Below, piece after piece: positions 1-35,386 of a stretch of 35,386 nt of DNA. Numbering within the stretch: position 1 is the stretch's first letter; the number at the start of each line of letters is the position of its first letter. Position numbers and translations under genes: made by a program. Under the pieces are notes generated by a model, which had not been told where the DNA came from, did not search any database, and saw nothing but the letters and a program-made list of their open reading frames with translations. Source of the DNA: Planctomycetaceae bacterium (GTDB taxonomy: Bacteria > Planctomycetota > Planctomycetia > Pirellulales > UBA1268); assembly GCA_947453375.1 (NCBI GenBank), contig CANGGT010000018.1, forward strand, positions 1-35,386, read 5' to 3'.

Positions 1-1718
1 CCCGCCCCTACCCCCCCTTCATCACGAGCACCCTCCAGCAGGCCGCCAGCTCCCGGCTGGGGATGTCGACCGACCGCACGATGCGGATCGCCCAGCAGCT
101 CTACGAAGGCATCGATCTCCCCGACGAGGGGCGGGTGGGCCTGATCACCTACATGCGAACCGACTCGACGAACCTCTCCCGCGAGGCGATCGAGATGGCC
201 CGCCGCTACCTCAGCGAGCGGCACGGCGCGGCCTACGTGCCCGAAAAGCCCCGCACCTACTCGAGCTCCAACGAGAGCGCCCAGGAGGCCCACGAGGCGA
301 TCCGCCCGACCGACGCCTTCCGCGATCCCGACTCGATCGCCGCAGCCCTCCTCGACATGCGGGACGGCGAGCAACTGCTCAAGCTCTACCGTCTCATCTG
401 GCAGAGCTTCGTCTCCTGCCAGGCAACCGATGCCGAGTGGGATTCGACGAGCGTCCGCATGCGCCGCAGCGACCGCGACACCGGCGCCGTCTTCAAGGCC
501 AACGGCCGGGTGCTGCGCTTCGACGGCTTTTATGCGATCAGTGGCACGCCGAAAGACGACGGCGACCAGGTGCTCCCCGACTTCACGAAGGGGACGAAGC
601 TCGCGCCCTTCTCGATCGAGCCGCGGCAGAAGTTCCAGTCGCCTCCGCCGCGGTACACCGAGGCAACGCTCGTGAAGAAGATGGAGGAGGAGGGGATCGG
701 CCGCCCCTCGACCTACGCGAGCATCATCAACGTCATCGAGAACCGGGGCTATGTCGTCCAGCAGGATCGCCGCTTCCAGGCGACCGCGATCGGCGAAGCC
801 GTGACCGGCTTCCTGAAACGCGGTTTCCACGACCAATTCATCGAGATCGGCTACACCCGCGAGATCGAACGGGAGCTCGACCAGGTCGCGCAAGGAACGA
901 AGAAGTGGACCGACATGCTCCACGAGTTCCACGACGAACTGTCGCCGAAGCTCGACGAGGCGATGGAGCAGGAGCACGAGAAGGCGAAGGCCGATCCCTC
1001 CCCCTACGCCTGCCCCCAGTGCGGCCGCCGGCTCGAATATCGGCTCGGCGGGAAGGGAGAGTTTCTCTCCTGCTCGGGCTACAACGAGAAGATCGTCGAC
1101 GAGCCTGAAGCCCCCGCGGCCCCAAAGGGGAAGAAGGCCCCGAAGCGGAAGGCGAAGCCGAAGACGCGCCCGGCCTGTAGCTTCGCCATGCCGGTCGACC
1201 GGCAGCGGCGCCCGCTCCTCCCCGAACAGATCGATCTCCTCTCGCCGGCGGGCGTGCCGATGGTCAAGCGGACGGGCCGGTTCGGAGACTTCCTCGTCGA
1301 GGACAAGCCGCGGCCGGTGAAGCCGAAGGGGAAGAAGGCGCTCGAGGCGCCAGCCGAGCCCCCTCCCTTCATTCTCAACCTCGACAAGAAGGGGAACATC
1401 AAGTTCCCCTCGCCCCCGCCGCTGGTCACCGACATCGCCTGCCAGAAGTGCGGGGCGATGATGAACCTCCGCGACGGCAAGCGAGGCCCGTGGCTCGGCT
1501 GCCAGGCGTTTCCGAAGTGTCGTGGCCGGGAAACCTTCACGAAGCTCCCCGAGCCGCGGCAGAAGGAACTGACGCAAGCCCTCAAATCGCTCCTCGCTGG
1601 GCGGACAGCCCTCGCGCTGACGCGCCGCGACGGCTTCACGCCAGTGGCCGACGGCACCCCCATCGCCATGCTGACGATGGAGGGGGGCGTCGCCGAACTC
1701 CAGCCGTTCGCCGGCTGA
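1..1718 (+). CDS. topA: DNA topoisomerase I, 3' part (5' end outside window)
   Basis: Type IA topoisomerase that relaxes negatively supercoiled DNA through a 5'-phosphotyrosine intermediate. The reading frame is open from base 3 and already shows the FITSTLQQ motif, so the gene begins upstream of the window and the ATG at 63 is internal. The catalytic tyrosine sits in ITYMRTDS (codon 150-152), followed by the SAQEAHEAIRPT and EEEGIGRPSTYA blocks of the family. The C-terminal part has zinc-ribbon-like modules. The second (about 1440-1530) has two CxxC/CxxxxxC-type pairs. The first (about 1010-1080) has CPQC and one later Cys, but the place of the fourth Cys reads SGYNEK, and a Lys/Pro/Ala-rich linker follows. 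About 571 residues are visible, roughly the last two thirds of a usual TopA. Identification is secure; the zinc-binding state of the first module is uncertain. Confidence 0.97.
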   Translation, partial: RPYPPFITSTLQQAASSRLGMSTDRTMRIAQQLYEGIDLPDEGRVGLITYMRTDSTNLSREAIEMARRYLSERHGAAYVPEKPRTYSSSNESAQEAHEAIRPTDAFRDPDSIAAALLDMRDGEQLLKLYRLIWQSFVSCQATDAEWDSTSVRMRRSDRDTGAVFKANGRVLRFDGFYAISGTPKDDGDQVLPDFTKGTKLAPFSIEPRQKFQSPPPRYTEATLVKKMEEEGIGRPSTYASIINVIENRGYVVQQDRRFQATAIGEAVTGFLKRGFHDQFIEIGYTREIERELDQVAQGTKKWTDMLHEFHDELSPKLDEAMEQEHEKAKADPSPYACPQCGRRLEYRLGGKGEFLSCSGYNEKIVDEPEAPAAPKGKKAPKRKAKPKTRPACSFAMPVDRQRRPLLPEQIDLLSPAGVPMVKRTGRFGDFLVEDKPRPVKPKGKKALEAPAEPPPFILNLDKKGNIKFPSPPPLVTDIACQKCGAMMNLRDGKRGPWLGCQAFPKCRGRETFTKLPEPRQKELTQALKSLLAGRTALALTRRDGFTPVADGTPIAMLTMEGGVAELQPFAG

Positions 1719-1747
1719 CGGGGCTCGTGGAACTCGGCGATCGTCGC

Positions 1748-1765
1748 TGCCGGGCATTCCCGGCA
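1748..1765. other. GC hairpin between convergent genes
   Basis: TGCCGGG and CCCGGCA form a perfect 7-bp stem around a CATT loop, 30 bases after the topA stop. There is no U-tract, so it is at best a weak or Rho-assisted end for topA. The rest of the 144-base gap up to the lipoprotein stop shows no gene. Confidence 0.3.
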
Positions 1766-1862
1766 CCGGTCTGGTTCGGGCCGCGCTGTCGACTCGAGTT
1801 GCTCGAGCGAGCGCCGCGATGGCACCGTCACCTCACCGTGACCGGAGTTGTTGCGGGCGTGT

Positions 1863-2303
1863 TCAAAACTCCTTGGCAGCCTCTTCGAAGGCGTGCCTGG
1901 CGTCGTCCCACGCCGCCTGAGCCCCCTTCTCCAAGTGGCCCCAGGCCTCGCCGGTGGACGCGCGGAGCTCGTCCAACTTCGCCCGGGCCACCTTCTGCTT
2001 TGCCTGGAGATCGGCCATCTTTTCGTTCCAACGGACGGCGGCATCGTCCTTGAGAGCGGCTCCCTTCTCGCGGAGCTTGGCAATTTCGACTTCCATCTCC
2101 GCGAGGCCGGTCTTGAAACGGAGCTCGAAGTCATCCTTGGCCTGCACGGCAGCGGCCACGGCCGTGTCGACGGCCTTGTCCGCGTCATGACGCACGTCCT
2201 CGGCCGTCACCTTGTGCACCGTATGCTCCACCGGAGCCTTCGAGCAGCCACTCAGGTTGAGAAGAACCGCTGCGCTGAGTAGCCACCACGTGCGACGTGT
2301 CAT
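1863..2303 (-). CDS. small lipoprotein with long coiled-coil/amphipathic helix
   Basis: Predicted 146-residue envelope lipoprotein. The start MTRRTWWLL at 2303 is chosen because GAGGTG lies 6 bases upstream, and because it gives a short basic n-region, a hydrophobic stretch and a lipobox LSGC (Cys about residue 20). The frame is open further upstream, but those starts would bury the signal peptide. The mature part is almost entirely charged Ala/Lys/Glu/Asp helix without Pro, suggesting an apolipoprotein-like amphipathic or coiled-coil rod. No enzymatic motif is seen. It lies on the same strand as acpS, 259 bases downstream of it, so it may have its own promoter. Function unknown; a periplasmic structural or spacer role is only a guess. 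Confidence 0.75.
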   Translation of the reverse strand: MTRRTWWLLSAAVLLNLSGCSKAPVEHTVHKVTAEDVRHDADKAVDTAVAAAVQAKDDFELRFKTGLAEMEVEIAKLREKGAALKDDAAVRWNEKMADLQAKQKVARAKLDELRASTGEAWGHLEKGAQAAWDDARHAFEEAAKEF

Positions 2304-2562
2304 GGAATCACCTCGGGTCGAGAAGGAAAGAGGGCTCGAAGGGTGCCGGGCGCCGGACAGGGTTAGCGCCGTCGGCGTCATGCGCGGTGAAGGTTACGCA
2401 GCCTCCCCGTTCAGGAAGCGTCGTTGACGTCCGGTTCGGCCCGGGGGAAAGGTCATCTCGAGGACACTTGCCGTGAAGCGCCGATTCGACTCGCCCCGTT
2501 CGGGGCACCCCATGCTGTCGCCGCAGACAGCGGCAGGCACTTCCTCGACGGCCTGCCAGCCC

Positions 2563-2991
2563 TCACTCGTCGTCGTCGTCGTCGTCCGGCCCCTCGAAGG
2601 TCGATGGAAGATCGTCGAGGGCCATCGCGTAGGCGGTGGCGTGGGAGCGACAGTGGGAGATGCTCACCAGGACGCAGGCGATGCCGAGGTGCTCGGCGAC
2701 GTCGGCCGCCCCACCGAAGAGGGTCGCCCGTGGGCGGCCCCCTGGGGCATTGATCACCTCGATGTCGCGCCAGCTGATTCCCCGGCGCCATCCGGTGCCG
2801 AGCGCCTTGAGGATCGCCTCCTTTGCCGCCCACCGGCCGGCGAAGTGCTGGGTGGCCTGCTTGCGGCTGCGGCAGTATTCGATCTCGGCCGGGGTGTAGA
2901 CGCGGCCGACGAAGAGTTCGCCGTGGCGTTCGATCATCTGCGCGATCCGCAAACACTCGGTGATGTCGGTGCCGATGCCGAGGACGTTCAT
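2563..2991 (-). CDS. acpS: holo-[acyl-carrier-protein] synthase
   Basis: Transfers 4'-phosphopantetheine from CoA to the serine of acyl carrier protein, activating fatty-acid synthesis; cytosolic, Mg-dependent. The 142-residue protein has the family signatures: GIGTDI with metal ligand Asp9, and [16 protein letters not shown] with Glu58, plus ISWRDIEV and a C-terminal VSISH strand. Its ATG overlaps the stop of trpS as ATGA, with GGAAAGAG just upstream, so translation is probably coupled. The C terminus ends in six Asp and one Glu, encoded by a (GTC)6 run on the plus strand, beyond the usual end of the fold. The 259-base gap downstream has a GCCCC/GGGGC hairpin (2493-2506) without a U-tract and no gene. 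Confidence 0.95.
2569..2586. repeat. (GTC)6 trinucleotide repeat in acpS
   Basis: Six perfect GTC units on the plus strand, coding six consecutive Asp residues at the C terminus of AcpS. A slippage-prone tract in an essential gene, but at a position outside the catalytic fold. Confidence 0.9.
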
Positions 2992-4028
2992 CTCTTTCCT
3001 CCGGCCGGCTTGCCCGGCAACCGGGAGAGGCCGCAGGCCCGCTTCGCTCTGGAGAGCACGTCCCCCGCCTTCGTCCGGGCCCGTTCGGCTCCATCGGCAA
3101 GGATCGCGTCGATCGTGGCCGGATCGGCGGCGAGCTCAGCTCGGCGGCGACGAGCGTCGGCGAAGAAGTCGGCTGCCGCTGCCACGAGGGCCTTCTTGAC
3201 GTCCCCGTAGCCGAAGCCCCCACGCCGGTAGAGCGCTGCCATCTCCTCGCGATCGGCCGCGGTGGCAAACAGCGAGAAGAGATCGAAGAGGTGATCCCCC
3301 TCCGGCTCCTTGGGCTCTTCCATCGCACGCGAGTCGGTCGTGATCCGCATGACCTTCTTCTTCTGCGCCCCTGGCTCCTCGAAGACCTCGATCGTGTTCT
3401 CGTAGCTCTTCGACATCTTCTGGCCGTCGGTGCCGGGAACGCGTGCCCCGGCCTCGACGAGCCGGGGCTTGGGAAGCGTGAACACCTCGCCGTAGAGATG
3501 GTTGAAGGTGCCGGCGAGGTCGCGGCAAACCTCGATGTGCTGCACCTGATCCTCCCCCACCGGGACGATGGTGGCGTCGTAGGCGAGGATGTCGGCGCTC
3601 ATCAGGACCGGGTAGGTGAAGAGCCCGGCATCGGCCGCCATGCCGCGGGACTTCTTGTCCTTGAAGGCATGGCAGCGTTCGAGGAGCCCCATCGGCGTCA
3701 CCGTCATCAGCAGCCAGGTCAGCTCGGTGACCTCCGGCACGTCCGATTGCACGAACAGCGCCGCGTGGGCGGGATCGAGGCCGAGGGCCACCAGATCGAG
3801 GGCCGCGTCGCGGACGAATCCACGGAGCCGCTCGGGCTCGCGGACGGTGGTCAGGGCATGGAGATCGGCGATGAAGTAGTACGACTCCCCCACCGACTGC
3901 AGTTCGATGTACTGGCGGATGGCGCCGAAATAGTTGCCCCAGTGAAAGCGGCCAGTGGGCTGGATCCCGGAGAGCACCCGCGTCGGGGGCTGGGGACGAG
4001 GGGGCACGGTCTTCGCGTCGTCGCTCAT
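2988..4028 (-). CDS. trpS: tryptophanyl-tRNA synthetase
   Basis: Class I aminoacyl-tRNA synthetase charging tRNA-Trp. The 346-residue product has the HIGH-like segment FHWGN (about residues 28-32, family form HxGN), the GEDQVQHIE block that reads the substrate pocket, and KMSKS at 204-208. I chose ATG 4028 because GGAAG lies 8 bases upstream; a GTG at 4046 has no ribosome site. The start is 34 bases after the pyrD stop, and the stop overlaps acpS (ATGA), so pyrD-trpS-acpS is a likely operon mixing pyrimidine, translation and lipid functions. No leader peptide or T-box-like structure is evident in the short pyrD-trpS gap. Confidence 0.96.
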
Positions 4029-4062
4029 CAAAACGGCTTCCGGCACGGGGAGGGGGCGGGAA

Positions 4063-5049
4063 TCAGTGGGGCTGAGGAGAGGAGGGCGCCTGGGGAGCGC
4101 CGGGGAGGCGGATCGTCCCGACGAAATCCGCCACGCGCGTCACCCCCGCTTCGGCGAGTGCCGCCGGGAGGGCGTCGAGGAGCCGGGTCGAGGACCTTGG
4201 CTCGGCAAAACTCGCCGTGCCAACCTGCACGGCGCTGGCCCCGGTGACGAGGAACTCCATCACGTCGTCGATCGTCATGATGCCCCCGACCCCGATGATC
4301 GGGGTGTCGACGGCACGCCGGACCTGATGCACGCAGCGGAGGGCGATCGGCTTGATCGCGGGCCCGGACAAGCCACCGACGACGTTGCCGAGAAGCGGTT
4401 TCCGTCGCCGCCAGTCGACCGCCATCCCCTGGCAGGTGTTGATGACCGTCAGGGCATCGGCGCCGCCGTCCCTGGCCCCCCGGGCAACGTCGGCGATGCT
4501 CGTCACGTTCGGCGTCAGTTTGGCGAGGATCGGGAGACGGCTGACGCCACGCACGCCGGCGACGACGCTCCGGCAGGCCTCGGGATCGGTGCCGAGGTCG
4601 ACCCCATGGCTGACGTTCGGGCAGGAGATGTTGAGCTCGAGGGCGGCGATTCCCGGCACACCCTCGAGGCGGTCCGCGATCTGGACGAACTCCCGTTGGT
4701 CGGCACCGGCGATGCTCACGATCACCGGTGCGGCGCAGCCGAGGAGGAAGGGAAGCTGATGGCGGAGGAAGGCCTCGACGCCGTCGTTGTCCAAGCCGAT
4801 CGAATTGAGGAGCCCGGCCGACGTCTCGATCGTCCGCCACGGGACGTTGCCCGGCCTCGGGCGGGGCGTGATCGTCTTGGGCACGATCCCCCCGAGCCGG
4901 TGGAGATCGACGAAATCGACCATCTCCTTGGCATACCCGAACGTCCCCGAGGCGACGAGGATCGGATTGGGGAGCCGGAGGCGACCGAGGTGGACGGTGA
5001 GATCGATGGAACCCCCGTCAGGCGGGCTGTCGGCGGGGGCGTTCGTCAT
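4063..5049 (-). CDS. pyrD: dihydroorotate dehydrogenase, class 1 (1B-like)
   Basis: FMN enzyme oxidising dihydroorotate to orotate in de novo pyrimidine synthesis. The 328-residue barrel has [16 protein letters not shown] near the N terminus, the catalytic Cys143 in [11 protein letters not shown], and the phosphate-binding [15 protein letters not shown] and GASAVQVGT strands. There is no N-terminal membrane helix, and the catalytic base is Cys rather than Ser, so it is class 1; overall it resembles 1B. Class 1B enzymes pair with the Fe-S/FAD subunit PyrK, which is not in the window. The start ATG 5049 is preferred over upstream in-frame codons because the fold begins a few residues later and the upstream residues are low-complexity. 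It probably heads the pyrD-trpS-acpS operon. Confidence 0.93.
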
Positions 5050-5365
5050 GGGGCGGCGGGGCTTCGGCGGGGCCCGGGATGGGACGGGGGAGCGGGAGGA
5101 TTTGGGGACTCTGGAGTGTAGCAGCCACCGGTCGGGATGGGCCGCCGTCGAAGGCGGACAAAAAAGTTCGGGTTGAATCAAGTTTGCCGGTCGTGACGGT
5201 CGATCATCCTCACACGGTGGGGAAGAGGCGACCGGCGCCGACCCGCTGCGATGTTGACATTAGTGCTTGCCAGTCCTAGGCTTCTGTCGATTTCCAACGG
5301 GGTGGGAAACCGCTTTTGCTCTTCCGAGCCATGGCGGAACCTGCATCGGACGGAGCGTCGGAGCC
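5050..5365. promoter_or_regulatory. divergent intergenic region pyrD / HU gene
   Basis: A 316-base gap between divergently transcribed genes. It contains the clear promoter for the HU-type gene (5254-5282) and its leader of about 76 bases. For pyrD only a possible -10 (TACACT on the minus strand, near 5112-5117) without a convincing -35 can be seen. A CCGCC/GGCGG hairpin beside an A-tract (about 5141-5165) is in the wrong orientation for a terminator of either gene. Confidence 0.6.
5254..5282 (+). promoter_or_regulatory. sigma-70-type promoter of the HU/IHF-like gene
   Basis: Perfect -35 TTGACA (5254-5259), 17-base spacer, -10 TAGGCT (5277-5282). Predicted start of transcription is about 5289, giving a leader of about 76 bases before the GTG at 5366. 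A TTG at 5267 that would extend the protein lies between the two boxes and can therefore be dismissed. Confidence 0.7.
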
Positions 5366-5752
5366 GTGACCAAGAAAGACATCGTCCGGACGATCGCCGA
5401 ACAGATCGATCTTCCCCAACTTCGCACGAAGGACCTCGTCCAGCGGACGTTCGATGCCCTCATCGACGCCTTGGTCAAGGAAGGTCGGATCGAACTGAGG
5501 AACTTCGGGGTGTTCCAGATCAAGCGTCGGGAAGCGCGGATGGCCCGCAACCCGAGGACTGGTGAGAAGGTTCCGGTTCAGGCGAAGAGCGTCGTCACGT
5601 TCAAGCCTGGGAAGGAGATGGAGGCCCGCGTCAGGGAACTCGACCGACAGATGAACGATCGGGCAAAGGCCGATGCGACACCCGTCGCAGAGACCGGACA
5701 GCCGGCCCCACCGGCCCCGAGCGATTCCTCCGTCCGGCCTCGCGATTCCTGA
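5366..5752 (+). CDS. HU/IHF-family DNA-binding protein
   Basis: Histone-like protein that dimerises and bends DNA through beta-ribbon arms. The 128-residue product begins TKKDIVRTIAEQ, as HU/IHF chains do, and contains the family signature ELRNFGVFQIKRREAR followed by ARNPRTGEKV and FKPGKEMEARV. The RNP segment carries the intercalating proline of the arm. About 30 residues after the fold are a Pro/Ala/Ser/Asp-rich tail absent from E. coli HU. The GTG start at 5366 fits the N terminus of the family, and GGAG occurs 10 bases upstream. It has its own strong promoter. HU versus IHF subunit cannot be decided from sequence alone; bending proteins of this type often assist sigma-54 promoters such as the one at 24644, but a link is speculative. 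Confidence 0.92.
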   Translation: MTKKDIVRTIAEQIDLPQLRTKDLVQRTFDALIDALVKEGRIELRNFGVFQIKRREARMARNPRTGEKVPVQAKSVVTFKPGKEMEARVRELDRQMNDRAKADATPVAETGQPAPPAPSDSSVRPRDS

Positions 5753-5897
5753 GACGGTCGACGGGCGGGTGGAAGAGCAACAGACGCAACGTCACGGCGG
5801 ACAGGATGTCCACGGGGTCGTTGCGAGGGCAGGCAGTCACCGGCAATCGGTGGCCGCCGACGCCGGACCGGAGTTCAGGAGTCAGGGAGGACGAGCG

Positions 5898-6116
5898 ATG
5901 CGGAAGATCTGCTGGATGGTTTTCGCGGCCATGGCGCTCTCGACGAGCACGGGTTGCCTCATCCCCATCTACTCCGGCGACCCCCTGCGTCGCGCCCAGC
6001 AACTCATCTTCACCTCGGAAGATCTGCGTACGATCACCGACGAGTGGGAACGGATCTGGTTCCTCGATCAGCCGTCCCACATGACGATGTACCGCACCCA
6101 TGGCGGCGTGCTCTGA
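5898..6116 (+). CDS. 72-residue lipoprotein-like protein
   Basis: Small exported protein, function unknown. GGGAGGA lies 6 bases before the ATG, a near-ideal ribosome site. The N terminus MRKICWMVFAAMALSTSTGC is a compact lipoprotein signal with Cys20 as the lipidation site. The mature chain of about 53 residues is acidic and aromatic, with conserved-looking blocks QLIFTSEDLRTI, EWERIWFLDQPSH and YRTHGGVL. From memory similar short proteins ending in an RxHGG-type motif occur in planctomycetes, but I could not check this. It follows the HU gene by 145 bases with no visible terminator between them and faces ykgJ convergently. Confidence 0.8.
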   Translation: MRKICWMVFAAMALSTSTGCLIPIYSGDPLRRAQQLIFTSEDLRTITDEWERIWFLDQPSHMTMYRTHGGVL

Positions 6117-6244
6117 GGCTCGCTGTTCTCGCTCGGTTTCGCATGGTGTCGCTCGGCGACTCCGGGCGCCGGGTCGACAGCCTCCGTCCACCGCGCGAGT
6201 CTGCCGCGGTCGACGGGCCGGTGATTCATCGGAGCCACGACTGC

Positions 6245-6273
6245 CCGGCCCCGCCGGTGATCGCGCGGGCCGG
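6245..6273 (-). terminator. hairpin directly after the YkgJ-type gene
   Basis: CCGGCCC and GGGCCGG form a 7-bp stem with a 15-base loop, starting 1 base past the stop of the Cys-cluster gene. It could end the long minus-strand run, but there is no U-tract, so an intrinsic terminator is uncertain. Confidence 0.3.
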
Positions 6274-6274
6274 A

Positions 6275-6700
6275 TCAGATCTTGATCTTTGAAGCCTGGA
6301 GCTTGATGGACTCGATCGGCACGATTTCCCCGCGGTTGCACCCGGGGCAGGCCTCTGCCGCCTCCGCCCACGCCTGCGGCGTCCGGAGGTTGGAGTCCCA
6401 GAACGGCCAGGTCTTGCACTGCCGGGGACGCTCCTCGTACGCGGTGCACTTCCGCGTCTTCTCATCGAGAAGAACGCAGTCCCCGCCGGGCCGCTCCTTG
6501 AGCGACCGCCGCACCCCGACCTGCTTCACATACCGCTTCTCGAACAGGGCCGGCGTGAGGCCGACGCGGGCCGCCATGGCGTCGATCTCCGCCTGGTTGA
6601 CCCACACATAGCCCTCGGAGCCGGAGCAGCAGTCACCGCACTGCGTGCAGGAGAAACGCAAGCCCTCGGCATACCAGACGTCCTTGCTCACTCCTGCCAT
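6275..6700 (-). CDS. YkgJ-type cysteine-cluster protein
   Basis: 141-residue protein of the YkgJ / zinc-or-iron-chelating domain family (CxxCxxCC type). Cys18, Cys21, Cys24 and Cys25 form the CTQCGDCC motif; further Cys occur in GGDCVLL, RKCTAYEERPRQC and EACPGC, the last two being the family's second cluster. The fold is thought to bind a metal or an Fe-S cluster, but the biochemical role of most members is unknown. Its ATG (AGGTG a few bases upstream) lies inside the end of the cysteine desulfurase gene, with a 13-base overlap, so the two are translationally linked. Receiving sulfur or assembling a cluster next to a desulfurase is a reasonable inference but not shown. Confidence 0.88.
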   Translation of the reverse strand: MAGVSKDVWYAEGLRFSCTQCGDCCSGSEGYVWVNQAEIDAMAARVGLTPALFEKRYVKQVGVRRSLKERPGGDCVLLDEKTRKCTAYEERPRQCKTWPFWDSNLRTPQAWAEAAEACPGCNRGEIVPIESIKLQASKIKI

Positions 6701-7896
6701 GGGGGCACCTGCGTGGGGATCGGGAAAGGATCGGGAAAGTCGCTGTCGGGCTGACCGAGGATCTCGCCGACCGCAGCGACGACGGCCCGGACATCGCCGG
6801 GCGTGTTGAACGGACCGAAGCCGAGGCGGACACTCCCGCCCCCGGCCGTGCCGAGGTGGCGGTGGATGAGCGCCGCGCAGTGCAGGCCGGCCCTGGCCTG
6901 AACGCCGGCGATCTGCTCGAGGAGCGCCGCGACATCGGCGGGATCATAGCCCTCGACGGTGAAACCGACAATCGGCGGCCCCTTCGCATCACCGCTCCCG
7001 AGGAGACGCACCCCTGGAAGCGTCGCGAGCGCTTGGCGACACGCAGAGCCGAGTCGGTGCCCATGGTCCGCGAGCGCCCCGATCCCCTGGCGCTCCACCC
7101 AGGCGATCCCCGCCGCCAATCCGGCCAGCGCCCCCAAGTCGGGCGTGCCGGCCTCGAGGCGATCGACAAACCGCTCCGGCATCCGCAGGTCGTCGCTCGC
7201 CGTGCCGGTTCCCCCTTGGACAAGCGCCCTCGGCTCGACTCCCGCGCGGGCAAAAAGGACCGCCGCCCCCTCCGTCCCCTGGAGCCACTTGTGCCCCGCG
7301 GCGACGACGACATCCGTGGCCGAGGCGCCGCTCGGCAAGGGGACGATCCCGGCAGTCTGCGAGGCATCGAGGACGCTCAGCCCCCCCCGCTCCCGGGCAA
7401 TGCGAGCGAGCGTCGCTGCGTCCTGGAGGGCCCCGGTGACGTTCGAGGCGTGGCTGAAGACGAGCATCCGCGTCGTCGGCCGCCAAGCTTTGGCGACGTC
7501 ATCCGGATCGACCCTTCCCGTGGCATCGCACGGCACGACATCGAACTCGATCATTCCCCGGTCGGCGAGCCACTGGAGTGGGCGGAGCGTGGCGTTGTGA
7601 TCGGCGGCCGTCGCCAGGACATGCCATCCCGGTTCGACGAGCCCGTGGATCGCGACATTGAGGCCGAGGGTGGCCCCCGTCACGAGCGCCACCCGATGCG
7701 GATCGTCGGCACCGACGATCCGGGCCGCCGCGGCCCGCGCCCCCGCACGGATGGCGTCGGCACGGCGGGCATCGGCATGGATCCCGCGGCCGGCCGCGGC
7801 GCCCACGTCGCGAAGGGCGTGGAGGATGCCGTCGATCACCGGCTCCGGTTTCGGCCACGACGTCGCCGGATGATCGAGATATCGCCGTGGAGGCAC
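6688..7896 (-). CDS. class V aminotransferase / cysteine desulfurase
   Basis: PLP enzyme of the NifS/SufS superfamily that removes sulfur from cysteine as an enzyme persulfide. It begins RRYLDHPATSWPKPEPV, the typical start of the family, has the PLP lysine in AAGHKWLQGTEG, and the catalytic Cys340 in RAGLHCA. The length (402 residues) is normal. The start is ambiguous: GTG 7896 is reported, but in-frame TTG codons at 7908 and 7914 are possible, the latter overlapping the moaA stop. The downstream overlap with the YkgJ-type gene and the position right after moaA-moaE-moaD suggest that it supplies sulfur to the MoaD thiocarboxylate or to Fe-S clusters; the partner is inferred from context. Closest in style to the group-II (SufS-like) desulfurase-related aminotransferases. 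Confidence 0.88.
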   Translation of the reverse strand: MPPRRYLDHPATSWPKPEPVIDGILHALRDVGAAAGRGIHADARRADAIRAGARAAAARIVGADDPHRVALVTGATLGLNVAIHGLVEPGWHVLATAADHNATLRPLQWLADRGMIEFDVVPCDATGRVDPDDVAKAWRPTTRMLVFSHASNVTGALQDAATLARIARERGGLSVLDASQTAGIVPLPSGASATDVVVAAGHKWLQGTEGAAVLFARAGVEPRALVQGGTGTASDDLRMPERFVDRLEAGTPDLGALAGLAAGIAWVERQGIGALADHGHRLGSACRQALATLPGVRLLGSGDAKGPPIVGFTVEGYDPADVAALLEQIAGVQARAGLHCAALIHRHLGTAGGGSVRLGFGPFNTPGDVRAVVAAVGEILGQPDSDFPDPFPIPTQVPPWQE

Positions 7897-7910
7897 CGGA
7901 GGGCTCAACC

Positions 7911-8957
7911 TCAACCCCCGATCTGGTACATGGCCCGGGCCGGACGTTCGAAGTCCGGGTCGCCGATGCCGTGGGCGGCGAGTTTGGCCGCCGTGCAGTC
8001 GAGGAGGAGCCGTGCGAGCCTGGCATCGAGGTCGTCGCCGCCCGCGCGGAGGACGGCGCGCGCGTCCCACTCGGAGGTCGAGAACAGGCAGTTGCGGAAC
8101 TGGCCGTCGGCCGTGAGGCGGAGCCGGTCACAGCGATCGCAGAAGGGGTGCGAGACCGGATCGATGAACCCGACCAGGCTCCCGTCGGCGAACCGCCAGT
8201 CGACGGCCGGCTGACCGGGATCGGCGCCAGGGGCTGGCACGAGGGGCCCGAGTTCCCTTTCGAGGATCTGCCGCACCTCGTGGCCGGTGAGCACCTGCGC
8301 CCCCGACCAGGCCGACTCGGCATCGAGCGGCATGAACTCGATGAAGCGGAGATGGAAGCCGCCGCGGCGACAGTGGCGGGCAAGGGGCACCGCCTGCGCC
8401 TCCGTGATCCCGCGGATCGACACCGCATTGACGCGGATCCCCGTGAATCCCGCCGCGCTGGCCGCTTCGAGCCCGGCGAGGACGCGCTCGAGGCCATCGG
8501 CCCGGGCGATCCGCCGGAAGGTTTCGTCGTCGAGGGCGTCGAGACTGACGTTGAGGCGGTGGAGGCCGGCCCCACGGAGCGCCGCGGCCTGCGCTCCGAG
8601 CAGCAGGCCGTTGGTCGTCAGCGCCACTTCCTCGATGCCGGGCACGGCCACGAGCCGGGCGATGAGATCGGGGAGCCCAACGCGGAGCAACGGCTCGCCG
8701 CCGGTGACACGAACGGAACGGACCCCGAGACCGGCGGCCACCGTGACGACGCGGACGCACTCGTCGAACGTGAGCAACTCCTCACGCGGCTTGAAGGTCG
8801 CGTCGAGAGGCATGCAGTAGGTGCAGCGCAGGGTGCAGCGATCGGTCACGCTCAGACGGAGGTCGGTGTGAACCCTCCCGAAGCGGTCGACGAGTCGGTC
8901 GACGGAGCCGGGCGCGACGACTTCCGGGGCGCGCGGTGCAGAACCTGTGTCGTTCAT
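7911..8957 (-). CDS. moaA: GTP 3',8-cyclase (molybdenum cofactor synthesis)
   Basis: Radical SAM enzyme that, with MoaC, turns GTP into cyclic pyranopterin monophosphate. The 348-residue protein has the SAM-cluster motif CTLRCTYC (Cys41, 45, 48), the GGEPLLR motif, the second [4Fe-4S] site CDRCDRLRL...NC (Cys273, 276, 290), and the essential C-terminal GG (MYQIGG). Nothing is truncated. The ATG at 8957 overlaps the moaE stop as ATGA. MoaC is not encoded in the window, so the first pathway step must be completed from elsewhere in the genome. Confidence 0.96.
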   Translation of the reverse strand: MNDTGSAPRAPEVVAPGSVDRLVDRFGRVHTDLRLSVTDRCTLRCTYCMPLDATFKPREELLTFDECVRVVTVAAGLGVRSVRVTGGEPLLRVGLPDLIARLVAVPGIEEVALTTNGLLLGAQAAALRGAGLHRLNVSLDALDDETFRRIARADGLERVLAGLEAASAAGFTGIRVNAVSIRGITEAQAVPLARHCRRGGFHLRFIEFMPLDAESAWSGAQVLTGHEVRQILERELGPLVPAPGADPGQPAVDWRFADGSLVGFIDPVSHPFCDRCDRLRLTADGQFRNCLFSTSEWDARAVLRAGGDDLDARLARLLLDCTAAKLAAHGIGDPDFERPARAMYQIGG

Positions 8958-9469
8958 CCGCCCCCCTCCACCCCAGCGCGCATGTCACCGGGATGGACCC
9001 AGGTGCGCCCACCATCTCCCCCCTCTTCGCACTTCCAGATCGGCACCTCCGCCTTCACCCGTTCGAGGAGCCACTCGGCAGCGGCGAAGGCTTCGCGACG
9101 ATGGGGGGCGCTTGCGGCGATGGCGATGCTCGCCTCCCCCACCGCGACCCTCCCGAGCCGATGGACGATCGCGCAGCCGCAAAGCGCGAATCGTGCCATC
9201 GCCGCGGAGCGCAGTTCCTCGAGCATCGCCAGCGCCAGAGGCTCATGGGCCTCGTAGTCGAGGCTGAGCGTCGTCACGCCATCGGTGAGGCCGCGCGTCG
9301 ACCCCAGGAAGAGGACATTGCCGCCGGCATCGGCAGCCGACACCGAGGCGAGCACGGCCGCGCCGTCGATGGGAGTGTGGACGAGCAGGCAGGTGCCGGC
9401 CTCGGCGGGAAGGGGCGAGGGAGCGCCGGGATCGCCTCCCGACAGTCCGGTGGAGTGCGGTGCGGACAT
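8954..9469 (-). CDS. moaE: molybdopterin synthase catalytic subunit
   Basis: Large subunit of molybdopterin synthase, which takes two sulfurs from MoaD thiocarboxylate to build the dithiolene. The 171-residue chain shows LDYEAHEPLALAMLEEL, the HRLGRVAVGEASI block, APHRREAF, and the active-site lysine motif VPIWKCE. The ATG at 9469 has GGAGG 6-7 bases upstream and lies 2 bases after the moaD stop; the moaE stop overlaps moaA by ATGA. An N-terminal extension of about 25 residues is Ser/Gly/Pro-rich. The frame stays open far upstream, antisense to nothing but in the wrong frame of the dehydrogenase gene, and that part is not coding. Confidence 0.94.
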   Translation of the reverse strand: MSAPHSTGLSGGDPGAPSPLPAEAGTCLLVHTPIDGAAVLASVSAADAGGNVLFLGSTRGLTDGVTTLSLDYEAHEPLALAMLEELRSAAMARFALCGCAIVHRLGRVAVGEASIAIAASAPHRREAFAAAEWLLERVKAEVPIWKCEEGGDGGRTWVHPGDMRAGVEGGG

Positions 9470-9471
9470 CG

Positions 9472-9798
9472 TCAACCTCCGCTCACCGGTGGGATGATCG
9501 CCACCTCGGCGCCGGCATCGATGGTCCGATCGTCCGCCGCGTAACGGCCGGCCACGGCGACGGCACTGCGGGCCAGGAGCGGGCCGATCGCCGGCCGCGC
9601 CGCCACGATCCCCCGCCGCAGATCGGCCACCGTACCACCGTGCCAATCGATCTCGAGTCGGCGCGCCCCGACGATCTCCGCCATCCCGGCAAAGAGGGTG
9701 ACGACGAGCCGTTGGCAGGCCGCGGGCGGGGGGAGCCGATCTGCCGTGGTGGGATCGATGGACATGGGTGACTCGTCGGTTCGGATCATCCCTGACAT
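9472..9798 (-). CDS. moaD: molybdopterin synthase sulfur carrier subunit
   Basis: Ubiquitin-like sulfur carrier ending in VSGG, the C terminus that is adenylated by MoeB and thiocarboxylated. The core LVVTLFAGMAEIVG starts near residue 29 and the strand VAIIPPVSGG closes the fold. With ATG 9798 the protein has 108 residues, longer than the usual 80-90; ATG codons at 9789 and 9765 are also possible and none has a good ribosome site, so the start is unsure. It lies 21 bases after the FAD dehydrogenase stop and 2 bases before moaE. Confidence 0.9.
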   Translation of the reverse strand: MSGMIRTDESPMSIDPTTADRLPPPAACQRLVVTLFAGMAEIVGARRLEIDWHGGTVADLRRGIVAARPAIGPLLARSAVAVAGRYAADDRTIDAGAEVAIIPPVSGG

Positions 9799-9819
9799 GG
9801 GGCACGAGGGCTCGACGGA

Positions 9820-12813
9820 TCAGCTCGTCGTCAATCGTCCGCTGCCGGCGGTGAGGAGGGGATCGAGCCCTGCCGGGCCAGGGAGGAGCCGCCAAGCCTT
9901 GGCGAGGAGCTTGACCGGATGGACCGTTGGCTTCGTCGTCCCTTGTTCCATTTGTAGCCGGCAAGCGCTGCACTCGGTAGAGCCGACATCGACCCCCCCG
10001 CCGCGCATCGCCGATACCAATCCCAGGCCGATGCGGAGGCTCGAGCGGTGATGGTCGTGGTGGAGCCCCCAGGTGCCCCCCATGCCGGAGCATCCCCGAT
10101 CGGCGGCATCGAGGCTGAGGCCGGGAATGAGGCGGAGGAGGTGCTCGCTGGCACTCATCTGACCGGGGACACGGAGGTGGCAGGGGGTGTGGTGGAGGAC
10201 GCGGGCGGGGAGCGGATCGAGGTCGAGCTTGAGCTTGCCGTCGCGGTGCAGCTCCCAGAGGTAGGTCGTGGCGTCGCAGGTTGCCTCGACCACCCGGGCC
10301 ATGTCGTCGTCCTCGACGAGGAGCGGATAGTCGTGGGTGATCGCCGTCACCGCGGCAGGCTCGGTGCAGACGATCCGGTAGCCGAGTCGCACCGCCTCCG
10401 CGAGGACGCGCATGTTGGCCGCAGCCACTTTCCGCGCCGCGGAGAGATCCCCGGCGGCCACCAGCGGCATGCCGGAGGAGAGCTGGCGGGGATCGATCGA
10501 CACCCCGACACCATGGCGCTCGAGGACGGCGACGAGCGCCTCGACGAGAAGCGGATCGTGACGCCGGGCGTAGGTATCGAGAAACACCAGGACGCGCGGT
10601 CCACCACGCCGCGACGGGCGGGTCAGCCCCCGCCGGGCCGCCCAGCGCATCGTCCTGTTGCCGGTGAAGCGCGGGAGCTTCCGCCCCTGGGCGACGCCGA
10701 CGGTCTTTTCGAGAATCCAGCGGGCCCGAGGGTCGGCGATGGCGGCGTTGGCCAGCGGGGCGACCATGCCCCCCCACCGCGACAAGCTGTCGACTCGCGA
10801 CAGCAGCCATGCGGAGAGCCCGAGGCTGTTCTCGGCGACATGCGCCCCCTTGAGCTGCATGACGAGCGCCGGCACGTCGATGCCGGCGGAGCACTCGAGG
10901 CGGCACTGGTGACAGTTGAAGCAGGTGTCGGCGATCGTGCGGACCTCGTCGCCGGTGAGCGTCTTCGGATCGAGCCGGCCGGTGAGGAACGCGCCAAACA
11001 AATTGGCCTTCGCCCGCGGCGACGCCTCCTCGGAGGGATCCTCGCGGTATCTCGGACACATCCGGCTCCCTGCCGCCTGCGTCCGGCAGGCGCCACATCC
11101 GTTGCAGGCATCGACCTCCCCCGCCGCGCCGGGCTCCACCCAATGGAGCACCGGCAGCGCCAGCACCGGTGACGGAGGCACGGCCCCCTGGGCATCCCGC
11201 GGGGAGAGGACCGGATCGCGGAACGGGAATCCGACCTCCCCCGCCCCGCGGACGATCTTCCCGGGGTTCAGGAGCCCGACCGGATCGAAGACCCGCTTGA
11301 TGCGGGCGAAGACCTCGGCCAGCTCGGGGTAGTAGCGGTCGAAAAATCCCGTCCGCGACATCCCCAGCCCCTGCTCCCCGCCGATCGTGCCACCGACGGC
11401 GACGACCTCGGCATAGACCGCCTCGGCGAGCCGTACGAGCGCCGCCCGATCGGCGGGATCCGCCGGATCGGCGTAGGGGCGGACGTGGAGTTGGCCGTGG
11501 GCTGCATGCCCGAAGATCATCGCCGTCGCCGCAGAGCGTTTGAGGGCTCCCTGGAGTCGGCCGAGAAAATCGGGGAGCGCCTCCGGCGGGACGACGATGT
11601 CCTCGATGAAGGGGACGGGGCGCGAGACCCCGCGAACGCCATGGAGCGTCGAGACGAGGCGCCGTGACAGATCCCAGAACATCGCCGCGTCGCCGGCATC
11701 CTCGGCGCGGCGGATGTCGAGGCACAAGCGTCTCACCCCCTGGAGCCGCCGGATCGCGTCGTCGAGCCGGGCGTTGGCGGCGGCGATGTCGGTGTCGCTG
11801 AACTCGATGAGGAGCCCGGCATCGGCCACCGGCGGGATGAGAAGATCGAAATCGACGCGCGAGCCCCGGGCCAGCGCCAAATGCCGCTTGTCGAACAGGT
11901 CGCACGCGCTCGGGCCGAGCGACGAGATCTTCAGAGCCGCCTGCCCCGCCTTCTCGAGCGAATCGAACAGCACCAGCGCCACGGCGACGGCCGTGTCGCC
12001 CGGCACCGTCCGGAGCGTGGCCTCGGTGACGATGCCGAGCGTTCCCGCGGCGCCGCACATCAGCCGCGGCAGATCGACAAGGCCATCCCGACGGAGGTCG
12101 TCGAGCCGGTAGCCGCCGTGGGAAAGACGATTCGCCGGCTGGCCGGCCGCGATCACCGCCGCCGATTCGGCAAGGACCTCGTCGACCCCAACGGCCAGTG
12201 CCGCGACGCGGGCGGCCGGATCGACCGGACCACCGGCCACCCCCGCGCCCTGGATGCCGGGAAGGAGCCGGGGGGGCGTCGGCTCGAGTTCGACGACCGT
12301 CCCGTCGGCGAGCACGGCCTGCACCGCGGCGACCCGTCCGCGCACCGCGCCATGGCGGAGGAACCTGCTGCCGGAGGTATTGCGGCCGATCATTCCCCCG
12401 ATCGTCGTCACGGCCGCCGCCGCCGGGTCCGGGCCGAAGGTGCGGCCGAGGCGCTGGAGATGCTCCTCGAGTTGCAGCCCGACGACTCCCGGCTGGACAC
12501 GCACCGTGTCGCCGCTGGTGGCGACGATCCGGCGGAGGAATCGCGAGCAATCGATCACCACGCCGGGGCCGAGGGAATCGCCGGTGAGGCTCGACCCGGC
12601 CCCGCGAGGGTGGATGGCCACGCCCCGTTCGGCAGCCCAGCGGACGGTGGCCGCGACGTCATCGACGCCCCGCGGCCGGACGACGACCAGCGGCCACACC
12701 TCGAACAGGCTGCCGTCGGTGGCGTAGAGGGCGCGCGAGGCGTCGTCGCAGAGAACCTCACCCGTCACGACCCCGCGCAGGTCCTCAGCGATGCGTTGCC
12801 GTTCCTGATCCAT
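9820..12813 (-). CDS. YdiJ-like FAD / Fe-S dehydrogenase (D-2-hydroxyacid oxidation)
   Basis: 997-residue fusion of a GlcD-like FAD oxidase with a GlcF/GlpC-like iron-sulfur part, the architecture of E. coli YdiJ, a D-2-hydroxyglutarate dehydrogenase type. Order: FAD-binding domain (IHPRGAGSSLTG and the GGMIGRNTSGS loop, roughly 40-250), FAD-oxidase C-terminal domain (to about 530, GEQGLGMSR), two [4Fe-4S] motifs (CNGCGACRTQ...CP and CFNCHQCRLEC), then two CCG-like Cys-rich segments (HHTPCHLR, GCSGMGGTWG, TECSACRLQ). All cluster cysteines are present. The ATG at 12813 has GGAAGG 7 bases upstream. Electron transfer to the quinone pool is likely. Substrate is not certain: D-lactate, glycolate or D-2-hydroxyglutarate are alternatives. 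Confidence 0.9.
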   Translation of the reverse strand: MDQERQRIAEDLRGVVTGEVLCDDASRALYATDGSLFEVWPLVVVRPRGVDDVAATVRWAAERGVAIHPRGAGSSLTGDSLGPGVVIDCSRFLRRIVATSGDTVRVQPGVVGLQLEEHLQRLGRTFGPDPAAAAVTTIGGMIGRNTSGSRFLRHGAVRGRVAAVQAVLADGTVVELEPTPPRLLPGIQGAGVAGGPVDPAARVAALAVGVDEVLAESAAVIAAGQPANRLSHGGYRLDDLRRDGLVDLPRLMCGAAGTLGIVTEATLRTVPGDTAVAVALVLFDSLEKAGQAALKISSLGPSACDLFDKRHLALARGSRVDFDLLIPPVADAGLLIEFSDTDIAAANARLDDAIRRLQGVRRLCLDIRRAEDAGDAAMFWDLSRRLVSTLHGVRGVSRPVPFIEDIVVPPEALPDFLGRLQGALKRSAATAMIFGHAAHGQLHVRPYADPADPADRAALVRLAEAVYAEVVAVGGTIGGEQGLGMSRTGFFDRYYPELAEVFARIKRVFDPVGLLNPGKIVRGAGEVGFPFRDPVLSPRDAQGAVPPSPVLALPVLHWVEPGAAGEVDACNGCGACRTQAAGSRMCPRYREDPSEEASPRAKANLFGAFLTGRLDPKTLTGDEVRTIADTCFNCHQCRLECSAGIDVPALVMQLKGAHVAENSLGLSAWLLSRVDSLSRWGGMVAPLANAAIADPRARWILEKTVGVAQGRKLPRFTGNRTMRWAARRGLTRPSRRGGPRVLVFLDTYARRHDPLLVEALVAVLERHGVGVSIDPRQLSSGMPLVAAGDLSAARKVAAANMRVLAEAVRLGYRIVCTEPAAVTAITHDYPLLVEDDDMARVVEATCDATTYLWELHRDGKLKLDLDPLPARVLHHTPCHLRVPGQMSASEHLLRLIPGLSLDAADRGCSGMGGTWGLHHDHHRSSLRIGLGLVSAMRGGGVDVGSTECSACRLQMEQGTTKPTVHPVKLLAKAWRLLPGPAGLDPLLTAGSGRLTTS

Positions 12814-12868
12814 GGCGTGCCTTCCCCGACCCTTCCCCGACGCGTGTGCCGACCGTGCGTTGCCGAAC

Positions 12869-13357
12869 TCAACCACCGGCCGGGGGCCGTGGCGCCAGCT
12901 CCTGGAGCCGGGCCACCTGCTGGCGGTGGCGTTCGTGGGTCTCGAGATCGAAGGGAGCGAAGCCGTCGGCGCCGGGCCCGCGGTAGCGTGCCCCGCAGCG
13001 GTAGCAGGCGACGCAGTCGGGGACGACGAGATAGAGCACAAGATCGATCAGCGCCGTCACGAACAGGATCGCGAACGTCGCCAGGAGTTCGCGCATCCCC
13101 CAGGCGACACAGCTGGCGAGGAGCCCGACGACAACGATCCCCACACCGAGCCGTTGCGGGAAATCCTTGCGGACGAACAGATCGGCGCTCGGGCAGACGA
13201 GGCACCGAGCCAGCCGCGGCGGCGAGTCGGCCGCGAAGCCGTCGGCCGGCACCTCGAGAGCGGTGCCGCAGTGCTGGCAGGGGAGGACGGAGAGCGTCTC
13301 GATGCCGGTGAGCCGCACCGATGCCGAACAGCTGGGGCAGTCGTATCCGATCTGCAT
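12869..13357 (-). CDS. zinc-ribbon membrane protein
   Basis: 162-residue protein of unknown function. The N terminus carries a zinc ribbon (CPSC ... CQHC), then CLVC, followed by one long or two short hydrophobic segments (about residues 65-115, GVGIVVVGLLASCVAW and TFAILFVTALIDLVLYLVV) and a C-terminal CVACYRCGARYRG ribbon facing the same side. The start MQIGYDCPSC at 13357 is chosen because the ribbon begins at once; no clear ribosome site is seen. The tail is charged and probably cytosolic. It lies between a polytopic membrane protein and the FAD dehydrogenase. The CxxC pairs suggest metal binding, not catalysis. Confidence 0.75.
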   Translation of the reverse strand: MQIGYDCPSCSASVRLTGIETLSVLPCQHCGTALEVPADGFAADSPPRLARCLVCPSADLFVRKDFPQRLGVGIVVVGLLASCVAWGMRELLATFAILFVTALIDLVLYLVVPDCVACYRCGARYRGPGADGFAPFDLETHERHRQQVARLQELAPRPPAGG

Positions 13358-13437
13358 GATGGGGGATCCACGGGTGATCGGGGCTTCAGTGGGGCGCTCG
13401 GGCTGGGCTTCGGGCTGAGGCTCGATCGGGAGCTCCG

Positions 13438-14208
13438 TCAGCCCGCCGCGAGGAGCTGGGCCGCCAACTCCCCGACGATCGCCGCCAGGCACGCCACATA
13501 GAGGATACCGGTGGCGCTCTGAGTGTTGGGGATATCGAGCGTTTTGCGGCTCATCCACAGGAGGACGGGGAGGCCGATGAGGCCCGCCAGCCAGCGGAGC
13601 GCCCAGAGGGACGAGGCGGTGGCGGAGTGGACGGCGGGGGCCGCGGCTGACGCGTCGGCCAGGAGCCGGGCGCCACCGACTTCGACGATCGCGAGGAGGA
13701 GTTGGGGAAACCAAGCGATCAACGCCACGTCGATCATCCGCCGGAGGGCGTCGACGCGCATTCCGGGGGCGTTGAGATACCAGTGGCCGAGGAGCATGGC
13801 GTGGACAGTGAGGCCGACGATCGCTCCGGAGAGGAGGTGGCGGATGATGGTCCAGAGCGGGGCCCGCGCGACCTCAGCTCCTCCCTCCGGAACCACCGTC
13901 GCGGCCATGGCGACCGCCACTGCGAGGAGCGTGGCTGCAAGGCCGCAGGCACCGACCCCAGCGCGGACGCGGTGGGCGAGCCAGAGCACCGTCCCCATCC
14001 AGGCGACCACCGCCGCCGCTGCCGGCAGGATCCACAGTGCCCCGGGCACGGCACCATGGGCAAGGAGGGCGGCGAAGGTCCCCAGCCCCATGACGACGAG
14101 GAGATTGACCCTAAAAAAACCTGGGGGAACCAGGGCGGAAGGGGTGAGGACGAGACCGAGCGCCATCCCGAAGCCGAAGCGGCAGAGAAAATCGACCAGC
14201 ATCGTCAT
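13438..14208 (-). CDS. polytopic membrane protein, unknown function
   Basis: 256 residues with about seven or eight hydrophobic segments and almost no soluble part. Recognisable features are a central VHAMLLGHWYLNAPGMRVDALRRM stretch with His and Trp/Tyr at a membrane border (possible cofactor or quinone site) and a C-terminal GILYVACLAAIVGELAA helix. I do not recognise the family. Two ATG codons (14208, 14202) are close together. It begins 17 bases after the folE stop on the same strand. A haem or quinone role is only suggested by the buried His; the neighbouring dehydrogenase needs a quinone-linked partner, which is a weak contextual hint. Confidence 0.75.
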   Translation of the reverse strand: MTMLVDFLCRFGFGMALGLVLTPSALVPPGFFRVNLLVVMGLGTFAALLAHGAVPGALWILPAAAAVVAWMGTVLWLAHRVRAGVGACGLAATLLAVAVAMAATVVPEGGAEVARAPLWTIIRHLLSGAIVGLTVHAMLLGHWYLNAPGMRVDALRRMIDVALIAWFPQLLLAIVEVGGARLLADASAAAPAVHSATASSLWALRWLAGLIGLPVLLWMSRKTLDIPNTQSATGILYVACLAAIVGELAAQLLAAG

Positions 14209-14224
14209 GGGGCGGGCCTGGCGA

Positions 14225-14878
14225 TCAGGAGGAGCGGCGACCGTAGATCAGCGACAGCACCTCGGCCCGGCTCGAGACGTTGGAACGGAACAGCCCCTTC
14301 ATCGCCGACGTGACGCATTCGCTCCCCGGCTTGCGGATGCCGCGAATCGTCATGCAGGTGTGGACCGCCTCGACGACGACTGCCACCCCCTTCGCCCCCA
14401 ATTCCTCGACGAGCAGATCGGCGACGGTCTCGGTGAGCCGCTCCTGGACCTGCGGCCGCCGCGACACCACCTCGACGATCCGCCCCAGCTTGCTCAAGCC
14501 GAGGACGCGGCCATCGGGGATGTAGCCAATGTGGGCCTTCCCCATGAACGGAAGGAGATGGTGCTCGCAGACGCTATGGAAGGCGATGTCGCGGACGAGC
14601 ACCACCTCGTCGTACTTCTCCGTGAACGCCGTCTGGAGGTGGACGCGTGGGTCCTGGTGGAGCCCCGAGAACAGCTCGGCATACATCCGCGCGACGCGGG
14701 CCGGGGTGTCGAGGAGCCCTTCGCGGTCGGGGTTCTCACCGACGGCAAGGAGGATCTCGCGCACCGCCCGCTCGATCCGGGCATGGTCGACAGGCCCTCC
14801 GCGGCCGGCACGCAATCGGGCCAGCTCGGGGTCGTCGGAACCGCAGGAGGGGAGATCGCCAGAGGGGGTCGTGGTCAT
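14225..14878 (-). CDS. folE: GTP cyclohydrolase I
   Basis: Zinc enzyme converting GTP to dihydroneopterin triphosphate, first step to tetrahydrofolate. The 217-residue protein has the zinc ligands in [11 protein letters not shown] and HTCMTIRG, the [11 protein letters not shown] and [11 protein letters not shown] motifs, and the usual [12 protein letters not shown] start of the core. The ATG 14878 gives the normal N terminus; no strong ribosome site is seen. It lies 74 bases after the LON-domain gene and 17 bases before the membrane protein. Its presence in the same run as moaA, which also uses GTP, joins the two pterin pathways in one possible transcript. Confidence 0.96.
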
Positions 14879-14952
14879 GGATGAAGTGTACCACTCCCTT
14901 CCAGGGCTGCGGCCGTGCCCCCCCGGAGCCGACGATTCCCCGGGGAAGGTGG

Positions 14953-15645
14953 TCAATTGCGGCTGAACAGGGGCGGAAACGGGCGTTCGCCCCGGGAGGT
15001 CCGGGCGGCGAGGGCTTTGACGAGCATCCGGGTGCGGCGGAGGACGTCGGGCTCGGAAAGCATCCGCAGCTTCCACTCCGGGTCGACATCGAGGGAGTAG
15101 GCGACGATGTCCGAAAGCATCCCCAGCGACACCTTCGCCCCGACGAGCTGGTCGAGTTGCTCCTGGGCGTCGGGGATCTGCGGCAGCGTCCGGCGGAAGG
15201 CGGCGAGAAGGTCGGCCTGGAGCGTGACGGCAGCCTCATCGGGGAGCGAAGGATCGATATCCTCGACGATCGTCCCCTCGAACACCCGGAACGGGCGCAT
15301 GGGGGGAAGCTCCGCGCCGAGCTTCAGCCGGCGGACGCCGAGGAGAAGAACGTTGTAGGTGCCCTGTGGGGTGCGCTGGTGGGTGGCGACTCGGCAGAGG
15401 CAGCCAATGGGCGCCACCGCCGGCCGCGCCGGGGCAGCTTCGTCGGGCCCCTCGTGCGGCAAGAGCGTTCCCATCGTGATCAGCCGGTCGGTGGCCAGCG
15501 CCTCCTCGAGGAGCGCCCGGTAGCGCGGCTCGAAGATGTGGATCGCCTGCATGACGTGCGGAAACATCACGAGGCTCGGCAAGGGGAAGACCCGCGCCAG
15601 CCCCTGGAACTGCTCCGGCTCGAAGGCGAGGGGTTCGTCGGACAT
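14953..15645 (-). CDS. stand-alone LON substrate-binding domain protein
   Basis: 230 residues matching the N-terminal domain of Lon protease without the AAA+ and peptidase parts. The start [34 protein letters not shown] is the family signature, followed by a beta-rich [11 protein letters not shown] and [11 protein letters not shown] and a helical C terminus. Such proteins are widespread in bacteria; their role (chaperone-like substrate recognition) is not established. The start ATG 15645 lies 8 bases after the stop of the DUF309 gene, so the two are tightly coupled. Confidence 0.88.
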
Positions 15646-15652
15646 CGGAGCT

Positions 15653-16045
15653 TCAGGTGGGGGACGGGTCGAGGTGGATTTCAGGGAGCAGTTCGGGATC
15701 GAGGGGAATGTCGGCCGTCGCGGCAGGGTTGGCGACAACGTCGGCGAGGCAGCGATCGAAATCGCGGAGGAACGTCACCAGATCGAGGCCGAGGTAGCTG
15801 GGAAGATAGGGCTCGAGGTAGCCGTGGACGCTGCCGTGGAGCTTGCGGGCGCCGCGGAGATTGCCATTGCCGAAATGATAGAGTGCCACCGCGGCCTGGA
15901 TGAGCCCTTGGTAGAACTTCCTCGCTTCCCCGCGATACTCGGTCCAGAGTTCCTCCCAGACCTCGTGGCTCTCGAAGTACTCGCAGGCGTTGAAATGGCG
16001 GATCCCCTCGAGATAGAGCGGATCGTAGGGTGTTTCGACAGCCAT
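15653..16045 (-). CDS. DUF309 protein
   Basis: 130-residue all-helical protein of the DUF309 family, function unknown. Signature FNACEYFESHEVWEELWTEYRGEARKFYQGLIQAAVALYH is present in the N-terminal half, with the HE..WE..W pattern of the family, followed by GNLRGARKL. ATG 16045 is used because it starts shortly before the signature. First gene of the long minus-strand run, divergent from nth with only 70 bases between the two starts, so both must share a compact control region. Confidence 0.88.
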   Translation of the reverse strand: MAVETPYDPLYLEGIRHFNACEYFESHEVWEELWTEYRGEARKFYQGLIQAAVALYHFGNGNLRGARKLHGSVHGYLEPYLPSYLGLDLVTFLRDFDRCLADVVANPAATADIPLDPELLPEIHLDPSPT

Positions 16046-16051
16046 GAAAGG

Positions 16052-16082
16052 TTCACGCCGGCGGCGGGATCGGGGGGATAAT
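16052..16082 (+). promoter_or_regulatory. possible promoter of nth-dcd
   Basis: GATAAT (16077-16082) is a good -10 lying 34 bases before the nth ATG. The best -35 is TTCACG (16052-16057), but its 19-base spacing is long, so the call is weak. Confidence 0.3.
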
Positions 16083-16115
16083 GGGTGGGCAACGCGGACG
16101 GCGGCCGGAGGCGAG

Positions 16116-16958
16116 ATGAATCGTAGCACTCCAGACCCCCGACGGGAGCAGGCCGAACCGGTTACGACGGCGCCCCCGGCCAAACGGGGCAGCCGGAAGG
16201 CCCAGGTCGAGCGTGGAGAAGCCGTGGCGGGGCGGCTTTCGGAACTCTACCCCGCCTCCCGCTGTTCGCTCGACTTCCGCTCGCCGCTCGAACTCCTCCT
16301 GGCGACGATCCTCTCGGCCCAGTGCACCGACCGCCGCGTAAACCTCGTCACCCCGGAGCTGTTCCGCCGCTGGCCGACCGCCGCGAGCTTGGCGGACGCG
16401 CGCCAGGAGGAGGTCGAGGAGGTGATCCGCAGCACCGGATTCTTTCGGGCGAAGGCGAAGAACCTCCTCGGCTGCTGCCGGGGGCTCGTCGAGCGGCACG
16501 GCGGCGAGGTTCCCACGACGCTCGCCGAATTGGTGACGCTGCCAGGCGTCGGCCGGAAGACCGCCAACGTCGTCCTCGGGGTCGGGTTTGGCCGCGCCGA
16601 GGGGATCGTCGTCGACACCCACGTCGGGCGGATCTGCCGGCGCCTCGACCTCACGCGCCGTACCGACGCGGTCGGCGCCGAGCGAGACCTCGTCGCGGTC
16701 GTCCCCCGCGGCCAATGGATCGTCTTCAGCCATCAGCTCATCGACCACGGCCGCGCCGTCTGCCTCGCCCGCCGGCCCCGCTGCGCGGGCTGCGGCCTGG
16801 CCGATCTCTGCCCGCAGCGTGGGGTGCCGGCTGCGGCCGGCCGCCAGGTCGCCCGCCGCAGAACGCCGGCAGGGCATGGGAAGGAGCCCTCCGGAGGGGT
16901 ACACTCCGGTGGCGTTCGGAGACAGACCGGTCGGAAGCCGCGCAGGAACGTTCCATGA
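16116..16958 (+). CDS. nth: endonuclease III
   Basis: Base-excision-repair DNA glycosylase/AP lyase for oxidised pyrimidines. The 280-residue protein has the helix-hairpin-helix LPGVGRKTANVVL with the catalytic Lys, the catalytic Asp in VDTHVGRI, and the complete C-x6-C-x2-C-x5-C [4Fe-4S] loop (CLARRPRCAGCGLADLC). GGAGG precedes the ATG by about 4 bases. Extra residues, about 30 at the N terminus and about 45 Arg/Gly-rich at the C terminus, exceed the E. coli enzyme (211 residues). The stop overlaps the dcd start as ATGA. Confidence 0.96.
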   Translation: MNRSTPDPRREQAEPVTTAPPAKRGSRKAQVERGEAVAGRLSELYPASRCSLDFRSPLELLLATILSAQCTDRRVNLVTPELFRRWPTAASLADARQEEVEEVIRSTGFFRAKAKNLLGCCRGLVERHGGEVPTTLAELVTLPGVGRKTANVVLGVGFGRAEGIVVDTHVGRICRRLDLTRRTDAVGAERDLVAVVPRGQWIVFSHQLIDHGRAVCLARRPRCAGCGLADLCPQRGVPAAAGRQVARRRTPAGHGKEPSGGVHSGGVRRQTGRKPRRNVP

Positions 16959-17584
16959 TCCTCTCTGGCCACGAGATCCGCCGGCAGCTCGGCCACAACA
17001 TCCGCATCGACCCGTTCGACGAGTCGAAGCTCAACCCCAACAGCTACAACCTCTCCCTCCACGACGAACTTCTCGTCTATGAGGAGGTGGTGCTCGACAT
17101 GCGGAAGAGCAATCGCGTGGAGCGGGTGAAGATTCCCGAGGAAGGGCTCGTCCTCACGCCGAACCAGCTCTACCTCGGCCGCACGATCGAACGGACCGAG
17201 ACCCACAACCTCGTGCCGATGATCGAGGGGCGCAGTTCGATCGGCCGGCTCGGGCTCTTCGTCCATGTCACGGCCGGCTTCGGCGACGTCGGCTTCTGCG
17301 GGTACTGGACCCTCGAGATGTTCGCCGTGCAGCCGGTGAAGATCTATCCGGGCGTGCAGATCTGCCAGCTCTTCTTCCATCAGATCCACGGCGACATCAC
17401 CGAATACTCGAGCGAGAAATACCAGCACAACCGCGACATCCAGCCGAGCATGCTGTTTCGGGAGCTCGGCCCTGAGGCCGACGGCGCCCAACAGCTCCAT
17501 CTCGAATTCGGCGCGGAGCGGGGCACGCCGGTCGAGCCGGCCTTGTCGCGTGCGCCAGCGGTGTCCCGTTCCCCCCAGAGGTGA
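16955..17584 (+). CDS. dcd: dCTP deaminase
   Basis: Deaminates dCTP to dUTP for thymidylate synthesis; trimeric. The 209-residue chain shows MILSGHEIRRQL, the active-site EGRSSIGRLGL, HVTAGFGDVGFCG and VQICQLFF. It starts inside the stop codon of nth, so translation is coupled. After the conserved core about 25 residues (from QLHLEFGAERG on) are Ala/Pro/Arg-rich and not part of the usual family length of about 190. A mono- or bifunctional (dCTP deaminase/dUTPase) activity cannot be told apart from this sequence alone. Confidence 0.92.
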   Translation: MILSGHEIRRQLGHNIRIDPFDESKLNPNSYNLSLHDELLVYEEVVLDMRKSNRVERVKIPEEGLVLTPNQLYLGRTIERTETHNLVPMIEGRSSIGRLGLFVHVTAGFGDVGFCGYWTLEMFAVQPVKIYPGVQICQLFFHQIHGDITEYSSEKYQHNRDIQPSMLFRELGPEADGAQQLHLEFGAERGTPVEPALSRAPAVSRSPQR

Positions 17585-17589
17585 CCTCG

Positions 17590-17784
17590 ATGCTCTCCAA
17601 GATCCTCGCCTGGTCGGCGCTCGTCCTCACGATCCTCTTCGCCGGGGTGTCGCTGGCGGGTGTGTTCGGCGGCAGTGCCCTCGGCGGCCTGGGGCCCACG
17701 CTGATCCTCGCCGGGGCCGCCCTCGCCGGGATCGCGGCGTTGCTGGCGACGGTGATTCTCATCCTCGGGTCGTTTCAGTCCTGA
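17590..17784 (+). CDS. 64-residue membrane protein
   Basis: Tiny hydrophobic protein with two transmembrane segments (about 3-25 and 35-60) and a Gly-rich turn. The ATG at 17590 has GAGGTG 8 bases upstream; a GTG at 17581 overlaps the dcd stop but lacks a ribosome site. No family is recognised. It lies just downstream of dcd and ends 106 bases before aspS, which seems to have its own promoter. Confidence 0.6.
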   Translation: MLSKILAWSALVLTILFAGVSLAGVFGGSALGGLGPTLILAGAALAGIAALLATVILILGSFQS

Positions 17785-17800
17785 GGCTCCTGGGCCCGGG

Positions 17801-17829
17801 CTGACCTCCGTGGGCCGTTCGCGTATTCT
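17801..17829 (+). promoter_or_regulatory. putative promoter of aspS
   Basis: CTGACC (17801-17806), 17-base spacer, TATTCT (17824-17829); each box matches consensus at four of six bases. The predicted start near 17836 gives a leader of about 54 bases. The same -10 (TATTCT) appears in the candidate promoter of the ACT-domain gene at 28669. Confidence 0.5.
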
Positions 17830-17889
17830 TGCGGTCCGCGCGGCGTGGCCCCTCCATGCCCCCCTGTCCATCCATGAAAGGTTTCTGGC

Positions 17890-19668
17890 GTGCTTCGAAG
17901 TCACACCTGCGGTGAGTTGCGAGCGGACGATCTCGGTCGGGAAGTGACGCTGTGCGGGTGGATCGACCGCGTCCGCGACCACAAGGGGGTGATCTTCCTC
18001 GACCTCCGCGACCGCTGGGGGCGGACGCAGGTCGTGATCGGCCCCGAGAGCCCCGCCGCCACGCTCGCCGCTGCGCGGGCCGTCCGCCCGGAATGGGTCG
18101 TGCTCGTCCGCGGCACCGTCGGCGCACGCCCCGAAGGAACGACCAACCCCAAGCTCACCACCGGGGCGATCGAGGTGGTGTGCCGCGATCTCGAGGTTCT
18201 CAACGAAGCCGAGACGCCGGTCTTCCAGCCGGGGGCGACTGAGCTTCCCGGCGAAGAAGTCCGGCTCACCAACCGCTGGCTCGATCTCCGCCGCCCGGCC
18301 ATGCAGCAGAATCTCTTCCTCCGGCACCGGATCGTGAAGATCATGCGTGACCACTTCGACGAGCTCGGCTTCATCGACGTCGAGACGCCGATGCTCGGCC
18401 GGAGCACGCCGGAAGGCGCGCGCGACTACCTCGTCCCCAGCCGGCTCGACCACGGCTCGTTCTTCGCCCTCCCGCAGTCGCCGCAGCTCTACAAGCAGCT
18501 CCTCATGATGGCCGGCTTCGACCGCTACGTGCAGGTGGCGAAGTGCTTCCGCGACGAGGACCTCCGCGCCGACCGCCAGCCGGAGTTCACGCAACTCGAC
18601 GTCGAGATGTCGTTTGTCACCTCCGAAGACGTGATGGGGGTGATCGAGGGGCTCGTGAAGCGGACGGCCAAGGAAATCCTCGGCCTCGACGTCGCCCTTC
18701 CCCTCCCCCAGCTCACCTGGGACGAGTGCATGGAGCGCTTCGGCCACGACGCCCCCGACCTCCGCTACGGCCTCGAGCTTGTCGACCTCGGGGCCGAGGT
18801 GGCGACGAGCGACTTCCGCGTCTTCAAAGGCGCGCTCGAGTCGGGGGGGCGGGTGCGCGGAATCCGCGTCCCCGGCGCGGCGGCGAAGTTCTCTCGCAAG
18901 GATCTCGACGACCTCACGGCCGTCGCCGTCGAGGGGGGCGCGAAGGGCTTGGTGTGGCTCAAGGCCGAGGCCAATGGCGACTGGACGGGCCCTGTGGCCA
19001 AGAACCTCGGTCCCGACGTGGCCGCGGCGATCCGCACGAAGCTCGGTGCCGAGCCCGGGGATTTGGCGCTGATCGTGGCCGACTCCTTCGACGTTTCCTG
19101 CAAGGCGCTCCACATGCTGCGGAAGCGGCTTGGCAGCCAACTCAAGCTTTTCGACCCGGCCACGATGAACTTCTCCTGGGTGGTCGACTTCCCGATGTTC
19201 GCCCACGACGCCGAGAGTGGCGGCTGGGCGGCGATGCACCACCCCTTCACCGCCCCGCGGATCGCCGACCGCGAGTTTCTCTCCACTGACCCGGCCCGCT
19301 GCAGGGCGCAGGCCTACGACCTCGTCATCAACGGCTCGGAGGCCGGCGGTGGCACGATCCGAATCCACGACGGAGCCACGCAGGAGAAGGTGTTTTCCTT
19401 GCTCGGCATCAGCCCCGAGGTGGCCCGGGAGCGCTTCGGCTTCCTCCTCGACGCCCTCCGCAGCGGGGCCCCGCCGCACGGCGGGATCGCCCTGGGGATC
19501 GACCGCTGGGTGATGCTCCTCGGCGGCCTCGATTCGATCCGCGACGTGATCGCCTTCCCGAAGACGCAGAAGGCGAGCGACCTGATGACCGGGGCCCCGT
19601 CGCCGGTCGACGCCAAGCAACTGGTGGAACTCGGCGTGCGGACGGTCGTGCCGCCGCCGAAGGCCTGA
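17890..19668 (+). CDS. aspS: aspartyl-tRNA synthetase, probably non-discriminating
   Basis: Class IIb synthetase of the bacterial type (592 residues) with anticodon-binding OB fold, catalytic core and inserted GAD domain. Motif 2 is CFRDEDLRADRQPEFTQLD, motif 3 is GIALGIDRWVMLL. The GTG start has GAAAGG about 8 bases upstream. Two residues bear on tRNA specificity: His31 in RVRDHKG and Gly83 in RPEGTTNP. E. coli AspRS, which is discriminating, has Leu and Lys there, while the non-discriminating Pseudomonas enzyme has His and Gly. If so, the enzyme also charges tRNA-Asn with Asp for amidation by GatCAB. GatCAB is not in the window. The gene is convergent with the epimerase, with a gap of 24 bases and no terminator seen. 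Confidence 0.96.
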   Translation: MLRSHTCGELRADDLGREVTLCGWIDRVRDHKGVIFLDLRDRWGRTQVVIGPESPAATLAAARAVRPEWVVLVRGTVGARPEGTTNPKLTTGAIEVVCRDLEVLNEAETPVFQPGATELPGEEVRLTNRWLDLRRPAMQQNLFLRHRIVKIMRDHFDELGFIDVETPMLGRSTPEGARDYLVPSRLDHGSFFALPQSPQLYKQLLMMAGFDRYVQVAKCFRDEDLRADRQPEFTQLDVEMSFVTSEDVMGVIEGLVKRTAKEILGLDVALPLPQLTWDECMERFGHDAPDLRYGLELVDLGAEVATSDFRVFKGALESGGRVRGIRVPGAAAKFSRKDLDDLTAVAVEGGAKGLVWLKAEANGDWTGPVAKNLGPDVAAAIRTKLGAEPGDLALIVADSFDVSCKALHMLRKRLGSQLKLFDPATMNFSWVVDFPMFAHDAESGGWAAMHHPFTAPRIADREFLSTDPARCRAQAYDLVINGSEAGGGTIRIHDGATQEKVFSLLGISPEVARERFGFLLDALRSGAPPHGGIALGIDRWVMLLGGLDSIRDVIAFPKTQKASDLMTGAPSPVDAKQLVELGVRTVVPPPKA

Positions 19669-19692
19669 CGCGTCGGCCGGTCCGTCCCCAAG

Positions 19693-20643
19693 TCAGCTCG
19701 TCGACACCGAATACCGGCCGCCGAGGCGCTCCCCAGTTTCGAGGATCCGCCACCCGGCGGCCGTGTCAAACGTCCGCTGCCCCGGCAGCACCGTGTAGGG
19801 CTCGATGCAGACAGCCTGGCGGTGCGGGGGTGTAAAGATCACGCACGCCGAAAACTCCGCGCTCCACTCGGCGCGGATCGTGGCGCCGGTGGCCGGATCG
19901 ATGACGCGCGTGACGATCGGCTCGGGGCTCCCGTCCGCCTCGGCAAGCAGCCCGCAGAAGGGATCATCGAGCGACACGCCGCCGAGGGCCACGCGCCCGG
20001 GGAACGCGATCTTGTCGCTCGCAGGCACGGTGTCCCCGACGGGGAGAAGCGCCTCCTGAGGCTGGAAGCGCGTGGCGGGGATCTCGATCTGACAGGCGTC
20101 GCAATCGGCGCCTGAGATCACAGGCACTGGATGGTAGGGGTGGAGGCCGAGGGCGGCGGGCATCGTGCCGTGGGCGAGAAGGTCGAGGTCGAGATCGAGC
20201 CGATCAGGAAAGAGCGTCCAGGTGGCCGTGAGCGTGAAGTCGGCCGGCCAGGAATCGACGGCGTCGGGCGCATCGAGAGAGAGGCGAAACTCGGCGACGA
20301 GTCGGTGGCCCTGCTGCTCGCGGATTCGCCACGGTCGGTCGTGGGCGAGGCCGTGGATCGGCCTGCCGAACTGATCGCCGGGGGGAAGCGAGAAGGATCG
20401 CCCCTGAAACTCCATCGTGGTGGCGGCGAGCCTGCCGGGGTAGGGGCAGAGGATGGGGATGCCGCCGGCGGAGGGGCGGCCGGCGGGCGTGGCATAGTCG
20501 GCAGGTGCCCAGAGGACGTCGCGCAGGCCCTGGGGGCTTTCGAGCACGGCCGTGGCGCAGGCGCAGCCGCGGCCGACGAGGATCTCGGCCCGGGCTGGGG
20601 AGCCTTCGGCCTGGAGCACAACGGAAAGCGGGGAGGTGTTCAT
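19693..20643 (-). CDS. aldose 1-epimerase (mutarotase) family protein
   Basis: 316-residue beta-sandwich protein of the galactose mutarotase superfamily, interconverting alpha and beta anomers of a hexose. The catalytic His candidates lie in HGLAHDRPW and GLHPYHPV, and the catalytic Glu in VCIEPYT near the C terminus. Family members with this general pattern include GalM and the YeaD/YihR-like proteins. The ATG at 20643 is used; ribosome sites are poor, and another ATG in the same frame lies 4 codons upstream. Divergent from the tRNA-Val gene. Sugar specificity unknown. Confidence 0.88.
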   Translation of the reverse strand: MNTSPLSVVLQAEGSPARAEILVGRGCACATAVLESPQGLRDVLWAPADYATPAGRPSAGGIPILCPYPGRLAATTMEFQGRSFSLPPGDQFGRPIHGLAHDRPWRIREQQGHRLVAEFRLSLDAPDAVDSWPADFTLTATWTLFPDRLDLDLDLLAHGTMPAALGLHPYHPVPVISGADCDACQIEIPATRFQPQEALLPVGDTVPASDKIAFPGRVALGGVSLDDPFCGLLAEADGSPEPIVTRVIDPATGATIRAEWSAEFSACVIFTPPHRQAVCIEPYTVLPGQRTFDTAAGWRILETGERLGGRYSVSTS

Positions 20644-20735
20644 GCCGGGGAGCATAGCGGATGGCTTCCGCGGCGCGTGTTGCTGTGCGACACTAGCCCC
20701 AGGGCCTGCGACCAATCGTCGCCCGGCTCCCGTCC

Positions 20736-20809
20736 GGGCAAATAGCTCAGTTGGTTAGAGCACCTCGTTTACACCGAGGGGGTCGGGGGTTCGAGCCCCT
20801 CTTTGCCCA
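20736..20809 (+). tRNA. tRNA-Val (anticodon UAC)
   Basis: Complete cloverleaf of 74 bases: acceptor GGGCAAA/TTTGCCC (20736-20742 with 20802-20808), D stem GCTC/GAGC, anticodon stem CCTCG/CGAGG (20763-20767, 20775-20779) with loop TTTACAC and anticodon TAC at 20770-20772, and T stem 20785-20789/20797-20801 (one G-U) with TTCGAGC loop. Discriminator A20809; the CCA is not encoded. It reads GTA/GTN codons. One base separates its 3' end from the stop of the CoA-transferase gene on the other strand. Confidence 0.97.
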
Positions 20810-20810
20810 C

Positions 20811-22373
20811 TCACATCGTCGCCGGCAGGAAGCAATGGGCCGGCATCGGGCGGACGTCGCGGACCACCGGCCGAAATCCCATCCGGCCGATGACGTCGGC
20901 CTCGAGGTCAATGCCAGGGGCGACCTCGATCACCTCGAGACCCGCGGCTGTCAGCGCCAGCACGGCTCGCTCCGTGACGTAGAGCACCCGCTGCCCTTGG
21001 GCGAGCGCCGTCGCGGCACTGAACGACACCTGCTCCACCGCAGCGACAAACTTCTCCATCCGCCCCTCGCAGACGATCGCAAGCCGTCCATCCCCGACCG
21101 CCACCTCGAGGCCCCCGGCGGTGAACGTGCCACAGAACACGAGCCGGCGCGCGTTTTGGGCAATGTTGACAAAGCCCCCCACCCCGACGAACCGGTCGTG
21201 GAACCGGGAGACGTTCACGTTCCCCGCCGCGTCGATCTCCGCGGCCCCGAGCGCGGCGAAGTCGAGCCCGCCGCCGTCGTAGAAGTCGAACTGGGCCGGC
21301 TGATCGATGATCGCTTGCGGATGGACTGAGGCGCCGAAGCTCAGGCCCCCCGCGGGCCGGCCACCGATCGGGCCCGACTCAACCGTGAGCGTGCAGCGGT
21401 CGAGGAGGCCACGCTCGGCAGCGATCGCTGCGATCCCCTCCGGCATCCCGATGCCGAGGTTCACGACCGCGCCATCGACAAGCTCGTCGCAGGCCCGGCT
21501 GGCGATGATCCGCCGCGCATCGAGCGGCATCGGCGGCGCTGGGTCGATCGTTCCGCCGGCGCCGCTTCGCCCCCGCGCCGGAAGCGTGTAGCTCGCATTG
21601 AAGCGCTCGCCGAAGGTTTGATCGTGCTCGCCGTCGCCAGCCACCACGATCCGGTCGACAAGGATGCCGGGCACGCGCACCTGCTGCGGCGGGGCCGGTG
21701 CGTCGAGGAGGCGCTTCACCTGCGCGATCACCACCCCGCCGCTGTTTCTCACAGCCTGGGCGATCGGCAACACCTCGCCGATGATCGCCTCCTCGTCCAT
21801 CACGAGGCCGCCGGAGGCATCGGCCGCCGTGGCGCGGATCAAGGCGATGTCAAGCCGCATCGCCTTGTACCACAGCCAGGTTTTGCCACCGATCTCCACC
21901 CGCTCGACAAGCGCCTCGGTCGTGCGCGCGTTGAGCCGCCCCCCGGCCTGAAGCGGATCGATGAAGGTGCCGAGGCCGACGTGCGTGATGCAGCCGGGGC
22001 GGCCGGCTGCGATATCGCGAAACAGGTGGCAGATCACCCCTTGGGGAAAGTTGTAGGCCTCGATCTCGTTGGCCATGGCCAGCGCCCCGAGCCGAGGGCA
22101 GAGCCCCCAGTGGCCCCCGATCACCCGCTTGAGGAGGCCGGCGTGGGCGAGGTGATTGAGCCCGCGCGTCCGGCCGTCGCCTTGGCCGGCCGCATAGACG
22201 AGCGTCAGATCGCGAGGGCTCCCGGAGGTGAGGAAGCGGCGCTCGAGGGCGGCCGACAGCGCCTCAGGGTGGGCCGCCCCCACGAAGCCGCCACTGACAA
22301 CCGTCATGCCGTTCCCGACGAGCGCCACCGCCTCGTCTGCCGAGCAGAGCTTTCCGGCGAGCGTCCCGATCAT
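20811..22373 (-). CDS. fused family I CoA-transferase (alpha-beta)
   Basis: Acyl-CoA:carboxylate CoA-transferase with both halves in one 520-residue chain, as in YdiF, propionate CoA-transferase and SCOT. N-terminal alpha half starts [17 protein letters not shown] and carries GLGTFIDP; beta half has the catalytic Glu in TVESGPIGG (ExGxxG) and the GIGMPEGI loop. The ATG at 22373 overlaps the stop of the SDR gene (ATGA), which decides the start over a GTG two codons upstream. Coupling to a beta-ketoacyl reductase-type SDR suggests acetoacetate or 3-hydroxybutyrate metabolism. Substrate is an inference; acetate, propionate or acetoacetate remain possible. Confidence 0.9.
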
Positions 22374-23122
22374 CCCCACCAGCCCCCGTTGACGTGGAGC
22401 GTCTGCCCGGTGACATACGAGGCCATCGGGCTGACGAGAAACAGGATCGCCTCGGCGATCTCGCGCGGCTCGCCAAAACGGTGGAGCGGAATCTCGTCGA
22501 GCATCGCGTCGAGCGACTCGGCAGGGATCGTCCGCCCCATGTCGGTGAGGACGACCCCCGGCGCCACGGCGTTGACGGTGATCGCCCGCTTCGCCAATTC
22601 GCGGCTGAGGACCTTCGTGAGCCCGACAACACCGGCCTTCGCGGCGGCGTAGTTGGCCTGCCCGTAGAACCCGACCGCCGCGCTGATCGAGGAGATGTTG
22701 ACGATCCGCCCGCCGTCGCCGATCCGATCACAGGCAGCCCGGCAGCCGTTGAAGACGCCGGTGAGATTCGTGTCGATCACTGCCTGCCAGTCGTCGGCGG
22801 CCATCTTCCGCAGCGTCTTGTCGCGGAGGATGCCGGCGTTGTTGACGAGGATGTCGAGGGCTCCGAAGCGATCGATGGCCCCGTCGACCATTCGTTCGAC
22901 GGCGGCCAGGTCGCGGACGTCAGCGGCGATCGCCACAGCCCTGTCGCCGAGGCTGGCGATGGCCCGCTCGGCTCGGGCCCGGTTCTCGCCGGCTTCATCG
23001 GGAAAAAACCCGATGGCGACATTCGCCCCGGCACGATGGAGCGTCTGGGCGGTGACAAGCCCGAGCCCCTGACTACCGCCGGTGACCAGCGCCGTCTTTC
23101 CACCGAGATCGATCGTGAACAT
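22370..23122 (-). CDS. short-chain reductase, FabG/PhaB-like
   Basis: 250-residue classical SDR with NADP-type TGGSQGLG (Rossmann loop), NNAG, catalytic Ser in NISSISAAV and YxxxK in ANYAAAKAG, ending NGGWWG. The [11 protein letters not shown] stretch is typical of 3-oxoacyl-ACP reductase and acetoacetyl-CoA reductase, giving a 3-hydroxyacyl product. GGAGG lies 8 bases before the ATG. The stop overlaps the CoA-transferase start. An 87-base gap separates it from the enhancer-binding protein upstream, containing two inverted repeats. Confidence 0.9.
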
Positions 23123-23161
23123 TCAAACGCCTCCGTCCCTCGAGGCTGGCCGGGAGATGCC

Positions 23162-23183
23162 GCCGATGGATGCCGGCATCGGC
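23162..23183. other. inverted repeat before the SDR gene
   Basis: GCCGATG (23162-23168) and CATCGGC (23177-23183) are perfect 7-bp arms around an 8-base loop, between the EBP stop and the SDR start. No U-tract follows on the minus strand, so a terminator is unlikely; it may be a leader hairpin or operator. Confidence 0.4.
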
Positions 23184-23187
23184 CTTG

Positions 23188-23211
23188 AGACTTTGCCCCA
23201 TTCAAAAGTCT
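23188..23211. other. AGACTTT/AAAGTCT dyad at the enhancer-binding-protein stop
   Basis: Perfect 7-bp arms AGACTTT (23188-23194) and AAAGTCT (23205-23211) with a 10-base spacer. It includes part of the TAG stop of the enhancer-binding protein. It could be an operator for the SDR/CoA-transferase pair or a small hairpin. Confidence 0.4.
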
Positions 23212-24382
23212 AACCCAGCCTGGCCCCCTTCGCTCCGCGTGCCTTGCGCGGCCGGCCACGCGCAGCCTGCTCCCCTGGGCATGCCTCGGCGACGAGTTTC
23301 GTCATCGTGTTCGGCGAGACGCCTAGGAGCAAGGCTGCGCGGCCGCGATGCCCTTCCGCGGCTGCGAGCGCCTGACGGACCGCGAGGCGCCGCAACTCGT
23401 CGAGCTGCAACATCGGGAGGAGCGATTCAGCCCCTGCTCCCGCAGACCTCTCGGAAGCCGAGCGGGCGTGGACGGCGGACGGGATGTCGCAGGAGGCGGC
23501 CGATGACGCTTCCGCGGGGACCGCAGACGCGGCGGGGGAAGGAGGCGCTGCGGCGAACGTCTCGTCGAGGATCGCCTCGACCTGATCGGCGAAGATCGCC
23601 ACTCGCTGGATCGTCTGCGCCAGTTGCCTGACATTCCCCGGCCAGGCGAAGTCGACAAACCGCGCCAGAGTCGCGGCATCGGGCTGCCACACCGGGAGGG
23701 CGTAGATGGCCGCGAAGTGCCGGGAGAAGTGCTCGACGAAGCGCGGGATGTCGTCGCGACGAGCGCGGAGTGGGGGAATGGTCAGGTGGATGACGTTGAG
23801 CCGGTAGAAGAGATCTTCGCGGAACCGGCCGGCGGCTACCTCGACAGCGAGATCCCGATTCGTGGCCGCGATCACCTGAACGTCGACGGGGATCGGACGG
23901 GTGGCGCCGACGGGCGTCACCTCGCGCTGCTGGAGAGCGCGAAGGAGCTTCGGCTGAAGGTCGAGCGGCATCTCCCCGATCTCGTCGAGAAACAAAATCC
24001 CCCGGTCTGCAGCACGGAAGGCGCCGGCGGTGCTCGCATCGGCCCCCGTAAACGAGCCCCGGGAATGACCGAAGAGCTGGCTCTCTGCGAGCGACGACAC
24101 GATCGCGCCGCAATTGACCGCCACAAACGGTCGGCCTGCCCGGGAACCGGAAGCATGGATCGCCCGGGCCACCTCCTCCTTTCCACAGCCGGTCTCCCCG
24201 GTCACGAGCACCGGGCAATCAAACGCCCCCACTCGGACGATCGCCTGCTCGAGGAGGCGCATCACTTCGGCCTCCCCGATCACCCGCGACCAGGGCTGGG
24301 ACGATCCGGGCGACGCCACGTCGCCGGCGTCGCCGAGCGGGACCGGCAGGAGAGGCGGGGCGATCTGGGAAAAATGGCTCAA
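23210..24382 (-). CDS. sigma-54 enhancer-binding protein without sensor domain
   Basis: AAA+ ATPase that remodels sigma-54 RNA polymerase at a -24/-12 promoter. Walker A GETGCGKE (62-69), the sigma-54 contact loop GSFTGA (109-114, normally GAFTGA), Walker B GILFLDEIG (128-136), arginine-finger region RFREDLFYRLN (186-195), then a linker of about 55 residues rich in Ala/Ser and a Fis-type HTH (about 330-370, GHRGRAALLLGVSPNTMTK). The last 20 residues, ARGRPRKARGAKGARLG, contain an AT-hook core RGRP. There is no receiver, GAF or PAS domain: only about 30 residues precede the AAA+ part, as in PspF. The start is ambiguous: TTG 24382 with GAGGA 5 bases upstream is chosen over GTG 24469, which lacks a ribosome site. 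Divergent from the PEP-CTERM gene and upstream of the SDR. Confidence 0.93.
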   Translation of the reverse strand: MSHFSQIAPPLLPVPLGDAGDVASPGSSQPWSRVIGEAEVMRLLEQAIVRVGAFDCPVLVTGETGCGKEEVARAIHASGSRAGRPFVAVNCGAIVSSLAESQLFGHSRGSFTGADASTAGAFRAADRGILFLDEIGEMPLDLQPKLLRALQQREVTPVGATRPIPVDVQVIAATNRDLAVEVAAGRFREDLFYRLNVIHLTIPPLRARRDDIPRFVEHFSRHFAAIYALPVWQPDAATLARFVDFAWPGNVRQLAQTIQRVAIFADQVEAILDETFAAAPPSPAASAVPAEASSAASCDIPSAVHARSASERSAGAGAESLLPMLQLDELRRLAVRQALAAAEGHRGRAALLLGVSPNTMTKLVAEACPGEQAARGRPRKARGAKGARLG

Positions 24383-24473
24383 GGAGATCCTCGTCGGGGA
24401 AAGGGCGCGAGCAGCGCGGGAGCGACGGCCACACCGAGCCTCACACTTCCGGGGAACGGAATATCGCACTTTT

Positions 24474-24497
24474 TGCGAAATGAATCACCAATTCGCA
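24474..24497. promoter_or_regulatory. dyad, candidate upstream activator site
   Basis: TGCGAA (24474-24479) and TTCGCA (24492-24497) are perfect arms with a 12-base spacer. A further TCGCA at 24464-24468 pairs with the same TGCGA. The centre lies about 160 bases upstream of the -24 box, within the usual range for an enhancer. Confidence 0.4.
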
Positions 24498-24615
24498 CAG
24501 ACCTCGCCTGTTGTGGGGGGGGAGGACAGAGGGTTGAAAATCTGGAGCGGCACGAAAAAGATGCCGTCATAATCGCGCAAATCCTGCCACAAAATCGATT
24601 TTCTCCGCAAAAAAG

Positions 24616-24646
24616 CAGCGACTTGGAAAACCTTACAGCGACTTGG
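24616..24646. repeat. 11-bp direct repeat CAGCGACTTGG
   Basis: Two identical copies, 24616-24626 and 24636-24646, 20 bases apart, so on the same face of the helix. The second one runs into the -24 box (TGGCAC starts at 24644). The surrounding 24560-24635 is unusually AT-rich for this genome, with A-tracts and ATCGATTTT. Confidence 0.85.
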
Positions 24647-24659
24647 CACGGCGATTGCA
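24644..24659 (+). promoter_or_regulatory. sigma-54 (-24/-12) promoter of the PEP-CTERM gene
   Basis: TGGCACG (24644-24650), four bases, TTGCA (24655-24659). GG and GC are separated by exactly 10 bases, and every base of the TGGCACG-N4-TTGCW consensus is matched. Predicted start of transcription is about 24670, so the leader is about 104 bases, with a small GCGTGC/GCACGC hairpin (24720-24734). It points at the PEP-CTERM gene. The remainder of the 391-base gap (24383-24773) holds no gene. Confidence 0.85.
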
Positions 24660-24773
24660 TTTCAATCCCTTCGAGGAAGCGACCTCCGCCCTCCTCGCCA
24701 AACCATATTCCGAGTCAGAGCGTGCCCAGCACGCCGGCCGATTCAGCGAACGCGTTCAACTGGGAAGTCTTCC

Positions 24774-25601
24774 ATGAGCAATCCGTTGTTTGGTGGTCTT
24801 GTCGCTCGCCGTTTCTTCTCGGCGATCGTCGCTGGGCTCGCTCTGGCCGTCTCCACGGCAACCGCGACGGCAACCCCCATCATCACCGGACTCCATCTGA
24901 CCGGGACGGAATACTCGGTCGGCACTGGTGGCCAGGACAGCTTCTGGGAGGTCTACGCCTTCCCCAGCGCCTACACGAGCATCCCCGGGCCGATCACCCC
25001 GGGCTATCAGGCCTGGGTTTTCTCGGGCGGGGCTCCGATCGATAACGTTCCCGCGCCTTGGTATCCGGGACGCGGGAACGGCGGCTCGGACAACGTCGGT
25101 GCCAACGGCGCGCGGTGGATTGGTTTGCAGCAGGACAATGCCAACGCCCTCTTCCCCGGCAATTACCCGTCGCCGCAGTCGGACTACACCGTGATCTACC
25201 GGACGGCTTTCCAGTCCGATTCGACCGGAGTCGCCTACTTCAAGTTGCTCACCGCCGCCGACAACGCCATTTCGTTCTTCGTCGGCGGTTCAGTCGACAA
25301 CACCGAAATCTACATGCCCACGATGACCGGGGCCCAGATCGGCTTTGAGAAGCAGGGCTTGGGATTTCTCGGCTGGGTCAGTGGCGACGTTCCGGTTGTC
25401 GCCGGCACGAACTATCTCTACGCCGTTGTCCGCGACCGCTTCCAGGCAGACACGAACAACCCGAGCATCGGCAACTACGGCCAGACCGGGTTTCTTGTCG
25501 CCGCGGCCGTCCCGGAGCCCTCGTCGATCGTCCTCGCCGGCCTTGGAGCGGGCGTCATGGCGGTCGGAGCAATCCGTCGCCGCCTGAAGCGGTTGGCTTG
25601 A
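24774..25601 (+). CDS. PEP-CTERM sorting-domain protein
   Basis: Exported protein of 275 residues destined for exosortase-dependent sorting. Signal peptide residues 1 to about 33 (ARRFFSAIVAGLALAVSTATA), mature part rich in Gly/Asn/Tyr/Pro, C-terminal signal with VPEP at 246-249, a hydrophobic segment and the Arg cluster RRRLK. GGAAG lies 6 bases before the ATG. The mature region has repeated aromatic Gly-rich strands and YxVIYRTAF blocks, suggesting a beta-rich extracellular domain, no enzyme motif. It is lower in GC than its neighbours by eye. It is convergent with the next gene with only 11 bases between stops, and an exosortase (EpsH/XrtA type) is not in the window. Function unknown; PEP-CTERM proteins are often matrix proteins. 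Confidence 0.95.
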   Translation: MSNPLFGGLVARRFFSAIVAGLALAVSTATATATPIITGLHLTGTEYSVGTGGQDSFWEVYAFPSAYTSIPGPITPGYQAWVFSGGAPIDNVPAPWYPGRGNGGSDNVGANGARWIGLQQDNANALFPGNYPSPQSDYTVIYRTAFQSDSTGVAYFKLLTAADNAISFFVGGSVDNTEIYMPTMTGAQIGFEKQGLGFLGWVSGDVPVVAGTNYLYAVVRDRFQADTNNPSIGNYGQTGFLVAAAVPEPSSIVLAGLGAGVMAVGAIRRRLKRLA

Positions 25602-25612
25602 GGCGCAGCTGA

Positions 25613-27052
25613 TCAGCCCCGCCGCCCTGGGACAGGAACGTCGCACCGGGCGCCGAAGTAGCCGGTCGCCTCGATGATCTTCGCCACCGCCGGATCGACC
25701 AGATCCTTCCACGATGGGTCGCCCGAGCAGATCCGCGAGCGGACCTCCTCGCTCGAGTAAGTGCGCAGGGCACCGTCCTCGCAGGGGATCGACTGCACCA
25801 ACCCGTTGGCGAGGAGGTGCTGGAGGAGATGGCTCAGGTGTGGGGCCACCTTGAGCGTGTCGGCCGTGATCTTTCGGCCGTCGATCGGGTCGCGGGTGGG
25901 GTAGACGTAGAGCCGCACCGAGTGGGTGAAGAGGCGGCCGAAGGCCTCGAGGATCCCGCCTCCCAAATCCCGGTAGTGGGATTCGTTGAACAGTTCGCGG
26001 AGGAGGGGCACACCGAGCACGATTCCCGTTCGCTCGACATTCCGCTTGGCGAGGTAGTCGGCGAGCCGATGGAACGGCCCGAGATCGCTGACAAGGACGA
26101 GCTTGCGGATCGCCGAGAGGAGATCGACTCGGGCGAGGAAGTCGGCATCATCGACCTTGCCGGTGTCCCGGAGGTTGTTCATGGTGATCTCCATGATCTC
26201 CACGACCGGTTGATCGGCCTCGGCCGAGGCCCCCTCGGCATCGCCGGCAAAGAGTATCGAGGCCGACGCGAGCATCTCGAGATTGAGACGCGTCACCGGA
26301 CAGAACCGCCCGCGCTCGAGGAGCACCCGGCGCCGGCGGATCGCCTCCGAGGCGAGCAACGGCTGGCCGTCGGTGCCAAACAACACCGCGTGGGTGAAGC
26401 CGATCCGCACCAGATGGAGCGCGAGGAGCCGATTGTCGACCCCGGCAAAGGCCGGCCCCCGCATGACCACCCAATCGACCTCGAGGCGCTCCCGACCGAC
26501 GTCGTCGAGGAGCGATTCGAGCAATTGATGGGGATCGCGCCAGTGATGGACACAGGCGTGGATGAGATTCACGCCGAGACGGCCGAGGGCATCCTGCTGG
26601 CGGGAATTGCTCGGATCGAGCAGCCGAACGTGGACGATGACGTCGTTCGGCGCGCCGCCGGGCTTGTCCTGGAAGCGGATCCCCATCCACGCATGCCAGT
26701 CGTTCCCGCCGGAGTGGGCTTTTGCGGCAGCGGTGTCGGCAAAGGCGAAGAACCGCGTGCCCGAGCCGCGTGATTCCTCGAGCCGTTCCCGGAGGAGGGA
26801 AAACTCGTGCTCGAGCATCTCCTCGACACGCTCCCGCGAGACATATCGGGGGGCCTTCCCGTAGATCGCATCGCTGACCTTCATGTCGTAGGCCGACATC
26901 GATTTGGCCACCGTGCCGGCCGCCCCCCCCACGGAAAAGAACCACCGCGCCACCTCCTGACCGGCCCCGATCTCGGCGAACGTGCCGTAGATCTGCCGGT
27001 CGATGTTGATGGCCAGGGCACGCTGGGCGATCGGGTCGGCGGCGTCGCTCAT
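25613..27052 (-). CDS. conserved protein of unknown function (479 residues)
   Basis: I do not recognise a domain with a known activity. Features: MSDAADPIAQRALAINIDRQIYGTFAEIGAGQEVARWFF at the N terminus, GGAAGTVAKSMSAYDMKVSDAIYG, then YVSRERVEEMLEHEF, a region HAWMGIRFQ...NDVIVHVRLLDPSN, a CVHHW, and a C-terminal STATE-like LYVYPTRDP and LQHLL. GGAGGA lies 6 bases before the ATG, and the codon usage is as in the neighbours. No signal peptide, no membrane segment; likely cytosolic. From memory related planctomycete proteins carry inconsistent names, and I give no name here. Between the PEP-CTERM gene (convergent) and the FHA gene (divergent). Confidence 0.7.
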   Translation of the reverse strand: MSDAADPIAQRALAINIDRQIYGTFAEIGAGQEVARWFFSVGGAAGTVAKSMSAYDMKVSDAIYGKAPRYVSRERVEEMLEHEFSLLRERLEESRGSGTRFFAFADTAAAKAHSGGNDWHAWMGIRFQDKPGGAPNDVIVHVRLLDPSNSRQQDALGRLGVNLIHACVHHWRDPHQLLESLLDDVGRERLEVDWVVMRGPAFAGVDNRLLALHLVRIGFTHAVLFGTDGQPLLASEAIRRRRVLLERGRFCPVTRLNLEMLASASILFAGDAEGASAEADQPVVEIMEITMNNLRDTGKVDDADFLARVDLLSAIRKLVLVSDLGPFHRLADYLAKRNVERTGIVLGVPLLRELFNESHYRDLGGGILEAFGRLFTHSVRLYVYPTRDPIDGRKITADTLKVAPHLSHLLQHLLANGLVQSIPCEDGALRTYSSEEVRSRICSGDPSWKDLVDPAVAKIIEATGYFGARCDVPVPGRRG

Positions 27053-27222
27053 CGGATTCCTCCGGGAATGGGAAGGCAGGGGTGAGGACGGACGGCTGGC
27101 CGTCCGCCTCCGGTCGACCGTTCGTCGTCGACGATTGTGCGCTTGCCAACGCGTTCCGCCCACCATCGACGCCCGAACGGCCGATTGACGACCGATCGTG
27201 GCCCAGGTGCGATGCCGCCCGA

Positions 27223-27250
27223 TTGGCAGCCCGGTACGAGGCGATACATT
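27223..27250 (+). promoter_or_regulatory. putative promoter of the FHA gene
   Basis: TTGGCA (27223-27228), 16-base spacer, TACATT (27245-27250); five and four of six consensus bases. The predicted start near 27257 gives a leader of about 40 bases that carries the ribosome site GGAGGG at 27282-27287. Confidence 0.45.
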
Positions 27251-27295
27251 GAAAGGAGCTTCGACACCGGTGGCCGGATCCGGAGGGATCGTTCC

Positions 27296-28153
27296 GTGGA
27301 CTCCCCAGTGCGACACCAGCCCCCCCCTGTGGCCGGGGCTTTCTTCGAAAGCTTCGACGGCTTGGCCCAACTTCTCAAGGCCCACTACGCCACCACGCCC
27401 GAGGCTATGGCCACCACGCCCGAGGCTACGGCGCTCGCTCCGCTGGCCGCCGCCGGGGCTGCCCAGGCCGTGGCCGAGGCCCTCCCTCAGGCAACGGTGG
27501 CCGACATCGAGGCAATCCCGTGGCGGCCGGGCAGACGCCCTCCGATGGCGCTTCTCCATGTCGTCGATGACGGCCGCGACAGCGGGGAGACGATCCGCCT
27601 CCGCGACGACACGCTCGTCGTCGGACGGCAGACCGGCAGCGTGAGTATCCCGCACGACCCGTTCCTCGGGGCGGACCACGCCCGGCTCGACCGGCTCCCT
27701 GGGGGCGGCTGGCTCCTCACCGACCTGGGCAGCGCCGACGGCACCTGGGTGCGGGTGATGACCGCCAAGCTCCGGCCGGGCACGCGATTCCAGATCGGCG
27801 GAACGCGACTGGTCTTCAGGCGGAGGGACGATGGCGCGGCGGAGTTCGCTCCGGCCGGCCGCGACGATCACGCTCCTCCGCTCCCCTGCCCTCCGCTGCC
27901 GTTCCTTCTCGGACGGACCGACGCGCTGCCGGGGCTCGAGGACCCTGGCCTGCCGACGCTCCTCCTCGACGATCCGTTCGTGAGTCCGATCCATGCCGAG
28001 GTGGTCGCCGGCCGCAGCGCCTGGCGGATCGTGAACCGCGGCCTCAACGGCCTCTGGGTGCGGATCGACGCGCCGGTCAGGCTCGACGCCGCCGCCCAGT
28101 TTCAGTGCGGCGACCAGCGATTCGTTCTCGAACCACTGGCCTCGGATTCCTGA
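27296..28153 (+). CDS. tandem FHA-domain protein
   Basis: Forkhead-associated domains bind phosphothreonine peptides; planctomycetes use many with Ser/Thr kinases. The 285-residue protein begins at GTG 27296, with GGAGGG 8 bases upstream. FHA 1 (about 100-180) has LVVGRQTGSVSIPH, DHARLDRL and DLGSADGTWVRV; FHA 2 (about 205-280) has FLLGRTDALPGL, SPIHAEVVAG and GLNGLWVRID. The N-terminal part (1-95) is Ala-rich and includes a 21-bp tandem duplication. No kinase, transmembrane segment or signal peptide. The partner kinase or target cannot be named from the sequence. Confidence 0.85.
   Translation: MDSPVRHQPPPVAGAFFESFDGLAQLLKAHYATTPEAMATTPEATALAPLAAAGAAQAVAEALPQATVADIEAIPWRPGRRPPMALLHVVDDGRDSGETIRLRDDTLVVGRQTGSVSIPHDPFLGADHARLDRLPGGGWLLTDLGSADGTWVRVMTAKLRPGTRFQIGGTRLVFRRRDDGAAEFAPAGRDDHAPPLPCPPLPFLLGRTDALPGLEDPGLPTLLLDDPFVSPIHAEVVAGRSAWRIVNRGLNGLWVRIDAPVRLDAAAQFQCGDQRFVLEPLASDS
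27389..27430 (+). repeat. 21-bp tandem duplication in the FHA gene
   Basis: Two adjacent 21-base units (27389-27409 and 27410-27430) differ at one base (T/C). They encode ATTPEAM and ATTPEAT, adding seven residues to the Ala-rich segment before the first FHA domain. Confidence 0.85.
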
Positions 28154-28208
28154 ATGGCCCCTGACGCCTGTTCCCGAGGGGCAGACAGCGTCGCAGCCTC
28201 CCCCCAGG

Positions 28209-28613
28209 TCAGTTGGAAGCCGGCGATCCGCGGAGCCACCCTGGCATCCTTTGCACCCGCCCCTCCCGGTCGACACACACCACGACCGTCGATCCGCTGG
28301 CGATGATCGTGGCGTCCCGGACCACCTCGTAGCCATGGCGCAGGCTCGCCCCCCCGGCCTTCTCGATCCAGGTGCGGATCGTGAGGAGATCGTCGTAATC
28401 AGCGGGCGCCTTGTAGGAACAGGTCGCCTCGGAGACCACGAGAAACACCCCGGCGTCCTCCAGTTCCCTGTAGGTAATGCCACTGGCCCGGAGCATCTCC
28501 GTGCGGGCCACCTCGAAGTAATTGAGGTAATTCGCGTGGTGGACGCGACGCTGTCCGTCGGTTTCTTGATATCGAACCCTCACCGTGATCTCGTGCGCAG
28601 GCGTGTCCGTCAT
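28209..28613 (-). CDS. acyl-CoA thioesterase, YbgC/4HBT type
   Basis: 134-residue hot-dog fold protein hydrolysing acyl-CoA thioesters. VRVRYQETDGQRRVHHANYLNYFEVARTEML is the family signature with the catalytic acid in ETD; the rest (DLLTIRTWIEKAGGASLRHGYEV) forms the hot-dog sheet. The ATG at 28613 has GAGGA 5-6 bases upstream; an ATG eight codons earlier (28637) has none. It is divergent from the ACT gene with about 180 bases between. Substrate is not known; in Gram-negatives such enzymes often accompany Tol-Pal, which is not here. Confidence 0.9.
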   Translation of the reverse strand: MTDTPAHEITVRVRYQETDGQRRVHHANYLNYFEVARTEMLRASGITYRELEDAGVFLVVSEATCSYKAPADYDDLLTIRTWIEKAGGASLRHGYEVVRDATIIASGSTVVVCVDREGRVQRMPGWLRGSPASN

Positions 28614-28644
28614 GGTCGTCCTCGTCTGTCTTGGCATGAAATCG

Positions 28645-28674
28645 TTGACCGGGGTGCCGGGAAGACTCTATTCT
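28645..28674 (+). promoter_or_regulatory. putative promoter of the ACT-domain gene
   Basis: TTGACC (28645-28650, five of six), 18-base spacer, TATTCT (28669-28674, four of six). Start of transcription expected near 28681, leaving a leader of about 113 bases before the GTG at 28794. Confidence 0.5.
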
Positions 28675-28688
28675 CTTTCTGCCAGGAT

Positions 28689-28708
28689 CCGGCAGGTGAG
28701 CCTGCCGG
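28689..28708 (+). promoter_or_regulatory. leader hairpin upstream of the ACT gene
   Basis: CCGGCAGG, TGAG loop, CCTGCCGG: a perfect 8-bp stem almost at the predicted 5' end of the transcript. It could protect the RNA or take part in regulation. Confidence 0.5.
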
Positions 28709-28755
28709 TTCCCGCGAACCTTAGGCCGCCGGGCCCTTGTCCGGGAAGCCGGAGA

Positions 28756-28797
28756 ATGCCGCCGGCCGCCGCCACCAGTGGAGTGCTGCAACCGTGA
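28756..28797 (+). CDS. possible 13-residue leader peptide
   Basis: ATG at 28756 with GGAAG 7 bases upstream, reading MPPAAATSGVLQP and stopping at TGA 28795-28797. This stop overlaps the GTG start of the ACT gene (GTGA), so translation of both could be coupled. No run of one amino acid that would point to a classic attenuator. Very short, so chance is possible. Confidence 0.3.
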   Translation: MPPAAATSGVLQP

Positions 28798-29294
28798 GCA
28801 TCGGCGACTCGGGTGAGGGTTCTGGGATCGGATTCGCCACGGCGCGCGGACGGAATTGGCCGACGCTCCGGCAATTCACGGTCTTTCTCGAGAATCGTGT
28901 CGGCCAGTTGCTCGAGGTGGTGCGCCGCTTCGACGGATCGAGGGTGAGAATCGTCGCCCTCTCGATCAACGATTCCGGCGAATGTGCCTTCGTTCGCTTC
29001 CTCGTCAGTCATCCCGAACAGGGGCGGGAGATCCTGGAGCGGGCGGGGCTGGCGATCATCGAGAGCGATCTGATCGGCGTCGAACTCCCCGACCATCCCC
29101 AGCCGCTCCTTCAGGTTTGCACGGCCCTCCTTCAGGCCGAGGTGAACATCATCCAGGCCTATCCGATCCTGGTCCGCCCCCGTGGACGCCCGGCGGTCGC
29201 CCTGATGGTCGACAACACCGAGATGGGGCTCGAGACCCTCGGCAAGCGTGGCTTCACGATGATCACCGAAGGGGATCTCGACGAGGACGACTGA
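28794..29294 (+). CDS. tandem ACT-domain protein
   Basis: 166 residues with two ACT folds. The first starts RQFTVFLENRVGQLLEVVRRFDGSRVRIVALSIN (about 25-85); the second includes VELPDHPQPLLQVCTALLQAEVNIIQAYPIL (about 97-155). ACT domains bind small ligands, mostly amino acids. No enzyme domain is attached, so the protein is a stand-alone sensor or regulatory subunit. The start GTG 28794 is 10 bases after GGAG. The acidic end EGDLDEDD is typical of planctomycete members seen by memory only. The ligand and target are unknown. Confidence 0.87.
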   Translation: MSIGDSGEGSGIGFATARGRNWPTLRQFTVFLENRVGQLLEVVRRFDGSRVRIVALSINDSGECAFVRFLVSHPEQGREILERAGLAIIESDLIGVELPDHPQPLLQVCTALLQAEVNIIQAYPILVRPRGRPAVALMVDNTEMGLETLGKRGFTMITEGDLDEDD

Positions 29295-29343
29295 CTTCCG
29301 GTCCGGCAGGCACTCGATTCAGAGGCCGCTCGTTTCGCGGGCG

Positions 29344-30087
29344 TCACTCGAACATGCCGTCGGGAAGCCCCTCGACCTGCCGGACGACGACTTTCTGGAT
29401 CGAATCCCAGGCGACGGCGGTGAGCGTGACCGACCCGTCCGCGGCCTGGCTGGCGAACAGCCCGTGGCTCCCCTGCGACCAGGCCGGCTCATACCACTCC
29501 GGGAGGATCACGCTTCCACCCACGAGGTGGAGCTCCACGATCCCGCCATGATCCCGTTCAGCCCACAGCCGGGCCACGAGGAGGGCGGTAGGATTGGCCA
29601 CCAGCGCCTTGGCCGGATCGCTCTCTCCCCCTCCAGTGCCCTCCTGCGGCGCCCCGCCGCCCCGCGCGGCGGGGCCGGCGTGGACTGACGGAGACAACGC
29701 AGGCCCAGCCCCGGGCGAAGGCGCCGTCGCTCCGATCGAAGACGCAATCGTGCCTGACGGCACGGCCGCCAGCGGCGGCGTCCATGCGGGGGGAGCCTGG
29801 AGGGTGATCGTCCCGTCTTCGCCCCCATGATGATCCCCCCCAGCGGCGAACACGTCGGCCTGAGCCGCCGCTGGCCGTCCGACGGAAGGGGTCGACGAAG
29901 CGGCGATCGCCACCGAAGATGACGGGATCACGACCGCAGTCCCGCATTTCGAGCAAGCGCCACGCTTCCCGGCGAGTTTGGCAGGAACGCTGATCCGGTG
30001 GCCGTTTGGGCACGGAAACGTGATGGTGGCGGCGGGGGACCGGGGGCCGTCGCCGGAAGACGACTGCGGGGATTTCGGGTCGGCCAC
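29344..30087 (-). CDS. zinc-ribbon protein with Ala/Pro/Gly linker
   Basis: 247-residue protein of unknown function. After an N-terminal stretch (ADPKSPQSSSGDGPRSPAATITFPC) follows a ribbon CPNGH...CSKCGTAVVIPS, in which the first pair is CPNGH (His in place of a second Cys). A long low-complexity linker rich in Ala, Pro and Gly then leads to a beta-rich C-terminal domain (WYEPAWSQGSHGLF, GSVTLTAVAWDSIQKVVVRQVEGLPDGMFE). GTG 30087 is the start, with GGAGGAGG 9 bases upstream. The divergent gene at 30335 begins with a similar ribbon, so they may be related. A minus-strand -10 (TAGAAT) is at 30165-30170 without a good -35. Confidence 0.7.
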   Translation of the reverse strand: MADPKSPQSSSGDGPRSPAATITFPCPNGHRISVPAKLAGKRGACSKCGTAVVIPSSSVAIAASSTPSVGRPAAAQADVFAAGGDHHGGEDGTITLQAPPAWTPPLAAVPSGTIASSIGATAPSPGAGPALSPSVHAGPAARGGGAPQEGTGGGESDPAKALVANPTALLVARLWAERDHGGIVELHLVGGSVILPEWYEPAWSQGSHGLFASQAADGSVTLTAVAWDSIQKVVVRQVEGLPDGMFE

Positions 30088-30164
30088 GGGACGCTTACCT
30101 CCTCCAGCGGCCACCCTCGGGCAGGCTGCGATCGCTGCGTGCCGTCGCCGGGCGCCTCGAATCC

Positions 30165-30170
30165 ATTCTA
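30165..30170 (-). promoter_or_regulatory. possible -10 box of the 29344-30087 gene
   Basis: TAGAAT on the minus strand matches five of six consensus bases. No clear -35 is seen 16-18 bases upstream, so the call is weak. Confidence 0.25.
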
Positions 30171-30197
30171 CCACCCACCGTCGTGGCAGCGCATGAC

Positions 30198-30226
30198 TTG
30201 ACGGCAGACCGGCAGCCTCTGACACT
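30198..30226 (+). promoter_or_regulatory. possible promoter of the 30335 gene
   Basis: TTGACG (30198-30203), 17-base spacer, GACACT (30221-30226). The -35 is strong (five of six), the -10 weak (three of six). Leader of about 100 bases. Confidence 0.3.
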
Positions 30227-30334
30227 TCCCCGCGGGTCGCTGGCCGTCCCCCGGTCTGGAGCCTTTGTCGGGGCGTGAGGGGATGATCGATCTTCGGGCG
30301 TCCGGGCCGTCACGTCTTTGATGCGGGTGAGATC

Positions 30335-30997
30335 ATGGCGATCCAGGTGTTGTGCGGTTCCTGCAAGTCGACCTTTACCGTCAGCGACCAGTTCGCCGGC
30401 CGGACCGGTCCGTGCCCGAAGTGCAAGAAGCCGATCACGATCCCGGCGGCCCCGGTGAAGGCCGTCGTCATCCACGAACCGGAGGCACCGTCGACGACGT
30501 CGACCGCGACTGGAAGGGCCCCGACGGCGCCCCTCAAGCGGATCGACCGCCCCGTGTCGGCGCTCCAGTGGACCCTCCTCGGCGCCGGGACGGTGCTGGC
30601 GATCGCAGCGGCCGCGATCGCCCGGGTCCAGTGGAGCGGCGCCCCACCGGCTTGGTTTCAACTGGCGGGGGCGGCCCTCCTCGCCATTCCCTGCGCGTAT
30701 CTCGGATATGTGGCGATCCGCGACCGTGAGCTCCAGCCCTACCAGGGCAGAAGCCTCGCGATCCGCACGCTCATCTGCGCGGCGGTCTACGTCGCGCTGT
30801 GGATCGCCCGGGGCTATCTCCCCGCCGAGATCGAGATGTGGGAGTGGCTCTACTACGCCCCGGCCTTCATCGCCGTCGGAGCCTTTGCAGCGTTTGCCTG
30901 CTTCGACTTCGAGACCGGATCGGCGATCGCGCACTTCTCGCTCTTCCTGATGGTCAGCGCGGCCCTGCGCTGGCTCGCTGGCGTCACCTCCATCTGA
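30335..30997 (+). CDS. zinc-ribbon polytopic membrane protein
   Basis: 220 residues. The N terminus AIQVLCGSCKSTFTVSDQFAGRTGPCPKCKKPITIP is a complete zinc ribbon (CxxC ... CxxC), the planctomycete style with a Gly/Ala-rich linker after it. Five hydrophobic segments follow (from about residue 75 to the end), with conserved-looking charged turns such as RDRELQPYQGRS and ARGYLPAEIEMWEW. Membrane topology: the ribbon is cytosolic by the positive-inside rule. The ATG has GGTGAG a few bases upstream. I do not recognise the family. Divergent from the zinc-ribbon gene at 29344. Confidence 0.75.
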   Translation: MAIQVLCGSCKSTFTVSDQFAGRTGPCPKCKKPITIPAAPVKAVVIHEPEAPSTTSTATGRAPTAPLKRIDRPVSALQWTLLGAGTVLAIAAAAIARVQWSGAPPAWFQLAGAALLAIPCAYLGYVAIRDRELQPYQGRSLAIRTLICAAVYVALWIARGYLPAEIEMWEWLYYAPAFIAVGAFAAFACFDFETGSAIAHFSLFLMVSAALRWLAGVTSI

Positions 30998-31035
30998 TCA
31001 GGCTTCACCGACGATTCCCTCCTCCGCGGTCCCCC

Positions 31036-32388
31036 ATGGCTTACGACGCACTCCCGGAGCTGATCGCGACCGAGCAAGCCGTCGACGGCATCCGCATCCC
31101 CCCCGACGTGACGGTGCCGCTGACCACCCGAGTGCGGGCCCTCATCGACACCCCCGAGATGCGTCGCCTGACGCGGATCAGCCAGCTCGGGTTGGTGTCG
31201 CTCGTCTACCCCGGCGCCGTCCATTCCCGCTTCGAGCATTCCTTGGGGGTCTACCGCCTCGCCCTCGCCTTCCTCGCCAGGCTCCGTCGCGACAGCCATT
31301 TCGCCGCCACGGTCGACGAGGGGGACGCCGCGGCATTCGTTGTCGCCGCCCTCGTCCACGATGTCGGTCACTGGGCCTACTGCCACCCCCTCGAGGACAT
31401 GGGTCTCGCGGAACTCCCCCGCCACGAATCGCTCGTCGGCGGGATCCTCGGTGCCGGCGAACCCGCCGAGATCCTCCGGGCCGAATGGGGGCTCGAGCCG
31501 TCCCGGATTGCAACCCTCATCGACGGGACAGCCACCGACCCGGCCGGGATGCTCCTCCACTCGCTCCTCTCCGGCCCGATTGACGTCGACAAGATGGATT
31601 ATCTCGCCCGCGACAGCCTCCACGCCGGTGTGCCCTACGGGCGACACTTCGATCAGGATCGGCTGCTGGCGAGCCTCTGCATCGATGCCGGAGAACAGAC
31701 ACTGGCGATCACCGACAAGGGGCGGACAGCCGCCGAACTGATGGTCTTCGCCCGCTACGTGATGTTCAGCGAGGTCTACTGGCACCACGCCGTGCGCGCC
31801 GCCACCGGCATGCTCCAACGGGCGGTATGGATCGTGCGTGATGCGATCGATGCCCCCTGGCTCACCCGAGCCGACGATCAGGGATTCATCGGCTGGCTGA
31901 GGGGGGCGGCGGAGGGGACCGGAGCGGCACCGCTCGTCGAGGGGCTGTTCGGCCCGCGGCGCACCCTCCTCAAGCGCGTCGCCACCTACGACGCCCTCAA
32001 CCACCCCGACATCCACCGTGCCCTCGCCGGCTGCTCCTATCCCACCACGACCCGGATCTCGGCCCGGCTGGCCGAGCGACTCTCCCGACGGCTGGGGATG
32101 GCAGTGGCCCCCGAGACGCTCCTCATCGATGCCCCGCCCGCAGAGCGCGAGGTGGAGTTCAACCTCAAAGTCCGGCAACGCCCCAGGGACACCGGCGACC
32201 TCGCCAGCGTCGATCGGTGGAGATCCTTGGCCGAACTCTCCCCCGTCGTTCGCAGTCTTGCCCACGAGCAGTTCGACAACCTCGTCAAACGGGTGCGAAT
32301 CTTCGCACCGGCCGAGACGGCGGCGGCCGTTTCGGCGATTCCCGGTGGCCTCCTCAGCGACCTCTTCGAGGCGATCGCCGACGGCTGA
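31036..32388 (+). CDS. HD-superfamily phosphohydrolase (dGTPase-like)
   Basis: 450-residue metal-dependent phosphohydrolase of the YwfO/dGTPase-like HD group. Motifs: HSRFEHSLGVYRLAL (first His), LVHDVGHWAYCHPLE (HD pair with following His), and DVDKMDYLARDS (last metal Asp). The C-terminal half is helical and not conserved enough to name. The start MAYDALPELIA at 31036 lacks a strong ribosome site. It follows the zinc-ribbon membrane protein by 38 bases and may be cotranscribed. A nucleotide or phosphorylated nucleotide substrate is likely, but dGTP is not certain. Confidence 0.88.
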   Translation: MAYDALPELIATEQAVDGIRIPPDVTVPLTTRVRALIDTPEMRRLTRISQLGLVSLVYPGAVHSRFEHSLGVYRLALAFLARLRRDSHFAATVDEGDAAAFVVAALVHDVGHWAYCHPLEDMGLAELPRHESLVGGILGAGEPAEILRAEWGLEPSRIATLIDGTATDPAGMLLHSLLSGPIDVDKMDYLARDSLHAGVPYGRHFDQDRLLASLCIDAGEQTLAITDKGRTAAELMVFARYVMFSEVYWHHAVRAATGMLQRAVWIVRDAIDAPWLTRADDQGFIGWLRGAAEGTGAAPLVEGLFGPRRTLLKRVATYDALNHPDIHRALAGCSYPTTTRISARLAERLSRRLGMAVAPETLLIDAPPAEREVEFNLKVRQRPRDTGDLASVDRWRSLAELSPVVRSLAHEQFDNLVKRVRIFAPAETAAAVSAIPGGLLSDLFEAIADG

Positions 32389-32436
32389 GGCTCCGGCTCC
32401 GCCTGGATCGAAGACGCGCCGATCGGTGAGGCACGG

Positions 32437-33636
32437 TCACGGGAGGGCGATGAGCAACCACGGCCGCTCCGTCGTGCCTCGGCGGACGGTGGCCTCGCCG
32501 CGGCCTCCGGCCAGCCCCTCCGCCGTGGTCGCGAACTCCGCCCCGCCACTTCCGATCCGCCAGGAGAGCGAACCGGTCTCGCGGTCGAATCGGCCCGTCA
32601 CCGGATGGACCGCATCGGAGACGGCGTCGAAATAGTTGCCCCGCACGGTGCCGTCGCGATGGAGCGCGAGTTCAAGAAACAGATGCGGCGCCAGGGAGCG
32701 ATCGCTGCCGGCGGGAACCGCGGCGAAGGTCCCCAGCGGGAGCCAAGGGGACGACGATTCTTCTTGGGAGAGCGAGACGGTAGCCGAAGTGCCGGCGGTC
32801 GGCTCGGCGATCGCCGCCCCTTCCGCCCCTTCCCGCACAAGGACGCTGACGGTGCCATCGGGGGACGTCGTCGCGGCGGGGGCTGCTGGCGCCGCGATCG
32901 CCGCCGCCGGGAGCGCCCCTTCGGCACCGGGAAAGACGACCAGATCGGACGGGGGAATGGCCTCGTCGGGGAGCGCCACCTCGGCCGATGCCTGGAGCAC
33001 CGATCGCGGCGTCACGATCTCGGAGCGACGATCCCGGGTCGTCCACTGCGCCACATCGACCGATCCGGTGTCGACCCGCGTCGGCACGCGGGACCCTCCG
33101 GCGAGCTCCACGTCCCCGGCGCCTTCCTCCGGCCGCCAGGCTCCCGGGTGATCGATTCGCCAATCCTCGCTGAACGGTGCTGGCCCATCCCAGGAGAGCG
33201 TGTCGGACGCGGCCGTGGAGAGCGGCGACGGCGGGGCTTCAGGCTTGGCGGCGGTCTGCGGAATATTCTTCCCCGGCTTCGTTTCCGAGGTGGCGCTGTT
33301 CTTTCCCTCGCCTGTTCCCTTTGCTTCCTTGCCGCCAGCAGCCGGCGGCTTCGGCGACGCAGGCTGCGTCCCCGCCTGCTGGTTCCCGGCCTGCGGAGCC
33401 GCCCGAGCGCCAGCCTGAGCCGAAGGCTGGGGGGTCGGGCGGGGCGTCGGCTGAGCCCGTGGAGCAGGGGGAGCGCTTCGCCAGCGACGGCCGGGGCGCT
33501 GGGCTTCCGCGGGGGTGCTCGTCGCCAGGAGCAGGAGAATCGCCAGCGCCCCCCAGAAGCGTCTGCGCATCACCATCGCCCCGGGCGTCCGGGGGCTGTG
33601 TCGGTCATCCCTGCCTGGCAGCTTGCCGTCGGTCAT
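32437..33636 (-). CDS. secreted proline/alanine-rich protein
   Basis: 399 residues. ATG 33636 is preferred over the ATG at 33642, since AGGAG is adjacent to 33642 but 6 bases before 33636. A signal peptide with a long polar n-region and MRRRFWGALAILLLLATSTPAEA ends near residue 44. The next 100 residues are Pro/Ala/Gln/Gly/Lys-rich. The mid part is Ala/Gly/Ser/Thr-rich and the last 100 residues form a structured domain (LFLELALHRDGTVRGNYFDAVSDAVHPVTGRFDRETGSLSWRIG), which I cannot assign. Likely a cell-surface protein; function unknown. Convergent with the HD gene; 48-base gap. Confidence 0.75.
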   Translation of the reverse strand: MTDGKLPGRDDRHSPRTPGAMVMRRRFWGALAILLLLATSTPAEAQRPGRRWRSAPPAPRAQPTPRPTPQPSAQAGARAAPQAGNQQAGTQPASPKPPAAGGKEAKGTGEGKNSATSETKPGKNIPQTAAKPEAPPSPLSTAASDTLSWDGPAPFSEDWRIDHPGAWRPEEGAGDVELAGGSRVPTRVDTGSVDVAQWTTRDRRSEIVTPRSVLQASAEVALPDEAIPPSDLVVFPGAEGALPAAAIAAPAAPAATTSPDGTVSVLVREGAEGAAIAEPTAGTSATVSLSQEESSSPWLPLGTFAAVPAGSDRSLAPHLFLELALHRDGTVRGNYFDAVSDAVHPVTGRFDRETGSLSWRIGSGGAEFATTAEGLAGGRGEATVRRGTTERPWLLIALP

Positions 33637-33684
33637 CGTCATCTCCTGAAAACGCCTTCCCTGTCGTCGCGCGGCACAAGCAGC

Positions 33685-33721
33685 AAAAAAAACCGGAGAC
33701 GCCGTCGGACGGCGTCTCCGG
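33685..33721 (-). terminator. intrinsic terminator of the CxxCH gene
   Basis: On the minus strand CCGGAGACGCCGTC and its perfect complement GACGGCGTCTCCGG (33693-33706, 33708-33721) form a hairpin, followed by eight T residues (A33685-33692 on the plus strand). It lies 28 bases after the stop of the gene at 33749 and before the next gene. This is the best terminator in the window. Confidence 0.92.
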
Positions 33722-33748
33722 AGATCACAGGCCGAACTGTCGGAGCGA

Positions 33749-34144
33749 TCACTCCACGGGGCCGCCGGGCAGCTTCCCCATCTTGATCAGCTCGCCGAAC
33801 GTCGGCTCACCGTCGGCGCTCTTCATCCCAGCGACCGTCTCGAGCGCCTTGCGGATCTTCTCCATGTTCTTGGCGTCTTCCTTCTTGTCGAGAAGTTCGG
33901 CCAGGGCGTGGCCGTAGGCGTTGCGGTCCTTCTTTTCCTTCCCCTTGTGGCAGAGGTTGCACTTCGCTGCCTCGACGGCCGTGGCCAACGCCTTCTCGGC
34001 GGGATCACTGCTGTCGGGTTTGACGTAGACGGCCTTGAACTCATCCTGAAACTGCTTGATGGCGAAAGCCGGGCGGGCAAGGCCCCCCGCAACCATCGCC
34101 ACGGCCACAGACGTCACCACGAGCAAGAAACGGCCCCGCTTCAT
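33749..34144 (-). CDS. exported CxxCH protein (probable c-type haem)
   Basis: 131 residues. Signal peptide MKRGRFLLVVTSVAVAMVAG...AFA (about 1-28). The mature protein of about 103 residues has the haem attachment motif CNLCHKG (Cys62, Cys65, His66). The C-terminal region is Lys/Glu/Asp-rich and helical (KDRNAYGHALAELLDKKEDAKNMEKIRKAL), with Met residues near 105-122 as possible distal ligands. It resembles small monohaem cytochromes but I cannot name the family. AGGAG is 9 bases before the ATG at 34144. A strong terminator follows. The short gap (68 bases) to the upstream partial gene on the same strand leaves little room for a promoter; partial readthrough is possible. Confidence 0.8.
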   Translation of the reverse strand: MKRGRFLLVVTSVAVAMVAGGLARPAFAIKQFQDEFKAVYVKPDSSDPAEKALATAVEAAKCNLCHKGKEKKDRNAYGHALAELLDKKEDAKNMEKIRKALETVAGMKSADGEPTFGELIKMGKLPGGPVE

Positions 34145-34212
34145 CGGCTGCACTCCTGAGTCGGAAAAAACTTTTGGCTCTTCATTACTAGACCGTCCCA
34201 CCGCATCGGATG

Positions 34213-35386
34213 TCAAGAATCGGGCCGACGCGGTGCTTCAACAGGGAGTATCGCCGGGAAATCCCACGGGTTTCCTTCTGCCCATCCTCCGATCGATGGG
34301 TCATGGCGGAGGGCCGGGTTCAGCCCCGAGAAGGGCATCTCCTCGCGTTCGGCAGCGCCGTCAATGCGCCGAAACACCGTCGCCCCCTCGTACCTTCCGC
34401 CGGCATCGATCCACTCCACGGCAGCGCGGTAGGCGTCGGGCTGGCCGATGCCCGATTGTTCGATGAATGTCAGCCCCGGCGGCGTGAGGAACCGGCAGCG
34501 TTCCGTCGTGACATGGAGGACCGGCATCGCGGGAACGGCCGGCGAATCAACGAGAAGGGCAAACCCCGCCTGATTGGCAAGCACGGTGTCGCGGAGGGCG
34601 AGCCGCACGGAGGTGGCCGGCCCTCCCCGCGGCCCACCGTCGATCTCGAGGAATCGCCCCCCGGTCACACATCGCCCCCCCGACCAGCCCAGCTCCATGG
34701 CCATCCCCCGGTCGGCCGCAAGAAACGTTCCCTCCCCAACCGCCTGCACTCCCGCCAACCGGACCACCGCTTCGGGCGGCGTTCCCCCGTCCCGGCTCCC
34801 CGCATCGGGATGGGGCAGGAGCGTCATTCCCTCGCCCCCACCATCCCCGTCAGGACGCACCCCGCGGACAAACACCGCATCCGCTCCTGCCGCGAAGATC
34901 CCTCCGGCCGCCCGCTGTGGTTCGCGAATCTCGAGGAGGGCGTTCTCGACGGTGAGCGTTGCCCCCCGACCGAGGGCGAACAACGATGAACCATGGGAGG
35001 ATGAACCAAAGGAGGATGAACCTCGTGAAGATGCCCCACGGGAAAGCGATCCCCCGGAGGATGCAGGGACGAGGCGGAGCCCAACGCCCTCGACGGCAAA
35101 CGTTCCCGACACGACCGACAGCCCAGCGCCTTGACCGTCACCGGCCGGGAACGTGAACCGGAGCACCGGATCGTGCCCCGGTGCCGCGCGGAGCGTCAGC
35201 CGTCTCCCCACCATGACGCACGGTTCCTCGTCGCGGACGCCGCTGAACGCGCATTCGACGACATCCCCATCGTCGGCCACCACGAGCGCCTCGGCCAGCG
35301 ATGCCACGTCCCCCAGCCCGGCCGGACCGTCGACGATTCTCCACGTCCGGCGGGTGATGCCGGCAAGATCGCCCGCCCCGCCAGCC
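34213..35386 (-). CDS. 3' part of a large protein with a beta-helix-like region (5' end outside window)
   Basis: At least 390 residues, open to the window edge with no start. The visible N-terminal part RRTWRIVDGPAGLGDVASLAEALVVADDGDVVE resembles the first strand of pectate-lyase or right-handed beta-helix regions, as in planctomycete secreted or kinase-linked proteins (from memory, unverified). Regular hydrophobic/Gly strands (LRAAPGHDPVLRFTF, SVVSGTFAVEGVGLRLV, LTVENALLEI) follow. A Ser/Gly linker (SLSRGASSRGSSSFGSSSHG) is encoded by 15-bp repeats. The C-terminal part has Asp/Gly-rich turns. The protein would be on the cell surface or in the periplasm; this is inferred. Confidence 0.65.
   Translation of the reverse strand, partial: AGGAGDLAGITRRTWRIVDGPAGLGDVASLAEALVVADDGDVVECAFSGVRDEEPCVMVGRRLTLRAAPGHDPVLRFTFPAGDGQGAGLSVVSGTFAVEGVGLRLVPASSGGSLSRGASSRGSSSFGSSSHGSSLFALGRGATLTVENALLEIREPQRAAGGIFAAGADAVFVRGVRPDGDGGGEGMTLLPHPDAGSRDGGTPPEAVVRLAGVQAVGEGTFLAADRGMAMELGWSGGRCVTGGRFLEIDGGPRGGPATSVRLALRDTVLANQAGFALLVDSPAVPAMPVLHVTTERCRFLTPPGLTFIEQSGIGQPDAYRAAVEWIDAGGRYEGATVFRRIDGAAEREEMPFSGLNPALRHDPSIGGWAEGNPWDFPAILPVEAPRRPDS
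34985..35059. repeat. five 15-bp tandem repeats coding a Gly/Ser linker
   Basis: Units begin at 34985, 35000, 35015, 35030 and 35045, all 15 bases long, and follow a GATGAACC-like pattern that degrades rightwards. They give Ser/Gly-rich repeats on the minus-strand gene. Confidence 0.8.

Follow-up and report, generated by a model that had tools for sequence, protein, structure and literature searches.

The DNA analyzed here is a 35,386-nucleotide stretch (the window) from the genome of a freshwater planctomycete bacterium of the Planctomycetaceae. Two divergently transcribed genes face each other across a region that contains the promoter; one encodes a sigma-54 enhancer-binding protein (EBP) and the other an exported protein with a PEP-CTERM tail. 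The features are as follows.

23210 to about 24382, minus strand: receiver-less EBP having an N-terminal arm of about 34 residues, an AAA+ sigma-54 interaction domain (GSFTGA loop), a lid, a Fis-type helix-turn-helix (HTH) and a basic RGRPRK tail (from profiles and sequence).
24439 to 24519, no strand: larger conserved region surrounding the dyad and including a further half-site, TTCGCA, on its downstream side (five-species alignment).
24464 to 24478, no strand: dyad TCGCA-N5-TGCGA resembling an upstream activator site, the proposed EBP binding site or enhancer (conservation and co-occurrence).
24644 to 24659, plus strand: -24/-12 sigma-54 promoter TGGCACG-N4-TTGCA, here TGGCACGGCGATTGCA (exact consensus and conservation).
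24671 to 24773, plus strand: conserved stretch predicted as the 5' leader, with potential short hairpins (GCGTGC-CCA-GCACGC; alignment with little covariation).
24774 to 25601, plus strand: PEP-CTERM exported protein of 275 residues with a signal-peptide-like N-terminus and the tail encoded at 25506-25583 (profile matches).

The product of the 24774-25601 gene matches the Pfam PEP-CTERM motif with 24.6 bits (cut-off 20.7) and TIGR02595 with 17.2 bits (cut-off 16), and its hydrophobic N-terminus was judged from the sequence rather than by a signal-peptide program. AlphaFold2, given seven close sequences, modeled the protein with a pLDDT of 41. An exosortase is encoded in the same genome (Exosortase_EpsH, 196 bits, contig C49). 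Conservation is higher in the leader than in the DNA that separates the dyad from the promoter. As there is little covariation, and the covariation term (+0.26) gives structure no support, the hairpins are at most suggested. The gene is arranged differently in the assemblies of two relatives. In G003:C128 (L066/L087:3-1745) it is duplicated in tandem, and the copies probably form one operon because the second copy keeps the leader but lacks a promoter of its own. In G001:C264 (L089:1384-2770) the orthologue has a VPEID-type tail and a remnant of a PEP-CTERM copy lies downstream, which could be either tail exchange or an assembly error.

A motif search of the window gave an exact plus-strand match to TGGCACG-N4-TTGCA at 24644-24659, 115 bp before the PEP-CTERM gene, which has the GG-N10-GC spacing and agrees with the YTGGCACG-N4-TTGCW consensus. 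Using a -24/-12 matrix made by hand from the known consensus, this site scored 19.8 when both strands were scanned, whereas the next-best site, elsewhere in the window, scored 12.2. The full-consensus promoter described in the earlier note is therefore the best in the window by a wide margin, and transcription is expected to start at about 24670. By itself, however, the sequence is suggestive rather than proof. By our own estimate from base composition an exact match is expected about once per 4.5 Mb genome, and the number of one-mismatch matches in the genome equaled that of a reversed control with no excess; the case for the promoter hence rests on conservation. Moreover, allowing up to three mismatches gave 16 matches in the window versus 24.6 expected, hence no enrichment. 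These counts are as they would be if the promoter were a chance match in a G+C-rich genome. Conservation contradicts such a match. Alignment of upstream regions showed the promoter kept at the same position before the PEP-CTERM orthologue in G006, G004, G001, and G008, and it is also kept in G003, whose locus falls on two contigs. All five same-genus orthologues for which upstream DNA is available thus retain it, in the form TTTGGCACG-N4-TTGC before genes for proteins 72-84% identical, although the N4 spacer differs, as does most of the sequence separating dyad from promoter. In G009 the 44-51% identical homologue follows a weaker form, AGGCACAGCCATTGCA. Also against chance, exact consensus sites with correct spacing outnumber those with one extra base 181 to 51 in 60 family genomes (3.5-fold; totals summed from tables). 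We regard a chance match as extremely improbable, and the assignment of a real sigma-54 promoter to the PEP-CTERM gene, as the earlier note had it, is confirmed at the level of sequence comparison, where conservation settles the question. The genome has one copy of rpoN.

The same motif was read elsewhere in the genome and family, the compared genomes being mostly draft MAGs and the sites having been picked by exact consensus. The other exact site of this genome (G000:C323:2435-2450; L016, L078) lies before dnaK, judged by orthologues. In most genomes of the genus and many of the family, a consensus site lies roughly 100-170 bp ahead of dnaK (orthologues among L157-L176); similar sites precede groEL and hsp20 and, in this genome, groES (G000:C11:29704). 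Sites also lie shortly before DUF1559/pilin-like genes in several genera (L215, L231, L237, L247, L299) and before genes for ammonium transporters, P-II, and glutamine synthetase (L161, L167, L172, L175; L213, L277, L280), the latter a useful positive control for the motif. Among 101 sites read in other genera, about 19 precede dnaK, 14 an ammonium transporter gene, 9 groEL, 5 a pilin-like DUF1559 gene, 3 glnB, 3 hsp20, and 1 glnA, and about 14 precede PEP-CTERM genes, counts that are not independent because several classes repeat the same orthologous promoter. As sigma-54 chaperone promoters have already been reported for Planctomycetia (PMC12316311), these data suggest that the motif was read correctly here.

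The divergent gene encodes a protein with the AAA+ domain carrying a GAFTGA-type loop (here GSFTGA) and the HTH of bacterial EBPs. Profile searches detected Sigma54_activat (219 bits), the lid, and HTH_8 (25.7 bits) and gave no receiver, GAF, PAS, or FHA match, in keeping with the sensor-less activator that had been described from the letters alone. The longest open reading frame starts at 24469 and would overlap the dyad. A TTG near 24382, about 34 residues ahead of the AAA+ domain, is the likely start because it has a ribosome-binding site and matches the orthologues. The best sites facing the EBP gene scored 1-11 and were not conserved; with no sigma-54 site directed at that gene, autoactivation by sigma-54 was rejected. 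We also rejected a functional link between the EBP and the SDR and CoA-transferase genes behind it, since in G006 an aldose epimerase gene comes immediately after the EBP.

In a tree of 35 EBPs the window protein falls within a clade of 24 members (support 100/99), 17 of which are transcribed away from a PEP-CTERM or VPEID-like gene that has a -24/-12-like site. All 17 loci having such a neighbor and all 14 having the exact dyad lie inside the clade; the remaining 11 EBPs have neither feature, except L314, where a PEP-CTERM gene lies nearby in another orientation. A family search found relatives 54-66% identical to the window EBP in genera g4 and g10, and at ten of these loci (nine in g4, one in g10) the EBP is divergent from a PEP-CTERM gene, its tail recognized by pattern rather than by a curated model, and a -24/-12-like site lies 290-360 bp away from the EBP. 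Outside this genus, some promoters match weakly, with scores of 10-13. The PEP-CTERM proteins at these ten loci look unrelated to that of the window and by eye form at least four further groups; behind the clade EBPs there are at least five cargo families in three genera. A paralogous EBP in this genome (contig C72, 54% identical) and the corresponding EBP of G008 (C133) each lie opposite a gene whose product has a VPEID-like tail (a sub-threshold 24.7 bits, cut-off 33), and the promoter before that gene, CCGGCACGCCGCTTGCT, has the same 17 bases at both loci. In G000:C72 the region that separates the paralogous EBP from the VPEID-like gene holds two tandem sigma-54-like sites (L080:6530 and 6996), which enclose a possible degenerate exported open reading frame. 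Five g4 clade members (L300, L302, L306-L308) have no PEP neighbor and no sigma-54 site, and they face a different gene pair, the second member of which was named by eye as a glutathione peroxidase; two of the five keep the dyad. The association of clade, dyad, and PEP-CTERM gene is, on these comparisons, strong but not universal, and the EBP clade appears to have retained its PEP-CTERM neighbor while the cargo protein was swapped.

The dyad, absent from the earlier note, is the strongest part of the case. It lies 180 bp upstream of the -24 element, and about 180 bp is a typical enhancer distance. At the loci of other genera it lies at -165 to -202 from the promoter in the intergenic regions inspected, an enhancer-like distance that holds in several cargo families. 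The exact dyad is present in 11 of 19 intergenic regions (shuffled mean 0.01), and its inward spacing is always 5, other spacings being absent from those 19 regions. Counted by locus, 14 of the 24 clade members have it, whereas it is found at none of 25 loci of other EBPs, nor in the 400 bp scanned upstream of each of the 101 other sigma-54 promoters (Fisher p 3e-6 and 2e-12, in tests that ignore relatedness). In 723 kb of mostly other loci the sole copy is that of the window. At C72 and G008:C133 the half-sites are the other way round, TGCGA-N5-TCGCA.

A divergent regulator sharing a dyad with its neighbor is a common repressor layout, so that a sigma-70-type promoter might drive the PEP-CTERM gene, with the dyad a repressor operator and the -24/-12 match secondary. 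However, the regulator has a complete sigma-54 AAA+ domain with its GSFTGA loop and the -24/-12 element was kept where the intervening DNA up to the dyad mostly changed, and we consider this arrangement very unlikely. A different possibility is that a genuine sigma-54 promoter depends mainly on some other EBP, with the divergent one acting elsewhere or, through the dyad, solely on its own gene. The genome holds ten well-scoring EBPs, and most same-genus genomes encode a related EBP that has no receiver. The promoter is kept in G008 and G009 without an adjoining EBP, in two clade members the dyad persists though no PEP neighbor is present, and PEP-CTERM genes that have a sigma-54 site and no adjoining EBP lack the dyad. 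Against this stand the dyad's enhancer distance in several cargo families, its occurrence only beside clade EBPs, and its degeneration in G008 and G009 (two cases, both in incomplete genomes), where the EBP is missing. The degenerate dyad fits a reading in which the EBP binds this site, and we judge service mainly by another EBP to be unlikely. As the two clade members that keep the dyad without a PEP neighbor also lack a sigma-54 site, control of the EBP gene may be an additional, or even the actual, role of the dyad. The earlier note had proposed a self-contained switch in a planctomycete. The promoter's conservation in close relatives, whose absence that note had named as grounds for refutation, bears the note out. 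The planctomycete setting is supported, and the link between EBP and promoter is now stronger than that note could claim, owing to the dyad and its co-occurrence with the EBP clade; self-containment fared less well, given the G008 and G009 promoters that have no adjoining EBP and the lack of an EBP-directed sigma-54 site.

Previous work has shown that the PEP-CTERM genes of Proteobacteria carry both a sigma-54 site and an activator motif, that PrsK, PrsR, and PrsT share a phylogenetic profile, and that among PEP-CTERM species the sigma-54 and activator motifs were found only in Proteobacteria (Haft 2006; PMC1569441). RpoN dependence was shown for Aquincola pepA, a PEP-CTERM gene (PMC9850573). 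The window resembles the PrsK/PrsR system in having a sigma-54 promoter and an upstream activator motif before a single PEP-CTERM gene (PMC1569441, PMC9850573), a promoter-to-start distance within the range reported for the targets of that system, and an AAA+ activator with a Fis-type HTH. In contrast, PrsR has a receiver and a partner kinase, PrsK, that is usually co-encoded, whereas the window EBP has no receiver and its genome no PrsK. PrsR is one regulator of many genes, and the window EBP is divergent from its putative target. The PrsR-type enhancer motif ends in TTTACA about 63 nt upstream, whereas here TCGCA-N5-TGCGA lies about 180 bp upstream. The EBP scored 249.9 bits against the PrsR model TIGR02915 (cut-off 502.6), all from the shared AAA+ part, and the best match to PrsK (TIGR02916, cut-off 300 bits) in its genome, which is about 92% complete, was 96.7 bits. 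PrsK exceeded the cut-off in one of 40 family genomes, G013, which encodes a PrsK-like kinase of 368 bits (G013:C89:3178-5157; L320). As the EBP falls short of the PrsR model and PrsK is below cut-off in the genome, the best reading of these scores is that the window EBP would work like PrsR while standing outside the PrsR family. A general PEP-CTERM sigma-54 regulon was rejected for this genome, in which 15 PEP-CTERM genes (about 0.5% of genes) exceed the cut-off and only the window gene has a strong sigma-54 site, although some upstream regions run off contigs. The VPEID-like gene beside the paralogous EBP also has a sigma-54 site.

Like the window EBP, PspF is divergent from its target operon. 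PspF and HrpR/HrpS are EBPs without a regulatory domain that are controlled in trans (PMC7057263), and the window EBP, being likewise AAA+ and HTH alone, should also receive its control in trans. It differs from them in that its apparent target is PEP-CTERM cargo and that no PspA- or HrpV-like partner was found adjoining it, and it scored 225.8 bits against the PspF model (cut-off 443.6). For planctomycetes, predicted sigma-54 promoters have been described ahead of chaperone genes, pilin-like genes, and others (Studholme and Dixon 2004, as cited in PMC2754498; PMC12316311). The chaperone and pilin-like classes recur among the present sites, whereas PMC12316311 does not mention PEP-CTERM. In the open-access literature we found no paper joining planctomycetes, rpoN, and PEP-CTERM.

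We put at about 80% the probability that the locus is a sigma-54/EBP/enhancer module for one exported, C-terminally tagged surface protein, with the EBP acting through the dyad. Sigma-54 RNA polymerase would wait at 24644-24659. The divergent EBP, a presumed hexameric AAA+ activator having no N-terminal sensor domain, would use its Fis-type HTH to bind the dyad at 24464-24478, some 180 bp upstream, then loop to the promoter and open it by ATP hydrolysis. Synthesis of the PEP-CTERM protein would thus require an EBP that is both present and unrestrained. Because the EBP lacks a sensor in cis, its activity would be set by its amount or by a partner in trans, as in PspF/PspA and HrpRS/HrpV. More tentatively, the clade could be a dedicated family of planctomycete PEP-CTERM activators in which cargo is swapped while activator, enhancer, and promoter stay constant and a partner in trans reports the state of the envelope or of export, the signal differing from that of PrsK; we think this possible but rather doubtful.

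PEP-CTERM proteins are widespread in planctomycetes, and their control outside Proteobacteria is unexplained. As the same EBP clade and enhancer site recur beside different surface proteins in three or more genera, the arrangement looks, from genome comparison, like a reusable expression switch of a kind not described before for PEP-CTERM proteins outside Proteobacteria. Naming the regulator clade, candidate enhancer, and promoters together gives a direct handle on that control: one EBP, one dyad, and one promoter. If true, exchange of cargo while the switch stays constant would also be an interesting way for surface proteins to evolve.
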